Assembly (NCBI RefSeq): GCF_003633725.1
Contig: NZ_RBIJ01000001.1
Location: 317,934-381,933 of the forward strand
Direction of reading: 5' to 3'
Length of the DNA: 64,000 nucleotides
Source: Brockia lithotrophica
GTDB lineage: Bacteria > Bacillota > Bacilli > Thermicanales > DSM-22653
Numbering within the stretch: position 1 is the first letter of the stretch; each line of letters opens with the position of its first letter. The translations under genes were made by a program, and so were the position numbers. Below the pieces are notes generated by a model. That model saw nothing but the letters and a program-made list of their open reading frames with translations. It had not been told where the DNA came from and ran no database searches. Of this stretch, positions 1 through 64,000 are shown piece by piece.

Positions 1-791
1 AGCTTTTTCACGAGATTTGCCTCACGCCGTCGTTCCGCCGCCGCGTCGCCCGCGGCGAAGAGAACGGCGTAGAGGACGAGCCCTGCCGCTAGTCCGACCA
101 TCCCACCCCGCGATCCGGTGAGGAGGAGGGCGATTGCGTAGAGGGAAAGTTCTCCGGCGTAGACGAGGCGGAGACGGGTGGAGGTACTCCGTTCGATCAG
201 CCCGGCGCCGAGGAAGAGGAAAAAGACAAAGAACACCGCCGCAAAGTTGGGATTTTCAAACGTTCCGCTGGCGCGGAAACCCGTCCCGCCCCGCCACGGA
301 TACCATCCGAGGAGGACGAGGACGTCGCCCCAACGGTTGAGGAAAAAGGATTGGGCCAACGCCAAAACGGCGGTCGGCACGCCGAGGTGGTAGACGGCAG
401 AAAGCATACGTTCCGTCTCTTCTGCGTGCACCTCCGGCGGGCGGAGGTCGATGCGCACGAACACCCAAAGGGAAAACGCGGCGTACAGGATCGGAAAAAG
501 GCTGTACAGAAGGCTTTGCAGATCCTTTTGCTCCGCGGCCACCGCGAGGTTCCAAAGGCCGAAGGCGGCCAGGCTACCGCTCCACCAGAGAATCGGATGC
601 CCTTCCCCTCGCGCGGAAAAGAGCATTGCGGAGAGGGCGTGTCCGTCGCTTTTCCGCAGAGTCCGGACGAGATCCTGCACCGCATAGGTGAGAAACACCA
701 CGATGAAGTAGGGCACGTAGAGGGCGAGAAGGGCCACCTCTCGAGTGCCCATCGCGTTCCGCAGGCGCTTTCGTTCTTTCTGTCTGTACAT
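1..791 (-). CDS. O-antigen ligase/polymerase-like membrane protein (5' part, runs off left edge)
   Basis: The minus-strand frame starting at the ATG at 791-789 stays open to the window edge, giving about 263 residues without a stop. The protein is strongly hydrophobic with alternating membrane segments. It contains GTFENPNFAA near residue 180 and LLTGSRGG near residue 230; the pattern G-T-(F/L)-x-N-P-N-x-A followed by TxSRG(G/A) is typical of the O-antigen ligase/Wzy family, which joins or polymerises lipid-linked glycans at the outer face of the membrane. A purine-rich AAGGGGG lies 11 bases before the start. The C-terminal part is outside the window, so the acceptor and the full domain set cannot be judged. 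A cell-wall or teichuronic-type glycan role is inference. Confidence 0.65.
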   Translation of the reverse strand, partial: MYRQKERKRLRNAMGTREVALLALYVPYFIVVFLTYAVQDLVRTLRKSDGHALSAMLFSARGEGHPILWWSGSLAAFGLWNLAVAAEQKDLQSLLYSLFPILYAAFSLWVFVRIDLRPPEVHAEETERMLSAVYHLGVPTAVLALAQSFFLNRWGDVLVLLGWYPWRGGTGFRASGTFENPNFAAVFFVFFLFLGAGLIERSTSTRLRLVYAGELSLYAIALLLTGSRGGMVGLAAGLVLYAVLFAAGDAAAERRREANLVKK

Positions 792-1036
792 CCTCGGGAT
801 GACCCCCTTGATCTCCGTCCACGAGGAGTGTTTCCCGTTTCTCGATCCCTACCCGTCTGCAACATAGCCGAACGGGGCAATCGGGGCATGACACTTCGGT
901 AAGGTTGTCCGGACGCGAGGGCTCGGTCGCGACATGTTCCCCCGCGCACACACGTAGGTATATATTCGCCTCCTTTCCGGGGAGCTCCTCCTAGCCCTTT
1001 CGGTGCGCGGGAAAAATTTACTCCCTTCGCGCGCAC

Positions 1037-1122
1037 AAAAAAACGCCGGCACCGGATCTCGCACCTTAGGGCTGCTTCGTTTCCGACCTGACCCGGTTCG
1101 GTACTCCATCCGTGCCGACGCA
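1037..1122 (-). ncRNA. ffs: SRP RNA (short, 4.5S-like)
   Basis: The minus strand carries the conserved SRP domain IV: GGGTCAGGTC, then a GGAAAC tetraloop region, then GAAGCAGCCC (about 1094-1068). Outer strands CGTCGGCAC (1120-1112) and GTGCCGGCG (1052-1044) pair over nine positions with one G-U and close the hairpin. Seven T residues (1043-1037) follow directly, so the closing helix doubles as the terminator. The transcript is about 80-86 nt, the size of the Gram-negative 4.5S RNA, and shows no Alu domain. It binds Ffh for co-translational membrane targeting. Confidence 0.88.
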
Positions 1123-1128
1123 AAAGCT

Positions 1129-1158
1129 AGTATACATCATCCGCAAAGGCATTGGCAA
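1129..1158 (-). promoter_or_regulatory. Promoter of the SRP RNA
   Basis: On the minus strand, TTGCCA (1158-1153) and TATACT (1134-1129) are separated by 18 bases, a good sigma-A type promoter. The expected start is about 7 bases downstream, at the 5' strand of the SRP RNA closing helix. Confidence 0.7.
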
Positions 1159-1243
1159 CCCCTATGGTTTCCTCGGGCGACGTCCGCAGGCAAGCCGTGT
1201 GTCGAAGAGCCTTGAGGCCGATCGGCGGGGGAGGTGGGGGTAG

Positions 1244-1831
1244 GTGACGGATTCGCGGCTCGTTCGCTTGCTCGTCGCGCTCGGAATTTCGGGATTCGGG
1301 ATTGGCGTAGTTTGGGGGTTCCACCTCGACCCGCCGACGCTCGCCGCCGTGGCACACGCTTTGGGGGAACGCGACGCCCCGACCTTCGTGTTCTCCGCTT
1401 CTTCCTTCGGGCGAACGGCGATGCTTCTTTTGGGAGAGACCCTTCTTTTGGCCTGGGTGGGGGCTTCCGTCCTCTTGGCCCCTTTGCTCGGGCTGTACTT
1501 CGTCGGATATGCCGCCCGCCTCGGCTTTACCTTGGCCTTCCTCTACCGAACGGGGCTTCTGCACACGGGCGACGTCGTCTTTCTCTTCGGCCTGCACGGC
1601 CTTTCCCTCCTCGCCCTCGCGTTTGGCCTCGCCTTTACCGCGCGGTTTGCCTCCTTCGTCGTACACAACCGCCTCCTTCGCTACCGCGATCCCCTGCGTC
1701 CCGAGCTTTTCCGGTACGCCCTCGCGTGGGCAGGTGTCTTTTTCTTCCGCCTCTTCCTCTGGTGGGCGATTCCCCAGCTTCTCCTATCCGCACCTACGTC
1801 TTTGGCAGTCCCCTTCGGTTTTGCGGTATGA
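1244..1831 (+). CDS. spoIIM: Stage II sporulation protein M
   Basis: A 195-residue membrane protein with an N-terminal membrane segment (about 8-26), hydrophobic helices around 60-90 and 108-132, and a C-terminal helix pair after residue 155. Size and topology fit SpoIIM, the SpoIIM/DUF95-type subunit of the SpoIID-SpoIIM-SpoIIP engulfment complex that acts in the septal membrane. Placement beside fur, xerD, the nucleoside genes, dacF and spoIIA repeats the Bacillus order, although here spoIIM precedes fur. The GTG at 1244 follows a GGGGGAGGTGGGGG ribosome binding site. The call rests as much on synteny as on sequence, since the family has few invariant motifs. Confidence 0.75.
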   Translation: MTDSRLVRLLVALGISGFGIGVVWGFHLDPPTLAAVAHALGERDAPTFVFSASSFGRTAMLLLGETLLLAWVGASVLLAPLLGLYFVGYAARLGFTLAFLYRTGLLHTGDVVFLFGLHGLSLLALAFGLAFTARFASFVVHNRLLRYRDPLRPELFRYALAWAGVFFFRLFLWWAIPQLLLSAPTSLAVPFGFAV

Positions 1832-1951
1832 TGAACACAAACGCGGGGAAATTGACCCTCTCGGGCCGAGCGGGTGAATCCCCGGTCGGGCGTTCGAAGG
1901 GACGCCCCCGAAGATCGACCGCAGGGAGCACATTGCGGTATACCTGGGTTT

Positions 1952-1987
1952 TTGGCATTTGCCAAGAAGACACGCCCTTGATAGAAT
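1952..1987 (+). promoter_or_regulatory. fur promoter with overlapping inverted repeat
   Basis: TTGCCA (1959-1964) and TAGAAT (1982-1987) are spaced by 17 bases, 35 bases before the fur start. An inverted repeat, TTGGCA-TT-TGCCAA (1952-1965), overlaps the -35 box. That is a good position for a repressor operator, but it does not resemble the AT-rich Fur box. Confidence 0.6.
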
Positions 1988-2022
1988 GGGCCTGAGAAAC
2001 GCTGTCGTAGGGGGAACCTCCC

Positions 2023-2547
2023 TTGTTGGAAGACAGGGTCGAGCGTATCCGGCAGATTTTGCAAGCACACAACTACAAGATGACGCCGCAGCGGGAAGCG
2101 ACGGTGCGGGTCCTCTTGGAGCACGAAGATCGCCACTTGAGTGCGGAGGAGATCTTTCTACTCCTTAAGGAACGCGTCCCGGACATCGGCCTAGCCACCG
2201 TGTACCGAACGCTCGAGCTTTTGAGCGATCTGGAGATCGTGTACAAGGTGAACTTCGGAGACGGCGTGACGCGCTACGACTTCCGCAAGGAAGGCATGGC
2301 GCGCCACCACCACCACCTGCAGTGCATCCGCTGCGGAAAGGTCGAGGAAATCCACGAAAACCTCCTCGCCGACGTGGAGAAGCTCGTAGAAGAACGCTAC
2401 GGCTTTAAGGTCCTCGACCACAGGCTCACGTTTCTCGGGATTTGCCGCGAGTGCCAGGAGCGCGAGGAGCGCGAAAAAGCGGCAAAGGAAGGCGCGGGAA
2501 GTGGAACCTCCGAAGCCGCATCGTCGCGCGAGAGGGGCGAGCGGTAG
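2023..2547 (+). CDS. fur: Ferric uptake regulator family protein
   Basis: A 174-residue Fur-family metalloregulator. An N-terminal winged helix (about 1-85) carries TPQREATV and the recognition-helix motif IGLATVYRTLELL. The dimerisation domain has the His-rich metal site ARHHHHLQC, a CxxC pair (CIRC) and a second pair near the C terminus (CREC), the structural zinc site. The start is one of two adjacent TTG codons (2023 or 2026) behind AGGGGG. The C-terminal tail of about 35 residues after the second CxxC is charged and low in complexity, longer than in most Fur proteins. Iron, zinc or peroxide sensing (Fur, Zur, PerR) cannot be separated by eye; synteny with the spoIIM-xerD block favours Fur. 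Confidence 0.85.
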   Translation: MLEDRVERIRQILQAHNYKMTPQREATVRVLLEHEDRHLSAEEIFLLLKERVPDIGLATVYRTLELLSDLEIVYKVNFGDGVTRYDFRKEGMARHHHHLQCIRCGKVEEIHENLLADVEKLVEERYGFKVLDHRLTFLGICRECQEREEREKAAKEGAGSGTSEAASSRERGER

Positions 2548-2602
2548 GCGCCGAAAGCGCCCCGCGGTTCGGTAAAACCTTGGAAAAAGGCGTATAATGA
2601 TG

Positions 2603-2630
2603 CCGAGGTGGAACACCTCGGTCGTTTTTT
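2603..2630 (+). terminator. Rho-independent terminator or leader hairpin between fur and ald
   Basis: CCGAGGTG-GAA-CACCTCGG (2603-2621) is a perfect 8-bp hairpin followed closely by six T residues (2625-2630). It lies 55 bases after the fur stop and is the obvious fur terminator. A TATAAT box (2593-2598) sits 4 bases upstream, so the hairpin would also be at the very 5' end of any transcript starting there. Confidence 0.8.
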
Positions 2631-2710
2631 ATCGCGTTCGGCAAGGTTCCCGTCGAGCGTCGCCCGAACGGCCGCCGCACAACCACCACTATCCGAGGAG
2701 GCAACGAGGG

Positions 2711-3829
2711 ATGATCGTCGGCGTACCGAGGGAAATAAAGCCCGGCGAAAACCGCGTGGCGATTACGCCTGCAGGCGTGCACGCGCTGCACGCGACAGGG
2801 CACAACGTCCTCGTGGAACGGGGGGCGGGAGAGGGGAGCGGGATCTCCGACGACGAATTTCGCGCCGCGGGCGCGGAAATCGTCCCGACTCCCGAGGACG
2901 TCTGGAATCGGGCGGACCTCGTCCTCAAGGTGAAGGAGCCCCTTCCCGAGGAGTTTCGGCATTTCCGGGAAGGTCTGATCCTCTTTACGTACCTTCACCT
3001 CGCCGCGGCACCGGAACTCGCACGTGCGCTCTTGGAAAAACGGGTCACGGCAATCGCCTATGAGACCGTTCAGCTCGCAAGCGGTGCCCTCCCCCTCCTC
3101 CAACCCATGAGCGAGGTCGCGGGGCGCCTCTCCGTGCAGATCGGCGCGCAGTTCCTTCAAAAGACCTACGGCGGGTCGGGAGTGCTTCTGAGTGGGATTC
3201 CTGGGGTTGCTCCGGGAAAGGTCGTGATTCTCGGAGGAGGGACCGTGGGAACAAACGCGGCGAAAATCGCCGTGGGTTTGGGGGCAGAAGTCGTCATCTT
3301 CGAGGTCAACGCGGAGCGCTTGCGCGCCCTGGACGACCTCTTCGGTCCGCGGGTGCGCGTCCTTATGTCGAATCCGTGGTCGATCGGTCAGGAGGTCGCG
3401 GAGGCGGACCTCGTCGTCGGGGCGGTTCTCATCCCCGGGGCCAAGGCCCCCGTCCTCGTCACGGAAGACATGGTGCGCGCCATGCGTCGGGGTTCGGTAA
3501 TCGTGGACGTCGCCGTCGACCAGGGGGGATCGATCGCGACAGTGGACCGCGTAACCACCCACGACAATCCCGTGTACGAACGGTTCGGCGTCCTCCACTA
3601 TGCCGTGGCCAATATCCCCGGCGCCGTCCCCCGTACGTCCACGTGGGGACTCGTGAACGCCACCCTGCCCTACGTGCAAAAGCTCCTTTCCGCTCCCGTC
3701 GCCGAAGTCCTCCGGCGCGATCCCGCCCTACGCAAAGGGCTCAACACGTACGCCGGATATGTGACGCACGAGGCGGTCGCGCGTTCCTTGGGCCTTCCGT
3801 ACCGCCCGCCGGAGGAGCTTCTCGCCTGA
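2711..3829 (+). CDS. ald: Alanine dehydrogenase
   Basis: A 372-residue NAD-dependent alanine dehydrogenase converting L-alanine to pyruvate and ammonia. The N terminus MIVGVPREIKPGENRV is the family signature. Active-site residues align in number with known enzymes: Arg15 (pyruvate), Lys75 in VKEP and His96 in TYLHLA. The Rossmann nucleotide motif GGGTVG is at 175-180, and VDVAVDQGG near 270 carries the second catalytic Asp. Length is normal for the family. The ATG at 2711 follows GAGGCAACGAGGG; a longer frame runs upstream through the leader hairpin and is not coding. In spore formers this enzyme supplies pyruvate from alanine during sporulation and germination. It is probably monocistronic, with xerD 13 bases downstream. 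Confidence 0.95.
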   Translation: MIVGVPREIKPGENRVAITPAGVHALHATGHNVLVERGAGEGSGISDDEFRAAGAEIVPTPEDVWNRADLVLKVKEPLPEEFRHFREGLILFTYLHLAAAPELARALLEKRVTAIAYETVQLASGALPLLQPMSEVAGRLSVQIGAQFLQKTYGGSGVLLSGIPGVAPGKVVILGGGTVGTNAAKIAVGLGAEVVIFEVNAERLRALDDLFGPRVRVLMSNPWSIGQEVAEADLVVGAVLIPGAKAPVLVTEDMVRAMRRGSVIVDVAVDQGGSIATVDRVTTHDNPVYERFGVLHYAVANIPGAVPRTSTWGLVNATLPYVQKLLSAPVAEVLRRDPALRKGLNTYAGYVTHEAVARSLGLPYRPPEELLA

Positions 3830-3842
3830 GGGGGAGGTGGCC

Positions 3843-4784
3843 GTGGATCTTTTGCGCACGGTTTCCGAGGAGAAGGAAGCCTTTCTCCTCTACCTCCGTG
3901 TAGAACGCGGTCGCGCGGAGCATACGGTGCACGCATACGCCTCCGACCTCGAGGACTTCGCCCGCTGGCTCTCCTCCTGCGACTGCCGACGCCGATCGGA
4001 GGAATCCCCCCCGCGAGAGGTGTGGCGGGAAGCCGTGGCCGCCTATCTCGAGTCCCTTTCCGAACGCGGACTTCGCCCCACCACGGCCAAGCGGCGGATT
4101 GCCGCGCTCCGAGCCTTTACTCGGTATCTGGAGGAAAACGGCCGACTTCCGGAGGACGTGCTGCGGGAGGTGCGCGGCCCCAAACGCGACGTGGGGTTGC
4201 CCCGGGTACTCGGAGAGTCGGAGGTGCTCGCCCTCATAGAATCCGTCCGCGGCTCGGATCCCCTGTCGCTTCGCGACCGCGCCCTTTTCGAGCTCCTCTA
4301 CAGTTCGGGACTTCGCGTCTCCGAACTCGTCGGGCTTACGTTTTCCGCCATTCACTGGGAGGGGGAGTTCCTGCGCTTTATCGGCAAGGGCGACAAGGAA
4401 CGGGTCGTCCCCTTCGGCCGCGCCGCCGCCGACGCCCTTCGGCGCTACCTGGAATTCGGTCGTCCCGCCCTCGCCGCCCGCGGGCAGAAGGCGGGCGGGA
4501 GGCCTTCGGACCGCGTGTTTTTGAACGCCCGCGGACGCCCGCTCACGCGGCAGGGCTTCTGGAAGATCCTCCGCGAGCGGGCCCGCGCCGCGGGGATCGC
4601 GAAAGCGCTTTCCCCCCACACCCTGCGCCATTCGTTTGCCACGCACCTTCTCGCCCGGGGAGCAGACCTTCGGGTGGTGCAGGAGCTCCTCGGACACGCG
4701 GACGTCCGCACGACCCAGATCTACACCCACGTCGTTCGAGAAGCCGCGTGGGAGGTCTTTCGCCGCGCGCACCCGCGCGCGTGA
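3843..4784 (+). CDS. xerD: Tyrosine site-specific recombinase XerD/XerC type
   Basis: A 313-residue tyrosine recombinase that resolves chromosome dimers at dif with its partner. The N-terminal SAM-like core-binding domain spans about 10-105. The catalytic domain carries all expected residues: Arg158 (SSGLR), Lys182 (GKGDKE), His259 and Arg262 (HTLRHSF), His285 (LLGHADV) and the nucleophile Tyr294 (TQIYTHV). GTG at 3843 is preferred over GTG at 3837 because GGGGGAGG (3830-3837) then sits at correct spacing. Position next to deoB is that of B. subtilis xerD (ripX). XerC cannot be excluded from sequence alone. Confidence 0.9.
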   Translation: MDLLRTVSEEKEAFLLYLRVERGRAEHTVHAYASDLEDFARWLSSCDCRRRSEESPPREVWREAVAAYLESLSERGLRPTTAKRRIAALRAFTRYLEENGRLPEDVLREVRGPKRDVGLPRVLGESEVLALIESVRGSDPLSLRDRALFELLYSSGLRVSELVGLTFSAIHWEGEFLRFIGKGDKERVVPFGRAAADALRRYLEFGRPALAARGQKAGGRPSDRVFLNARGRPLTRQGFWKILRERARAAGIAKALSPHTLRHSFATHLLARGADLRVVQELLGHADVRTTQIYTHVVREAAWEVFRRAHPRA

Positions 4785-4879
4785 CGCCGGGTCCGGGCGC
4801 CTCGCGGGGTAGGGCGTCCGACGGACACCTTGCCTCCGGCAGGCTGTTCTGAAGTTCGCCCCTTTCAGGAGGTTGGACG

Positions 4880-6094
4880 ATGCCGCAACCCGAACCCGTA
4901 TTTGCCCGAACGACCGTCATCGTCTTGGACAGCGTAGGCATCGGAGCACTTCCGGACGCCGAAGGGTACGGAGATGCGGGAGCAAACACCCTAGGCCACC
5001 TTGCCGAGCGCCGGGGTCTCGCGCTCCCCCACCTCGCCTCTCTCGGCCTGGGGAACATCGCCCCCCTGGCGACCGTCCCTCCCGCCGAACGGCCGCGCGC
5101 CTTCTTTGCCAAGATGGCCGAGCGTTCCGTTGGCAAGGACACGCTCACCGGGCACTGGGAACTCATGGGGCTGTGGGTGCGCCGGGCCTTCCGTACGTTT
5201 CCCCACGGTTTTCCCGAGGAGCTCATCCGACGGTTCGCCGAGGCCACAGGGCGAGGCGTCCTCGGCAACAAGGTGGCCTCCGGAACGGCGATCATCGAAG
5301 AGCTCGGCGAAGAACACATGCGCACGGGTGCGTGGATCGTCTACACCTCGGCGGACAGCGTCTTTCAAATTGCGGCGCACGAAGAGGTCGTCCCCCTCGA
5401 AGAGCTCTACCGTGCTTGCGAGATCGCCCGACGCCTCACGCTCGAGGAACCGTACCTCGTGGGGCGCGTCATTGCCCGTCCGTTCCGCGGGAAACCGGGC
5501 AGCTTCGTCCGTACGGCAAATCGCCGCGACTACGCCGTAGAACCTTTTGCCCCCACCCTTCTCGACGCCCTTCGGGATGCAGGCTTTGACGTCTGGGCGG
5601 TAGGTAAGATCGAGGACATCTTTGCTGGGCGGGGGATTACCCGCTCCTGGCGTACGGGCTCCAACGAAGAGGGGGTAGAAACCACCCTCGCCCGCCTCGA
5701 AGAAGACTTTACGGGCCTTTTGTTCGTCAACCTCGTGGATTTTGACTCGCGCTACGGACACCGCCGCGATCCGGAAGGGTACGCGCGGGCGCTGGAGGCG
5801 TTCGACGCCCGCGTTCCGGACCTCCTTGCGCGCCTTCGGCCGGGCGACCTCCTCGTGATCACGGCAGACCACGGAAACGATCCCTACCACGAAGGGACCG
5901 ACCACACGCGAGAGTACGTTCCGCTCCTCGCGGTGGTGGCGGAGCAGGAGGAAGGACGATCCCTGGGCGTCCGGGAGACGTTTGCCGACCTCGCGGCGAC
6001 GCTTGCGGAAAACTTTCACCTCCGGTGGCGGCCGGAAATCGGTACGAGCTTTCTCCGCGAACTCGTTCGTCAGTCCGACGAAAAGGAGCGATGA
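4880..6094 (+). CDS. deoB: Phosphopentomutase
   Basis: A 404-residue member of the alkaline-phosphatase-like metalloenzymes that interconverts (deoxy)ribose 1-phosphate and 5-phosphate. The first metal-binding Asp is in [11 protein letters not shown] (Asp17). The phosphorylatable Thr is in [12 protein letters not shown] (Thr88 by alignment with the Bacillus enzyme), and the second metal cluster includes [13 protein letters not shown] and TADHGNDP near the C terminus. Length is normal. The ATG follows TTTCAGGAGG. The next gene, pdp, starts 4 bases after the stop, so the two form a nucleoside-salvage operon: the phosphorylase releases the pentose 1-phosphate that this enzyme converts. Confidence 0.95.
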
Positions 6095-6098
6095 TCCT

Positions 6099-7418
6099 AT
6101 GCGTGCCCAGGAGATCCTTGCGAAGAAGCGAGACGGCGGAGTCCTCACGGAAGAAGAAATCCGCTACTTCGTCAACGGTGTCGTACGGGGGGAAATTCCG
6201 GACTACCAGGCGGCGGCCTTTCTCATGGCCGCGTACGTACGCGGGCTCACCGAGGAAGAGACCCTCGCTTTGACCCTCGCCATGGCGGACTCCGGAGAAA
6301 AGCTCGACCTTTCCTCCGTACCGGGTTTCAAGATGGACAAACACTCCACGGGCGGAGTAGGGGATAAGCTCACGCTCGTCGTCCTCCCGATGGTCGCCGC
6401 GGTGGGCATTCCCGTGGCCAAGCTCTCGGGGCGCGCCCTCGGCCACACCGGGGGCACGATCGACAAGCTCGAGTCGATCCCCGGATTTCGCACGAACCTC
6501 ACGCGGGAAGAGATCGTCCGGCAGGTGGAGGACATCGGGCTCGCCGTCGCCGAACCCGGAGAGGAGATCGTTCCGGCAGACAAGATCTTTTACGCCCTCC
6601 GCGACGTCACGGCGACCGTGGATTCCAAGCCTCTCATCGTCGCTTCCATCTTGAGCAAAAAGCTCGCCGGCGGCGCCGACGGGTTTGTCTTTGACGTAAA
6701 GGCCGGATCGGGTGCCTTTATGCCCACGGAGGAGGACGCCCGCGAGCTTGCGACGCTTCTCGTGCGGATTTCCAAGAAGCTCGGCAAGCGGGCGACGGCA
6801 ATCCTCACGAACATGATCCAACCCCACGGATATGAGATCGGCAACGCGAACGAAGTCCGCGAAGCGATCGAAGTCCTCAAGGGTGGCGGGCCCGACGATG
6901 TTAAGGGTGCGGCCGTACGGATGGCGGCGGAGATGGCGCTTTTGGCCGGCAAAGCGGAGACGATTCTCGAGGCCGTCCGCCTCGTCGACGATACGCTGGC
7001 TTCGGGTGCGGCCCTCGAAAAGTTCGCCGAATGGGTGGAACGCCAGGGCGGCGATCCGCGCGTCGTGGACGACTACGAGCTCCTCCCGCAGCCGGAGTAC
7101 GAGGTGATCGTCGGTGCCGAGCGGGAGGGAATCCTCATGCCGCCGGACGCCCGGCTCATCGGCGAGGCGGTGATGCTTGCGGGCGGCGGACGGAGGAAGA
7201 AAGGCGACCCCATCGACCACGCCGCCGGCGTCACCCTGTACTACCGCGGCGGCTCCAAGATCTTCCGCGGCGACGCCCTGGCGCGGATGGTAGCCTCTCA
7301 GGAAATTCCCGACGAAGCCGTGGAAAAGCTCGTCCAGGCTTTCAAGGTGACCGAAGAGGACGTCACCTGCATCCAGACCGTGATCGACGTCGTGCGCGAT
7401 CGCGACCTCGAGGACTGA
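6099..7418 (+). CDS. pdp: Pyrimidine-nucleoside phosphorylase
   Basis: A 439-residue nucleoside phosphorylase cleaving uridine or thymidine with phosphate. The phosphate-binding stretch KMDKHSTGGVGDK is near residues 80-92, and the family signature SGRALGHTGGTIDKLE follows. The C-terminal barrel-sandwich domain ends near TCIQTVIDVV. The ATG at 6099 is preceded by AAAAGGAG inside the end of deoB. In B. subtilis the equivalent slot holds a purine phosphorylase (punA), so the swap for a pyrimidine enzyme is a local difference in salvage specificity. Confidence 0.93.
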   Translation: MRAQEILAKKRDGGVLTEEEIRYFVNGVVRGEIPDYQAAAFLMAAYVRGLTEEETLALTLAMADSGEKLDLSSVPGFKMDKHSTGGVGDKLTLVVLPMVAAVGIPVAKLSGRALGHTGGTIDKLESIPGFRTNLTREEIVRQVEDIGLAVAEPGEEIVPADKIFYALRDVTATVDSKPLIVASILSKKLAGGADGFVFDVKAGSGAFMPTEEDARELATLLVRISKKLGKRATAILTNMIQPHGYEIGNANEVREAIEVLKGGGPDDVKGAAVRMAAEMALLAGKAETILEAVRLVDDTLASGAALEKFAEWVERQGGDPRVVDDYELLPQPEYEVIVGAEREGILMPPDARLIGEAVMLAGGGRRKKGDPIDHAAGVTLYYRGGSKIFRGDALARMVASQEIPDEAVEKLVQAFKVTEEDVTCIQTVIDVVRDRDLED

Positions 7419-7633
7419 GGACGGGAAACGAACCGAACGGGCGAGTTGTGCATCCGACGTTTGCTGTTGGCGACGCCCTGTCCGGAAAGCGAGTCGAACG
7501 GGTGCAGAGCGCATCCCCCAGTATGCCGCGGCGACTTCTGGGAGATCCTAGAAGAGATGAGACGGGCCCGCTCAACTCCGGAAACCCTTCCGGCAGCGGA
7601 CGTGGCCCTGGATCGACCGGAGGTGGATGTACG

Positions 7634-8911
7634 GTGTACGGGCGGATGCGCGTTGCGTTTCGTACGGGACTCTTCCTCACGGTGACGTTTTTGGCCATCG
7701 GCGTCTGGTCCTTCCCGCTGACGACGGTGTGGGGGGACGTGTTTCCGGGGGATGAAGGCGCGGCGCACTCGTCGGCAGCTTCGGACACCCTTTCGGCAAA
7801 GCCCGCGACATCGGAGCCCGAGAAAGACTCCGCCCCCGATCTCGCACCGAACGCCAAGTCGGCGATCCTGATCGAGGCGACGACGGGCGCCGTCCTTTAC
7901 GAAAAGGAAGCCGACACTCCGCTTCCGCCGGCGAGCATGACCAAGGTGATGACCATGCTCCTCGTCGCCGAAGCGGTGGACGCCGGGCGCATCCGCCTGG
8001 AAGACCGCGTGATCGCGAGCGAGCGTGCCGCTAGGATGGGCGGATCGCAGGTGTTCCTCGCCCCGGGCGAAGAGATGACTGTCGAGGACCTCTTGAAGTC
8101 CGTCGCCATCGCCTCGGCCAACGACGCTGCCGTCGCACTTGCTGAGCACCTCGCCGGTTCGGTGGAGCAGTTTGTCGAACTCATGAACCGGCGCGCCCGC
8201 GAACTCGGGCTGCAACATACGACGTTTCGCAACGTCCACGGGCTTCCAGAAGAGGGCCACGTCGCCTCGGCACGCGACCTCGCCCGCCTCGGCCGCGAAC
8301 TCGTGCGCCACGCGTGGATCCTCGAGTACACCGGACGCTATGAAGACATGCTTCGGGAAGGGTCGGCAAAGCCCTTTTGGCTCGTGAATACGAACCGCCT
8401 CGTCAAGTTCTACCCGGGGATGGACGGACTGAAGACGGGGTACACCGCGGAAGCGCGCTACGGACTCGTGGCGACCGCCAAGCGCGGGAGCCTTCGGTTC
8501 ATCGCGGTGGTCATGGGCGAGCCAGACGTCAAGACGCGCAACCGAGAGGTCACCGCAATGCTCGACTACGGGTTCGCCCACCTCGAAGCGAGCACGCTGT
8601 ACGCCCGAGGCGAGCGCGTCGCGCGCTTCCGGGTATCGGGCGGAACTCCCGAGGAAGTAGGGGCGCGGGCCGGTGAGGACGTGATTGCCGTCTTCCCCAA
8701 GGGGAAGGGCGAGGTCGTGCGCACGGAAGTCGTCCCCCACGTGCCCCGACCGCCGTTCGCCGCGGAAACCCCCGTCGGCGAGGTGGTGGTCCGTACGGAA
8801 ATCGCGGGAAAACCGTACGAGTCGACATTCCCGCTCCTCGCCGAAGAGGCGGTACGCCTTCCCTCGCTTCCCGAGCGGATTTTCCGTGGGCTGCGCGACC
8901 TCATCCCCTGA
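7634..8911 (+). CDS. dacF: Sporulation D-alanyl-D-alanine carboxypeptidase
   Basis: A 425-residue low-molecular-weight penicillin-binding protein (peptidase S11) with an N-terminal signal segment (about 9-35). The active-site motifs are intact: SMTK (Ser101, Lys104), SAN (161-163) and KTG (267-269). A C-terminal beta-domain (PBP5_C) and an amphipathic tail ending in RIFRGLRDLIP would hold it to the membrane. GTG at 7634 sits about 10 bases after GGAGGTGG; ATG at 7646 is an alternative in the same frame. Immediately upstream of spoIIAA it matches DacF, which trims cortex peptide side chains during sporulation. The 215 bases before it hold no further gene. Confidence 0.9.
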   Translation: MYGRMRVAFRTGLFLTVTFLAIGVWSFPLTTVWGDVFPGDEGAAHSSAASDTLSAKPATSEPEKDSAPDLAPNAKSAILIEATTGAVLYEKEADTPLPPASMTKVMTMLLVAEAVDAGRIRLEDRVIASERAARMGGSQVFLAPGEEMTVEDLLKSVAIASANDAAVALAEHLAGSVEQFVELMNRRARELGLQHTTFRNVHGLPEEGHVASARDLARLGRELVRHAWILEYTGRYEDMLREGSAKPFWLVNTNRLVKFYPGMDGLKTGYTAEARYGLVATAKRGSLRFIAVVMGEPDVKTRNREVTAMLDYGFAHLEASTLYARGERVARFRVSGGTPEEVGARAGEDVIAVFPKGKGEVVRTEVVPHVPRPPFAAETPVGEVVVRTEIAGKPYESTFPLLAEEAVRLPSLPERIFRGLRDLIP

Positions 8912-9145
8912 AGGGGCGGTCCCATCCGTGGCGTTGCACCTTCGCTCTACGGCGACGCGGTCCCGTGCCCGACGACGCGCTTGCATTCCCTGACGATAGG
9001 GGAAAGTTCCCGGCGGATTCGCACTACCGTTGGCCGTTTGCGTCGAGGGAGAAGGAGGTAGTACCGAACGGAGAGAAAAGGGAAGAGGGCGAAGGACGAA
9101 GCGTCTCACCGCTTTGGCCTCGCATGCGGAGGAGGGGTTGAGAAC

Positions 9146-9496
9146 GTGGCCGTTCATCTTTCGCACGAGCTTCGCGGCACCGCACTCATCGTCCGTGTGG
9201 GCGGCGAAATCGACCACGCCGTGGCGGAGGAAGTTCGCGACTACCTGGACACGTGGCTTCGGCGCAGCGGGGCCCGCCACCTCGTCCTAAACTTTTCCGA
9301 GTTGGAATTCATGGATTCCTCTGGTTTGGGGGTGATCCTCGGGCGCTACCGGCGCCTCGCTCCCGACGGGGGAAGGATCGTCGTCTGCGGCGTCAACCCA
9401 ACGGTCCACAGGATGTTCGAACTCTCGGGGCTGTACCGAATCGTCTCCGCGGCGGCAGACGAAGACGCAGCCCTTGCGGAGCTGGGGGTGGCTTGA
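9146..9496 (+). CDS. spoIIAA: Anti-sigma F factor antagonist
   Basis: A 116-residue STAS-domain protein. The phosphorylation site Ser58 lies in [15 protein letters not shown], matching Ser58 of B. subtilis SpoIIAA. In the unphosphorylated form it binds SpoIIAB and releases sigma-F in the forespore; SpoIIAB inactivates it by phosphorylating that serine. The GTG at 9146 follows GGAGGAGGGG. spoIIAB starts one base past the stop, so the two are translationally coupled. The 234-base gap from dacF has no recognisable gene, and I could not place a sigma-H promoter in it with confidence. Confidence 0.95.
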
Positions 9497-9497
9497 G

Positions 9498-9947
9498 GTG
9501 CGAAACGAAATGCGCCTGAGCTTCCCGGCCCGCAAGGGCAACGAGGCCCTTGCACGCATGGCCATCGCCGCCTTCGTCGCTCCGCTGGACCCTACGTTGG
9601 ACGAGCTTGCAGAACTCAAGACGGCCGTATCCGAAGCGGTGACCAACGCGATCATCCACGCCTATCCCGACGGCGAAGGTTGGGTAAGCGTTGAGGCGGT
9701 ACTCGAGGGCGATCTCCTCACGCTCGTCGTCCGCGACGAAGGGGTGGGGATTGCCGACGTAGAAGAAGCGCGGCAACCCCTCTTTACGACGCGGGCCGAC
9801 CTCGAACGTTCGGGCATGGGCTTTGTGATCATGGAGAATTTCATGGACTCGGTTGAGGTGGAGTCTTCTCCCGGAAAGGGCACCGTCGTCCGCATGACGA
9901 AGCGCTTCGCAACGCGAAGTTCCGACCGCGAGGCGAAGGTGGAGTAG
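9498..9947 (+). CDS. spoIIAB: Anti-sigma F factor / serine kinase
   Basis: A 149-residue GHKL-fold kinase that holds sigma-F inactive and phosphorylates SpoIIAA. The N-box [11 protein letters not shown] gives Glu46 and Asn50; the ATP-lid motifs DEGVGI and [13 protein letters not shown] follow. [10 protein letters not shown] is nearly identical to the B. subtilis protein. The GTG at 9498 gives the expected VRNEMRL start; a longer frame overlapping spoIIAA is ignored. Confidence 0.95.
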
Positions 9948-9959
9948 GGGTGGAGGGGA

Positions 9960-10712
9960 GTGCGCGGCACGGAGAAGAACCCTCACACGGAGCTCACGGA
10001 CGACGAGGTGCGGGAACTCATCCGACAGGCTCAGGCAGGGGACACCCGAGCCCGCGAGCGCCTCGTCGAGGGGAACGTCCGCCTCGTCTGGTCGGTCGTC
10101 CAACGTTTCCTGCACCGCGGGTACGAAGCGGACGACCTCTTCCAAATCGGAGCGATCGGTCTCATCAAGGCCATCGACAAGTTCGACCTTTCCTACGACG
10201 TGAAGTTTTCCACGTACGCCGTCCCGATGATCATCGGCGAAATTCAGCGCCACCTCAGGGACGACGGCGAAGTCAAGGTGAGCCGTGCGGTAAAGGAGCT
10301 TGGGCACAAAATCCGGCGCATGCGCGACGAGCTTACAAAGCAACTCATGCGCGAGCCCACGCTCGGCGAACTCGCGGAAGCCCTGGGCGTCCCGCCGGAC
10401 GAAGTTCTCTTTGCCCAAGAGGCCACGCGCGAAGTCGTCTCCATCCACGAGACGGTCTACGAAAACGACGGCGATCCGATCGCGCTTATCGACCAACTTG
10501 CCGAAGGGGACGACACCTGGCTCAAGCGCGTGGAAGTCCGCGAACTCATCGCCCGTCTCCCCGAACGCGAGCGGCTCATCGTCTACCTCCGCTTTTTCAA
10601 AGATTACACCCAGCAAGAGGTGGCCGAGCGTCTCGGCGTGTCCCAAGTCCAAGTAAGTCGTTTGGAAAAGCGCATCCTTCAAAAGCTGCGCGATCTCCTC
10701 GAGCCTTCCTGA
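9960..10712 (+). CDS. sigF: RNA polymerase sigma-F factor
   Basis: A 250-residue sigma-70 family factor that drives early forespore transcription. Region 2 spans about 40-105 (GNVRLVWSVVQRF, ADDLFQIGAIGLIKAIDKFD, KFSTYAVPMIIGEIQRHLRDD). Region 3 covers about 115-165. The region 4 helix-turn-helix is YTQQEVAERLGVSQVQVSRLE near the C terminus. GTG at 9960 is close behind GGAGGGGA. As the third gene of the spoIIA operon it is sigma-F rather than the related sigma-G or sigma-B. Confidence 0.95.
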   Translation: MRGTEKNPHTELTDDEVRELIRQAQAGDTRARERLVEGNVRLVWSVVQRFLHRGYEADDLFQIGAIGLIKAIDKFDLSYDVKFSTYAVPMIIGEIQRHLRDDGEVKVSRAVKELGHKIRRMRDELTKQLMREPTLGELAEALGVPPDEVLFAQEATREVVSIHETVYENDGDPIALIDQLAEGDDTWLKRVEVRELIARLPERERLIVYLRFFKDYTQQEVAERLGVSQVQVSRLEKRILQKLRDLLEPS

Positions 10713-10746
10713 GGCGGGACGGCACCTTTCCCAAGGCAGTGTAAGG

Positions 10747-10776
10747 GTTTGCCCTGCCGCTAGATGGCGCATACTA
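10747..10776 (+). promoter_or_regulatory. Possible forespore (sigma-G/F type) promoter before spoVAF
   Basis: CATACTA (10770-10776) matches the sigma-G -10 consensus CATNHTA at all seven positions. GTTTG (10747-10751) matches GHATR at four of five, with an 18-base spacer. It lies 40 bases before the spoVAF start, in the short gap after sigF. Expression by sigma-G would fit a germination protein. A single motif match by eye is weak evidence. Confidence 0.35.
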
Positions 10777-10815
10777 CCTCTTGGGTGTGCGTCGTCTAGC
10801 CGGGAGGGTTGGCCG

Positions 10816-12297
10816 TTGGCGAACAACACGTCGCTCGCTGTACCCATCTCGCGAAACTACGAGGAAGCGGTAAAGGTCCTCAAGGAGCGACTCGGGGTAG
10901 GCAAGTCCTTCGACGTCGGCATGCGCGAACTCGTGATCGGCGGCCGGCGCGTGGCGATCTTTTTCGTAAACGGCTTAGCCGACAACGGGATGCTCGCCAT
11001 CCTCCTCAAGGACACCGCGCGCCTGAGCCTCGAGATCGAGGGCAGGCTTTCACCGGACGAGGTCTTCGACCTCCTGTTTTCCCACTACCTCACCCACGTT
11101 CAGGTGGAGCCTGTACGCACGTACGACGAGTTCGTCGACCGGGTACTCACCGGTCTCTTCGGGTTCGTGGTCGAAGGGGTGGGGGAGGGGCTCCTCCTCG
11201 ACGGCCGGATGTACCCCGGCCGGATGCCCCAGGAGCCCGATACGGAACGCGTCGTCCGCGGATCCCGCGACGGATTTACGGAGAACATCATCGTAAACAC
11301 GGCGCTCCTCCGCCGCCGTTTGCGGGACGAAAAGCTGCGCGTGGAAATCCGCCGCGTGGGCGAGCGAAGCAAGTCCGACGTGGCAATCGCCTATTTGGAA
11401 GACGTGGCAAACCCCGGACTCGTCGACTTCGTCCGCCGCCGAATCGACGGGGTACAGGTCGACGGGATTCCGATGACGGATAAGTCTCTTCAGGAGTACA
11501 TCATCGGCCAATCGTGGAACCCCTATCCTCTCGTGCGCTACACGGAGCGCCCGGACGTGGCGGTGCAGCACCTCCTCGAGGGCCACGTCCTCATCCTCTT
11601 TGACACGTCGCCGAGCGTGATGATCACGCCGACGACCTTCTTCCACCACGTGCAGCACGCCGAGGAGTACCGCCAGACTCCGGTCGTGGGGATGTACCTC
11701 CGGTGGGTGCGCTTTTTCGGGATCTTCACCTCCGTGTTTCTCCTCCCCCTGTGGTTCCTCTACGCCACCCACCCCTGGCTCGTCCCGCCGGGGCTCGAGA
11801 TGATCGGTGTAAAGAAACCTACGGACGTACCCCTCTTTGCCCAAATCCTCATCGCGGAACTCTTCATCGACCTCATGCGCATGGCCGCCATCCATACGCC
11901 CACACCCCTGGCAACCGCCTTGGGCATCCTCGCCACGATCATCCTCGGAGACGCGGCGACCAAGGCCGGGCTTTTCGTCCCGGAAATCGTCCTCTACATC
12001 GCCGTGGCGGCCATCGGGCTCTTCGCCACGCCGAGCTACGAGATGTCCCTCGCCAATCGCCTCATGCGCCTGTTCCTCCTCTTTGCCGTCGCCCTCTTCG
12101 GCGCGCCCGGTCTCATCGTAGGGACGACGCTCATCCTCCTTTCCCTCGTCTTCACCCACTCCCTCAACACGCCCTACTTTTGGCCCCTCATCCCCTTCAA
12201 CGCCTCAGGGTTTTTCCACGTCCTCTTCCGCATGCCCGTTCCCCTCGAACGGAGGCGCGCCGTGATCACCCAGCCCATGGACCCGACGCGGAAGTAA
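10816..12297 (+). CDS. spoVAF: Stage V sporulation protein AF (GerA-family)
   Basis: A 493-residue protein of the GerA/SpoVAF family. The N-terminal 290 residues form the soluble domain (RRVAIFFVNGLADNG, DGFTENIIVNTALLRRRL, LLEGHVLILFDTSPSVMITP). From about 305 onward there are five to six membrane helices, ending with NTPYFWPLIPFNASGFFHVLFR. It sits in the inner spore membrane and is linked to dipicolinate release during germination. The expected spoVAA-spoVAE genes between sigF and spoVAF are missing here. TTG at 10816 follows GGGAGGG. SpoVAF is preferred over a GerA receptor subunit because of the sigF context and because no gerB/gerC-type genes follow. Confidence 0.85.
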   Translation: MANNTSLAVPISRNYEEAVKVLKERLGVGKSFDVGMRELVIGGRRVAIFFVNGLADNGMLAILLKDTARLSLEIEGRLSPDEVFDLLFSHYLTHVQVEPVRTYDEFVDRVLTGLFGFVVEGVGEGLLLDGRMYPGRMPQEPDTERVVRGSRDGFTENIIVNTALLRRRLRDEKLRVEIRRVGERSKSDVAIAYLEDVANPGLVDFVRRRIDGVQVDGIPMTDKSLQEYIIGQSWNPYPLVRYTERPDVAVQHLLEGHVLILFDTSPSVMITPTTFFHHVQHAEEYRQTPVVGMYLRWVRFFGIFTSVFLLPLWFLYATHPWLVPPGLEMIGVKKPTDVPLFAQILIAELFIDLMRMAAIHTPTPLATALGILATIILGDAATKAGLFVPEIVLYIAVAAIGLFATPSYEMSLANRLMRLFLLFAVALFGAPGLIVGTTLILLSLVFTHSLNTPYFWPLIPFNASGFFHVLFRMPVPLERRRAVITQPMDPTRK

Positions 12298-12333
12298 AGC
12301 CCGAAATTCCGAATCCGCCATCTGCCGCGCCAA

Positions 12334-12384
12334 GCCCTCGGTCGACCGAAATCCGGCCGCGACCGAGGGCGTTTGGTTTCTTCC
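12334..12384 (+). terminator. Probable terminator after spoVAF
   Basis: GCCCTCGGTCG (12334-12344) pairs with CGACCGAGGGC (12360-12370), an 11-bp stem with a 15-base loop. A T-rich tract, GTTTGGTTTCTT, follows. The stem is strong but the T tract is interrupted. Confidence 0.6.
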
Positions 12385-12479
12385 GACCGAAAAACGCGGA
12401 GGTACGTCTGTTTCTTTCTGAGACCGAAATATTCGCATGTCTCAAGGAAACTCGTTTTGTGCATTTTTCCGGATTTGTC

Positions 12480-12509
12480 TTGACGCACGCGCGCGGGATT
12501 TGCTATGTT
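12480..12509 (+). promoter_or_regulatory. Promoter of the Cys-rich membrane protein gene
   Basis: TTGACG (12480-12485) and TATGTT (12504-12509) with an 18-base spacer. The -10 box overlaps an ATG at 12505, so that ATG is not the translation start and the GTG at 12535 is. Confidence 0.5.
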
Positions 12510-12534
12510 TGCCCTCGGAAAGGGGGTGAGAACC

Positions 12535-12996
12535 GTGGCCGAACGTGCGCTTTTGCCTTGGGAACGTGCAGGTCGTATGGCACTATTGCTCTTCGTCTTT
12601 GGTGCGCTTTCGTTTCTTACCGTCTACCTCCTCATCGTGGCGTTTTCCGTTCTTTGGGCCGTGACGGGGCAGGACCTGAGCGCCTTCGTCCACATGGAGC
12701 GCGATGCGACGGGGATCGTATTTCGGGCGACTCCGCTCCTCGTGGTCACGGCCTTGGCGCTTTCCGGAGCCCTCACGTACGTGGCCGCCCGCACGTACGA
12801 CGGACGCTCGCGGCGTCTGCGCGTAGGACCAATCGTCGTCCTGCTCGCTGTAGCCGCCATCCTCGCCTTCTTCGGGTACATCGCGCCTTGCGGGATCGTC
12901 TGCCCGTACCTCGCCTGTCACGGTCCCGTGGCGAACTGTTCGATGGAATTCCTCCTCAAGTCGCTTTCTGTGAAGTACGTCTGCCTCTGCCGGTGA
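12535..12996 (+). CDS. Unknown membrane protein with Cys-rich C terminus
   Basis: A 153-residue protein I do not recognise. Three membrane helices are visible (about 14-42, 62-82 and 98-116). The C-terminal 45 residues contain six cysteines in the pattern CGIVCPYLACHG, NCS and VCLC, which could form disulphides or bind metal on the outer side. GTG at 12535 follows AAGGGGGTGAG; the longer frame starts inside a promoter. It stands alone between spoVAF and a long non-coding gap. Confidence 0.6.
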   Translation: MAERALLPWERAGRMALLLFVFGALSFLTVYLLIVAFSVLWAVTGQDLSAFVHMERDATGIVFRATPLLVVTALALSGALTYVAARTYDGRSRRLRVGPIVVLLAVAAILAFFGYIAPCGIVCPYLACHGPVANCSMEFLLKSLSVKYVCLCR

Positions 12997-13471
12997 GGCG
13001 TGTCCCGCGCGAGGGCAAAAGGGCGCTTGGACAGTCCGGAGGATTGCTCCGGAGTTGGGCAGAGGACGGCCGATGGGGCGGGGGAGCGCACTCCCTGCGC
13101 TCCATCGGCTGCTTTGTTTCTCGCCCGAGAGAAGCGCGGGCCGACTTGTTGCCGCTTCCACCCGCCGGGGTACTCGCGTACCCCGGGCCCGCCGTTCGGC
13201 ATCCGACCCGCCGTTTGCGGGGTAGCCCCGAGATTTCGCCGCTCTTTCCCGGAGCACGTGTGGGAGGACAGAGAAGCCCCCGGCGAAGGGGCCTTTCTGG
13301 AGAAAGCCGCCTTTGGCGGCTGATATCCTCAAACACGCAGGGGAGGGGAGGAAGGACAAGGGAGTTCCTCCGGAGAAAGGTACGGATGTAGGCGGATTCG
13401 GCTGTTGTCGGAACAGAGGCAAAAGTAAGGATCGATTACGACCTGCGCACTGCGCGGTTGGGGGGAAGCCG
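12997..13471 (+). other. 475-base non-coding gap rich in hairpins
   Basis: No frame here looks like a real gene. Several inverted repeats are present: TCCGGAG-GATTG-CTCCGGA (about 13036-13054), GCCGATGG with CCATCGGC (about 13069-13110), GGGGTAC-TCGC-GTACCCC (about 13166-13183) and AGCCGCC-TTT-GGCGGCT (about 13305-13321). I find no match to tRNA, tmRNA, RNase P, T-box or common riboswitch cores. It could be a structured leader of the HELGH-ABC cassette, or a decayed region. Confidence 0.4.
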
Positions 13472-13897
13472 ATGGGCTTTTGGGCGTTTACGAAGCGCGT
13501 GGTCGTCCTCCTCGCGCCCCTCGCGGGACTCGTGTTCGGCATCGCCGCCCTGGGTGTGGCAGCGTTTCACGCGGTACCGTGCGTTCTTTCGCGTTTGGGA
13601 TTCTACGTACTTCTCCTCTTTTTTCCGTTTCTCCTCGTCTACCTGCACGAATTGGGCCACTACCTTCCTGTACGCCGTAGGGTACGGGGGGTCGTACGGG
13701 AGGGAATCTTCGGCGTAGCCGTGGAAGTCGAAGGCGACGTCCCCTGGAGTACAGTGGTTTGGAGTGCTGTCCTTCCCCTCGCGCTCGGTCTCGGGGTGAG
13801 CCTGTGGACGGGGAAAGGCGTTTTCTTGCTCCTCACCTTGGGGGTTCTGGCGGCGTCGGCCTTGGACGGTGTGGAGGTGCTACGGCGGCATGCTTGA
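13472..13897 (+). CDS. Small membrane protein with HELGH metalloprotease-like motif
   Basis: A 141-residue protein with membrane helices at about 8-30, 40-62, 88-105 and 110-128. LLFFPFLLVYLHELGHYLPVRRR places HELGH at the end of the second helix, the position of the zinc site in M50/site-2-type and DUF3267-type membrane zincins. The protein is much shorter than a full M50 protease, and no second ligand motif such as NxxPxxxLDG is present. ATG at 13472 follows a GGGGGGAAG stretch; the longer frame upstream is hydrophilic and poorly supported. It overlaps the start of the ABC ATPase, implying coupled translation. A protease role is inference from one motif. Confidence 0.6.
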   Translation: MGFWAFTKRVVVLLAPLAGLVFGIAALGVAAFHAVPCVLSRLGFYVLLLFFPFLLVYLHELGHYLPVRRRVRGVVREGIFGVAVEVEGDVPWSTVVWSAVLPLALGLGVSLWTGKGVFLLLTLGVLAASALDGVEVLRRHA

Positions 13898-14549
13898 AGT
13901 TCGCGACCTCGTGGCGGGGTACCGCAGAACGCCGGTGGTAGGCCCGCTCTCCCTCTCCCTCAAGCGCGGGGAAGTTCTCGTCTTCGTCGGACCGAACGGG
14001 GCAGGGAAGTCCACCCTCTTTCGCACGCTCGCCACCCTTCAGAGGCCGCTCGCCGGCAAGGTATTCCTCGACGGGGAGCCGATGGAACGAAAGACAGATC
14101 GGGTGTTTTTCCTGGGTGAGCGGGTGGAGATGCCGGAAAGCCTGACGGGTGCGGAGTACCTCCGGGTAGTTTCCTCCCTATACGGAGAAACCGCCGATCC
14201 CGAACCCTACCTCCGGTACGCGGGGGTTCCGGCGGAAGCGCTTCTGCGCCACCTTTCCCAGGGACAAAAGCGGCGCGTTCAGCTCGCGAGCGCCCTCTTC
14301 GTGTCTCGTCCCCTCGTCTACCTCCTCGACGATCCTTCCATCGGCCTCGACGACGTCGGTGCGGAAGAACTCGTACCCGACCTCGTACGCCGCCTCAAGG
14401 GGGCGGGCAAGATCACCCTTGTCGCCACGCGGGTGGCGGCGATCGTCGAACGCCTTCGCTCCTTCGCCGCGATCGTCGACATGCGGGAGATCAGTCGTGT
14501 CCTCCCTGATACCGCAGCTCTTCCGACGTTAGAGAAGCCCGAGAAGTGA
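13890..14549 (+). CDS. ABC transporter ATP-binding protein
   Basis: A 219-residue ABC ATPase. Walker A is GPNGAGKST near residue 39, the signature is LSQGQKRRVQLA near 130, and Walker B is LVYLLDDPSIGLDD. The usual catalytic Glu after Walker B is replaced by Asp (LLDDPS), which may lower the ATPase rate. The usual switch His is also not evident (TLVATRVAAI). ATG at 13890 overlaps the stop of the HELGH gene. With the next gene it would form an exporter of the ABC-2 kind; the substrate is unknown. Confidence 0.85.
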   Translation: MLEVRDLVAGYRRTPVVGPLSLSLKRGEVLVFVGPNGAGKSTLFRTLATLQRPLAGKVFLDGEPMERKTDRVFFLGERVEMPESLTGAEYLRVVSSLYGETADPEPYLRYAGVPAEALLRHLSQGQKRRVQLASALFVSRPLVYLLDDPSIGLDDVGAEELVPDLVRRLKGAGKITLVATRVAAIVERLRSFAAIVDMREISRVLPDTAALPTLEKPEK

Positions 14550-14550
14550 G

Positions 14551-15855
14551 GTGAAATTCCCGAGGAGATCGACGGTTCGCGGGAACGAATTTCGAATTTC
14601 GGCAAACGAGTTTTCCGAGTTCCGCTCGAGGAGGGGGCACTTCGTGCCGTTCGTGCACCTTTCGAGGATTTGGTTTCGCCTTATCGTCCGCCGTCCCGGT
14701 ACGTGGGTTTTCCTTTTCCTCAGCGCCGTCCTCGGTTGGCTCCTTTACGAGACGCAACCCGTTCTTTCCGTCATCCCCGTTCGTTCACTCCTTCCATCCC
14801 TCGTCCTCATCTTTTGGGCTTTGGGGTGGATGCATGCGCGGTCGTTTGCCCCGCGAACGGTGCTCGCCCTTTCGGAAATCCCGGGGTTTTTCTCCGCACG
14901 GCTCAAGCTCACGCTTCTACAGCTCTTTGCCTTCCTTCCGTTTTGGATTGCCCTCGCCGCCTCGTTTCCGAATCCGTGGCTTCCCATTCTCCTCTCGTTT
15001 TTCCTCTACCTGCCGTTTACGGAGTTGCCTTTGAGTTGGACGGGGATCCTCTTCGCCGCCGCCGTTCTCGCCTTCGTCGCCCCCGTCGGCCTTCTCCCCC
15101 TCACCTTGGGCCTCCTCTTTTTGCTTTGGGATCGGCTCATCCCGTCGAAGCGGGTGATCTTGCTGCGCACAAATTCCCTTGCCGTTACCTGGGTGAACCC
15201 GCTCTTTCTCTGGCCCGTAGGAATCATCTGGGCGTTGGTGTGGTGGGCCGCGCGCTTTCCGGGTGTTGAATTTTCCTTTCGGGGGCTCTTGGAAGGAAGC
15301 CTATCGGTTCGTTCGCCGGAAGGTGCGGGTTGTGTCGGGCAGTACGAATTCGGGGTTTTCCTCGCGGGGCTTGCGCTGTTTTCGGTTACCCTGATCCTCC
15401 CTCTCTTTTTGAGCGTTTCGGCTGTCGGGTGCCGCTACCTCGAACGCCCGCTCTGGCCGTCTTTCTGGCTCGGCCGCGCCTACCGCCGCACGATCCCGGC
15501 AGCGTTTGCTCTCACGTTTGCCTATACGCTCCTCTGGACGGCCCTTACCTACGGCTGGCTTTCGTACCTGGGGGTGTTCCAAGATCGCGTACTTTCTTTT
15601 TCCGTACATTTGACGGCCCTCGCGCTCTTCGTCGCCGCCCTCCGGCCGTTCTCCCCCGACGATCCGCAGGACCTCGGTACATTCGTTTTTGGGGTGTTTT
15701 CTACACACCTATTGGCGGTCTTGCTCCTCTTTAGGCTTCTCCCGTCCGTTGGAGGATCCGTATCTCCCTCCACCTTCGCAGCGGTTCTGCTTCTTTTCGC
15801 CCTCTTCGTTCCTTGGATTTGGTACCGCCTCAAACGTGCGGGGATTACTCTGTAA
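14551..15855 (+). CDS. Polytopic membrane protein, probable partner of the ABC ATPase
   Basis: A 434-residue protein with about ten to twelve hydrophobic helices and no soluble domain of note. It starts (GTG 14551) one base after the ATPase stop, so it is almost certainly the permease of the same transporter. I do not recognise the family; long ABC-2-like permeases with many helices occur in bacteriocin and antibiotic exporters. The first 35 residues are polar and basic, so a later start such as the GTG at 14644 is possible. Confidence 0.65.
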   Translation: MKFPRRSTVRGNEFRISANEFSEFRSRRGHFVPFVHLSRIWFRLIVRRPGTWVFLFLSAVLGWLLYETQPVLSVIPVRSLLPSLVLIFWALGWMHARSFAPRTVLALSEIPGFFSARLKLTLLQLFAFLPFWIALAASFPNPWLPILLSFFLYLPFTELPLSWTGILFAAAVLAFVAPVGLLPLTLGLLFLLWDRLIPSKRVILLRTNSLAVTWVNPLFLWPVGIIWALVWWAARFPGVEFSFRGLLEGSLSVRSPEGAGCVGQYEFGVFLAGLALFSVTLILPLFLSVSAVGCRYLERPLWPSFWLGRAYRRTIPAAFALTFAYTLLWTALTYGWLSYLGVFQDRVLSFSVHLTALALFVAALRPFSPDDPQDLGTFVFGVFSTHLLAVLLLFRLLPSVGGSVSPSTFAAVLLLFALFVPWIWYRLKRAGITL

Positions 15856-15870
15856 GCCGCACATGCCAAG

Positions 15871-16515
15871 GTGATGTCCGTGCTTTCCTTCGCTATCAAG
15901 GTATTTTTAGCCCTCTTCGCGGTAATGAACCCCTTTCCCAACGTGACGCTCTTCCTCGCCCTGACCGAAAACCTGGACAACGCCGCGAGAAAGGCGGTGG
16001 CCCGACGGGCTGTCGTTGCCGCCGCCCTTTTGGGTCTTCCCTTTGTGGTGTTCGGCGCCGGGATTTTGGCCGTTCTCGGCATCTCTCTAGACGCCTTCCG
16101 CGTGACGGGAGGAATTGTCCTCTTTACGATCGCCTACTCACTCCTCAAGGGTTCGGCTTCGCCGGTCCACGCCCCCCACGGTGTCGAGCACGAAGAAGTG
16201 GCAGGACAAGACGATGTAGCCCTCGTCCCCCTTGCCGTACCCCTCCTCACCGGTCCCGGTACGATGACGACCCTCACGGTATACGGCGGCGCGCCCTGGA
16301 GCATGTGGGACCACAAGGCCATTGTTGCTGCGGCGTTTCTCGTCGTTCTCGCCCTCACCTACGCCTTCTTCCGCGAAGCGGAGAGGCTTCAGGCTGCGCT
16401 TTCTCCTTCGGTCTTCCGCCTCGTCGCCCGGGTTATGGGCCTCGTCCTCGCCGCCCTCGCCGTCCAGATGGCCGGGGAGGGGGTACGGGGGTTCCTCGGC
16501 CCCAGTCCGGCGTAG
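15871..16515 (+). CDS. MarC family integral membrane protein
   Basis: A 214-residue protein of the MarC/UPF0056 family, with six predicted helices. The N-terminal signature FLALFAVMNPFPNVTLFLALT and the central PLAVPLLTGPGTMTTL are typical. Function is unresolved in most bacteria. Starts at 15871 (GTG), 15874 (ATG) and 15880 (GTG) are in one frame; the ribosome binding site AAGGTG fits 15880 best by spacing, so the N terminus may be three residues shorter. Confidence 0.85.
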   Translation: MMSVLSFAIKVFLALFAVMNPFPNVTLFLALTENLDNAARKAVARRAVVAAALLGLPFVVFGAGILAVLGISLDAFRVTGGIVLFTIAYSLLKGSASPVHAPHGVEHEEVAGQDDVALVPLAVPLLTGPGTMTTLTVYGGAPWSMWDHKAIVAAAFLVVLALTYAFFREAERLQAALSPSVFRLVARVMGLVLAALAVQMAGEGVRGFLGPSPA

Positions 16516-16590
16516 AGGGCGCAATGACGGATGCCCGCGGGGTTTTGTGGGGTTGCCACATGGGCGTAAAAGCAGGGGAGTGATTTCTTC

Positions 16591-17205
16591 GTGGAAGGGT
16601 CGACCAGGCAGTACTTCGAAGAGCGGGCCGAAGGTTGGGACGCGAACATCCGCCCGGAAACGCGCGAACGCTTGGCCCGGATCGTGCGAGATCTCGGTAT
16701 AAGACCCGGGAGCTACGTCTTGGACGTAGGAAGTGGAACGGGAATTTTGATCCCTCTTCTCTTAGAGGCCGTAGGTCCGGAAGGAAAAGTTACGGCCTTT
16801 GATCTGGCTGAAAAGATGCTCGCCCTTGCGAAGGAAAAGTATGGGGGCGAAAGGGTGGAGTTCGTCCAAGGGGATATCGCAAACGCTCCCTTTCCAGATG
16901 GGACTTTCGACGAAGTTGTGTGCAACTCCAGTTTTCCGCACTTCGAAGATCGGGCGCGCGCAGTGCAGGAGATGTTTCGGATAGTGAAGCCCGGCGGGCG
17001 AGTGGCGGTCTTCCACCCGATGAGCCGAGAAGCGGTCAACGATGTGCACCGCAAGTTGGGCGGCGTCGTGCGGGACCACCTTTTGCCCGAAGACGAGGAA
17101 ATGCGTCGCCTGTTTCGAGACGCTGGGTTTTCAGAGATACAACTCGTCAACCGTTCCGACCTCTACCTGGTAACGGCCCGCAAACCCGAGACTTTTCCCT
17201 CGTAG
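16591..17205 (+). CDS. Class I SAM-dependent methyltransferase
   Basis: A 204-residue methyltransferase. Motif I VLDVGSGTG is near residues 44-52, motif II acidic AFDLAEKML near 71-79, motif III QGDIANAPFPDGTFD near 95, and post-motif KPGGRVAVF near 130. The pattern is that of the UbiE/Methyltransf_11 group; the substrate cannot be told. GTG at 16591 follows AGGGGAGTGA. It is not obviously part of an operon. Confidence 0.85.
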   Translation: MEGSTRQYFEERAEGWDANIRPETRERLARIVRDLGIRPGSYVLDVGSGTGILIPLLLEAVGPEGKVTAFDLAEKMLALAKEKYGGERVEFVQGDIANAPFPDGTFDEVVCNSSFPHFEDRARAVQEMFRIVKPGGRVAVFHPMSREAVNDVHRKLGGVVRDHLLPEDEEMRRLFRDAGFSEIQLVNRSDLYLVTARKPETFPS

Positions 17206-17354
17206 GGCCGATTCCGGGGTCTACTCCTTCGCCCGAGGGCGCCGAATGCGGGCGGCATAGCGTCTCGCCGGTCGCTTTGGTATGCTTACAAAGACAACCC
17301 TGTACGGGGATCGGAATCGAAGAGAAGTCGCATGTGGAGCGGGGAGGGGCGGCC

Positions 17355-18740
17355 GTGCGGAAGTTTCCCGTAGAACTCGAAGTGCGCGGAGGAGTTCTCT
17401 TTTTCGGTGGCGTGAGCGCCGTCGAACTGGCCGAGAGGTTCGGCACGCCTCTCCTCGTCTACGAAGAGGATAAGATCCGCCGGGCCATGCGCGAGTTTCG
17501 CGAAACCTTGTCCGGGTTGGGCGTGCGCTACCGGCTCTTTTACGCGTGTAAGGCGTACTGCAGCTTGGCCATGGCCCACGTCGTGCGCGAAGAAGGTTTT
17601 GGCGCGGACGTCGTCTCCATGGGCGAAATGATTACGGCGCTTCGCGGGGGCATCCCGCCGGAAGACCTGCTCTTTCATGGGAACTTCAAGTTGGACGAGG
17701 AACTGCGCTTCGCCGTAGAGCAGGGGATCGGGACGATCGTCGTCGACAACGCCTACGAGCTCGAACGCCTCGCCAGCCTCGCGGCCACGCAAGGCGGGAG
17801 CCGTCCCATACCCATCCTCCTTCGGATCACTCCCGGCGTGGTGGCCCATACCCACCGCTACATCCTCACGGGGCAGGAAGATTCGAAGTTCGGCTTCGAC
17901 CTCGAAAGCGGACAGGCCCTCGCGGCCGTACGCCTGGCGATGCGCACGGAAGGGCTGCGGCTCCGCGGGATCCACATGCACGTAGGCTCGCAACTCGTCT
18001 CTTCGGAAGGGCCGGTGCAAGCCGTGCGCCGCCTCGAAGCCCTCCTTACGTCCGTCCCGGAATTCGTTCCGGAAGTCCTCGACTTGGGCGGGGGCTTCGG
18101 CGTGCCGTACGTCGTCGACGATCCCCACGTCCCCCTACGCGACCTCCTCGTGCCGGTGGTTGAGGCCGTGCGCGAGCTCTTTTCCCGCCTCGGGCACCCG
18201 GAGCCGGAGCTCTGGTGGGAGCCCGGACGGCGCGTCGTCGCGTCCGCGGGGACGACCCTCTACCGGGTGGGCGGTGTAAAGGAAATCCCCGGAGTCCGTC
18301 GCTACGTGGCCGTCGACGGCGGGATGAACGACAACATCCGTCCCGCCCTCTACCAGGCGCAGTACGAGGCGCTCCTCGCCAACCGCCCCCTCGATCCTCC
18401 GGAGGCGCTCTACACCGTGGCGGGGCGGCTTTGCGAGAGCGGCGACATCCTCATCGTCGACCACCCACTCCCCCATCCCCAACCGGGAGACCTTTTGGCC
18501 GTTTTCGTCACGGGCGCGTATGCTTACGCGATGTCTTCCAACTACAACCGCCTGCCGCGCCCGGCGGTGGTGTTCGTTCGCGACGGGAAGGCACGCCTCG
18601 TCCAACGTCGGGAGACGATCGAGGACTTGCTCGCCCTCGACCTTCCCTACGGCTTCGGGGATTGCGAAACCGCTCCTTCGGAAGTCCCAAATGCGGCCGC
18701 GCGTAAGGCGCTCGAGACGCGAGGCGCGCCAGAAGCGTGA
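17355..18740 (+). CDS. lysA: Diaminopimelate decarboxylase
   Basis: A 461-residue PLP enzyme of fold type III that decarboxylates meso-diaminopimelate to L-lysine. The PLP lysine is Lys66 in LFYACKAYCS. HMHVGSQ, LDLGGGFGVPY and EPGRRVVASAGT line the cofactor site, and GRLCESGDIL carries the second-subunit catalytic Cys. The GTG at 17355 is 7 bases after GGGGAGG; the open frame extends far upstream through the methyltransferase gene but is not coding. In spore formers lysA often sits near the spoVA region, which suits this position downstream of spoVAF. The last about 25 residues are Ala- and Glu-rich and variable. Confidence 0.93.
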   Translation: MRKFPVELEVRGGVLFFGGVSAVELAERFGTPLLVYEEDKIRRAMREFRETLSGLGVRYRLFYACKAYCSLAMAHVVREEGFGADVVSMGEMITALRGGIPPEDLLFHGNFKLDEELRFAVEQGIGTIVVDNAYELERLASLAATQGGSRPIPILLRITPGVVAHTHRYILTGQEDSKFGFDLESGQALAAVRLAMRTEGLRLRGIHMHVGSQLVSSEGPVQAVRRLEALLTSVPEFVPEVLDLGGGFGVPYVVDDPHVPLRDLLVPVVEAVRELFSRLGHPEPELWWEPGRRVVASAGTTLYRVGGVKEIPGVRRYVAVDGGMNDNIRPALYQAQYEALLANRPLDPPEALYTVAGRLCESGDILIVDHPLPHPQPGDLLAVFVTGAYAYAMSSNYNRLPRPAVVFVRDGKARLVQRRETIEDLLALDLPYGFGDCETAPSEVPNAAARKALETRGAPEA

Positions 18741-18847
18741 GCCTAGCCCCCGCTTCGAAACTCCGAAAGAGGATTTAGCTGCACCATCCGCATAGAGATG
18801 GGCTCAGAGGCCGCAAATTCTTCGTCCGAGGAAGCGGGGAACGCGCG

Positions 18848-19582
18848 ATGCGTCGTCCTTGGATCGGGATCCCAGCACAGTCCTTTGCGTGTGAAGGCGT
18901 GCCGCGCATGGGCGTGGGTGAACGATACGCGCGGCGGATTCAGGAGGCGGGGGCCGTTCCGACTGTCCTCCTTCCGCCCGAATCCCCGGAAGATGCGGAG
19001 GCCCTCGCCGCCTCCGCTGTGGAGCGCATGGACGGGCTGCTCCTCGCGGGAGGCTACGACGTAGATCCCGCGTACTACGGGGAATCCCCCGCCCCCGGCC
19101 TGGGAACGGTCGAGCCCCTGCGCGACGCCTTTGAAATTGCCCTCGTCCGCGCCTTCCGCCGGGCGGGTCGGCCCATCCTCGGCATTTGCCGCGGGGCACA
19201 GGTGCTCAACGTCGCCCTCGGCGGTACGTTGTATCAGGACATCCCGGGACACAACCAGTCGGAGCCGCGACCGCAGGCAACCCATCCCGTGTTCCTTGCG
19301 GCCGAATCCCGCCTGTTTCGCATCCTCGGAGGGGTTCGGGAACTCGCCGTGAACTCCTTTCACCACCAGGCGGTGCGCACGCTCGCGCCGGGACTCGTGG
19401 CCGTCGCCCACGCCCCCGACGGCACGATCGAGGCCGTCGAGGCGCGCGAAGGCGCGTTCCTGCTCGGCGTACAGTGGCACCCGGAATGGCTTGAGGACGA
19501 GGCCTCGCGGGCGATCTTTCGCGCCTTCGTTTCCGCCGCAGGCGGCCATTTGCCCGCGGCGGAGGAAGGGCGTCGCGGGTGA
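18848..19582 (+). CDS. Class-I glutamine amidotransferase-like hydrolase (peptidase C26)
   Basis: A 244-residue protein of the gamma-glutamyl hydrolase/PuuD group. The nucleophile is Cys114 in GICRGAQVLNV; the His-Glu pair of the triad is His211/Glu213 in QWHPEW. The product GG(Y/D)DVDPAYYGE at about 68-80 is typical of gamma-glutamyl-GABA hydrolases, which free GABA in putrescine breakdown, but no other puu genes are nearby. ATG at 18848 follows GAGGAAGCGGGG. scpA starts 5 bases downstream. Confidence 0.85.
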   Translation: MRRPWIGIPAQSFACEGVPRMGVGERYARRIQEAGAVPTVLLPPESPEDAEALAASAVERMDGLLLAGGYDVDPAYYGESPAPGLGTVEPLRDAFEIALVRAFRRAGRPILGICRGAQVLNVALGGTLYQDIPGHNQSEPRPQATHPVFLAAESRLFRILGGVRELAVNSFHHQAVRTLAPGLVAVAHAPDGTIEAVEAREGAFLLGVQWHPEWLEDEASRAIFRAFVSAAGGHLPAAEEGRRG

Positions 19583-19586
19583 GGAG

Positions 19587-20417
19587 ATGCCAGTGTTCAC
19601 CGTCCGTACGGAGACCTTCGAGGGACCGCTTGAACTCCTCGTGGCCCTCGTGCGCGAAGCGCGGCTTTCCGTCTACGAGGTTTCCGTATCCGAGATCGTC
19701 GAGCTCTACCTTCGCTACGTCGAGGAGCTCCAGGAGAAGGCGTCGCTCGAGGAACTGAGCGAGTTCGTCGCGCTTGCCGCGGCGCTCATGCGCTGGAAGA
19801 GCCGTGCGCTCCTCCCGGGCGCCGCAACGCCGGAAAGCGAGCAGGTGCGCGAGGCTTGGGAGGAAGAGCTCACCTCCCGCGAGGACGTATACCGCCGCCT
19901 CATTACGTACAGGCGCTACCAAATCGCCCGAGAAGCCCTCGTCGCCCGGCTTTCTCAGGCGTTGCCCCGCTTCTCGCGCCCCTCCCTTGGCGAATCCCTT
20001 CGGCGGCGTATCTCCGCGCAAGCGCGAGAGCGGCTCGGGTACGCCCGGGGAGCTTCCGCATCGCCGATGTCCCCCGAACTCCTCACCGAGGCGTGGCGAA
20101 GGATCTTGCGGCGCAGGCGAGAAGAGGCCGCGGTCCGCTCCGTCGTGCCGGATCCGTACGAGGTATTGGAATTCGAGGCGCGGATTTGCCGGCAACTCCT
20201 TTGGGCGGGAGAAATTCCGTTTGCAAGCCTTATCCCGCCCGGTGCCGGACGCGAATTCGTCGTCACGGCATTTCTCGCCGTGCTCGAGCTTTTGCGAAAG
20301 AAAAAGATCCTCGTACGCCAAGAAGTTCCCTTTTCCACGCTTTTCCTCGTGCGCCGGGAAACGGACGAGCCCCCTTGGGATTCCGAACGGAGGGAAGGGG
20401 AGGGGGGAAGCACGTGA
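19587..20417 (+). CDS. scpA: Segregation and condensation protein A (kleisin)
   Basis: A 276-residue kleisin that links SMC heads together with ScpB. The N-terminal SMC-binding signature FEGPLELLVALVREARLSVYEVSVSEI is clear, and the C-terminal winged helix ends near EFVVTAFLAVLELLRKKKILVRQE. The ATG at 19587 abuts GAGGAG; the GTG at 19593 in the same frame has better spacing and may be used. The stop overlaps the scpB start by 4 bases. Confidence 0.92.
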   Translation: MPVFTVRTETFEGPLELLVALVREARLSVYEVSVSEIVELYLRYVEELQEKASLEELSEFVALAAALMRWKSRALLPGAATPESEQVREAWEEELTSREDVYRRLITYRRYQIAREALVARLSQALPRFSRPSLGESLRRRISAQARERLGYARGASASPMSPELLTEAWRRILRRRREEAAVRSVVPDPYEVLEFEARICRQLLWAGEIPFASLIPPGAGREFVVTAFLAVLELLRKKKILVRQEVPFSTLFLVRRETDEPPWDSERREGEGGST

Positions 20418-20959
20418 AAGACAGGGCCACGGACGGAGAACTCCTCGCCCTCCTCTTCGTGGCGGGCGAAGAAGGGCTTTCGGCCCATAAGGCTGCAGAA
20501 GTCCTAGAGATTCCGCCGGAGGAAGCCGAACGCCGCCTCGAGGAATTCCGCGTGTGGTGGAACGCGGAGGACCGCGGGCTCCTCGTGGAACGGGGAGAAG
20601 ACACCTACCGTCTCGTCACGCGTCCCGAACACGCCCCCCTCCTCCTCAGGTTTCTCGAGGGGGGGAGGGCCTCTGCCGGCCTCTCGCCGGCCGCCCTCGA
20701 ATGCCTCACGATCGTCGCCTACCGACAGCCCGTGAGCCGAGCGGAAATCGAAGAAATTCGCGGAACGCGGAGCGACCGCCCGATCGAGACCCTCCTCGAA
20801 CGCGGGCTCATCCGCGAAGTGGGGCGCGGGGAGGGGATCGGCCGCCCGATTCTCTACGGAACGACGGAGCGCTTTCTCAACCTCTTCGGGTTGTCCTCCT
20901 TGGACGAACTTCCCCCGCTTCCGTCGGAAGAGGAGGTCGAGCGCGAGCTTTTTCGCTAG
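20414..20959 (+). CDS. scpB: Segregation and condensation protein B
   Basis: A 181-residue double winged-helix protein of the SMC-ScpAB condensin. Motifs LLFVAGEEGLSAHKAAEVL at the N terminus and LSPAALECLTIVAYRQPVSRAEIEEIRG in the second wing are diagnostic, followed by GRPILYGTTERFLNLFGL. The GTG at 20414 overlaps the scpA stop (GTGA), a typical coupled pair. Confidence 0.95.
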   Translation: MKDRATDGELLALLFVAGEEGLSAHKAAEVLEIPPEEAERRLEEFRVWWNAEDRGLLVERGEDTYRLVTRPEHAPLLLRFLEGGRASAGLSPAALECLTIVAYRQPVSRAEIEEIRGTRSDRPIETLLERGLIREVGRGEGIGRPILYGTTERFLNLFGLSSLDELPPLPSEEEVERELFR

Positions 20960-21036
20960 TTCCGGGAATGCCCCCGGACGGGCGTGCATAGGGTAGCGGT
21001 GACCTTGCTTTCCGCCGAAGAAGTGGGGGGTATCCC

Positions 21037-22371
21037 GTGGGGAAGCGGCCACGCCGACGGAGTGAACGCGCAAGCCGATCCCTTTGGCGCAAGTTCGTCT
21101 TCCTCGTCGTACTCCTCGCTGCGGGCGGCGCGTTCCTTTTCGCAGAGCTTTCCGAGCGAGGAGGAGGCTTCATACGTGCCGGAGAACTTCTCTCCGCCGC
21201 ACATGACGTTCTCCACGCGCCGCAACGGCCGTCCGTCTCCCGGGGAGGGGCGACCGAGGGGAGAGAAAGGACTTCGTCTCTTCCGGTGCCGCTCCAAAGC
21301 CTTCCCACCGCTGAGGGGCCATCCACCGGGCGTGCCCTCCTCTTTCCCGGACCGCCGCCCGAGGATGCGGACGCACCGGAAGTTTCCGCCAAGGCGGCCG
21401 TGCTCCTGGATGCGGCGAGCGGACGCGTTCTCTACGCCAAAGAACCGCACGCGCGCCTCCCCATGGCCTCGCTTACGAAGATCATGACGGCGATCGTCGC
21501 CCTCGAATCGAGTTCCGACTTAGACGAAGTCGTCACGGTTTCCCCTAACGCCGAAGGGGTCGAAGGATCGTCGATTTACCTCCGCGCAGGCGACAAGATC
21601 CCCTTGCGCGACCTCCTTTACGGACTCATGCTTCGCTCGGGAAACGACGCCGCCACGGCCATCGCCGAACACGTCGGCGGTTCGGTGGAAGGCTTTTCTT
21701 TCCTCATGAACGAAAAGGCGGCCTGGCTCGGCCTTTCGGACACGCACTTCGTAAACCCCCACGGCCTCGATGCCGAAGGCCACTACGCGAGCGCCTACGA
21801 CCTCGCCGTCCTCTCGCGCTACGCCATGGAAAACCCGACCTTTCGCGAGATCGTCGGTACGCGCGTCTACCGCCCCCGCGTCACCCCTTCGGGACACGGG
21901 AATTCCGAAGCGGTGTGGACGAACAAGAACAAGCTCCTCGTGACATACGAGGGAGCCGACGGGATCAAGACCGCATACACGGACCGCGCCGGGCGGGGGC
22001 TCGCGGCGAGCGCCGTGCGGGACGGCCGACGCCTCATCGCCGTCGTCCTCAACGCCCCGGACGACTGGAACGACGTAAGGAAGCTCTTCGACTATGGGTT
22101 TACGCACTTTCCCCTTACGCCCATCGTCCACAAGGGCGAAGTGTTCACGGGAGTTCGGGGAAGCTACGCCGCCCTGGCCGACCTCGCCTATCCGCTCCAG
22201 TCGGACGAAGTCTCGCGGATCGGCCGCTTCGTGCAGGAGGCGGACTTCGGTCCCTTCCGGCCCAACGCCTTCCTCAAGGTGTACCTCGGTCAGGAAGCGA
22301 TCGGGAGCGTGCCGCTCGCCCCGCTGTCGGGCGACGCTGGGCGCGGCGTGTCTCCCGAGCTTCGCCCGTGA
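21037..22371 (+). CDS. dacB: D-alanyl-D-alanine carboxypeptidase, DacB-like
   Basis: A 444-residue S11 peptidase with an N-terminal membrane anchor (about 19-36) and a Pro/Gly-rich linker to residue 115. Active-site motifs are SLTK (Ser145, Lys148) and SGN (201-203). The third motif reads KTA (311-313) in place of the near-universal KTG. Directly upstream of spmA-spmB it matches the B. subtilis dacB-spmA-spmB operon, which reduces cortex cross-linking and lets the spore core dehydrate. It is a second S11 enzyme in this window besides dacF, and differs by its linker. GTG at 21037 follows GTGGGGGG. Confidence 0.88.
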   Translation: MGKRPRRRSERASRSLWRKFVFLVVLLAAGGAFLFAELSERGGGFIRAGELLSAAHDVLHAPQRPSVSRGGATEGRERTSSLPVPLQSLPTAEGPSTGRALLFPGPPPEDADAPEVSAKAAVLLDAASGRVLYAKEPHARLPMASLTKIMTAIVALESSSDLDEVVTVSPNAEGVEGSSIYLRAGDKIPLRDLLYGLMLRSGNDAATAIAEHVGGSVEGFSFLMNEKAAWLGLSDTHFVNPHGLDAEGHYASAYDLAVLSRYAMENPTFREIVGTRVYRPRVTPSGHGNSEAVWTNKNKLLVTYEGADGIKTAYTDRAGRGLAASAVRDGRRLIAVVLNAPDDWNDVRKLFDYGFTHFPLTPIVHKGEVFTGVRGSYAALADLAYPLQSDEVSRIGRFVQEADFGPFRPNAFLKVYLGQEAIGSVPLAPLSGDAGRGVSPELRP

Positions 22372-22383
22372 GGAGGGAATCCG

Positions 22384-22965
22384 ATGATCCACACCGTCTG
22401 GATCGGTCTCTTCCTCGTCGGCATCCTTTACGCCGCCCTCACGGGAAACATCGCCCACGTGAGCACCGCCCTGTTCGAAGGCGCCCAAGAAGGGCTGAAC
22501 GTCGCCTTCTCCCTCCTCGGAATCCTCACGCTTTGGATGGGCATCCTCAACGTCGCGCGCAAGGCCGGCCTCTTGGATGCCCTCGCCCGACTCCTCCGGC
22601 CCCTCATCCGCCTGCTCTTTCCCGACGTGCCCCGGGGCCACGCTGCCGAAGGGTACCTTCTGGCGAACATCGCCGCCAACCTCCTCGGCATGGGAAACGC
22701 CGCCACACCCTTCGGGATCAAGGCCATGCAGGAACTCGACAAGCTAAATCCGGAAAAGGGACGCGCCACCCGGCCGATGATCACCCTCCTCGCACTCAAC
22801 ACCGCTTCCGTGAGCCTCTTTCCGACCACGGTCATCGGGATTCGCGCCGCCGCCGGCGCCGCCCAACCGGCGGACATCCTCCCGGCGGTCGTATTGGCCT
22901 CGTTTCTGGGGAGCACCGTCGCGGTGCTTGTAGACCGGTATTACCAATGGCGCGAAGGCCCTTGA
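22384..22965 (+). CDS. spmA: Spore maturation protein A
   Basis: A 193-residue nucleoside-recognition (Gate) domain membrane protein. Conserved stretches are HVSTALFEGAQEGLNVAFSLLGILTLWMGI and NIAANLLGMGNAATPFGIKAM. It is needed with SpmB for spore core dehydration and heat resistance. The ATG is 12 bases after the dacB stop, behind GAGGAGGG. Confidence 0.93.
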   Translation: MIHTVWIGLFLVGILYAALTGNIAHVSTALFEGAQEGLNVAFSLLGILTLWMGILNVARKAGLLDALARLLRPLIRLLFPDVPRGHAAEGYLLANIAANLLGMGNAATPFGIKAMQELDKLNPEKGRATRPMITLLALNTASVSLFPTTVIGIRAAAGAAQPADILPAVVLASFLGSTVAVLVDRYYQWREGP

Positions 22966-23099
22966 GTCCCCGTGGGACGTTCCACGCGCGGCGGCATTCG
23001 CGTGCGACTTATCCCCCGCATGCCGTCTCCTCGGGGCCTCTCCCGCATAAGACGAACCACGCGCGGCGCATCCGCGTGCGATAGAGGGGTGGGGAAAGG
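22966..23099 (+). repeat. Twin hairpin repeats between spmA and spmB
   Basis: Two near-identical segments of about 27 bases (about 22982-23008 and 23056-23083) share CCACGCGCGGCG and CGCGTGCGA. Each can fold through CACGCG/CGCGTG. The pair sits in an otherwise empty 134-base gap inside an operon and may be a processing or stability element. Confidence 0.55.
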
Positions 23100-23639
23100 A
23101 TGCCTCTCGCCTGGCTCGAGGCGGCCGGTGCCTGGGTGTTGCCCGCGTTCCTCACGGTCATCCTGGGTGCGGCGCTCTTTCGGCGCGTCCCTGCCTATTC
23201 CGCCTTTATCGAAGGCGCCAAGGAAGGGTTCGAAACCTTCCTCACGATCTTGCCCCACCTCGTGGGGATGCTCGCCGCCCTGGCGGTGTTTCAGTCTTCC
23301 GGTGCCCTTAAGGCCCTCACGTCCTTCCTCGCCCCCTACTTTCGCCCCCTTGGGTTTCCGCCGGAACTCTTGCCCCTCGCGCTTCTTCGCCCCTTCAGCG
23401 GCGCCGCGTCCATGGCGGTCGTCACCCATCTCATGGGACGATACGGTCCGGACAGTGAAATCGGGCGCCTGGCGGCGATCATGCAGGGGAGCACGGATAC
23501 GACCTTTTACGTGCTCACGGTGTACTTCGGTTCCGTAGGAATCGTGCGCGAACGCTACGCCGTCAAGGTCGGCCTTATCGGCGATGCGGCGGGCATCCTC
23601 GCCGCCCTCCTCGTAGGCCGGTGGTTTTTTTCTGGGTAA
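23100..23639 (+). CDS. spmB: Spore maturation protein B
   Basis: A 179-residue partner of SpmA with the same Gate fold. PAYSAFIEGAKEGFETFLTILPHLVGMLAAL and LLRPFSGAASMAVVTHLM are typical, and IMQGSTDTTFYVLTVYFGSVGI matches the C-terminal half of the family. The ATG follows GGGGTGGGGAAAGG. It is the last gene of the dacB-spmA-spmB run, and beyond it the sequence character changes. Confidence 0.93.
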   Translation: MPLAWLEAAGAWVLPAFLTVILGAALFRRVPAYSAFIEGAKEGFETFLTILPHLVGMLAALAVFQSSGALKALTSFLAPYFRPLGFPPELLPLALLRPFSGAASMAVVTHLMGRYGPDSEIGRLAAIMQGSTDTTFYVLTVYFGSVGIVRERYAVKVGLIGDAAGILAALLVGRWFFSG

Positions 23640-23799
23640 GGGAGACGTCTATCGTTCGCCTTCGGACGGATGCGTCTCAAAGGGAAGCTTTCCCAAAGGG
23701 TTGCGCATCCTCTTACCTTCTTGCTAGCGGAAGCAAAAAAGGAAACTTCTAGAAGGTTCTGGGCAGCAAGGCAGGTTTGGCCGAACTTCCGGGCAAGCA

Positions 23800-24560
23800 G
23801 ACTATAGACTTGTGCGAAGAGCTTGGAGCCAAGCGTAAGAAGAAAAGAGATGGCGGTGGAGCTGGGAGTAGACATGCTCTTCAGGCGAGCGGCAGAGATT
23901 CTAGGGTATGGCGGTGTGGCAGGCCGTGCAGGAAGCAGGAGAAGCGCTCAGGCGGAAAGGAGAGCCCAGGAGAGAAGCCTTTTTTAATAAGGGGGATACA
24001 CCCAGAGGTAAAGAGAGGACCTCCAAGCTTTACATAGAGGCCGACGGGATGGTGATTAAAACCCCAGAGGAGCGAAAAGAAAAGAGGTCAGACACTTTGT
24101 GGCTTACACGGGCAAAGAGGAAGTCGGGGGTAGCCGGAAGGCTTTGAAGGACAAGCTGGTAATGAGCGGTGTAGGCGAAAGAGCGAGGTTGTGGGGGGAG
24201 GTTCACTCTGGGGTAGCGAGCCGGTGGGACATAGGTCAGGTGAAGGAGATATACCTTGGGAGCGACGGGGTCGGAGTGGGCCGAGCAGGGGGTAGATTAC
24301 TTTCCTGGAGCAGTACACGTTTTGGATCCTTGACCATTTGAACTGGCGGCTCGTTGAGACATTTTGGCACGACGAGGAGACTTACAACGAAGTCAAGCAG
24401 GCCATAGCTTCGGGGGGTGGGGAGGGTGGAAGGTTTTGAACAAAACGGTGAAAGGAGTTCGGGGAGTCAGGGAGAAGAGGATAGCGGGGCTTTGGCGCTA
24501 TTTGAAAGAAGTGGTCTGGGATAATCGCTTCTCCTGGTACAGAGCGGTTGGGGACCATCT
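23800..24560 (+). pseudogene. ISLre2-family transposase remnant, left copy
   Basis: Conceptual translation across frameshifts gives a run of UPF0236/ISLre2 transposase segments: MAVELGVDMLFRRAAEILGY (near 23850), AVWQAVQEAGEALRRK, KLYIEADGMVIKTPEER (near 24030-24080), AYTGKEEVGGSRKALKDK, RLWGEVHSGVASRWDIG, KEIYLGSDGVGVG and KGVRGVREKRIAGLWRYLKE (near 24450-24500). The frame shifts several times and the C-terminal catalytic part is missing, so it is inactive. A stretch of about 250 bases (about 24107-24360) is repeated almost exactly on the far side of the CRISPR array. The 160 bases between spmB and this remnant show a GAGACG/CGTCTC hairpin and nothing else. Confidence 0.75.
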
Positions 24561-24592
24561 ATCTCTTGACGCACACCCGGCAAAACCGGGGT

Positions 24593-24622
24593 TTGCTTTA
24601 CCTGCTGCCGCTGTGCTATAAT
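24593..24622 (+). promoter_or_regulatory. Candidate promoter of the type I-B CRISPR array
   Basis: TTGCTT (24593-24598) and a perfect TATAAT (24617-24622) with an 18-base spacer, pointing into the leader and the array. Just upstream, CCCGG-CAAAA-CCGGG followed by a T-rich tract looks like a terminator of the transposase remnant. Confidence 0.5.
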
Positions 24623-24832
24623 TGCCGTCGATCGAGGTGGTCAAAGCGCACCGGAGGCCATTTGGCGTTTGGAAGGTTATGACAGATCCAGTAGTGGTGC
24701 GGGCTTCAAGGATCGTGAGTTGCCGTCGATCCCCTAGGGTTTTGGGGCAACTGGAGGTCGACGGCAGTTCAGGGTAAGATTCGAAGGCGGGAAGTAAGGA
24801 AAATCAAGGCATTTCGAATTCCGACGGTCTTG
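24623..24832 (+). promoter_or_regulatory. Leader of the type I-B CRISPR array
   Basis: A 210-base gene-free stretch between the promoter and the first repeat. TTGCCGTCGATC occurs twice (about 24621 and 24719), and its second copy can pair with GGTCGACGGCA (24756-24766), giving a large hairpin about 70 bases before the array. Leader position is supported by the opposite end of the array carrying the degenerate terminal repeat. Confidence 0.6.
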
Positions 24833-27800
24833 GTACCAATCGAACCATTGTGGGATTGAAACTTGAAAATCAAGGGCTCGCGGGCACTTTGTGAAAAGTA
24901 CCAATCGAACCATTGTGGGATTGAAACTCGGCAATCAAGGCATAGAGAGCCATCGCAGCGGCGTACCAATCGAACCATTGTGGGATTGAAACTTTGGAGG
25001 ATTTCAGTCGCATTGAGCGGTCTGAGGGTACCAATCGAACCATTGTGGGATTGAAACACCTGCTTGGCTAGCTCCTCTCATTGTGGGATTGAAAGTACCA
25101 ATCGAACCATTGTGGGATTGAAACCTTGGACGACGGTACACGTCCAACAACCGAATCGAGTACCAATCGAACCATTGTGGGATTGAAACAGAACTTATTC
25201 AACCTCGGTTTCCAAGGTTTCCAAGTACCAATCGAACCATTGTGGGATTGAAACATAATCACCTGGCGGGAAAGCGATGTATGGGATTTTGTACCAATCG
25301 AACCATTGTGGGATTGAAACTACTGTTCTTTAGAAACCGCATCGCGAACTGTATTAGTGTACCAATCGAACCATTGTGGGATTGAAACTCCCGCAGTCCT
25401 TCTCCGGGTGCACGGGTGGATTTGGTACCAATCGAACCATTGTGGGATTGAAACCAACCTCCTCAACATCGATGTCGTTCTCAAAAATCGTACCAATCGA
25501 ACCATTGTGGGATTGAAACAAGGGATTGAAAACCCTTGACGGGCCGAAGCGGGCGGGTACCAATCGAACCATTGTGGGATTGAAACCCGTGTCTTACGTA
25601 AACTACTAAGGTGGTGAAAAAAGTACCAATCGAACCATTGTGGGATTGAAACATTATATTGGGTTGGGATTGATCCATGGGCAGCCGGGTACCAATCGAA
25701 CCATTGTGGGATTGAAACTATCCGGCAATTGAGGCATCTGTGGTGTTTCAACAGGTACCAATCGAACCATTGTGGGATTGAAACTGCGGCAACCGGGATA
25801 TCATCGACCGCGGCCCGGGCGGTACCAATCGAACCATTGTGGGATTGAAACCACGAAAACCAAAATCAATATCAAAAACTCCGCCACGTACCAATCGAAC
25901 CATTGTGGGATTGAAACACGTCGAAGCTAGTATCGGCATCCCCCTCACCTCTCTTGTACCAATCGAACCATTGTGGGATTGAAACTGGATGGAGGGATGG
26001 CCGATGCTTCGTGCGGCACGTACGTGTACCAATCGAACCATTGTGGGATTGAAACACAGAAGGTGCCTTATCAGGCAAGTCCGAATCGAAGTACCAATCG
26101 AACCATTGTGGGATTGAAACGAGACTTGACATGGTTGTCTCGATGTGGTATGAAGGGAGTACCAATCGAACCATTGTGGGATTGAAACTGAATCGTTTAT
26201 TTGGTATTCTTGCCAAGGAGAAAAGTACCAATCGAACCATTGTGGGATTGAAACTTTAATTCCAGCGTTCATGACACGAGAAGTAAAACCGTACCAATCG
26301 AACCATTGTGGGATTGAAACAAAATAGTAGCGGTAGGAATATTTGCTTTCTTGAATGTACCAATCGAACCATTGTGGGATTGAAACTCTTATGGCAATTA
26401 TAAAAAGATAGCCAGAGAGAAGTACCAATCGAACCATTGTGGGATTGAAACTGGAGATGACTACGATGTCTAGAGCGCAGCGAGAGAGTACCAATCGAAC
26501 CATTGTGGGATTGAAACTTTATATGTTTTCCAAAGTTTTTGCAAGAAAAATCGGGTACCAATCGAACCATTGTGGGATTGAAACTTCGAGTATATTTTAT
26601 CAAACGAAGGCGCGAAAGTCGTACCAATCGAACCATTGTGGGATTGAAACAAATCCTCGCTAGCCTTCCGCTTGGCTAGCTCCTCCCGTACCAATCGAAC
26701 CATTGTGGGATTGAAACCGGCGAGAGCGCGCGCGCACGTCGGTGCCGCGACAGAGTACCAATCGAACCATTGTGGGATTGAAACGCTGTTTGCGCCTTTA
26801 ATCACAGAAATCGAGGCGAGGTACCAATCGAACCATTGTGGGATTGAAACACATCCATCTCAAGTTGCTTCAGTTTTAAAAAGATCGTACCAATCGAACC
26901 ATTGTGGGATTGAAACGGAGATTCTTCCGGGGGATTTTTTTGCCAACTAGTTGTACCAATCGAACCATTGTGGGATTGAAACTGGGATCCCGGACACCGC
27001 GAGCGCGATCTGCCGTACAGTACCAATCGAACCATTGTGGGATTGAAACTGTGATCGATCCCCCAGAGAAGAACAGGTAAAACACAGTACCAATCGAACC
27101 ATTGTGGGATTGAAACATCGCACATCGGCGAAAGCACAGGGCCGGAGAGCTAGTACCAATCGAACCATTGTGGGATTGAAACTCAGTACGGATTCAAGGC
27201 GATGAATTTCCCGAGCGAGTACCAATCGAACCATTGTGGGATTGAAACTTGCTCATCTAGCTTTCTTTGGACATCCCGAAGGCGTACCAATCGAACCATT
27301 GTGGGATTGAAACCCGATGAGCGCCGCGAAGTACCACGCGGAATAGCCGGGTACCAATCGAACCATTGTGGGATTGAAACAGGAGACACTCCTACGAGCC
27401 GCGCCGCCCTTTCCTGGTACCAATCGAACCATTGTGGGATTGAAACTTCGTATGGTATCACGAAATGACCACGCGGAGCAAGGGCACCAATCGAACCATT
27501 GTGGGATTGAAACAACTAAAACATACTTTGGTTCTTTGTAATCCAGAAAGTACCAATCGAACCATTGTGGGATTGAAACGAATGAAATCAGTTTTTTGTT
27601 CTCCGTCCGCGCTTGTACCAATCGAACCATTGTGGGATTGAAACTTAGTGAATGATCATAATTAATTTTGGTGAGTGGCCGTACCAATCGAACCATTGTG
27701 GGATTGAAACGACGCTGTTTCATTCGAAAGGTCGACGATGAAGGGTGTACCAATCGAACCATTGTGGGATTGAAACTTGACACTGGTCGTCACAACCGGC

Positions 27801-28509
27801 GGAACCTATAGAGTACCAATCGAACCATTGTGGGATTGAAACAACCGAATATTTTCAGCCCAAGCCCGAGTCCCCCTCGTACCAATCGAACCATTGTGGG
27901 ATTGAAACCGCAGCAGAGTCGGTAGGAGAAGCCGGAACCACGGCGTACCAATCGAACCATTGTGGGATTGAAACCGCAGCAGAGTCGGTAGGAGAAGCCG
28001 GAACCACGGCGTACCAATCGAACCATTGTGGGATTGAAACCGCAGCAGAGTCGGTAGGAGAAGCCGGAACCACGGCGTACCAATCGAACCATTGTGGGAT
28101 TGAAACCGCAGCAGAGTCGGTAGGAGAAGCCGGAACCACGGCGTACCAATCGAACCATTGTGGGATTGAAACCTTTTTGATGGCCGTTTTTTCGAAGAGA
28201 TGCCCACGCTAGTACCAATCGAACCATTGTGGGATTGAAACCCGTCATAGGTGATTTGTTCAACAGAATTAGATTCGAAATGTACCAATCGAACCATTGT
28301 GGGATTGAAACTCACCTCCCGCGAACTCTTGCGGGACGCGGGACTGTGTACCAATCGAACCATTGTGGGATTGAAACAGCCACGTACCACACAAGAAAAA
28401 CGTACTTGGTGCCGTACCAATCGAACCATTGTGGGATTGAAACATGGGAATCCCCGCTCATGATCTATCCACATATCTCGTACCAATCGAACCATTGTGG
28501 GATTGAAAG
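24833..28509 (+). CRISPR. Type I-B CRISPR array, 56 repeats
   Basis: A 30-base repeat beginning GTACCAATCG and ending GGGATTGAAAC occurs 56 times, first at 24833-24862 and last at 28480-28509. Spacers are 35-40 bases, mostly 35-37. The repeat end ATTGAAAC is the usual 5' handle of I-B crRNAs and sets plus-strand transcription, from the leader at the left toward the cas operon. Deviations: the last repeat ends in G in place of C; the repeat at 27484 has C in place of T at position 2; a 16-base partial repeat lies at 25079-25094; and one spacer-repeat unit is present four times in tandem (27909-28142). Short frames seen in both strands across this region are artefacts of the repeat. Confidence 0.98.
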
Positions 28510-28529
28510 CCTTGTTGAGGTCAGACTCT

Positions 28530-29100
28530 TCGTGGCTATCACGGGCAAAGAGGAAGTCGGGGGTAGCCGGAAGGCTTTGAAGAATAAGCTGGTAATGAGC
28601 GTTGTAGGCGAAGGAGAGAGGTTGTGGGGGGAGGTTCACTTTGGGGTAGCGAGCCAGTGGGACATAGGTCAGGTGAAGGAGATATACCTTGGGAACGACG
28701 GGGTCGGAGTGGGCCGAGCAGGGGGTAAATTACTTCCCTGGGGAGCATTGCACGTTTTGGATCCTTACTATTTGTTGAACTGGCGGCTCGTAGAGGGATT
28801 TTGGCACGCCGAGGAGAATTACTTCCAACGAAGCCAAACAAGCCATAGCTTCGGGGGATTGGGGGGTGGAAGAGGTTTTAAACTAAGCGGTGAGGAGAGT
28901 TCGTTGTCAGCGCGGTCCAACGGGGAGCTAGAGGAGCTAGAGAAGTAGACTTCTCGATGGGAGCTAAGGCTGGCCGGGCAGGAGCACTTGGCCCAGGCGG
29001 TGCAGGTGAAGCGGAAAGTAAAGGAAGCAGGGAACTGGCTTAGAGCAAGTTTGCCCGGCACTGAAAGGGCCTTTTGCCGGGGCTACGTGGGTGAAGCATG
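28530..29100 (+). pseudogene. ISLre2-family transposase remnant, right copy
   Basis: It starts within 20 bases of the last CRISPR repeat. Translation gives AITGKEEVGGSRKALKNK, RLWGEVHFGVASQWDIG, KEIYLGNDGVGVG and LHVLDPYYLLNWRLVEGFWH, parallel to the left copy and in the same orientation, then runs out of frame. VKRKVKEAGNWLRASLPGTE near 29010-29060 may be its C-terminal end. No intact frame remains. The two copies form direct repeats about 4.4 kb apart around the array. Confidence 0.75.
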
Positions 29101-29232
29101 GAGAATTTCCTTTCCGAGTCCACCTACTAACTCTTGAGCACACAATCGCCTAATAGATCTTGACGCGGAGCAAGACTATATGCTAACGTGGCCATGTAGG
29201 AAAGGATGTGAGGATGTTAAGATGTGAAGGAA

Positions 29233-29430
29233 ATGCGGCTGGAGTTGGCAGCAGAGTTACTGCGGGCTTTAAGCTGCCCCTTGCGGCTCAAGATCCTTGA
29301 TTTCCTGCGGGAGTGAGGGCGCTACGTCTGCGAGATCATCCCGGCGGTCGGGGCGGAGCAGTCAGTGGTTGCTAAGCACCTGGCAATGTTACGGCAGGCG
29401 GGAATTCTAGGGTACGTAAGGTGGTGCTGC
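29233..29430 (+). pseudogene. ArsR/SmtB-family regulator remnant
   Basis: From ATG 29233 the frame reads LELAAELLRALSCPLRLKIL and DFLRE, then an in-frame TGA (29314-29316), then YVCEIIPAVGAEQSVVAKHLAMLRQAGIL. This is the winged-helix DNA-binding half of an ArsR-type repressor, including the recognition helix QSVVAKHLAMLR. The stop and the missing wing and C terminus make it a pseudogene. Confidence 0.7.
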
Positions 29431-29449
29431 GGGCGTTTTACCGCATTCA

Positions 29450-29830
29450 CGATTCGGCAATCCTCGACCTTGACAACTTTAAGCTGGTCAACGACACGCT
29501 CAGCTGCGGTTGCGGCAGGTCGTTGACGAAACCCCGGTCGTTATCGACGGTCATACTCGCTCATACTTTTCTTCTTTTTTGCTTTTCGGCCTTCTGACAG
29601 AGGATTTTCTCGACTATCTGAAGATGGACGGGCCTTTCGTGCGCGAGGCGGTGAAGAAACCTTCCTTCAAGAACATTGTCCAGGCGATGACCACCGTGGC
29701 CGCGGCCTTTGGCAAGGAGACGGTGGCCGAATGGGTGGAGGACGAGGCGGCTTTTATGCTGGTGAAAGAAATCGGGGTAGATCATGTCTAGGGCCTCTAC
29801 CTGGGAGAGCCACGACCAGGAGTCTATTGC
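29450..29830 (+). pseudogene. GGDEF-EAL signalling protein remnant
   Basis: ILDLDNFKLVNDTLSCG (from 29460) is the substrate-binding segment of a GGDEF domain. After a frameshift and deletion, FLDYLKMDGPFVREA, QAMTTVAAAFGKETVAEWVEDE and LVKEIGVDHV (29600-29790) are the C-terminal part of an EAL domain. A TAG (29789-29791) stands where the conserved Gln precedes GLYLGEP, so a point mutation cut the last segment. Catalytic GGDEF and EAL motifs are gone. Confidence 0.7.
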
Positions 29831-29952
29831 AGCAATGGTACGACCTGAGGGAACGCTTATAAAAATAAAAAAGGGCCGCGCGGGGTACAATTCCAGAAAC
29901 TGGTCTAGGCAGAGGATGAGATTATCTTAACATCTTTGCTTTAATCCTGGAG

Positions 29953-30000
29953 AAAGGAAACTATTAATATTAAATCAAAGGAAACTATTAATATTAAACC
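29953..30000 (+). repeat. Tandem 24-base AT-rich repeat upstream of the cas operon
   Basis: Two copies of a 24-base unit starting AAAGGAAACTATT (29953-29976 and 29977-30000) differ only at one position near the end. Each contains the palindrome TTAATATTAA. They lie 38-114 bases upstream of the cas promoter and could be operator sites. Confidence 0.75.
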
Positions 30001-30037
30001 AATGTTTTTTCGCGGCTTGCACCGCCATGTTTGATAT

Positions 30038-30067
30038 TTGTTTTTCTTACCACTATCATGGTATAAT
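30038..30067 (+). promoter_or_regulatory. Candidate promoter of the cas operon
   Basis: TTGTTT (30038-30043) and TATAAT (30062-30067) with an 18-base spacer, about 110 bases before the first cas gene. The surrounding sequence is AT-rich, unlike the rest of the window. Confidence 0.55.
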
Positions 30068-30179
30068 TCCTTACAACTGGGACATTTAGGGAACTTGATA
30101 TATTGATGAAAAGATTACGAATTAGGTGACGGTTTTACTTTGCTGAAAGTACTCTCGAAATCCTTGCGAGGTGAATGAG

Positions 30180-31679
30180 ATGGGACAACTCTCTGTCTAT
30201 CTATCTTTCGATGAGCCGATAGGAAACTTCTGGATAGATACAGGATTAGTGGTGCTTCTCAGGCAGTTCGGCGAAGGAGAGCATTCTGTGGAAAGAGTGC
30301 GGGAGTGGCTAGTCAGTCAGCTGGTGCAGCCCAGCGGCAATAAAGGTAAGTATTACGACCAGAACAGCGGGCAGTTTCGGGAGTATGATAAAGTTAATTG
30401 GATTTATCCGGCCAACATCTTTATCAAGGTTTCCGGTTCGGCACCCAAAATAGATGTCGAGATAGAAGGTAAAAAAGAAAAGGTATTTACATCTCCCCCT
30501 ACCTTTGACCTGAGCCTTAAATTCAGCAAGCGTCCCGGTAAATGTGATTTCTGCGGAGACCAGGCTTTACTGGCTGAGGCCAAGATGTGGATGTATCCTT
30601 TTGTAGTGGATCCCGATAAGTTCGGCACGTTTTACTCCGGGACAAAGCGGGCGTTACGCTTATGCGCCCGTTGCGCGCTGGCAGGTATGGCGGGGTATCT
30701 GGGATGGCTGTGGAAGGCGCAAGGTAACGAGGCGCTTCACTTCTTTATCTTCCATTCTGAGCCAAGGGAAATGAAGAGGCTACAGGAAGAGGTTCTGGAA
30801 CCCCTTCGTCTAAAAGGTGACCGGAGCGGCACTGCGCCGGTGGCTTTTGCTGGTCCATATACTCATGAGACCGTGTGGGGGCTCCTCTTAAAGCTTTTCA
30901 CACACGTGCGCAACTCTGATCTGCTTTCCGAAGAGGCGCGTGACCTCCTGGCCTCGCTCCTCGGTGCTGGGAAAGGAGGACCCCCGCCTGCACCGATTAC
31001 CCTTTACGCGGTCACCGGGAAACCGGGACAGGCGTTTAGCATGCGGGCACTGCGAGAATTCTCCAAGCTCCAGCACCTCTACAGACTTTACGAAAGCTGG
31101 GAAAAAATTATAGCGGAGAAAAACATAAACAAAAATCCGCACCAGCACATCATCCAGATTTTTGAGCAGTTCTGGGCACAGCAGGGGCAAAATCGTGAGA
31201 CCATCTTGCGCGACAAAATTGCCCACGCCATTTTAGAATTCCTCGATCCTTCACCGTTTGTCGAGCAGTTTCTTTTCGACGCCCGGGCAAAGGAGGAGAA
31301 CCCCCGCCCTCTGGTGCGGGGTACTCTAGAAATATTGGGTAAGTATTTGCAGGAGGTGTTCGGCATGGACGAACAATTTCAGCGCATACTGGCAGGTTTC
31401 GGGTACTCCCTCGGATCAGCAGCTCGGGAGCATGAGGAGGTGGGTTTGCTTTACGCCTTGCGCAACGCCAAGAATCCTGAGGATTTCTATCGGGTTTTAA
31501 ACGACATACAGTTCCGCCTGGAAATAACCGTACCAGAGGTTTTGCTTCGTATCGAAAAAGGCGAGCGTATTGCTGGGGTTCCGTGGGTTAGAGTAAAAAG
31601 TCTTCTCTCTATCTACGCTATGAACGCCTATTTGCGCAAAACCACACCACAATCGGGAGTTCAGACAAAGGAGGCGTGA
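30180..31679 (+). CDS. cas8b: Type I-B Cascade large subunit Cas8b1/Cst1
   Basis: A 499-residue protein encoded first in the cas operon, the place of the large subunit that recognises the PAM in the surveillance complex. It has a four-Cys zinc site, CDFC (Cys122, Cys125) and CARC (Cys162, Cys165), found in Cst1/Cas8b proteins; overall sequence similarity in this family is low, so context counts. ATG at 30180 is 5 bases after GAGGTGA and is preferred over the GTG at 30171. The stop lies 2 bases before the cas7 start. Codon use is less G+C-biased than the flanking genes. Confidence 0.85.
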   Translation: MGQLSVYLSFDEPIGNFWIDTGLVVLLRQFGEGEHSVERVREWLVSQLVQPSGNKGKYYDQNSGQFREYDKVNWIYPANIFIKVSGSAPKIDVEIEGKKEKVFTSPPTFDLSLKFSKRPGKCDFCGDQALLAEAKMWMYPFVVDPDKFGTFYSGTKRALRLCARCALAGMAGYLGWLWKAQGNEALHFFIFHSEPREMKRLQEEVLEPLRLKGDRSGTAPVAFAGPYTHETVWGLLLKLFTHVRNSDLLSEEARDLLASLLGAGKGGPPPAPITLYAVTGKPGQAFSMRALREFSKLQHLYRLYESWEKIIAEKNINKNPHQHIIQIFEQFWAQQGQNRETILRDKIAHAILEFLDPSPFVEQFLFDARAKEENPRPLVRGTLEILGKYLQEVFGMDEQFQRILAGFGYSLGSAAREHEEVGLLYALRNAKNPEDFYRVLNDIQFRLEITVPEVLLRIEKGERIAGVPWVRVKSLLSIYAMNAYLRKTTPQSGVQTKEA

Positions 31680-31681
31680 GT

Positions 31682-32608
31682 ATGAGCAAGGCCATTGTTG
31701 TGGGTTATTTAGCCAAGGTATCTGCCGCTAACGTTAACGCTTCCCACACCGAAGGTAACGTGGTGGTAGCAAAGAAGGTCACCCTGCCTGACGGGAGTAC
31801 CGTTCCCTACATTTCGGGTCAGGCAATACGGCGGATGTTGCGGGAGAGGCTTGCGGATCTGGGGTATACTTTGTCCGAACCCTTTTCCCAGGTAAGCGGA
31901 CAGGAAGTGACTCCCCCGGTGCGTCCCTGGGAATTCATCGACGAAGATCTGTTTGGCTACCTAGATCCCTCTGGCGGGCGCCGACGTACTTCGCCGGTGC
32001 GCGTTTCAGCGGCGATAGGACTCTTCCCCTTCCAGGGGGACCGAGACCTCGGTACCCGCTCCTTTGAGCGCTTCGGACAGGCGATGGCCGCTGGCGGGAA
32101 CATGTTCGAAACTGAGCTTTACGCCAACCTTTTCAAGGGCACGATTCTCGTGGAGCTTGACCGGGTAGGAGTGTTCCAACCTCTGGAAACCGGGGGAGAG
32201 AAAGAGCGCACCCTTTCTTCTCTTGACCGTAGAAAACGGATTCAGGATTTGCTCCAAGCCCTCAATCTCCTCTGGGGTGGTGGACGTACGGCTAGGATGC
32301 TGGCCGACCTCTCTCCGAAGTTCCTCGCCTACACCCGGCTGCGGGTGAAACATCCGATTTTTTTGGAGGCGCTTGAAGCCCGCTATGAGGACGGGAGGTA
32401 TCTGCTGAATCTCGCCCCCCTGGTGAACGTTCTAGAGAGATTTAGAGATTACCGTGAGCACACCATTTTCGGCTTAGATCCCGGGATTTTCGGTAACGAA
32501 GAAGAGATTTTCAATACCTTGAGAGAGTACGGTGAGGTTCTTAGAGTTCGCGATGCACTGGCTAAAGCTAGGGAGGATGTGGAAGGTCTATGGAGCGAAT
32601 CCTCCTAA
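31682..32608 (+). CDS. cas7: Cascade backbone subunit Cas7 (Cst2/DevR)
   Basis: A 308-residue RAMP-type protein that binds along the crRNA spacer. The N-terminal signature (IVVGYLAKVSAANVNASHTEG), the conserved PYISGQAIRRMLRERL and the glycine-rich GQAMAAGGNMFETELY are those of the Cst2/DevR group. ATG at 31682 follows AAAGGAGGC. It overlaps cas5 by 19 bases. Confidence 0.92.
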   Translation: MSKAIVVGYLAKVSAANVNASHTEGNVVVAKKVTLPDGSTVPYISGQAIRRMLRERLADLGYTLSEPFSQVSGQEVTPPVRPWEFIDEDLFGYLDPSGGRRRTSPVRVSAAIGLFPFQGDRDLGTRSFERFGQAMAAGGNMFETELYANLFKGTILVELDRVGVFQPLETGGEKERTLSSLDRRKRIQDLLQALNLLWGGGRTARMLADLSPKFLAYTRLRVKHPIFLEALEARYEDGRYLLNLAPLVNVLERFRDYREHTIFGLDPGIFGNEEEIFNTLREYGEVLRVRDALAKAREDVEGLWSESS

Positions 32609-33309
32609 TAACCGTTCGCGCCCCGGTGGCCTCGTTCCGACGTCCTTTGGATCACAATTATCAGCGAACCCTCCCCATGCCACCCCCCACGACCTTATTC
32701 GGCATTGCCGGGGCAGCTCTGGGACTTCCTGACTGGGAGTTGTGGGAGACCGGCTCACCCGTCCGCAGTCTTAAGGTTTCAGTTTGGATGGAAGGGGAGG
32801 GTGAACCCGGACGCGCCAAAGATATGTGGGTAGTATTGAAAATCAAGCAAAGTAAAATCGCCGAGCGCTCCCCTTATTTCCGGGAACTTCTTTTCTTTAC
32901 CCATTACACGCTGATCTACGGAGGCGACGAAGGCTTATTGAAACGCCTGGAGAAAGCCTTTAAGGACCCAGCTTACCCCTTATCACTGGGGCGAGAAGAC
33001 GAGCTGATGTTGGTGGAGGATATCCGCTGGGGGGAGGCTTCAGAAGGAGCTCCGCGCTTTCGCGGCACGCCGCTACCCCGAGATATCCGGCAAATTCCTG
33101 GTATCAAACCCGTCCTTGAGCCGGGCGGCTACTTTGAACCGTCGGTAGTGGAGACGCTGCCCCTCGCCTTTACGGTAGATAGAAAGGGGGTTCGCCACCC
33201 AGAGAATTCCATTACTATAAGCTTTATACCGCCGGGGCTGGAAGTAGAAGTCCCCGGTGTACCCGCTCTCCAGTGGAGGGGGAGGAGCTTCGCATGGCTC
33301 AACTCCTAG
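32590..33309 (+). CDS. cas5: Cascade subunit Cas5 (Cas5t type)
   Basis: A 239-residue RAMP protein that caps the 5' handle of the crRNA. LITVRAPVASFRRPLDHNYQRTLPMPPPTTLFGIAGAALG is the Cas5 N-terminal domain, with the conserved PPPTTLxGxxGAALG loop. It overlaps cas7 at its start and cas3 at its end (16 bases), so the whole set is translationally coupled. Confidence 0.92.
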   Translation: MERILLITVRAPVASFRRPLDHNYQRTLPMPPPTTLFGIAGAALGLPDWELWETGSPVRSLKVSVWMEGEGEPGRAKDMWVVLKIKQSKIAERSPYFRELLFFTHYTLIYGGDEGLLKRLEKAFKDPAYPLSLGREDELMLVEDIRWGEASEGAPRFRGTPLPRDIRQIPGIKPVLEPGGYFEPSVVETLPLAFTVDRKGVRHPENSITISFIPPGLEVEVPGVPALQWRGRSFAWLNS

Positions 33310-35567
33310 CAAAACCAGATACCTCTCTCCTCGACCACTTGGCCGAAGTGACCCGGCTGGGGGCCGAGATCGCGGACCGCTTGGACTTTCCTGAGCCTTT
33401 GCGGGTCAAAGTACTTCTGGCTTGTGCCCTTCACGACATAGGGAAGGCCACGAAAAGTTTTCAGGAGTATATGCAGGCCGCCAGAGACGGAGCTTCTCCC
33501 AAAGAACTGGACCACTTAAAGAGACAGGCGTTTCCCCATGCCCTTGCTTCATTTCCGTTTGTATTTCTGGCCGAAGCCTTCTTGCGGGGCCACTATGGCT
33601 GGGGTGAGCACGATTACGAAGCTTCCGCAGCGGTGCTTACCCACCACTCGCCATTGGGTCCCGAGCTTTACAAGGGCTTCAGGGAAAGTCTGCCCGACTT
33701 TGAGGAGGCTAAACTTCAGGATATCCTCCGTGAGGTTTGGGATCTCCTTCGCCGTTACGGTGTGGAAAATCTGCCTCAAATAGAAGATTTCTGGAAGAAT
33801 ATCTGGAAATTTTTAGGTCTATACCCATACCCTGCTCTGCTTCTTGACCAAAGCATGAGCTTTAACGGAGAAAATCGTACGCTTCGGGGAATCCTTCAAC
33901 GCCTATCTGCGCAAAACTTTGCCCAGGTTAAAGCGGCGCTTCACCTGGCAGACTGGCTAGCTTCGGCCAAGAAGGCTTCATCCTCAATGCTTTTTCTTAA
34001 CAATGGAGCGCTGCGGGTTAAGGACCATGTACAAGAGCTTCAAAAGAAAACGGGGGAAAAGCTAAGAGATTTCCAGCGAAGAGCTCGTGAAGCTTATGAG
34101 AAAAACGTCATTTGGCTGCGGGCCCCGACCGGTACGGGGAAGACGGAGGCCTTGCTCTTGTGGGCAGGTAACACCGAGCGGCTCATCTACCTGCTTCCTA
34201 CCCAAGCCACGACCAATGCCATGTGGAGGCGCCTGCGCCAGATCTACGGCAAAGAGACCGTGGCGCTGGCTCACGGACGGGCCAGTTACGTGTGGCGCCG
34301 CGAGTCGGAAGGGCAAGAATGGGAAGAGGATCCGCTGGACATTCGGCTTTTCGGGTCGGTCTTTGCCAAACCCGTTACGGTAGCCACCTTAGATCAGTAC
34401 CTATTGGCGCATCTTCATGGGCGCCACTGGGAGGAGCGCCGCGGCCTCCTGCGGCACGCCACCCTTATCCTGGACGAGGTGCATGCCTACGAGCCTTACA
34501 CCTTAGGGCTTTTGCTCGAGGCGTTGAACCGGGAGCCGCCTGCCCGGCTGGCCCTGGCCAGCGCCACCCTCCCTGATCCGCTTCTAATGCTTTTCCAAGA
34601 GCTTTTCCCGGTGGGAGAGCTCGTGGAAGCCGAAGAGAATCTCTGGGCACGTCGACGCCACCAGATAAAGCTCTACCAGGGCTCCTTGCTGAGTGACGGG
34701 GTTAGGGTTGCCTTGGAACTTGCCAAGCAGGGAAAAGCTGTACTTCTCATCGCCAACACGGTGCGAGACGCTCAGCACATTTACCGCCAGCTCAGGGAGG
34801 AGCACGGTTGGTCTAACTGCTCTTTGCTGCACTCCCGCTTTACCCTACGTGACAGGACTGAAAAGGAAAAGCGGGCGGAGAATCCAGGAAAAGGCACGAT
34901 TCTTGTGGCTACCCAGGTGGTGGAAGTGAGCTTGGACATTTCTTACGATGCGCTCGTAACCGAGGTTGCACCGATAGATGCTCTAATCCAGCGGATGGGA
35001 AGGGTGAACCGGCGCGGGGAGAAGGGGGTGGTGCCGGTCTTTATCTACCAGGAGTGGTCGGAGGGCTCGCAGCGCGTCTACGGCAAGGAGATCCTCTCTT
35101 GGAGCCTGGAGATCCTGCGCGATTTGCCAGAAACTCCCGACGAAACTACTTTGTTTCGGGCAACCGCTCAGTTATACGAGCGGGTAGTGGTAACAGAAGA
35201 GTGGCAGAAAGAGTTGCAGGAGGGAAGGGAAACGCTGGACGTGGTGCAGCGCATACTGGGATGCTACACAATCGACCTTTCGGATGAGGAGATGCGCGCC
35301 CGCTTCGCTACGCGGCGCGGAGTAGTGTCTGTTGAGGTTTTGCCCGAATCTTTTGTCCAAGAGGCCTACGCTTTTAAAGAAAAGGGGGAAGGGTGGCGCC
35401 TGCCTGAACTCCTGGTGCCGGTACCCATCTACTGGCTGAAGTCGGCGGAGTACTTCACCCTAGCTTCTGATTTGAAAGTGGTGGTCACAAGTCTTCCCTA
35501 CACTGAGCTCGGGCTTGAGGTGCCTGGGGAAGGAAAGGTTCTTCCTGGCGCCATTATCTTGGATTGA
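33294..35567 (+). CDS. cas3: CRISPR nuclease-helicase Cas3 with N-terminal HD domain
   Basis: A 757-residue Cas3 that unwinds and degrades DNA marked by Cascade. The HD nuclease has His15, HD at 47-48 in CALHDIGKATKSFQEYM and downstream THH. The SF2 helicase has Walker A APTGTGKT (277-284), DEVH (394-397), SAT (423-425) and motif VI QRMGRVNRRG. All catalytic motifs look intact. ATG at 33294 has GGGGGAGGAG at good spacing; the longer frame from 33273 runs through that site. Confidence 0.95.
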   Translation: MAQLLAKPDTSLLDHLAEVTRLGAEIADRLDFPEPLRVKVLLACALHDIGKATKSFQEYMQAARDGASPKELDHLKRQAFPHALASFPFVFLAEAFLRGHYGWGEHDYEASAAVLTHHSPLGPELYKGFRESLPDFEEAKLQDILREVWDLLRRYGVENLPQIEDFWKNIWKFLGLYPYPALLLDQSMSFNGENRTLRGILQRLSAQNFAQVKAALHLADWLASAKKASSSMLFLNNGALRVKDHVQELQKKTGEKLRDFQRRAREAYEKNVIWLRAPTGTGKTEALLLWAGNTERLIYLLPTQATTNAMWRRLRQIYGKETVALAHGRASYVWRRESEGQEWEEDPLDIRLFGSVFAKPVTVATLDQYLLAHLHGRHWEERRGLLRHATLILDEVHAYEPYTLGLLLEALNREPPARLALASATLPDPLLMLFQELFPVGELVEAEENLWARRRHQIKLYQGSLLSDGVRVALELAKQGKAVLLIANTVRDAQHIYRQLREEHGWSNCSLLHSRFTLRDRTEKEKRAENPGKGTILVATQVVEVSLDISYDALVTEVAPIDALIQRMGRVNRRGEKGVVPVFIYQEWSEGSQRVYGKEILSWSLEILRDLPETPDETTLFRATAQLYERVVVTEEWQKELQEGRETLDVVQRILGCYTIDLSDEEMRARFATRRGVVSVEVLPESFVQEAYAFKEKGEGWRLPELLVPVPIYWLKSAEYFTLASDLKVVVTSLPYTELGLEVPGEGKVLPGAIILD

Positions 35568-35588
35568 GAAAAAAGCGGTGGTTAGGCG

Positions 35589-36107
35589 ATGCTTTCCTAC
35601 GAGGAGTTTGAGCGGCTGCGCACCAACGGCATTAAGGTTAACTACTGGGTGGTATGCCACCGCAAGCTGTGGCTTTTCGCGAAGGGTTTACGGATGGAAC
35701 CGCTTTCTGATCGAGTAGCACTCGGACAACTTATGCACGAGCGTGCCTATCCTGGCACGCCGCGCAGGGAAATTTTGATTGACAAACTGATCAAAATCGA
35801 CTTACTGGAAAGCGAAGGCAAAGTGTTGGAGATAAAATATTCGCACAAGCTGGCAGAGGCGGCCCGGCTACAGCTGGCCTACTACCTCGCCTATCTTAGG
35901 TGGCTGGGAGCGGGCGAACTGGTTGGAGAACTTCGCTTTCCGCGAGAGCGGCGTAGGGAAGAGGTGCGTTTGACACCGGAGCTCGAGGGACGCCTCGCCG
36001 AGGCTTTGCGGGGTGTTCAACAAGTCGAGCAGCTTTCCGCACCGCCGTCGGCAGAATCCACAACGATCTGCCGTGTGTGCGCATATCGCGAACTCTGCTG
36101 GGGATAG
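35589..36107 (+). CDS. cas4: CRISPR adaptation nuclease Cas4
   Basis: A 172-residue RecB-like nuclease with a 4Fe-4S cluster bound by Cys23 and the C-terminal Cys161, Cys164 and Cys170 (CRVCAYRELC). The nuclease core shows IDLLESEGKVLEIKYSHKL with Asp71, Glu81 and Lys83. It trims prespacers and selects the PAM together with Cas1-Cas2. The ATG is 21 bases after cas3. Confidence 0.92.
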   Translation: MLSYEEFERLRTNGIKVNYWVVCHRKLWLFAKGLRMEPLSDRVALGQLMHERAYPGTPRREILIDKLIKIDLLESEGKVLEIKYSHKLAEAARLQLAYYLAYLRWLGAGELVGELRFPRERRREEVRLTPELEGRLAEALRGVQQVEQLSAPPSAESTTICRVCAYRELCWG

Positions 36108-36120
36108 AGGTGAGCAAGAG

Positions 36121-37131
36121 GTGGCGCAGAGTTATTACATCTTCCGCAGCGGGCGGTTGCGTCGTAAGCAAAACACCCTTTACTTCGAGCAAGAGAGTGA
36201 AGATGGCCAGTTACAAAAGGTGCCCATCCCCATAGAGAATGTTCGCGATCTTTATCTCTTCGGCGAGATAGATCTCAACACTAAGCTGCTTACATTTCTG
36301 GCTCAAAATGAAGTTACCCTTCACTGCTTTAACTACTATGGCTTTTACATCGGTAGCTTTTATCCCCGCGAAACAAACGTCAGCGGTTACCTTTTGGTTA
36401 AGCAGGTAGAGCACTATCTGGACCCCCAGAAGCGGCTGGAAATTGCCAAAGAATTTGTGGCCGGAGCTCTCTTTCATCTTCGACGAAATTTGAACTATTA
36501 CCGGAACCGGGGCAGAGAGGTGGATGTGAGCTTGGAAGTGGTAGAGTCTTCTTTGAAACGACTGAACGAATGCGGCAGTGTTGCGGAGTTAATGAGTGAA
36601 GAAGGACGCGCTCGTGATGCCTACTACCAAGCATTTAACGAAATCCTGGAACTTCAGCAGCCCTACACAAAGCGGGTAAGACGTCCTCCAGATAACGAAG
36701 TAAATTCCTTGATCTCCTTTGGCAATAGTTTGCTTTACACGGCTACCTTGTCAGAGCTTTATGTGACCCAGCTGAATCCAACGATTAGCTACCTCCACGA
36801 ACCGTCGCAGAGACGCTTTTCCCTTGCTTTAGATCTGTCAGAAATTTTCAAACCACTCATTGTTGATCGTTTGATTTTCCGCTTACTCAACCGGGGAGAG
36901 ATAGACGAGAATGATTTTGAAAGTATAGGCGAAGCGAAAGGGGTTTATTTGAAAGAAGGCGCCCGCAAAAAGTTTGTTCGAGTGTTTGAGGAGTATTTAC
37001 AGACGACCGTTAAGCACAGGAGATTGAAGCGTCATGTTTCTTACCGTCACTTAATTCGCTTGGAGGCTTACAAGCTTATTAAGCATCTTGTTAATATCGA
37101 AACTTATAAATCTTTGCGGGCATGGTGGTAA
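36121..37131 (+). CDS. cas1: CRISPR integrase Cas1
   Basis: A 336-residue Cas1b-type integrase. Metal ligands are recognisable: Glu161 in SEEGRARDAYY, His226 in YLHEPSQRRFSLALDLSE and an acidic residue in the following helix (Glu241). GTG at 36121 is 13 bases after the cas4 stop, behind AGAGGTGAG; the longer frame starts inside cas4. It integrates new spacers at the leader end with Cas2. Confidence 0.95.
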   Translation: MAQSYYIFRSGRLRRKQNTLYFEQESEDGQLQKVPIPIENVRDLYLFGEIDLNTKLLTFLAQNEVTLHCFNYYGFYIGSFYPRETNVSGYLLVKQVEHYLDPQKRLEIAKEFVAGALFHLRRNLNYYRNRGREVDVSLEVVESSLKRLNECGSVAELMSEEGRARDAYYQAFNEILELQQPYTKRVRRPPDNEVNSLISFGNSLLYTATLSELYVTQLNPTISYLHEPSQRRFSLALDLSEIFKPLIVDRLIFRLLNRGEIDENDFESIGEAKGVYLKEGARKKFVRVFEEYLQTTVKHRRLKRHVSYRHLIRLEAYKLIKHLVNIETYKSLRAWW

Positions 37132-37161
37132 CTCCAGTATATTTATTAATGGTGTGAGGGA

Positions 37162-37434
37162 ATGAACATGTATGTGATAATTGTGTACGATATTGAGCAG
37201 GAAAGGGTAGCTAAGGTGTGCCAGTATTTGCGACGCTTTCTTTACTGGGCACAGAACAGTGTTTTTGAAGGTGAACTTTCAGAAGCGCAATTAGTTAAAG
37301 TAAAATCTGGACTTAGCAAACTAATTGATCCCCAACGCGACAGCGTCTACATTTACCAGCTTCCCGGTAAAAAGTTGGTTAAGAAGGAAATCTTGGGACA
37401 AGAAAAAATAGTTACTCGTACCATTTTGGAATAA
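37162..37434 (+). CDS. cas2: CRISPR adaptation protein Cas2
   Basis: A 90-residue ferredoxin-fold protein. MYVIIVYDIEQERV supplies the conserved Asp10 and dimer strand; CQYLRRFLYWAQNSVFEGEL is the typical second segment. ATG at 37162 or 37168 may start it. It bridges two Cas1 dimers. Confidence 0.95.
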   Translation: MNMYVIIVYDIEQERVAKVCQYLRRFLYWAQNSVFEGELSEAQLVKVKSGLSKLIDPQRDSVYIYQLPGKKLVKKEILGQEKIVTRTILE

Positions 37435-37448
37435 AGGTGGGGAATCAC

Positions 37449-38219
37449 ATGCGCTTGCGCGTAGACTGGACTGGAGATAACCCGATAGTACTTCCCTGGA
37501 ACTACCCGCATCTACTTCACGGCTTTGTTTATGCCGCGATCTACAAAACGAATCCTCTGCTAGGAGAGCAGTTGCACGAGCGAGGCTTTGCGGCCGGAGG
37601 CCACCGGTACAAGATGTTCACTTTCTCTCTTCTTTTCCCCCAACAGGCGCGGAGACGGGAAGAGGGGTTGGAGATGGTACCGCCCATCCGGTGGTGGGTC
37701 TCCTCGCCTTTGATCGGGTTACTGGAAGCCCTGGCGCTCACTCTCCTTACAGAGGGAACGGCCCTTTTGGGCAAGACTCAGCTTGTAGTGGAGCGAGTTG
37801 TAGTGGAAGAGAATCCTGAACTTTCAGGATTCCGCCTTTTCCAGACCCTGTCTCCTATCGTAGTATCCACGGGAATTCGCCGAGGAAAAAAGCTACACCG
37901 CAGGTTCCTGTCTCCTGATGAGCCCGACTTCTGGCGCAACTTGGAAGCGAACTTGAGGCGGAAGGCCCAGGCGCTGGGGTGGGAGGTCCCGCCCGAGCCG
38001 CTCACGTTTAAGCCCGTTGGAAAGTGGCGTTCCCGTCTCTACGAAGTTCAGGGGACGAAAGTGCGGGGATTCGAAGGGAAATTTTGGGCAGGAGGCAACA
38101 AAGAGCTACTCTCCATCGGGTACGAAGCGGGGTTCGGCGAGCGCAACGCCCAGGGCTTTGGGATGGTGCGGGGTTTCATGGACTCCTCACATGCTTCTCC
38201 TATCTACACGGGGATCTGA
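37449..38219 (+). CDS. cas6: CRISPR RNA endoribonuclease Cas6
   Basis: A 256-residue RAMP endonuclease that cuts the repeat to release the 8-base handle. The C-terminal glycine-rich loop GFGERNAQGFGMV is the family hallmark. An N-terminal His in YPHLLHGFVYAAIY may be catalytic. ATG at 37449 is chosen over GTG 37437 because AAAGGTGGGGA lies just upstream. It is the last gene of the operon; in most I-B loci of this kind cas6 is first. Confidence 0.88.
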   Translation: MRLRVDWTGDNPIVLPWNYPHLLHGFVYAAIYKTNPLLGEQLHERGFAAGGHRYKMFTFSLLFPQQARRREEGLEMVPPIRWWVSSPLIGLLEALALTLLTEGTALLGKTQLVVERVVVEENPELSGFRLFQTLSPIVVSTGIRRGKKLHRRFLSPDEPDFWRNLEANLRRKAQALGWEVPPEPLTFKPVGKWRSRLYEVQGTKVRGFEGKFWAGGNKELLSIGYEAGFGERNAQGFGMVRGFMDSSHASPIYTGI

Positions 38220-38638
38220 CTCTTCAACCGACGCGACCGCTCTGTGCCACGCCAGGGGGAGCGGGAAGACCCTGCCCTGGCATTGAGCGCCAAGATGGTG
38301 AACGACTCGGCTCGATAGGCAAAGTCGGGTTTGTTGTACACGTCAATCGCCGCCACCATGGCAGCAATGGCTCGATCGAGCAGTTCACGGGAAGCGCTTT
38401 CATTTGGACTTCGCTCTTTTCATTGTTTTTTGGGAAAAATTTGCGCAAGTACTTACAAGTACCTATATATTAACTCTATCCTCCCTCTCCGCGCAAGCGA
38501 GTCGGAAAAATTCGATTTGCGTCTTAAGGCGGCGCCCCATCCCGCCCCCACGCGAGCACTTTGGAAAAAGCGGTATGATAAGGGAAGGTGGGATGCGACG
38601 GGAAAGGACTTTTGGTGCAGTGGAAAGGAAGGACGGCC
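38220..38638 (-). pseudogene. Gap after cas6 with a DUF3644-like gene fragment
   Basis: On the minus strand, 38412-38279 reads RELLDRAIAAMVAAIDVYNK, PDFAYRAESFTILALNA. This matches the N-terminal helix pair of DUF3644-type proteins, which continue with WELLL; here the match stops exactly at ALNA. A stop lies in frame just upstream, so the piece is a broken relic. An inverted repeat, GCCAGGG (38251-38257) with CCCTGGC (38276-38282), sits at the break. The rest of the gap (38413-38638) shows only the palindrome GTACTTACAAGTAC and the rluB upstream region. Confidence 0.5.
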
Positions 38639-39520
38639 ATGGAGAGCGGCGAACGGGACGAAAGCGGCGGTGCAGGGAAGGGGGGGCTCCGCCTCAACAA
38701 GGCTTTGGCCGAGGCAGGGATTGCCTCGAGGCGGGCGGCAGATGCGCTCATCTTTTCCGGACGCGTGCGCGTGAACGGCGTCGTCGTCCGCACGCCGGGC
38801 GTGCGCATCGATCCGCAGACGGATGTCGTGGAGGTGGACGGAAAGCGGGTTCGGTTTTCCGCGCCTAAGGTCGTGTACCTCCTGTACAAGCCGAAAAACA
38901 CGATCACGACTCTCTACGATCCACAGGGGAGGCGGACGATCCGCGATTTCCTCCGGGGGATTCCCGTGCGCGTCTTTCCCGTAGGGAGGCTCGACCGCAA
39001 CACGACGGGGCTTCTCCTCCTCACGAACGACGGGGAACTCGCCAACCGGCTCATGCACCCGCGCTACGGCATCGAAAAGGTGTACGAAGTCCGCCTCCGG
39101 GGAAACCTCCCGCCGGAGGCAAAGCGGCGCGTGGAGATGGGCGTTACCCTCGAGGACGGCTTCGTCCGCCCTTTGCGTGTAGAATGGATACCGGGTGGGG
39201 GACGGGAGGAGACGCGGCTGCGGATCGTGCTTACCGAGGGCCGCTACCGCGTCGTGCGCCGCATGTTCGAGGCGCTCGGTTTTTCCGTCAAGGAACTCCA
39301 CCGGCCGCAGGTCGCCTTTCTCACCCTTGACGGCATGCGCCCCGGGCAGGTGCGCCCGCTCACCCCGGAAGAGCGCACACGTCTGTACCGCCTCGTCGGT
39401 CTGGAACCGCCTGCCGCCGATTCTGGAGCACAGGAGGATCCGTCTACCTCCAAGGAAACGCGGCCGCAGGCGAGGGGACGGCGGGGGAGAGAAATAAGAG
39501 AGCCAGAGCGCGGAACGTAA
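38639..39520 (+). CDS. rluB: 23S rRNA pseudouridine synthase B
   Basis: A 293-residue RsuA/RluB-family synthase modifying a uridine in helix 93 of 23S rRNA. An N-terminal S4 domain (about 17-75: LRLNKALAEAGIASRRAADALI) precedes the catalytic domain with Asp119 in VFPVGRLDRNTTGLLLLTNDGE. The C-terminal 40 residues are a basic, low-complexity tail. ATG at 38639 has GGAAAGGAAGG upstream. resD starts 16 bases downstream, as in the B. subtilis scpB-rluB-res neighbourhood. Confidence 0.92.
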   Translation: MESGERDESGGAGKGGLRLNKALAEAGIASRRAADALIFSGRVRVNGVVVRTPGVRIDPQTDVVEVDGKRVRFSAPKVVYLLYKPKNTITTLYDPQGRRTIRDFLRGIPVRVFPVGRLDRNTTGLLLLTNDGELANRLMHPRYGIEKVYEVRLRGNLPPEAKRRVEMGVTLEDGFVRPLRVEWIPGGGREETRLRIVLTEGRYRVVRRMFEALGFSVKELHRPQVAFLTLDGMRPGQVRPLTPEERTRLYRLVGLEPPAADSGAQEDPSTSKETRPQARGRRGREIREPERGT

Positions 39521-39536
39521 AGGAGGCAAGAGAATC

Positions 39537-40373
39537 GTGGCCGATGAACGCCGAAATTCCCACGGGGACATACGGGGGGTCAACCGCGGAGAGGTGGGAG
39601 GGGGGGTCGGCCCGGCCCGGGGGAAACGTCAGACGGATGAATTCGAAGGCTTTGAGGGACGCGAGGTGAGGTTTCTCGTCGTAGACGACGAGGAACGGAT
39701 CCGTCGCCTCTTGCGCATGTACCTCGAACGCGAGCCTTACCGCGTGGTGATCGACGAAGCCCAGGACGGTCTGGAAGCGCTGCGCAAGGCGCTCGAAAAC
39801 GACTACGACCTCATCATTCTGGACCTCATGCTTCCGGGAATGGACGGCATCGAGGTCGCCCAGCACCTTCGACAAAAGAAACGCACGCCTATTCTCATGC
39901 TCACCGCGCGCGGTGAGGAGCCCGACCGGATCCTCGGGTTCGAGGTCGGGGCGGACGACTACGTCGTAAAGCCGTTTAGCCTACGCGAGGTGATCTACCG
40001 GATTCGCGCCATCCTCAAGCGGTCCCTCGCCTCGCCTCTGGCAGAAGAGGTGAGCAACCGGCGGAAGATTGGCCTTCCGTACCTCGAGATCGACCACGAC
40101 GCGCGGCGCGTCCTCGTAAACGGCGAAGAGGTGCACCTCACGCCCAAGGAATACGACCTCCTGTACTTTCTTGCCGTACAGCCGGACAAGGTCTTTACGC
40201 GCGAGCAGCTCCTTCGGGAGGTCTGGGGCTACGAGTATTTCGGCGACTTGCGCACCGTAGACACGCACATCAAACGCCTGCGGGAAAAGTTGGGCCGCGT
40301 TTCGCCTGAGGCCGCGCGCCTCATCGTCACTGTGTGGGGCGTCGGCTACAAGCTCGAGGTGCCTGAAGAATGA
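39537..40373 (+). CDS. resD: OmpR-family response regulator, ResD-like
   Basis: A 278-residue regulator. The receiver domain (about 45-160) has acidic DDEE (50-53), phospho-acceptor Asp96 in LIILDLMLPG and the switch Lys in VVKPF. The winged-helix output domain (about 180-275) has LTPKEYDLLYFLA and GDLRTVDTHIKRLREKL. A 45-residue Gly/Arg-rich extension precedes the receiver, unusual for ResD. GTG at 39537 has AAAGGAGGC, but a later start cannot be dismissed. ResD/ResE controls respiration and anaerobic genes in Bacillus; the assignment rests on order and domain type. Confidence 0.85.
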   Translation: MADERRNSHGDIRGVNRGEVGGGVGPARGKRQTDEFEGFEGREVRFLVVDDEERIRRLLRMYLEREPYRVVIDEAQDGLEALRKALENDYDLIILDLMLPGMDGIEVAQHLRQKKRTPILMLTARGEEPDRILGFEVGADDYVVKPFSLREVIYRIRAILKRSLASPLAEEVSNRRKIGLPYLEIDHDARRVLVNGEEVHLTPKEYDLLYFLAVQPDKVFTREQLLREVWGYEYFGDLRTVDTHIKRLREKLGRVSPEAARLIVTVWGVGYKLEVPEE

Positions 40374-42115
40374 TCGTCCGTTCCATCGTCGGAAAGCTCT
40401 GGGTCACGGTCGTCGCCTTTACCGTAGTCGTCCTCATCGTCTTTAGCTCGCTCCTTTCGCAGTTTGTGAGCGGTTTTCTCCTCAACAAAGAACTCGACGA
40501 CCTCGTGATCCTCGCGCGTTCTGCCGCACAGGTGCTCCTCTCCGCCGCCGATCGCGAGCAAAGCCGTACCCTCACGGAACTCCGCAGCGTGATCGAAGAG
40601 ACGAAGGACCGCCGGCTCTACCTCGTCTTTGGACCGGACGCAGCCGAGCTGCCGCAGGGGCTTCGGCCGATCGCCGCCTCCGCCGAGTTTCGTCCCGTAT
40701 GGAGTGGGGGAAGCGTGAAGCTCCGCACGACCTACGAAGAAGGGGGGAAGCGCATCCCCGTCCTCGTCGTCGCCAGCGGGGCCGCCGTTCCGGCGGGCAA
40801 GGGAGCCGTTCTCATCTTGGAGCCGGAGGCGAGCTTCCGTCCGATCGTCGAAGGGATCGACCGGCTCATCTTGGGAACGATTGTCCTCTCCGCCCTCGGG
40901 GTCACGGCGTGGGCGCTCTTTCTCACGCGTCGGATCACCCAACCCCTTACGGACATCAGCCTTGCCGCCAAGCGCATCGCCGAAGGCGAGTACGACACGC
41001 ACCTCGCCTACGATTTCCAGGACGAGATCGGGTTGCTCGCCCGTTCCTTCAATCAGATGGCCTCGCGGCTGCGGGAATCCATCAACGCCTTGCGGGAAAA
41101 GGGAGAGGAACTCGAGGGCGTGCTCGAGAGCATGGAAGAAGGCGTCTTCCTTACGGACACGGAGGGGACTTTTCTGCACGCGAACAGCGCCGCTCGACGT
41201 CTCGTACCTTCGCTCGAAGAGTTTTTCTCCCTCATCCGCCCCCAGTGGGAAGAGGCGATCCGGGAAGGGAAAACCGTGCGCCTCGCGGAGCTCGAATTCC
41301 TCGGGCGGTCGTACCACGTCACCCTCACGCCGCTCTACCGCGAAGAAGGGGGGGTGCGCGGCGTGAGCGTAGTCTTTCGCGACATCACCCTCGAAGTGCG
41401 TCTGGAAACCTTGCGGCGCGACTTCTTCGCTAACGTCTCGCACGAGCTCAAGACGCCCGTTGCCCTCATGCAGGGGTACACGGAAGCCCTCCTCGACGGA
41501 CTCGCCCGCAACGAAGAGGAGGAGCGCGAACTCATTCAGATCATCCACGAGGAAACGCTCCGCATGGGGCGGCTCGTTCAGGACCTCCTGGACTTCTCGC
41601 GCCTCGAAGCCGGGCGGCTCAAGCTGTACCGGCGCCCTACCATGCCCGAAGAACTTGTAACCCGACTCAAGCGTCGGTTCGACCCCATCTTGCGCGAGCG
41701 GGGGATCCGCTTTCGCACAGCGGTCGAGACGAAGGGCTCCTACTGCCTCGATCCCGACCGTTTCGAGCAGATCCTCACGAACCTCGTGGACAACGCCTTG
41801 CGCTATACGCCGTACGGGGGCGAGATCGCTGTGCGCGCTTGGGAAGACGAAGAGGTCCTCTGGTTCGAAGTTTCCGACACGGGCGTCGGCATCGAACCGG
41901 AGGACCTCCCGTACGTCTTTGAACGCTTTTACAAAGGGGACAAGTCGCGAAGGCGGGGCGAAGGAGGATCGGGATTGGGTCTGGCGATCGTGAAGCGCCT
42001 CGTGGAAGCCCACGGCGGCACGATCTGGGTGGAAAGCACCTTGGGGAAGGGGACGACGTTTCGCATGCGCTTTCCCCTCGGGGAGCTCCGTAGCTGCGAC
42101 GAAGAGGACGTCTAG
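40370..42115 (+). CDS. resE: Sensor histidine kinase, ResE-like
   Basis: A 581-residue membrane kinase overlapping resD by 4 bases. Two membrane helices (about 10-34 and 164-186) enclose an extracytoplasmic domain. A HAMP linker (about 186-240) and a PAS domain (about 245-345) follow. The phospho-acceptor is His358 in FANVSHELKTP. The ATPase domain has NLVDNALRYTPYGG, SDTGVGIEPEDLPYVFERFYKG and GSGLGLAIVKRLVEAHGG. The architecture is identical to ResE/PhoR kinases. Confidence 0.88.
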   Translation: MIVRSIVGKLWVTVVAFTVVVLIVFSSLLSQFVSGFLLNKELDDLVILARSAAQVLLSAADREQSRTLTELRSVIEETKDRRLYLVFGPDAAELPQGLRPIAASAEFRPVWSGGSVKLRTTYEEGGKRIPVLVVASGAAVPAGKGAVLILEPEASFRPIVEGIDRLILGTIVLSALGVTAWALFLTRRITQPLTDISLAAKRIAEGEYDTHLAYDFQDEIGLLARSFNQMASRLRESINALREKGEELEGVLESMEEGVFLTDTEGTFLHANSAARRLVPSLEEFFSLIRPQWEEAIREGKTVRLAELEFLGRSYHVTLTPLYREEGGVRGVSVVFRDITLEVRLETLRRDFFANVSHELKTPVALMQGYTEALLDGLARNEEEERELIQIIHEETLRMGRLVQDLLDFSRLEAGRLKLYRRPTMPEELVTRLKRRFDPILRERGIRFRTAVETKGSYCLDPDRFEQILTNLVDNALRYTPYGGEIAVRAWEDEEVLWFEVSDTGVGIEPEDLPYVFERFYKGDKSRRRGEGGSGLGLAIVKRLVEAHGGTIWVESTLGKGTTFRMRFPLGELRSCDEEDV

Positions 42116-42171
42116 GGACTCGCCGTGCCCGAAAGCTCAGAGGCTTGCCCCCCAGTTTGCGGGAGTTGACT

Positions 42172-43089
42172 TTACCGCTCGGGGGTTTCCGGAGGTTGTG
42201 AAGTCGGCGGGGTTTCCCCGGAGGAAGGCGGCGGTTCCTGCGAAGGCTGAGGGGGTTCGGGTGTGTGCGGCGGAACATGCGTTCCCTGCGGGGTGGGGGA
42301 GGGGAAAACGGGTCCGCCGGCGGAACCTCCTGCCGCGTAGGCCTGCCAGGGGCTTTCTTGTTTCTGTTTTCGCCGCAAAAGGTAGACGACGAAGAGAACG
42401 ACCGCCACCGCGGCGGCAAGGCCGACTACGGCGATCCCGATACCCCCTAAGGCGCCGAGAAGGCCGCCTCTCGCCGGATGGGCAAAGGCGAACTCTATGG
42501 GCCCCTTTTGCGAAGTCCCGATCTTCCACGTGATCGTCTGCTCCTGGGCGTTGTACTTACCGTTTGTTTGAACGTCCGAGGCATCCTTGGGAAGCCGAAC
42601 GGCAAACGTGCCTTCCACGAGTGCGGGAAACGAGTCGCCGGAGGCCCCGGAAACCTGATTCAGATCGAGGGTCACGCGGTAGGCTTCGTACACCTTGCTG
42701 CCCTCGCGCTTCGAGGTACGCGCGATTTCGATTCCGTCGTGGGAAAGCTTGCCCTGCGAATCGAAGACCACGGGTACGTCGACGCGAAAGCCTTGCTTGC
42801 TCCCCCGCGTGAGTTCCTCAAATTTGCACGTCGGCACCTTGGCACACTCGTCTTTCATCTCTTGGACATTTTTGTTCCATTCGCTCTCGGCGAGGGAGAT
42901 AAGCGACTCTTCCGCAAGGAGTTCCGTGGAAAGGCGCGGTTTGTCCGGTTGCGTGAGGTTGAGGTCCATATTCATCTCAATGCACCCGGACAGGGCAAAC
43001 AAGATGGGAAGGACCAAAACGAGCGCGGCGGCGCGTCGGAGCGCCCGAGGGGTGCGGCTGGGCGAACGTTGCCCATCTCTTCCCGACAT
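42172..43089 (-). CDS. LppM-like (DUF3153) lipoprotein with C-terminal membrane anchor
   Basis: A 305-residue lipoprotein. The signal peptide ends in the lipobox LSGC with Cys36. The mature N terminus IEMNMDLNLTQPDKP fits the LppM/DUF3153 domain, known from actinobacterial lipoproteins. A membrane helix at about 210-240 is followed by RRKQ and a 60-residue Pro-rich tail that would be cytoplasmic. The ATG at 43089 has AAAGGCG at good spacing; the frame upstream is basic and lacks support. The function is unknown. Confidence 0.75.
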   Translation of the reverse strand: MSGRDGQRSPSRTPRALRRAAALVLVLPILFALSGCIEMNMDLNLTQPDKPRLSTELLAEESLISLAESEWNKNVQEMKDECAKVPTCKFEELTRGSKQGFRVDVPVVFDSQGKLSHDGIEIARTSKREGSKVYEAYRVTLDLNQVSGASGDSFPALVEGTFAVRLPKDASDVQTNGKYNAQEQTITWKIGTSQKGPIEFAFAHPARGGLLGALGGIGIAVVGLAAAVAVVLFVVYLLRRKQKQESPWQAYAAGGSAGGPVFPSPTPQGTHVPPHTPEPPQPSQEPPPSSGETPPTSQPPETPER

Positions 43090-43189
43090 TTCGCCTTTCC
43101 CACCTTTTTTGGTATCCTTGACCGCCGGGCTTACTCGATCGCCGAATTCGCCTCCTGTCATACGTCCTATTCCGTCGTCCCTCGAAACT

Positions 43190-43684
43190 TTACCCCCGCT
43201 CGCGGTAACGCCGCCGGGCGTCCTCGAGCAAGCGGACGGCAGCTTCGGCGTTTTCCCAGCCGCGGACTTCCGTCTTCTTGTTTTCCAACGTCTTGTAGAC
43301 TTCAAAGAAGTGCGCGATTTCCTTGAGAATGTGGGGGGGTACGTCCGACAGATCGCGAATGTGGTCCATCCGCGGGTCCCCCGTGGCCACGGCGAGGAGC
43401 TTTTCGTCCTCTCCTTTTTCGTCCGCCATGCGCAGGTACCCTACGACGCGCGATTCGATGACGACTCCGGGGAAGGTGGGGTACGTGGTGAGGACGAGGG
43501 CGTCCAGCGGATCTCCGTCCTCCGCCAACGTCTCTTCGATGTAGCCGTACTCCGCCGGGTAAAACATGGGAGAGTAGAGCACGCGATCGAGGACGAAGCG
43601 CCCGCGCTCCTTGTCGAACTCGTACTTGTTCGCGCTACCGCGCGGAATCTCAATAACCACCTCGACGATCTGCTCCTGGCTCAT
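43190..43684 (-). CDS. ppa: Inorganic pyrophosphatase (family I)
   Basis: A 164-residue soluble pyrophosphatase hydrolysing PPi to phosphate. IEIPRGSANKYEFDKERG, the signature EDGDPLDALVL with three metal-binding Asp residues, and DPRMDHIRDLSDVP and KKTEVRGW are all present. A TATAAT on the minus strand (43794-43789) about 100 bases upstream may be its promoter. B. subtilis uses a family II enzyme, so a family I enzyme here is a taxonomic marker. Confidence 0.95.
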   Translation of the reverse strand: MSQEQIVEVVIEIPRGSANKYEFDKERGRFVLDRVLYSPMFYPAEYGYIEETLAEDGDPLDALVLTTYPTFPGVVIESRVVGYLRMADEKGEDEKLLAVATGDPRMDHIRDLSDVPPHILKEIAHFFEVYKTLENKKTEVRGWENAEAAVRLLEDARRRYRERG

Positions 43685-43828
43685 CGGAATGCGACCTCCT
43701 CACGATTGGCTTGTGTGGGTACGGTTCGGGCGACCGGCTTCGCCTCGGCAAAGGTACGCGGACGCCCGGAAACCGCCGCCATGTCCGTATTATACCATCC
43801 GCTACGCGAAGGGAAGGCGACGCGTCCT

Positions 43829-44629
43829 ATGTTCCGTTTGTTCCTCGCTCTCGTACTTGCCGCCTTCGTCTCGGCTGCCGGGTACCGCTTGCGGGCACTT
43901 TCCGCTTCGGGGGCCTTGGCGGCCACGTGCGTGGGAACGGTGGCATTTGCTTGGGGGGACGTCCGCTGGTATGGGCCCCTCGTGGTCTTTTTTCTGTCGG
44001 GCAGCTTTCTCTTTCGCCCCTTCCCGCACGCCGGTCGGACCGTCGAAGACCAAGACCGCCCCCGCACCTGGAAGCAGGTGTGCGCGAGCGGCGGAACGCT
44101 CCCCGCGTTTCTCGCGGGCGCCTATGCATTTCCGTCGTCTGCATCGCTGTTTCTCGGAACGTACGTCGCCCTCCTCGCGGCCCAGACCGCGGACACCTGG
44201 GCTACGGAGGCGGGGATCCGCTGGGGCGGCGTACCCCGCGACGTCCTCACGGGAAGACCGCTTGCCCCTGGGGCGAGCGGTGGGGTGACCGCCGTCGGGA
44301 CACTCTTCGGAATCTCAGGCGCAGTGGTCCTCGCGACTTCCGCCTTTCTATTGGCCTCCTCGTACGCGGCTTCATCCGCACCTTCGCAGGGAGAAGCTCC
44401 GGAGAACTTCGACTTTCTCCTTACGTTTTCGCCCCCCTCCTTTTTCCTCCTGGTTGGAGCGGGGATCGCGGGACTTTTCATGGATTCTCTCTTTGGGGCG
44501 CTTTGGGAACGACCGCATTCCACACGTTCCGCATTTCGCCTCTCCAACGAGGCGGTCAATTTCCTGTCCGGTCACCTCGCCGCACTTCTGTACGCGGCGG
44601 CCGCCTTCGGAATCTCGAGCGGCCGCTGA
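43829..44629 (+). CDS. DUF92 family integral membrane protein
   Basis: A 266-residue protein with about six membrane helices. GALAATCVGTVAFAWG, AAQTADTWATEAG, GASGGVTAVGTLFG and the C-terminal LSNEAVNFLSGHLAALLY are conserved in the DUF92/TIGR00297 family, related to phytol and dolichol kinase-type membrane enzymes. ATG at 43829 is used; an ATG at 43781 in the same frame overlaps the divergent ppa promoter. The substrate is not known. Confidence 0.85.
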   Translation: MFRLFLALVLAAFVSAAGYRLRALSASGALAATCVGTVAFAWGDVRWYGPLVVFFLSGSFLFRPFPHAGRTVEDQDRPRTWKQVCASGGTLPAFLAGAYAFPSSASLFLGTYVALLAAQTADTWATEAGIRWGGVPRDVLTGRPLAPGASGGVTAVGTLFGISGAVVLATSAFLLASSYAASSAPSQGEAPENFDFLLTFSPPSFFLLVGAGIAGLFMDSLFGALWERPHSTRSAFRLSNEAVNFLSGHLAALLYAAAAFGISSGR

Positions 44630-44731
44630 ATGCGCACGGACGCCGTTCCTCCGAAGCTTTCTGCACATATGCCCCTGGGAACGTCGCATAAGACACGAAT
44701 AGGCGACGGCGGAACGAGGGGGGAGGCAGGG

Positions 44732-45205
44732 GTGCCCGTTTTCTTGTTTCTCGGGGCAGTAGGGATCCTCGAACCCACCATGCGCCTTCTCTTGAGCGGC
44801 GCCTATCCCCTTTCTCCGTACACGAACCTCGGAGATTTCCTCGCCCTCCTCGTCTTCCGTCCGTTCCTCGTCGCGGTCCACCTGAGCGGGGTCCTCCTCG
44901 CCCAACACCTCAAGCTCCTCGCGCTCGAGCGCGCCTGGATCCGCTCTCCGCGGGAGGGCATCCGCTGCCTTTTTTTCGCCGTAGTGTCGTGGGTATGGGC
45001 GGCTGGGTTTCTTGGGTTTTCCTTCGGTTTGGCGTTCGCGCTCTTCCTCGCACTCGAATTCACCCGTCTGCGGGAGGTCGTGCGGGCGGTGATGCGCAGC
45101 CTGCGCCTTCCGCGCTCGAACCTCTCGCAAGAGCTCCTTCGACGGGGCTACGGCACCCCTTGGAAATCCTCCGGCAGCGGTTCGTCGGGCAGGACGAATC
45201 GATAG
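44732..45205 (+). CDS. Unknown membrane protein
   Basis: A 157-residue hydrophobic protein with three or four helices (about 4-20, 32-58, 78-105). I do not recognise the family. GTG at 44732 follows GGGGGGAGGCAGG; the frame upstream of it is hydrophilic. The last 58 bases overlap the end of the convergent deacetylase gene, so the C terminus as read may be unreliable. Confidence 0.5.
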   Translation: MPVFLFLGAVGILEPTMRLLLSGAYPLSPYTNLGDFLALLVFRPFLVAVHLSGVLLAQHLKLLALERAWIRSPREGIRCLFFAVVSWVWAAGFLGFSFGLAFALFLALEFTRLREVVRAVMRSLRLPRSNLSQELLRRGYGTPWKSSGSGSSGRTNR

Positions 45206-46089
45206 CCCTGCCGTTCAAGCTCTTCCAGAATTTCCGGTAGGGCGCGTGCGGTAAGAGAGAGGTCGTGAAAGAGGAGCGTGGCACCCGGGTGGACGTGGGA
45301 GACGACGCTTTGCACGATCGATTTGGCGCTTTTGCGGCGCCAATCCTCACTCGACCACGTCCACTGGAGAAGGACCATGCCCTCCTCTTCGAGTACAGAA
45401 TACGCACAGGGGGACATTTTCCCGTACGGCGGCCGGAAAAAGGCGGGACGTATTCCCGTCTCCCGTTCCACGAAATCGTTCAGACGTACGATCTCCTCCC
45501 GCACCTGCTCGCAAGGGATGCGCGTGAGGCGTGCGTGGCTCCAGGTGTGGTTCCCGATCCCGTGTCCCCTTCGGGCGATCTCTCGCAAGAGCTCTGGCCG
45601 CTTTTCGGCGTAGGTCCCGTTTACGAAAAAGAGAGCGGGGGCGCGGTGACGTTCCAAAACGTCGAGGATCTTGCGTGTCGACTCGCCGCGAGGGGCGTCG
45701 TCAAAGGTGAGAAGGACGATCTTTTCCTTGCCGTTTCCTCCCAAGAGCCGTACCAGGGAAGAGCGCGTTACGACGTACCTCGATCCCCCAAACGTACCTT
45801 GCGGCCGGATGTTGGGGTGTTGCGCCCCGACGCTGGGGCTTTGAGGCTGGTCGTGGGTGTCTTGCGACCCGACACTGGGGCCTTGGTGTTGAACATCGGG
45901 AGTCTGAATGGTGACATAGGGTTGGCCTGCGGTCAGTTTTTCCGTTTGCGGTTTCCCCCCGGCCTTTCCGACGCCGGCCTTTACGACGACGAACCCGCCC
46001 GCGAAAAGGACGAGAAAGAGGACGGCGAGCACGAGGAAACCCGGGAATGGTCGATATCGCCTGCCCCCGATCTGGATGCGTCTGTCCAT
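45148..46089 (-). CDS. Polysaccharide deacetylase (NodB domain)
   Basis: A 313-residue membrane-anchored deacetylase acting on cell-wall or exopolysaccharide amino sugars. The membrane anchor spans about 17-38. A linker with repeated SVG-Q-(D/H)-P-Q units covers 65-100. The NodB domain has TFDD (Asp130, Asp131), the metal ligands His181 and His185 in HTWSH, and RPPYG (219-223). The C-terminal motif LLFHD follows. The ATG at 46089 has GGAGGGA upstream. The PdaB/PdaA-type sporulation role is possible but not shown. Confidence 0.88.
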   Translation of the reverse strand: MDRRIQIGGRRYRPFPGFLVLAVLFLVLFAGGFVVVKAGVGKAGGKPQTEKLTAGQPYVTIQTPDVQHQGPSVGSQDTHDQPQSPSVGAQHPNIRPQGTFGGSRYVVTRSSLVRLLGGNGKEKIVLLTFDDAPRGESTRKILDVLERHRAPALFFVNGTYAEKRPELLREIARRGHGIGNHTWSHARLTRIPCEQVREEIVRLNDFVERETGIRPAFFRPPYGKMSPCAYSVLEEEGMVLLQWTWSSEDWRRKSAKSIVQSVVSHVHPGATLLFHDLSLTARALPEILEELERQGYRFVLPDEPLPEDFQGVP

Positions 46090-46260
46090 CAGCCTTCCCT
46101 CCTCGAACGCCGTCCCTTAGGATGCATCGTGCGGAAGAAGGATAGGGGAGATTTCGCGAGACCGAAAGAGCCAGATCTCTCCTTGGGCGTTTTTCCCCGA
46201 AATCTCGACACATGAGGGCAAAAACACGGGAAACGCTAACGGGTGAAGGAGGTGGTCAAC

Positions 46261-46560
46261 GTGCAGAACGGTCTCGGGGCCTTTCTCGTCGGCGCCGGTC
46301 TCGGCCTCATCGCCGGAGTGGCCGTCGTGAAGTGGATGGATTTGGCGTGGGAAGAGGATGCGGTGCGTCAGCTCACGAAGCGCGGCCGGCGGGCCTTCGA
46401 CCAAGTCCGTGAAGGCGCCGAACAGGTGGCAGAAGGATTCAAGGAAAACGTGCGTGAAGGGGCACAAAAGATCGTGCGGCGCGTGCGCGAGTCGGCCGGC
46501 GATCTGACTTCGCGAGGGGAGACGCTCATCGAAGGATCCCCGGAATACGCCCGGGATTGA
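46261..46560 (+). CDS. Small membrane-anchored helical protein, YtxH-like
   Basis: A 99-residue protein: one N-terminal glycine-rich membrane helix (about 4-24, LGAFLVGAGLGLIAGVAVV) and a long charged amphipathic helix. The plan is that of YtxH/general-stress small proteins, though similarity is compositional. GTG at 46261 follows GGAGGTGG. A strong terminator follows at 46623. Confidence 0.6.
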   Translation: MQNGLGAFLVGAGLGLIAGVAVVKWMDLAWEEDAVRQLTKRGRRAFDQVREGAEQVAEGFKENVREGAQKIVRRVRESAGDLTSRGETLIEGSPEYARD

Positions 46561-46622
46561 GGAAGGGGCGAGGGAAAGCCCGTTCTTCCCGCGGTTCCGT
46601 CGCGGTTAGGCAATACATGGAC

Positions 46623-46649
46623 AAGGGCCCGAGTGAAGCGGGCCCTTTT
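46623..46649 (+). terminator. Rho-independent terminator
   Basis: AAGGGCCCG (46623-46631) pairs with CGGGCCCTT (46639-46647), a 9-bp stem with a 7-base loop, followed by TTTT. It ends the YtxH-like gene transcript. Confidence 0.85.
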
Positions 46650-46779
46650 GTGTTGTGCAATGACGTACGGCTCTTCCGGGGGGTTACGAAGTTTTCCCTG
46701 GCGTACGGTACAATAAACTGCAGAGTAGCGAAACGACGCAAAGACCCCTAAGCGGCGGACGGGGAGGAGGGGTTTCGCT

Positions 46780-47871
46780 TTGATCGAGTACTACCGCAAG
46801 TATGCCCGCACGATTTTCGACGTCGCCGTCCTCGTCCTTACGGTCTACCTTCTCATGGCCGCCTTTAGCTACCTCTTCCACCTCGTGCCGCCGCTCTTCT
46901 ACATGGTGGTACTCTTTCTTTTTGTACGCCCGTTCATTCGCCTCTTCGAACGTCGTGGCGTTCCCCGCGGGCTTGCCGTTTCCCTCGGGTTTCTCGCCTT
47001 TATCCTCCTCATCGTTCTCGTCCTCGGACTCATCGGGCTCATCGTCGTCGGAGAGATCCGTGGTCTTGTAGACGCACTTCCCAAGACCGTGGAGTACATG
47101 GAGATCCGCGTAAACGAACAGTATCAATGGTTCCTACAAAAGGCGGAGAACCTCCCCCCTGAGGTGTTTGAGCGCCTGCGCGCGTACGAGACGGATTTCG
47201 TACGCCAAGCGGGAACCTGGCTTCAGGGGCTTCTCCGCCAACTCTTGGACACGATCACGTATTGGCCGACGCGGTTGGCGAAGTTCCTCGGGGACATCTT
47301 CCTCTCCGGGCTTCTTACGTTCTTTTTCGCTCTGGAATACGACCACTGGCATGACTGGTACGCTACGCGTGCGCCGGGAACCCTCCGTCGCGCCCTGCAC
47401 TTCCTCAACGCCCACGTCTTGAGCCAGATCGTCCGCTACCTCGGGGCGCTCCTCAAAATCGTGTCCGTGACGGGATTTCTCGTCCTCATCGGCGCCGTCA
47501 TCCTCCACAAGCCGAACCCGTTCCTCCTCGCGCTGCTGGCGGCCGTCCTCGAGTTTGTCCCGTACTTGGGGATCATGACCTTTTTCGTCCCCTGGATCGT
47601 ATCCGAATACGTGAGTGGCGGCTGGCTGCCGGCCCTCTACGTCCTCATCCTCTACGGCGTCGTTTCCCTCGCGCGCCACATTCTCGAACCGCGAATCATG
47701 GGCCAAACGCTCGGTGTATCCCCGTTTACGATGCTTTTGGCCATCGTCCTTTCGGCGGCGTACTTCGGCTGGCCGGGCGTCTTTCTCGCGCCGTTTCTCG
47801 TGATCTTGATCAAGGCCTTGTACGACCAAGGGTACCTCAAGCGTTGGGTACGCCTTCCTCCGGACGACTGA
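46780..47871 (+). CDS. AI-2E family transporter
   Basis: A 363-residue permease of the AI-2E/UPF0118 (PerM) family with about eight helices in the usual 2+6 arrangement. FLFVRPFIRLFERRGVPRGLAV, AAVLEFVPYLGIMTFFVPW and the C-terminal EPRIMGQTLGVSPFTMLLAI are diagnostic. TTG at 46780 follows GGGGAGGAGG. Members transport AI-2 or act as Na+/H+ antiporters; the role here is open. Confidence 0.88.
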   Translation: MIEYYRKYARTIFDVAVLVLTVYLLMAAFSYLFHLVPPLFYMVVLFLFVRPFIRLFERRGVPRGLAVSLGFLAFILLIVLVLGLIGLIVVGEIRGLVDALPKTVEYMEIRVNEQYQWFLQKAENLPPEVFERLRAYETDFVRQAGTWLQGLLRQLLDTITYWPTRLAKFLGDIFLSGLLTFFFALEYDHWHDWYATRAPGTLRRALHFLNAHVLSQIVRYLGALLKIVSVTGFLVLIGAVILHKPNPFLLALLAAVLEFVPYLGIMTFFVPWIVSEYVSGGWLPALYVLILYGVVSLARHILEPRIMGQTLGVSPFTMLLAIVLSAAYFGWPGVFLAPFLVILIKALYDQGYLKRWVRLPPDD

Positions 47872-48004
47872 GTGGAGTTTCCCCGGCTCCGGGGGTCGCA
47901 CCCCCGACAAGCCCCGTGCATACCGTAAGACGCAGGGCAAAAGCCCAGACCGCCGAACCGGAGCCCGCGGAGAAACCTTTGGCAAAGATCGAGGAGGGAA
48001 ACCC

Positions 48005-49066
48005 ATGGCGTACCCCTTCGCCGCAGATCCGCGACCGACCGTCCTCATCGGCGGGCGGGGGAGAGAGTTTGCACCTGCCCGGCCGCATTCGCCCGTTCCC
48101 AAGCAAGAGCTGCGAGGGGGGACCTTTGTTTTGGCGCGCACGGGCACACGGGACGCCCAAGGGAATGTGCGTTCCGGCCTATTCGACCTCCCAGAAATCC
48201 AGAGCCGTCCCGACCTCTACGGGGCGCTTGCGGAGCTGGAGCGCCTCATCGGACTCGGGGAACTCAAGACGTTTGTCTTTGAACTTGTGGCCTTCGTCCT
48301 CGTGAGCGAGCGACGTCGGCAGATGGGTCTGCGCGTGCAGCCGCAATCCTACCACATGGTGTTTTCCGGAAGTCCAGGGACAGGAAAGACGACGGCCGCT
48401 CGCCTGTTGGGACGCGTGTTTGCCGCGCTAGGGCTTCTGCCCCGCGGCCACGTGGTCGAGGTGGAGCGGGCGGACCTCGTCGGCGAGTACATCGGCCACA
48501 CGGCCCAACGAACGCGCGATGCCATTCAACGGGCGATGGGGGGAATCCTCTTCATCGACGAAGCATATTCGCTCGCCCGCGGCGGCGAGCGGGATTTCGG
48601 CCGCGAGGCCATCGACACGCTCGTCAAGGCGATGGAGGATCACCGGGAGAGGTTTCTCCTCATCTTGGCCGGGTACGAACGGGAGATGGAAGAATTCCTC
48701 GCCACCAACCCAGGGCTTCCTTCGCGCTTCCCCTTTCGCCTTCGTTTTCCCGATTACACGGTAGAAGAACTCCTTGCAATCGCCGATTTGTTCGTGGAAG
48801 AAAGGGACTACCGCCTGGCACCCGGAGCACGGGCGGCCCTTGAGCGCCTCATCGTCCGGGAAAAGCGCAAGTTTTACCCACCGTTCAGCAACGCGCGGTT
48901 CGTGCGCAACGTCGTGGAAGGAGCCATACGCGCCCACGCCGCCCGCGTGCTCCGCGAAGGGCGCATGAGCCCGCAGGACCTCACGCTTCTTACGGTGCGG
49001 GACGTGGAGGCTTGGGAAGGTGGATTTGCTGGAGAAGGGACGAACGAACGTGGACTTCGGTGGTAA
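48005..49066 (+). CDS. spoVK: Stage V sporulation protein K (CbxX/CfxQ-type AAA ATPase)
   Basis: A 353-residue AAA ATPase. Walker A SGSPGTGKTTAA at 121-132, the Walker B ILFIDEAYSL near 182 and the sensor-2 region NARFVRNVVEGAI are clear. The N-terminal 70 residues are extended. Next to a YnbB-like gene it repeats the B. subtilis spoVK-ynbB order. It is needed for spore maturation. The 133-base gap upstream contains a C-rich hairpin (CGGGGG-TCGCA-CCCCCG, about 47897-47913). Confidence 0.9.
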   Translation: MAYPFAADPRPTVLIGGRGREFAPARPHSPVPKQELRGGTFVLARTGTRDAQGNVRSGLFDLPEIQSRPDLYGALAELERLIGLGELKTFVFELVAFVLVSERRRQMGLRVQPQSYHMVFSGSPGTGKTTAARLLGRVFAALGLLPRGHVVEVERADLVGEYIGHTAQRTRDAIQRAMGGILFIDEAYSLARGGERDFGREAIDTLVKAMEDHRERFLLILAGYEREMEEFLATNPGLPSRFPFRLRFPDYTVEELLAIADLFVEERDYRLAPGARAALERLIVREKRKFYPPFSNARFVRNVVEGAIRAHAARVLREGRMSPQDLTLLTVRDVEAWEGGFAGEGTNERGLRW

Positions 49067-50396
49067 ACGCGATGCGCTCTTCGCACTTGCCGATGGGATC
49101 GAACGAGAGCTCGCGCCGCTTCACCGCGCGTTCGAACGGCGCGCCGAGCGGCATCTCGAGCGCATCCTCACAGCGATGCATAGGCACCGCATATCCGGCC
49201 AGCACCTCATGCCCACCACGGGATATGGGTTGGGAGATGTCGGACGCGAGGGCCTCGAAGCGGTCTACGCCGAGGTTTTCGGTGGGGAGGCCGCCCTCGT
49301 GAGCCCGCACATCCTTTCGGGTACGCACGCCCTTGCCGTTGCGCTGTTCGGCCTCCTCCGCCCGGGAGACGGCCTCGTCCTCGCGACAGGCGTGCCGTAC
49401 GACACGCTCCTTCCGGTGATCGGGATCGACGTCGAGGGACGCTGTGTCGATTCTCCGCCCGGTGAAGCTTCGCTTCCCGAGGGGCGCCGTTCGCGCAACC
49501 TCGGCCCCGGGAGCCTATGTGCCTTAGGCGTGCGGCCTACGCTAGTTCCCCTTCGTTCCGACGGTCGCTTCGACCGAGAGGGGGCGCTCGAGGCGATTCG
49601 CGAAGACACGCGGGTGGTCTTCGTTCAGCGTTCGCGCGGGTACGCCGACGTTCCCTCGCGCCGCGTAGAGGAGATTGCGGCGTTCGTCGAAGGCGTTCGG
49701 CGGAAGGCGCCGCACGTATTCGTCCTTGTGGACAACTGCTACGGGGAATTTGTCGAAGAACGGGAGCCAACGCACGTGGGAGCGGACCTCATCGTCGGCT
49801 CGCTCATCAAAAACCCCGGCGGCGGGCTCGCCAAGAGCGGCGGATATCTCGTAGGCCGCGAGGAGGCCGTTGCGCGGGCCGCAGAGCGCTACACGGCCCC
49901 GGGAATCGGAAGGGAAATCGGTGCCACCTACCCGGGACTTTGGGATCTGTACATGGGCTTTTTCCTCGCGCCGCACCACGTGGCAGAAGCCCTCAAGGGA
50001 GCGAGCTTTGCCGCCGCGCTCCTCGCGCGTCTCGGTTTTGCCGTTTCCCCTGCGGCGGACGAGCCTCGAACAGACGTAATTCAAGCGATCCGTTTCGGCG
50101 ACCGAGCCGCACTCCTCGAGTTTCTCGCCGCAATCCAGGAGACCTCTCCGATCGATGCCTTCGTTACGCCGGTTCCCGACGAGATGCCAGGTTACGCCGA
50201 TCCGGTCGTCATGGCAGGAGGGACGTTTGTCCAGGGCTCGACGGCCGAACTCTCCGCCGACGCTCCCATCCGGCCTCCGTACGTCGCCTATCTCCAAGGA
50301 GGGCTCACCTATGCCCACGTCAAGCTCGCGATCCTCAACGCAGCCCGCCGCCTCTTGGAGAAGGGATATTCTGAGATTCGGCTTTCTACGACGTAA
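49020..50396 (+). CDS. YnbB-like PLP-dependent enzyme (methionine gamma-lyase/aluminium-resistance family)
   Basis: A 458-residue fold-type I PLP enzyme. The probable cofactor Lys264 is in VGSLIKNPGGGLAKSGGYLVG and Asp238 in VLVDNCYGEFV. The conserved C-terminal AYLQGGLTYAHVKLA matches the YnbB/AlrP family annotated as methionine gamma-lyase or aluminium resistance. Its true reaction is uncertain. It overlaps the end of spoVK by 47 bases; GTG at 49020 has GGGAAGG, and TTG 49026 is an alternative. Confidence 0.85.
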   Translation: MDLLEKGRTNVDFGGKRDALFALADGIERELAPLHRAFERRAERHLERILTAMHRHRISGQHLMPTTGYGLGDVGREGLEAVYAEVFGGEAALVSPHILSGTHALAVALFGLLRPGDGLVLATGVPYDTLLPVIGIDVEGRCVDSPPGEASLPEGRRSRNLGPGSLCALGVRPTLVPLRSDGRFDREGALEAIREDTRVVFVQRSRGYADVPSRRVEEIAAFVEGVRRKAPHVFVLVDNCYGEFVEEREPTHVGADLIVGSLIKNPGGGLAKSGGYLVGREEAVARAAERYTAPGIGREIGATYPGLWDLYMGFFLAPHHVAEALKGASFAAALLARLGFAVSPAADEPRTDVIQAIRFGDRAALLEFLAAIQETSPIDAFVTPVPDEMPGYADPVVMAGGTFVQGSTAELSADAPIRPPYVAYLQGGLTYAHVKLAILNAARRLLEKGYSEIRLSTT

Positions 50397-50490
50397 ACCC
50401 AAGCCGACTTTCCCCGCACGTCCTCGTGTGCGAAGAAACGAAACATGAAACGAATGCAAACCTACGACGAACGGACTGAAACGAGTAAAG

Positions 50491-50524
50491 AAAAAGGCCG
50501 CTCTGTGCGCGGCCTAATTTTTTT
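50491..50524 (+). terminator. Bidirectional terminator between the YnbB-like gene and the I-E array
   Basis: AGGCCGC (50495-50501) pairs with GCGGCCT (50509-50515); seven T residues follow on the plus strand (50518-50524), and five A residues on the other side give a T run on the minus strand. It ends 6 bases before the first CRISPR repeat. Confidence 0.85.
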
Positions 50525-50530
50525 GCGGTG

Positions 50531-51229
50531 GGTTCATCCCCGCGTGCGCGGGGGAAACACGGCGATATCGCCGTCCTCCACGATGGGCTGCGGTCCATCC
50601 CCGCGTGCGCGGGGGAAACAGCGGGCGGTACTGTCCTAGTACTACCCTGTCCGGTCCATCCCCGCGTGCGCGGGGGAAACATTTCCGCGATCATCTTTCT
50701 CGTTGGCGGTGCGGGTCCATCCCCGCGTGCGCGGGGGAAACTCTACCGCACCGCTAAACGTCTTGTCGCTGGTGGGTCCATCCCCGCGTGCGCGGGGGAA
50801 ACTTGAGAGCGGTCTCAAGCTGGTCGATCCGCTCGGGTCCATCCCCGCGTGCGCGGGGGAAACATTCTTCTAATAATTGATGAGGCCTCTATTTTGGGTC
50901 CATCCCCGCGTGCGCGGGGGAAACCAGCGACCACGCCGCCTTCCACGACCTGTCCAGGGTCCATCCCCGCGTGCGCGGGGGAAACCTCATGGTCTTCATG
51001 CCATCACCACCTACTTTAGGTCCATCCCCGCGTGCGCGGGGGAAACGAGCTCAGACTCCACCTGCTGGGCCGCATAGCGGGTCCATCCCCGCGTGCGCGG
51101 GGGAAACTCTTGACTTTTTGCGCCGCACCTACACTGGCATGGTCCATCCCCGCGTGCGCGGGGGAAACCAGTCCGGGTTCATCTGGCACGCGCACCCGTA
51201 CGGTCCATCCCCGCGTGCGCGGGGGAAAC
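50531..51229 (-). CRISPR. Type I-E-like CRISPR array, 12 repeats, no adjacent cas genes
   Basis: A 28-base repeat occurs 12 times with a period of 60-62 bases. Its plus-strand reading starts GGTCCATCCCC and ends GCGGGGGAAAC, first at 50531-50558 and last at 51202-51229. Read on the minus strand it starts GTTTCCCCCGCG and ends GGGGATGGACC, matching the I-E pattern (E. coli ends GGGGATAAACCG, Thermus GGGGATGGACCG), so transcription should be leftward. The repeat at 50531 has one substitution (T at position 3 of the plus reading), as expected for the trailer end. Spacers are 32-34 bases. No I-E cas gene is in the window. Confidence 0.95.
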
Positions 51230-51496
51230 CCTTGACAACAGGTTTTTTTGTGGTATAATCGCGCCTTCCACTGACCCGCTCAATCGTTCTTCCATTGAAT
51301 CGGGGATCACCGAAGGTCGAGCGGGCTTAACAAACTTCACCTTGCTGGACATTAACTTACCTTTCTTCGGATTGCCCGTCAAGCGGAAACCTCGGCAAAA
51401 AGGCCGTTCCGGAAATCCGGTGCCGCCAGCGAACGGCCTTGTCTCTGTTTTTGTACCGGACAAAGGCGTTCACGGACAAACCCATCGTTCTGGGTA
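51230..51496 (-). promoter_or_regulatory. Probable leader of the I-E array, with opposing signals
   Basis: This gene-poor stretch lies at the leader side of the array. On the minus strand, TTGACG and TAAGTT with a 17-base spacer (about 51384-51355) could drive the array. On the plus strand, TTGACA (51232-51237) and TATAAT (51254-51259), 16 bases apart, form a perfect promoter pointing away from the array. AAGGCCGTTC (51400-51409) pairs with GAACGGCCTT (51431-51440), with T-rich tracts on both sides (51397-51452). It can end lexA on the minus strand and the outward transcript on the plus strand. Confidence 0.5.
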
Positions 51497-51497
51497 A

Positions 51498-52160
51498 CTA
51501 CGAAAGGACGCGAAAAACGCCCACCACCTTGCCGAGGATGCGGAATTCGAGGTCGGTGAGTGGGGGATACTCTGGGTTTTCCGCGACGAGGACCGCTTGC
51601 TTTCCTTGAAAACGAAGGCGTTTTATCGTTGCCTCTCCGTCGGACGTAAGGGCGAGGACGATTTCTCCTTCTTCGGCCGTGTCTTGGCGGCGGATGAGAA
51701 CGTAATCCCCGTCGAAAATCCCTGCACCGGTCATGCTGTCTCCGCGAACCCGAAGGTAAAAGAGTGGGTTTTCCGAAGACCTGTAATCGGTAAGGGAAGC
51801 GGGGGCATACATGCTCCCTTCGGGGTTTTCCAGCGCTTCACGCGGATTTCCAGCAGGTGTGTGGCCGAGAAGGGGAACCTCGCGCACTTCCTCTGCCTCG
51901 TTTACGGCAGGAAGAGCGTTCTCCGCGTTTTGGGAGGCCGGATCTTGAAGTTTAAGAGAGCGCGACATCTTGGGGTGGCGCTGGATCGCGCCCTTATGTT
52001 CGAGTCGTTTGAGGTAGTAATGGGCAGAGGCCGTCGAGCTGAGTCCCATACCTTCGGCGATTTGCCGTACGGTGGGCGGGAAGCCGTGCGCCTGGTAAAA
52101 CAGGCGGATGAAGTCGAGGACCTCGCGTTCGCGCGGGGTGAGCTCGGACGTTCTTTTCAC
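51498..52160 (-). CDS. lexA: LexA repressor
   Basis: A 220-residue SOS repressor. The winged helix (1-70) has FPPTVRQIAEGMGLSSTASAHYYLKRLE. The cleavage site is Ala103-Gly104 in GHTPAGNP; the catalytic dyad is Ser142 (RGDSMTGAGI) and Lys180 (TIKRLR). GTG at 52160 follows GAGAGGAG; the frame continues upstream without support. TATACT (52221-52216, minus strand) is a likely -10. No clear SOS box is visible next to it. Confidence 0.93.
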   Translation of the reverse strand: MKRTSELTPREREVLDFIRLFYQAHGFPPTVRQIAEGMGLSSTASAHYYLKRLEHKGAIQRHPKMSRSLKLQDPASQNAENALPAVNEAEEVREVPLLGHTPAGNPREALENPEGSMYAPASLTDYRSSENPLFYLRVRGDSMTGAGIFDGDYVLIRRQDTAEEGEIVLALTSDGEATIKRLRFQGKQAVLVAENPEYPPLTDLEFRILGKVVGVFRVLS

Positions 52161-52309
52161 GGGAACGCACTCCTCTCCGGCGCCGTTCGGCGGCGTACCG
52201 AATGCATTTGCTTCGAGTATACCACGCGAACGCCTGTATGGGGAATTGTGGGAGCGGGAGAACGCGCGCGGGCGGAGCGAGTCGTAGGACAAAAATCGAG
52301 AGACAAAAG

Positions 52310-52339
52310 TTGACTCGGGGAAAAACAGGGGCATATAAT
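52310..52339 (+). promoter_or_regulatory. Promoter of the Mg2+ ATPase transcript
   Basis: TTGACT (52310-52315) and TATAAT (52334-52339) with an 18-base spacer. The expected start near 52346 leaves an untranslated leader of about 200 bases. Confidence 0.7.
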
Positions 52340-52345
52340 GGGCGA

Positions 52346-52548
52346 GGACAAAAACGTCCCGGACACGGGCCGTCGCGGCGGCGCAGCGGAGGTCTACGGG
52401 ACGATGGGCCGCAGCGCTTCGACCGAGACGGCCTTTTTGCTGTGCCGCTACGAATGCCGGAATCTCGGGACGGGTTGGGGGAGGGATACTTCGTGGGCAA
52501 GATCCGCATTCTACGGGCGATGCAAGCACGGGGAAAGGTGGTGGGACC
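52346..52548 (+). promoter_or_regulatory. Long leader with internal terminator-like hairpin before the Mg2+ ATPase
   Basis: GGCCGTC (52368-52374) can pair with GACGGCC (52427-52433), and five T residues follow at once (52434-52438). The intervening 52 bases can fold on their own. This gives a terminator about 90 bases into the transcript and 110 bases before the start codon, the layout of an attenuator or riboswitch. I cannot match it to the M-box core or other known classes. The ribosome binding site GGGAAAGGTGG is close to the GTG. Confidence 0.45.
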
Positions 52549-55329
52549 GTGTTGAACCGGATCCGGGAATTCTGGCAGCTGCCGGGCGGAAACAGCGCTT
52601 CCAAGTGGGCTAACGGAGTCGGACGGGCTCCCAGGCGTCGGGGCGGTCTCGACCCCATCGTCGAGCTCCAGAGTCGGGAAATGCAGGCGACGCTCCTCGA
52701 AGTGAGCGATCTCCCTGTAGAGGCCGTGTACGAGCGGCTGCGAACTTCGCCTGCAGGGCTATCCGACGATGAGGTGGAGAAGCGTCTCGAAGAATTTGGG
52801 CCCAACGAGATCCCGGAAAAACCCGAACTCACCGTTCTTCGGCGCCTCTACGAGGCCTTTGTGAACCCTTTTAACGTCGTCCTCCTCCTTCTCGCCGTCG
52901 TCTCGACGTTTACGGACATCGTGTTCGTGGCTCCTGAAGATCGGGATCCGTCGGGCGTGATCATCATCCTCACGATGGTCACCGTAAGCGGAATCCTCCG
53001 CTTCGTCCAGGAGTGGCGGAGCGACCAGGCGGCAGAGAAGCTCAAGCAGCTTGTCGACCTCACGATCGCCGTACGGCGTGCCGGACGGGAGCCGACGGAG
53101 ATTCGTACGGAGGAACTCGTTCCCGGTGACGTCGTGCACCTCGCCGCGGGGGACATGATCCCGGCCGATCTGCGAATCGTGAGCGCCAAGGACCTCTTCG
53201 TAAACCAGTCGGCACTCACGGGGGAAGCGGAGCCGGTAGAGAAGGTGCCCACGCCGTGCCTCGGAGCGTGCGAGGGTCCTCCTTCGTCCAACCCGCTGGA
53301 ACGGCACAACCTCGCCTTCATGGGCTCGAGCGTCGTGAGTGGTTCGGCCGTTGGCATCGTCGTCGCCACGGGACCGCGGACGTACTTCGGCCACGTGGCC
53401 AAGACGCTCACCGAGCGGCGCGAGGCTACGAGCTTTGAGGTGGGGGTCAACCAGGTCTCTTGGCTCCTCATCCGCTTCATGCTCGCGATGGTGCCCGTCG
53501 TCTTCTTCCTGAACTTCCTCACCAAGCACGACTGGCTCGACGCCCTCCTCTTTTCCCTCGCCGTGGCCGTGGGCCTCACGCCGGAGATGCTCCCCATGAT
53601 CGTCACGGCGGGGCTCGCCAAGGGCGCGGTCTTCATGAGCAAGAAAAAGGTCATCGTGAAGCGCCTGAGCGCCATGCAGAACTTCGGAGCGATGGACGTC
53701 CTGTGTACGGACAAGACGGGGACGCTTACGCAAGACAAGATCGTCCTCGAGTTTTACCTCGACGTGCACGGCGACGAAGAGCCGCGGGTGCTCAAACACG
53801 CCTTTTTGAACAGCTACTTCCAAACTGGGCTCAAAAACGTGATGGACCGGGCGATCCTGGCCCACGTAGGCGAAGAGTTCGACTGGATGAAGACCCACTA
53901 CGAAAAGGTCGACGAAATCCCCTTTGACTTCGTGCGCAAGCGCATGAGCGTCGTCGTCCGCGACCAGACGGGGAAGACACAGCTCATCACAAAAGGCGCC
54001 GTCGAAGAGATGCTCAAGGTGTGCTCGTACGTAGAGTACCGCGGTCAGGTCGTCCCCTTGACGGAGGAACTTCGGCGCGAGGTCTTGGAAAACGTCTACA
54101 GCTTGAACGCCAAAGGGTTGCGCGTGCTCGCCGTCGCCCAAAAGACGAACCCGCCGCCCGTGGGGCAGTTCACCGTAGAAGACGAGCGTGACATGGTTCT
54201 CATGGGGTACCTCGCCTTTTTGGACCCGCCCAAGGAGTCGGCCCCCAAGACGATCGCCGAACTCAAGGAGTACGGGATCGCGCTCAAGATCCTCACGGGC
54301 GACAACGACGTCGTCACCAAGGCGATCGCTGACCAGGTGGGGATCGACACCCACCACATCCTCCTCGGGGCGGACATCGAGGCGATGGATGACGAGACCT
54401 TGCGCCGCGAGGTGGAGCGCACCACGGTCTTTGCCAAGCTTTCGCCCGCGCACAAGGCGCGCATCGTCAAGGCCCTTCGGGAGAACGGCCACACTGTGGG
54501 CTTTCTGGGCGACGGAATTAACGACGCCCCGGCGATGCACGCCGCCGACGTAGGCATCTCTGTAGAAAACGCCGTGGACATCGCCAAGGAAGCGGCGGAC
54601 ATCATCCTCCTCGAACGCGATCTGGGCGTTCTCGTGGACGGTGTCGTCGAAGGGCGTCGCACCTTCGGCAACATCATGAAGTACATCAAGATCACGGCGA
54701 GCTCCAACTTCGGGAACGTGTTTTCCGTGCTCGTGGCGAGCTGGCTCTTGCCCTTCTTGCCCATGCAACCCATCCAGCTCTTGTTCCTCAACCTCACCTA
54801 CGATCTGTCCATGACGACGATGCCCTGGGACCGCATGGACCGCGAGTACCTCAAAAAGCCCCGGAAGTGGGACGCCCCGATCATCGGCCGCTACATGGTT
54901 TGGCTCGGCCCGACGAGTTCCGTCTTCGACATCACGACCTACGCCCTCATGTTCTTCCTCATCGCCCCTGCGGTGGTCGGCGGGTCTTACTTTGTCCTGC
55001 CGGACGAGTTGAAGCCGCAATTCGCATCGGTATTCCAAACGGGCTGGTTTGTGGAGAGCCTCTGGACGCAGACGCTCGTCGTGCACATGCTCCGTACCGA
55101 AAAGATCCCCTTCCTCCAGAGCCTGCCGGGCGCCCCGCTCTTCTTGGCCACGGCGCTTGCCGTCACCGTAGATACGCTCGTTCCTTACACGCCCATCGGC
55201 ACCTACTTGGGGATGACTCCCTTGCCTGGGTTTTACTTCCCCTGGCTCGTGGCGACGCTTCTTGCGTACCTCGTCCTCGCGCAGTTCGTGAAAACGCGCT
55301 TCATTCGGCGCTACGGGTACCTGATCTGA
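52549..55329 (+). CDS. mgtA: Magnesium-translocating P-type ATPase
   Basis: A 926-residue P3B-type ATPase importing Mg2+. The actuator loop NQSALTGEAEPVEK, the phosphorylated Asp388 in CTDKTGTLTQDK, KGAVEEML for nucleotide binding and LGDGINDAPAMHAADVGISV for the hinge are present. Ten membrane helices fit the family, four before and six after the catalytic loops. LTGEA replaces the common LTGES. GTG at 52549 is used. The gene is preceded by a long leader and followed 13 bases later by an unknown gene. Confidence 0.93.
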   Translation: MLNRIREFWQLPGGNSASKWANGVGRAPRRRGGLDPIVELQSREMQATLLEVSDLPVEAVYERLRTSPAGLSDDEVEKRLEEFGPNEIPEKPELTVLRRLYEAFVNPFNVVLLLLAVVSTFTDIVFVAPEDRDPSGVIIILTMVTVSGILRFVQEWRSDQAAEKLKQLVDLTIAVRRAGREPTEIRTEELVPGDVVHLAAGDMIPADLRIVSAKDLFVNQSALTGEAEPVEKVPTPCLGACEGPPSSNPLERHNLAFMGSSVVSGSAVGIVVATGPRTYFGHVAKTLTERREATSFEVGVNQVSWLLIRFMLAMVPVVFFLNFLTKHDWLDALLFSLAVAVGLTPEMLPMIVTAGLAKGAVFMSKKKVIVKRLSAMQNFGAMDVLCTDKTGTLTQDKIVLEFYLDVHGDEEPRVLKHAFLNSYFQTGLKNVMDRAILAHVGEEFDWMKTHYEKVDEIPFDFVRKRMSVVVRDQTGKTQLITKGAVEEMLKVCSYVEYRGQVVPLTEELRREVLENVYSLNAKGLRVLAVAQKTNPPPVGQFTVEDERDMVLMGYLAFLDPPKESAPKTIAELKEYGIALKILTGDNDVVTKAIADQVGIDTHHILLGADIEAMDDETLRREVERTTVFAKLSPAHKARIVKALRENGHTVGFLGDGINDAPAMHAADVGISVENAVDIAKEAADIILLERDLGVLVDGVVEGRRTFGNIMKYIKITASSNFGNVFSVLVASWLLPFLPMQPIQLLFLNLTYDLSMTTMPWDRMDREYLKKPRKWDAPIIGRYMVWLGPTSSVFDITTYALMFFLIAPAVVGGSYFVLPDELKPQFASVFQTGWFVESLWTQTLVVHMLRTEKIPFLQSLPGAPLFLATALAVTVDTLVPYTPIGTYLGMTPLPGFYFPWLVATLLAYLVLAQFVKTRFIRRYGYLI

Positions 55330-55342
55330 GGGGGCAAACGGC

Positions 55343-56899
55343 TTGGCGGAAACGGTACGGGTAACGGTCTACCGTGCGGTTCGGGGGGACGGGTGCCTCG
55401 ATCGCCTCCTCGTTCTGCCGTTTTCCGAAAAACCGGGAGAAAAGGTCGGGCAAGCCTTTCCCCGCGGCAACGAAGGGAAAGGGACTTCCCTCTTCGTCTC
55501 TCGGGCCGAGCGTCTCGGAGACCTTTTCGGACGGATGGCGGAAGCGGCGCGGCGTCGTGCCCCCCAGGTGATCCTCCTCACGGGAAATACCTGGGTGGCG
55601 CGGCGCGCATTCCACTTCCTCAGGGGCGATCTTCTGCCACACGAAGGCGTAAGAAGGCCGCTCGCTTCCGAAGGGGGTGGACTCAGCTCCCTTCCGCCGA
55701 AGGAGGGGGAGGTCGTCTTCCTCACGGGACGGCAGCGCCCGGCGGGACGCGCTCTCCTCCTCCGCCGCCTTCCTCGGGAGCACCCGTCCGTCCTCGTGAT
55801 CGACGCTTCCGCCCCCCTAGGCTACGGCAGAGAAGAGCTTTTCTCCTTGCTCGACACCCTCGTTTGCAAAGACCCGGCCGCCGTAGAGTTTCTCGTGGAC
55901 GGAACGTGCCGAAGCTACGCCTACCTCGGCTCTCTCTCGCCGAGCGATCGCTTTGCGCCTTCCGCCGCTGAGGGAGGCGCTTCGGGTGCGGAAGCAGAGG
56001 GACGCCCTTTTGCTGAGCTTCCGGAGTTGGCAGAGGTGCACGGGGAGCTTCCTCTCGAAGCACCGCTTTCGCAGGTCCTCGCCGAAATCTTCATCCAGGA
56101 CGAGGCAAATGGGGGAGACGAGGTGTTTGTGTTGTGGCGCGCGGACCTCGCTCCCGAGGACGTGGTCGAGGCGCGTGCGGAGGAAGGGAAGGACCGCCTC
56201 GTGCGCTACTTCCGGGCGATGCCGCCGCTTCTGCACGAATGCATGCCGCTTTCGTTTGCGGAGCTTCTCGTTTGGCTTGCGGGAGAAGGAGGGAGCCCGC
56301 GCGACGCGCTCGTCCTCACGCCCCCTTTCCCCGAACCGGAGCGGAACGTCCGCGTCGACCTCCTTTCGGAACGGTTGGCCGATGGGCAGGGGGTTCGTCC
56401 GGAGGAATGCGTGATCTTCCCCTTGGTCTACGGCGGTGCGGACGAATACGGTTGGGACCCATGGCGAGGGGAGACCTCACCATACACCGCCGTACACGCC
56501 GCCGGAGTTCGCATGGGGCTCGAGGGGGTGCCCGAACCCGTCGTCCTTCCCCTCACCTTTGCCCACCTCGAGGAGTACGTGCTCGACCCGACCGGTGGGG
56601 CGGACCGTGCCGCGGATCTGCCGACCCTTCGCCGCGGACTTCGCGAACTCGTCCTGGCGCTCGAGCGAGAGGGGGGTTGGAAGGGCGATTTCCCGCCCGT
56701 GTGGGAGTACCTCGACCTCCTCTCCCGGAGTGAAAACTTGCACGCAGAATTTCGCGCGTTGAGCGCCTTTTTACGTGGACGCGCGCTGCGTGTCGCCGCC
56801 CATCCCCTGCGGGAACGTTGCCTCGACGGAACGCCCGTTCCCCGCGGGATCCTCTTGGAACTCGACCTCGGGTCTCGGGCGGGGCTACTTTCCTCTTGA
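55343..56899 (+). CDS. Unknown 518-residue protein
   Basis: I do not recognise this protein. It is soluble, acidic and without a signal peptide. Stretches that look structured are APQVILLTGNTWVARRAFHF (about 73-92), PSVLVIDASAPLGYGREELF (about 148-167), GDEVFVLWRADL (about 258-270) and ECVIFPLVYGGADEYGW (about 355-371). Two blocks have alternating hydrophobic strands suggestive of Rossmann-like folds, separated by a Gly/Ala-rich linker near residue 205. TTG at 55343 follows GAGGGGG, 13 bases after mgtA, so it is probably co-transcribed with it. The high G+C and the length make an open frame by chance possible, but spacing and codon pattern favour a real gene. Confidence 0.6.
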   Translation: MAETVRVTVYRAVRGDGCLDRLLVLPFSEKPGEKVGQAFPRGNEGKGTSLFVSRAERLGDLFGRMAEAARRRAPQVILLTGNTWVARRAFHFLRGDLLPHEGVRRPLASEGGGLSSLPPKEGEVVFLTGRQRPAGRALLLRRLPREHPSVLVIDASAPLGYGREELFSLLDTLVCKDPAAVEFLVDGTCRSYAYLGSLSPSDRFAPSAAEGGASGAEAEGRPFAELPELAEVHGELPLEAPLSQVLAEIFIQDEANGGDEVFVLWRADLAPEDVVEARAEEGKDRLVRYFRAMPPLLHECMPLSFAELLVWLAGEGGSPRDALVLTPPFPEPERNVRVDLLSERLADGQGVRPEECVIFPLVYGGADEYGWDPWRGETSPYTAVHAAGVRMGLEGVPEPVVLPLTFAHLEEYVLDPTGGADRAADLPTLRRGLRELVLALEREGGWKGDFPPVWEYLDLLSRSENLHAEFRALSAFLRGRALRVAAHPLRERCLDGTPVPRGILLELDLGSRAGLLSS

Positions 56900-56924
56900 C
56901 TCTTTGCCTTCTCCTGCGTACAAT
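56896..56924 (+). promoter_or_regulatory. Promoter of the metNIQ operon
   Basis: TTGACT (56896-56901) and TACAAT (56919-56924) with a 17-base spacer, beginning inside the end of the preceding gene and leading into the SAM riboswitch. Confidence 0.75.
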
Positions 56925-56989
56925 CGAGACAAAGCGTGTGCGGAAAATCAACGAGCGGTTCCTTTTCAAGCGAAAACAGCACGTCCGAC

Positions 56990-57099
56990 CTTATCCAGAG
57001 TGGCGGAGGGACGGGCCCGATGAAGCCCGGCAACCGGCCGCGTGAAGGCGGCGGCACGGTGCCAATTCCCGCAGGACGGCAAAGTTCTGGGAGATAAGG
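56990..57099 (+). promoter_or_regulatory. SAM-I (S-box) riboswitch
   Basis: The conserved S-box core is complete: CTTATCCAGAGTGGCGGAGG, GACGGGCCCGATGAAGCCCG, GCAACC, GGTGCCAATTCC and the closing GGGAGATAAGG that pairs with the 5' CTTATC. It binds S-adenosylmethionine and, with the terminator downstream, lowers expression of the methionine transporter when SAM is plentiful. Confidence 0.97.
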
Positions 57100-57114
57100 T
57101 TCGGGGAAGCCTGC

Positions 57115-57151
57115 AAAGGCCCCTTTCTGATCCCAGAAAGGGGCCTTTTTC
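57115..57151 (+). terminator. Riboswitch expression-platform terminator
   Basis: AAAGGCCCCTTTCT (57115-57128) pairs with AGAAAGGGGCCTTT (57135-57148), with a T tract reaching 57151. It ends 37 bases before metN and is the regulated terminator of the SAM switch. Confidence 0.93.
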
Positions 57152-57187
57152 TGCTCTTCTCCATGTGTGCGAAAGGAGGTGTACGGC

Positions 57188-58294
57188 GTGATCCGCCTCG
57201 TAGACGTGTCCAAGACGTACACGCTCCCCGGGGGCGTTCGGGTGGAGGCGTTAAAGGACATAAACCTGGAAATTCCCCGCGGCGAAATCTTCGGCATCAT
57301 CGGCCACAGCGGGGCAGGGAAGAGCACGCTCATCCGGCTCATCAACTTGCTCGAACGCCCCACGCGGGGCGAGGTGTGGGTAGATGGCGTCGAAATGACT
57401 CGATTGAGCGAGGAAGAGCTCCGCCGTCGGCGGATGAAGATCGGCATGATCTTCCAGCACTTCAACCTCCTCTGGTCGCGGACGGTCTTTGGAAACGTGG
57501 CTTTCCCCCTCGAAATCGCGGGTTGGCCGCGGGCGAAGGCGCGCGAACGCGTCCTCGAGCTTTTGGAACTCGTAGGACTTGCAGAGCACCGCGACCGCTA
57601 TCCCTCGCAGCTCTCCGGCGGGCAAAAGCAGCGCGTGGGAATCGCCCGGGCGCTCGCCAACGCTCCGGATGTCCTCCTCTCGGACGAGGCGACGAGCGCC
57701 CTCGATCCGAACACGACGGACGCGATCCTCGAGCTCCTCAAGGAAATCAACGCGCGCTTCGGGCTCACGATTGTCCTCATCACGCACGAGATGTCCGTGA
57801 TCGAAAAGGTCGCCGACCGCGTCGCCGTCCTCGACCACGGGGTGATCCAGGAGGTAGGAGAGGTGGCGGAGGTGTTCGCGCGGCCGCGCTCCCCCGTAAC
57901 GCGGGCGCTTCTTCGGGAAGGCATCGAAGGCGGGGCGCTCGCCGCCATAGATCCGAACGCCTTGCGCGGTCCCGTCGTCCGCCTCGTGTTCGTTGGAGAG
58001 AGCGCCAACCGTCCCCTCCTCTCCGCGCTCCTTCGGAACTTCGACCTCGAGGTGAACATCCTTCAAGGTCAGGTCCGCCGCCTCAAGCGCGGGTCGTACG
58101 GGGTGCTCTACACGGAATGGATCGGGAGGGAAGAGGAGATCGCCCGCGCCCGCGACTTTCTGGAACGGGAAGGAGTCGGGGTGGAAGTCCTCGACGTCCG
58201 GGAACTTCAGGCCACCCCACGAGAGGAGGTGAACCGCCTTGCCGTTTCCCCACGTGAGCCAGAATTGGCCGCTCATCGTTCAGGCCACCGTTGA
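57188..58294 (+). CDS. metN: Methionine ABC transporter ATP-binding protein
   Basis: A 368-residue ATPase. Walker A GHSGAGKST (39-47), the signature LSGGQKQR near 140, Walker B VLLSDEATSALD and switch His in LITHEMSV are intact. The C-terminal NIL regulatory domain (about 275-345) binds methionine for transinhibition. GTG at 57188 follows GGAGGTG, with SAM riboswitch control upstream. It overlaps metI by 56 bases. Confidence 0.95.
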   Translation: MIRLVDVSKTYTLPGGVRVEALKDINLEIPRGEIFGIIGHSGAGKSTLIRLINLLERPTRGEVWVDGVEMTRLSEEELRRRRMKIGMIFQHFNLLWSRTVFGNVAFPLEIAGWPRAKARERVLELLELVGLAEHRDRYPSQLSGGQKQRVGIARALANAPDVLLSDEATSALDPNTTDAILELLKEINARFGLTIVLITHEMSVIEKVADRVAVLDHGVIQEVGEVAEVFARPRSPVTRALLREGIEGGALAAIDPNALRGPVVRLVFVGESANRPLLSALLRNFDLEVNILQGQVRRLKRGSYGVLYTEWIGREEEIARARDFLEREGVGVEVLDVRELQATPREEVNRLAVSPREPELAAHRSGHR

Positions 58295-58904
58295 GACCCT
58301 CTACATGGTCGGGCTTTCGCTCCTCCTCGCTGTTCTCATCGGACTTCCTTTGGGCGTCGTCCTCCTCGTCACGAGCCCCGGCCATCTCCGCCCGAACGCG
58401 GTGCTCTACCACGCCTTGGGTGTGGTGGTCAACGTCTTTCGCTCCGTTCCGTACATCGTCCTCATCCTCTGGACGATCCCCCTCTCGCGCTTCCTCATCG
58501 GAACGAGCTTCGGGACGAATGCGGCGGTGATCTCCCTCACCTTGGGTACCGCCCCGTTCTTCGCCCGGCTCGCGGAAGGTGCGATGCGCGAGGTGGACCG
58601 CGGGGTGATCGAGGCCGCTAAGGCGATGGGGGCAACGGACTTCGCCATCGTGACCCGCGTCCTCATTCCCGAAAGCCTCCCGGGGATTCTTTCCGGGGTG
58701 ACGGTAACGGCGGTAGCGCTCGTGAGCTTTTCCGCGATGGCGGGACTCGTAGCCGGTGGCGGACTCGGGGCGATGGCCTGGAACTACGGCTACAACTCCT
58801 TCCAGACGGACACCCTCTTCGTCACCACCGTGATCCTCGTCCTCATCGTGCAGGTCGTGCAAATGCTCGGCGACCGCTTCGTCCGCGCTGTCGACCGAAG
58901 GTAA
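58239..58904 (+). CDS. metI: Methionine ABC transporter permease
   Basis: A 221-residue permease with five membrane helices and the EAA loop EAAKAMGATDFAIVTRVLIPESLPGILSG that contacts MetN. TTG at 58239 follows GAGGAGGTGAA. The long overlap with metN (56 bases) is in a different frame and real by the quality of both proteins. A CGACCGAAGG/CCTTCGGTCG hairpin spans its stop codon. Confidence 0.93.
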   Translation: MPFPHVSQNWPLIVQATVETLYMVGLSLLLAVLIGLPLGVVLLVTSPGHLRPNAVLYHALGVVVNVFRSVPYIVLILWTIPLSRFLIGTSFGTNAAVISLTLGTAPFFARLAEGAMREVDRGVIEAAKAMGATDFAIVTRVLIPESLPGILSGVTVTAVALVSFSAMAGLVAGGGLGAMAWNYGYNSFQTDTLFVTTVILVLIVQVVQMLGDRFVRAVDRR

Positions 58905-59100
58905 GCGCCTTCGGTCGCGTTGGGAAGTCGTTCTCTTTGCCGGGGTTGGGAATCCCGCCGCCTCTGTGCGGGGTCTCCATATACTGCAAGGTTTCGCCTG
59001 CCTGCGTCTTGGTGCGGATCGGGGCGCCCGCCGAAGATGCGGGGATGCGGCGGAAACCGCGCAAACTCGAAACTCGTCACGAAACAAGGAGGGGGTTTGG

Positions 59101-59943
59101 GTGAAGAAGCACGTCCTCGGAATCGCGCTCGCGGTGGCGGTACTCCTCTTCGGCGTTGCCGCCTGCGGTGGCGGAGGGGGTACGTCTTCGTCGAAGACGC
59201 TCACCGTGGGGGCGACGGCGGTCCCGCACGCGGAGATCCTCAACGACGTCGTCAAGCCGGAGCTGGCCAAGCAAGGCATCGACCTCAAGGTCGTGATCTT
59301 CCAAGATTACATCCAGCCCAACGAAAAGCTCTACGAAAAGGAGCTCGACGCGAACTACTTCCAGCACCTTCCCTTCCTCGAGCAGACGAATCGGGAAAAG
59401 GGGTATAACCTCGTCCCCCTCGTAGGCGTCCACATCGAGCCCATGGGGGGCTACGTGGCCAAGGGGAAGCCTTACAAGAGCGTCCAAGACCTCCCGAACA
59501 ACGCCACCGTAGCCATCACGAACGATCCGACGAACGTCGGTCGCATGCTCCTTCTCCTCGAGCGGCAGGGGCTCATCAAGCTCAAGGAAGGCGTCGGGCC
59601 GAAGGCCCAGCTCACCGACATCGTGGAGAACCCCAAGAACCTCAAATTCTTTCAGATGGACGCGGCGATGCTTCCCAAGGCGCTCGACGATCCGAAGGTA
59701 GACCTCGCCCTCATCAACACGAACTTCGCCCTTCAGGCGGGACTCAACCCGCTCAAGGACGCGATCTTCCTCGAAGACTCGTCCTCTCCGTACGTGAACG
59801 TCTTGGCCGTGCGTCCGGAGTCCAAGGACGACCCGAGGATTCAAAAGCTCGCCGAGGTACTTCTCTCGCCGGCGGTCAAGGAATACATCGAAAAGAAGTA
59901 CCAAGGGGCCGTGGTGCCGGCGCAGGTGCGCTACGGGAACTGA
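59101..59943 (+). CDS. metQ: Methionine-binding lipoprotein
   Basis: A 280-residue substrate-binding protein. The lipobox VAAC has Cys22. The NlpA/MetQ core shows VGATAVPHAEILNDVVKPEL, LDANYFQHLPFLEQ and ITNDPTNVGRML. GTG at 59101 follows AAGGAGGGGG. It delivers D/L-methionine to MetNI. A 196-base gap separates it from metI, without gene or promoter that I can see. Confidence 0.95.
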   Translation: MKKHVLGIALAVAVLLFGVAACGGGGGTSSSKTLTVGATAVPHAEILNDVVKPELAKQGIDLKVVIFQDYIQPNEKLYEKELDANYFQHLPFLEQTNREKGYNLVPLVGVHIEPMGGYVAKGKPYKSVQDLPNNATVAITNDPTNVGRMLLLLERQGLIKLKEGVGPKAQLTDIVENPKNLKFFQMDAAMLPKALDDPKVDLALINTNFALQAGLNPLKDAIFLEDSSSPYVNVLAVRPESKDDPRIQKLAEVLLSPAVKEYIEKKYQGAVVPAQVRYGN

Positions 59944-60025
59944 AGTGCGGTGCGGTCCGCCGAAGCTCCTGAGGTCCCGGAGACGGCGCGGCGGTTCCGC
60001 GGCGGAGGCGAATTCGGAATGTGAA

Positions 60026-60066
60026 AAGGCGGCGGGCAGGTACGGATCGCCCGCCGCCTTGCCTTT
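60026..60066 (+). terminator. Terminator after metQ
   Basis: AAGGCGGCGGGC (60026-60037) pairs perfectly with GCCCGCCGCCTT (60049-60060), 12 bp, followed by GCCTTT. It ends the met operon. The rest of the 277-base gap shows only the upstream region of the aldo-keto reductase. Confidence 0.8.
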
Positions 60067-60220
60067 ACGGCTGGACTTTTCCACGAAGAAATGCGGACAA
60101 TGGAAAGCGGAGGCCACCTGCCGTCTCGGAGACTTTCGGCGGACTTCCGCCGGCAGAATACCGAGAGGGCGGAAGGCCGAACGATCCACACAAGACTTCC
60201 GTGGGGGGGGGCGAGAGGGT

Positions 60221-61189
60221 TTGGAGTACCGCCGCATGGGAAAGAGCGGTCTAAAGTTAAGCGCGCTGGGTCTCGGCAGCTGGTTTACCTACGGGAGCAA
60301 GACGGATCGCGAGACGGCGATTCGCACGATTCGGCGGGCGTACGAGCTCGGCGTAAACCACTTCGATACGGCGGACGTGTACGCTCGGGGCGAGGCGGAG
60401 AGCATCGTAGGCGACGCACTCCGCGCGTTTCCCCGGGAGACGTACGTACTCGCGACCAAAGTGTATTGGCCCATGGGGGATACGGTCACGGAGCGGGGGC
60501 TTTCGCGTAAGCACATAGTTGAGGCGATCGACGCAAGCCTTCGCCGCCTCGGCCTCGAGTACGTGGACATCTACTACGCCCACCGTTTCGACCCTGATAC
60601 CGACCTCGAGGAGACGCTCCGTGCCTTCGACGATCTCGTGCGCGCGGGAAAGGTGCTCTACATCGGGGTGAGCATGTGGAGCGTAGAGCAGATGCGAGCC
60701 GCACGCGAGCTCGCCGAAAAGCTCCTGCTCCACCCGATCGCAGTAGACCAACCCGAATACAACCTTTTGAACCGCGAGATCGAAGGCGACGTACTGCCCT
60801 ACGCACGCGCACACGGCCTAGGTGTGGTCGTCTACTCGCCTCTGGCCCAAGGCGTCCTTACGGGGAAGTACCGTCCGGGGCAAGCGCCGCCCTCGTCTTC
60901 CCGTGCCGCCGATCCCCGAATGCGGGGCGTCATGGAGCGCTACCTCGACGACGACACCCTCCGCCGAGTGGAGCGCTTTGCAGCGCTCGCGCGCGACGCG
61001 GGGGTAACCCCTTCGCAGCTTGCCCTGGCCTGGGTCCTTCGCCGGCCGGAGGTAACGAGCGCCCTTGTCGGGGCGAGCCGTCCGGAGCAGCTCGAGGAAA
61101 ACCTCGGGGCGCTCGATGTCCGGCTCTCGGATGACGTCTGGTCGGCTGTAGAAGACATTTTCGCCGACAGAGGGGAGGGGAGCGCCTAG
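60221..61189 (+). CDS. Aldo-keto reductase
   Basis: A 322-residue NADPH-dependent reductase of the Kv-beta/AKR11-like branch. It begins LEYRRMGKSGLKLSALGLGS. The catalytic tetrad is Asp49, Tyr54, Lys80 and His121 (HFDTADVY, LATKVYW, YYAHRFD). The cofactor end is ALVGASRPEQLEENL. TTG at 60221 gives the typical N terminus; the open frame upstream crosses the metQ terminator. Its stop overlaps the stop of the convergent permease gene. Confidence 0.92.
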   Translation: MEYRRMGKSGLKLSALGLGSWFTYGSKTDRETAIRTIRRAYELGVNHFDTADVYARGEAESIVGDALRAFPRETYVLATKVYWPMGDTVTERGLSRKHIVEAIDASLRRLGLEYVDIYYAHRFDPDTDLEETLRAFDDLVRAGKVLYIGVSMWSVEQMRAARELAEKLLLHPIAVDQPEYNLLNREIEGDVLPYARAHGLGVVVYSPLAQGVLTGKYRPGQAPPSSSRAADPRMRGVMERYLDDDTLRRVERFAALARDAGVTPSQLALAWVLRRPEVTSALVGASRPEQLEENLGALDVRLSDDVWSAVEDIFADRGEGSA

Positions 61190-62574
61190 CCCGCACGGGC
61201 GTGGCGAAAGCCGTACGCGGCGTAGACGACGAGGCCGATGAGGAGCCATACCCCGAAACGCACGAACGTCACCCATGGAAGGCTCGCGATGAGCGTCGCC
61301 GTTCCCGCAAGGCCGACGAGGCCGACGAGCCAAACGGCCGGGACGCGGAAGGGGCGCACGGCATCGGGGCGCGTCACGCGGAGGACGAGGACGCTGAGCG
61401 TCGTGAGGAAGAAGGCGGAAAGCCCGCCGATGTTTGCGAGTTCTGCGAGGGTGTGTACGGGGAAAAACGTGGCGAGCAAGGCCGCCGTCCCGAAGACGAA
61501 GCTTTCGGCGACGTACGGGGTTCGCGTCGTCGGATGCACGCGGCCCAGAAGTTCCGGCAAGAGCCCGTCACGGCCCATGGCAAAGAGGATGCGGCTTCCG
61601 TTCGTCCCGTTGGCGAGCATCGTGGCGAGGAGGCCGAAAAGGATCGCCAGGGCGATGAGCCCTTCTCCCACAGGGAGCCCCATTTCCCGGAAGGCAAAGG
61701 CTACGGGGTTGGGGACGTCCAGGTGCGTAAAGGGAACGACGCCGGTGAGCACGGCGGCGACTCCGACGTACAAGGCGACGATGGTCAGGATGGCCGAAAG
61801 GAGGACGCGGGGGATCGTGCGTTCGGGATTTTTGACCTCCTCGAGCACCGCCGTCACGCCGTCAAAGCCCGTGTAGGCGAAGAAGGTCAGGGCCGCCCCG
61901 CGAAGCACGCCTTCCCAGCCGAACGGGAGGAAGGGGTGCCAGTTTTCCGGGCGAACGTGGGCGATCCCCACGCCGAGGAAGGTGAGGATGGCGAGGAGCT
62001 TGAGCCACGTGAGTCCTTCGCTCACCTGACCGACGAGGCGGATCCCCCGAAGCGAGATCGCGGCGACGAAAGAAACGCCCAGGGCCGCGAGGAGGTTGGC
62101 TACGCCGCCCTCGAAGGGGTTGTGCGTGAGCGCCTCACCCAAGGGGAAGCCCATGGCGTGAAACAGGGAGTTCACGTAGCCGCTCCAGCCCACCGCCACG
62201 GTGGCGACGATCACCGTGAACTCGAAGATGAGGTCCCAGCCGACGATCCAGGCGAAGATCTCCCCAAGGCTCACGTACGTGTACGTGTAGGCGCTTCCGG
62301 CCACGGGCACCAGGGAGGCGAATTCGACGTACATGAGGGCGACGGCGAGCGTGACGATGCCCCCGATGAGAAAGGAGAACGGTACAGCCGGCCCCGCATC
62401 GTGGGCGGCCACCGTCCCGGGAAGCACGAAGATCCCCGCCCCGATCACGGCCCCGATCGTGTAGAAAAAGAGGGGTACGGGTCCGAGTTCGCGCCGAAGG
62501 CGGTGTCCTTCTTCCTCTGCAAGGGATTTTGCCCATTCGATCGACTTGCGGCGGAAAACCGTGGGGTGCGACAT
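61186..62574 (-). CDS. APC-family amino acid permease
   Basis: A 462-residue transporter with twelve helices. The APC signature IGAVIGAGIFVLPGTVAA in helix 1, PVAGSAYTYTYVSLGE in helix 3 and FFAYTGFDGVTAVLEEVKNPERTIPR in helix 6 fit the cationic amino-acid transporter (CAT/YfnA) branch. The ATG at 62574 has GGAG upstream; the longer frame begins inside the TerC gene. The TerC-family gene ends 25 bases upstream on the same strand, so the two may be co-transcribed. Confidence 0.9.
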   Translation of the reverse strand: MSHPTVFRRKSIEWAKSLAEEEGHRLRRELGPVPLFFYTIGAVIGAGIFVLPGTVAAHDAGPAVPFSFLIGGIVTLAVALMYVEFASLVPVAGSAYTYTYVSLGEIFAWIVGWDLIFEFTVIVATVAVGWSGYVNSLFHAMGFPLGEALTHNPFEGGVANLLAALGVSFVAAISLRGIRLVGQVSEGLTWLKLLAILTFLGVGIAHVRPENWHPFLPFGWEGVLRGAALTFFAYTGFDGVTAVLEEVKNPERTIPRVLLSAILTIVALYVGVAAVLTGVVPFTHLDVPNPVAFAFREMGLPVGEGLIALAILFGLLATMLANGTNGSRILFAMGRDGLLPELLGRVHPTTRTPYVAESFVFGTAALLATFFPVHTLAELANIGGLSAFFLTTLSVLVLRVTRPDAVRPFRVPAVWLVGLVGLAGTATLIASLPWVTFVRFGVWLLIGLVVYAAYGFRHARAG

Positions 62575-62599
62575 GTGCTCCGTCTCCTTTCCCGCAACG

Positions 62600-63247
62600 T
62601 CAGGGTGTCCTGCCGCGTCGGCGCAGGGAAGAAAGCGCAACCAAAAGCAAATATACCCCGAAACCGAGGAGGGTTCCTACCGGCGGCGTGCAGAAGGAAG
62701 GAATTTCCGCAGGCGCAAAGGCGGCCATTCCGTGGCGGAGGAGTTTGGCGCCGGCAAGCCAGAGGAAGAAGGCGGCAAGTCGCGAAATCCACGGAGACGC
62801 GGCGAATTCCCGCGGGAAGAGGCGAACGAGGAAGAGGGTGAGGCCGAGGCTCGTCGCTGTGACGGCAAAAAAGGTCCACCCCTCTACGGCAAAGGCTTGG
62901 GCGACGAGGATCTGGTCGATCCCGAGTACGAAGTCTAGGGCGACGAGGGTGACGAGCGCCTTGAGGATCCGCCGGACGAAGGAGAGTTCCGAACGTTCCT
63001 CCCGGGCGAAGAGCAGGTTCCCCGCGAGAATCCAGGCGAGGAGCCCTGCGGCGAGGGGCACGTACGGAAGCGTGAGGGCAAACGAAAACGCCCACCCGTA
63101 GGCGGTCCTTAGTAGGGAAAATCCGAGGACCGCCACAAGGAGGGCGGGGAGGCGTAGGGGAAAGTAGCGGCGGAAAAAGGCGAGAAGGACGAGGGCGTTG
63201 TCGACCTCGGTGAGCACGCTCAAGAAAAAGAACGCGGCTTCCTTCAC
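62600..63247 (-). CDS. TerC-family integral membrane protein
   Basis: A 215-residue protein with about seven helices. Conserved acidic membrane residues occur in TEVDNALVLLAFF (13-25) and DFVLGIDQILVAQAF, the paired motifs of TerC/YjbE proteins linked to metal (Mn2+ in Bacillus) export. GTG at 63247 follows a G-rich stretch. It is probably an operon with the permease downstream. Confidence 0.82.
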   Translation of the reverse strand: MKEAAFFFLSVLTEVDNALVLLAFFRRYFPLRLPALLVAVLGFSLLRTAYGWAFSFALTLPYVPLAAGLLAWILAGNLLFAREERSELSFVRRILKALVTLVALDFVLGIDQILVAQAFAVEGWTFFAVTATSLGLTLFLVRLFPREFAASPWISRLAAFFLWLAGAKLLRHGMAAFAPAEIPSFCTPPVGTLLGFGVYLLLVALSSLRRRGRTP

Positions 63248-63341
63248 CGCAGTCCCCCCGCACGCACGACGCTCGCATGGTCTCGGCTCGTCTCAGGTAT
63301 ATGCGCGGGCGTGCGGGGAGAATCCGCCCGAGCTCGCCGAC

Positions 63342-64000
63342 TCAGCGGGGCGGCTTCGGGCGCTCGTACGGCTTTTCGTAAGGAAGGGGGATGTATTGGA
63401 CAGAAGGTCGGCGTCCTGCGGGCTGGGGGTAGAGCTCCATGAGGCGGTAGATCTCCGGTGGGAGGTCCGTGTGGATGTCAAACCCTAGGGACCGTAGCTC
63501 TTCGACGCCGATCGGATAGTCGTGCGTCCACCGCCCTTCGCTCAAGAGTCGGGCGAGGACCTCGGCCTTTTCCTCCGGCATCTTGCGCCGCAGGAGTTCG
63601 TACAAGCTCGTCCGGACCTGACGCAGGGCCTTTTGCGCTACGTCCGCGAGGATGAGCGTGCGGTCGTCGATGCTTTCCAGAGGCTTGGCTTCGATTACCT
63701 TGAGGATGCTCGCCGCGGGGTATTCTCCGAGTTGCGGGTCGACCGGCCCGAGGACTGCGTTTTCGTCCATCACGATCTCGTCGGCAGCGAGGGCGATGAG
63801 CGTGCCGCCGGACATCGCGTAGTGTGGGACGAAGACGGTGACCTTGGCGGGGTGCTTCGCAAGGGCGTAGGCGATCTGTTCGGCGGCGAGGACGAGGCCG
63901 CCCGGGGTGTGGAGGATGAGGTCGATGGGCATGTCGGGCGGGGTAAGGCGTATCGCCCGAAGCACCTGTTCGGAGTCTTCGATGTCGATGTAGCGGGTAA
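63342..64000 (-). CDS. SDH-family Clp-type serine protease (5' end beyond window)
   Basis: The frame enters from the right edge and ends at 63342, giving about 218 residues. YIDIEDSEQVLRAIRLTPPDMPIDLILHTPGG and PHYAMSGGTLIALAADEIVMDENAVLGPVDPQL show the ClpP/crotonase-like fold. Ser in YAMSGGTL is the probable nucleophile and Asp/His or Lys partners lie downstream. This is the SDH_sah (DUF114) group, membrane-anchored at the N terminus, which is missing here. A GTG at 63965 is internal, not the true start. Confidence 0.8.
   Translation of the reverse strand, partial: TRYIDIEDSEQVLRAIRLTPPDMPIDLILHTPGGLVLAAEQIAYALAKHPAKVTVFVPHYAMSGGTLIALAADEIVMDENAVLGPVDPQLGEYPAASILKVIEAKPLESIDDRTLILADVAQKALRQVRTSLYELLRRKMPEEKAEVLARLLSEGRWTHDYPIGVEELRSLGFDIHTDLPPEIYRLMELYPQPAGRRPSVQYIPLPYEKPYERPKPPR

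Follow-up and report, generated by a model that had tools for sequence, protein, structure and literature searches.

The mgtA leader of Brockia lithotrophica features a promoter, a G+C-rich hairpin, a T-tract, and a start codon in succession on the same strand, and may act as a promoter-proximal transcription attenuator of mgtA, placed where relatives have an M-box. We give this reading a probability of about one half. The leader is likely a new, lineage-restricted control element of a known kind. The window analyzed is a stretch of 64,000 nucleotides from a genome of 1.87 Mb that is 99% complete, and the comparison covers two sequences from one genus—B. lithotrophica and the one congener compared, G001, whose MgtA is 96% identical.

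The gene mgtA (52549..55329, plus strand) encodes a magnesium-translocating P-type ATPase with matches to TIGR01524 (1187.6 bits) and NF011702 (1210.5 bits), which agrees with the Mg2+ ATPase identity given by the first-pass annotation. Its start codon is GTG 52549 or TTG 52552, preceded by the Shine–Dalgarno-like AAAGGTGGTG (52534..52543, plus strand). Near this start, a 74-nt run (52630–52703) is the same in both congeners and is the longest in the gene; given the substitution rate, such a run is not unusual (p 0.14). The promoter TTGACT-18-TATAAT (52310..52339, plus strand) matches 11 of 12 consensus bases, has both hexamers unchanged in the congener, and is the sole promoter-like site within 1.7 kb, where 0.4 are expected. 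With the start point placed at ~52345 from the −10 box, the leader spans 204 nt up to 52548, of which the 22 nt at the 5′ end (52345..52366, plus strand) precede the hairpin. The good promoter and the leader of about 200 bases described earlier from the letters alone are thus both borne out. The possibility that the leader encodes an N-terminal extension of MgtA was rejected: the frame is open, yet it holds no in-frame ATG, GTG, or TTG in B. lithotrophica, and the leaders of the two congeners differ by 13 nt, which is no multiple of three.

The divergent neighbor is lexA (51498..52163, minus strand; TIGR00498, 178.7 bits), so that a terminator in the leader could act on the mgtA promoter only. 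The lexA promoter region carries a LexA-box-like CGAACGCCTGTATG (52227–52240), which is the same in the congener and lies ~70 bases from the mgtA promoter. A CRISPR-like array (50528–51260) with 28-nt repeats GGTCCATCCCCGCGTGCGCGGGGGAAAC separates an aminotransferase-like gene from lexA; at this position, the congener has just ~150 nt. On the other side, a 518-aa ORF (55343–56899) is found between mgtA and a SAM riboswitch. It is weakly like part of Cas3g (PADLOC E 1.2e-9) and has no Pfam match. The congener lacks this ORF, and its SAM riboswitch comes ~180 nt after mgtA.

The terminator-like hairpin of the leader (52367..52434, plus strand), identified by folding and kept in the congener, is built in two parts: a lower stem GGGCCGTC/GACGGCCT formed by 52367–52374 with 52427–52434, and an inner stem formed by 52380–52388 with 52410–52418, which carries an apical loop (52389–52409). 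The GGCCGTC/GACGGCC stem with TTTTT singled out by the first-pass annotation lies within the lower stem (52368–52374 and 52427–52433) and, hence, is part of a larger structure; because its arms are 52 nt apart, it goes unlisted by a simple consensus scan. A T5 tract (52434..52438, plus strand), which is T6 in the congener, abuts the 3′ arm. The tract is short, with five T followed by GC. Folding yields one closed hairpin ending at the T-tract with −39 kcal/mol. The z-scores of −2.6 for this hairpin (4 of 200 dinucleotide shuffles equally stable) and −2.4 for that of the congener (3 of 200) are somewhat flattering, since the hairpin limits were picked after viewing the fold. Among the 118 tracts of at least five T on both strands of the window, the leader hairpin ranks third in stability. 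The first rank is held by the bacterial small SRP RNA (1038–1123, minus strand), which features a T7 tract at its end. The stability of the whole 237-nt leader region is unremarkable (z −1.7).

By alignment, the congener keeps the promoter, the hairpin, and the T-tract with unchanged spacing, and the 3′ arm together with the T-tract comprises 17 nt that are identical in both species. The 5′ arm varies (GGGCCGTCGCGG versus GGGCCTTCGGGC); its pairing is kept with a shifted register. Of the substitutions, 11 fall within the 21-nt apical region and 6 within the arms, which total 47 nt (Fisher p 0.001). The congener form of the hairpin has −36.5 kcal/mol, a value equaled in 4.5 to 5% of trials with substitutions at random sites, and randomization in the reverse direction gave equal stability in 3% of trials; these are modest p values for a hairpin chosen from its fold. 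The search for covarying stems suggested in the first-pass annotation showed that the hairpin is kept in the one congener and that the number of compensatory base pairs between the two hairpins is zero. Together with one mismatch in B. lithotrophica, this leaves the structure supported, not proven. Neither an M-box match nor the lack of a conserved stem in relatives, which the same annotation had named as counterevidence to its proposal, was found, as stem and T-tract are both kept in the congener. A model of the leader, searched against 399 genomes of the class with strict filters, matched the two congeners only; two extra matches in class genomes (E 0.01–0.04) were rejected for their poor stems. 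Second copies in the same genome were likewise rejected, since the two best weak matches lie inside protein genes, which we take by inspection to be a lipoprotein-like gene and the gene of ribosomal protein uL22.

As an attenuator, the leader would function in the following way. RNA polymerase would begin near 52345, and the strong two-part hairpin (52367–52434) would form, followed by U5. Some transcripts would end at U5 after ~94 nt, and others would read through 110 nt more into mgtA, with a termination efficiency that may be regulated. At the moment polymerase reaches the end of the U-tract, the terminator fold is the most stable one or close to it in either species, both at 37 and at 60 °C. 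Once 10 to 20 further bases have been added, the best fold of each species has the U-tract paired. In B. lithotrophica only, the segment GCTGTGCCGC (52439..52448, plus strand) is able to invade the hairpin at its 5′ arm; the congener segment downstream of the T-tract extends the same hairpin instead. An antiterminator common to both species was not found, and a two-state switch is unsupported, as the alternative pairings differ and are not conserved. Two further candidates possible in B. lithotrophica, the pairing CGTCCCG/CGGGACG and a small GGAC/GTCC hairpin at the 5′ end, were rejected because they are lost in the congener. The 22 nt ahead of the hairpin are too few to hold a separate upstream aptamer, and a classical aptamer-plus-switch arrangement in the mgtA leader is unlikely. 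The ion sensing proposed in the first-pass annotation, hence, finds no support, given this short 5′ end and alternative pairings that differ between the species. Antiterminators are not universal in attenuators, and some attenuators are under the control of a bound factor. With no room for an aptamer and no conserved antiterminator, any regulation would have to target the hairpin itself, a trans-acting factor, or polymerase pausing. That Mg2+ is the signal is guessed from the identity of the gene alone.

In relatives, the mgtA leader is occupied by the M-box (ykoK leader, RF00380); M-boxes mostly act via intrinsic termination (PMC4072509). It differs from the leader described here in its size—a model of 169 positions compared with 22 nt before the hairpin—and in having no covariance match in the genus. 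A search of all 4227 Rfam families against the leader, including M-box, yybP-ykoY, NiCo, and the enteric leaders, gave nothing above cut-off; with E values up to 10 admitted, Termite-flg alone matched, with 15.8 bits versus a cut-off of 40. The leader of the congener has no Rfam match either. With the M-box model, neither leader gave a match even when E values up to 5–10 were admitted, and an M-box was found neither in the two whole genomes of the genus nor in three other family members examined. The same search does give a match in B. subtilis, as it does in 17 of the 61 genomes examined in the group. The absence of an M-box core noted on first reading is thereby upheld, and extends to the whole genome. 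Directly upstream of mgtA, an M-box is present in 3 of 3 orthologues identified in the class and in 19 of the 36 homologues scanned from beyond the genus. The tree joins the genus (96/89) to an M-box-bearing Thermoanaerobacter MAG sequence and an M-box-free Hydrogenobacter MAG sequence. On the basis of this grouping, replacement or loss of the M-box in the genus appears plausible but not certain. A more novel reading is improbable: an undescribed Mg2+-responsive RNA that replaced the M-box at mgtA and whose terminator hairpin, with no separate aptamer, would sense Mg2+ by itself or be read by some factor.

The S-box leader at 56988–57150 resembles the mgtA leader by carrying a hairpin and T5 before a transport gene, and its similar GGCC-TTTTT terminator, 4.5 kb downstream, makes T5 plausible in the mgtA leader. 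This SAM riboswitch (90 bits) is an ordinary one preceding an ABC transporter ATPase gene; it features the intrinsic terminator GGGGCC-TTTTT (57115–57150) and served as a control. Unlike intrinsic-terminator attenuators such as the S-box, the mgtA leader has no recognizable sensor domain or conserved antiterminator.

Among the alternatives to attenuation, a plain structured 5′ UTR, whose hairpin would shield or shape the mRNA without causing termination, is unlikely. It would fit the shortness of the T-tract with GC next to it and the pairing of the U-tract in both best folds once 10 to 20 more bases are present; however, the T-tract right behind the 3′ arm is kept exactly, as T5 and T6. A stand-alone sRNA of ~94 to 95 nt acting in trans is quite unlikely. 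Here, promoter, compact hairpin, and T-tract would make up a complete small transcript, with conserved segments at the 5′ end, the inner stem, and the 3′ end, and mgtA would be expressed via read-through or an unseen promoter. This reading is countered by the occurrence of the leader as a single copy that lies immediately ahead of mgtA in both genomes, by the lack of a second promoter-like site before mgtA, and by the lack of an Rfam match.

The region downstream of the hairpin features a 20-codon ORF (52493..52555, plus strand) that runs from GTG 52493 to TGA 52553–52555, so that its stop overlaps the mgtA start, and that is a candidate for translational coupling. A Shine–Dalgarno-like GGGGGAGGG (52477..52485, plus strand) precedes it and is conserved in the congener, as are the start, the frame, and the stop. 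No indels occur from the GGGGGAGGG site to the mgtA start; several occur in the remaining leader. Judged by this arrangement, coupling of the short ORF to mgtA is possible. Substitutions in the short ORF are distributed over the codon positions as 4/4/3, compared with 27/12/156 in the mgtA body, and, hence, selection on its peptide is not seen. The first-pass statement that there is no clear leader peptide calls for a qualification: it had missed this ORF with its good ribosome-binding site, which bears no coding signature. Control by a leader peptide would be at odds with the layout: no short ORF before or within the stem–loop is shared by both species—an ATG inside the B. lithotrophica hairpin is missing from the congener—and the common candidate sits downstream. 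In the enteric mgtCBR leader, translation of short ORFs is proposed to determine which stem–loops form (PMC3641672). The enteric mgtA and mgtCBR leaders resemble the present one in being long, in belonging to an Mg2+-transport gene, in possibly holding a short ORF, and in transcription that would enter the coding region conditionally. Unlike in mgtCBR, the only candidate ORF shared by B. lithotrophica and its congener comes after the hairpin and bears no coding signature. The Mbox with a short ORF upstream of Mycobacterium tuberculosis pe20 is similar in combining an Mg2+-related leader and a short ORF close ahead of the gene, and dissimilar in being a true M-box with Rho-dependent termination (PMC12810186). 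A control that is chiefly translational, with the 20-codon ORF coupling mgtA translation and the hairpin being secondary, is very unlikely: the conserved Shine–Dalgarno-like site, start, frame, and stop and the indel-free stretch speak for it, whereas the codon-position pattern and the commonness of GTG-start short frames in G+C-rich DNA speak against it. A functionless chance hairpin in a G+C-rich leader, for which the unremarkable z-score of the whole leader and the use of just two related sequences could be cited, is the least probable explanation in view of rank 3 among 118 T-tracts and of conservation in the congener, whose changes gather in the loop.

The attenuator reading gains its interest from the set of Mg2+ transporters in the genus. 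Neither CorA nor MgtE was found in either of its two genomes; in the family, each of the other genera has three CorA. The single Nramp protein in the B. lithotrophica genome features DPGN and MPH motifs, which we take to be those of manganese-type Nramp transporters, and a second P-type ATPase is presumably of the Ca2+ type, going by general resemblance. With no CorA, no MgtE, and an Nramp protein with manganese-type motifs, mgtA is the only clear Mg2+ importer recognized. How mgtA is controlled without the usual riboswitch is, thus, a fair and testable question. If the hairpin sets only a fixed level of read-through, the leader would be an ordinary attenuator; a response to Mg2+ would make so short a hairpin leader a much simpler means of control than the M-box.
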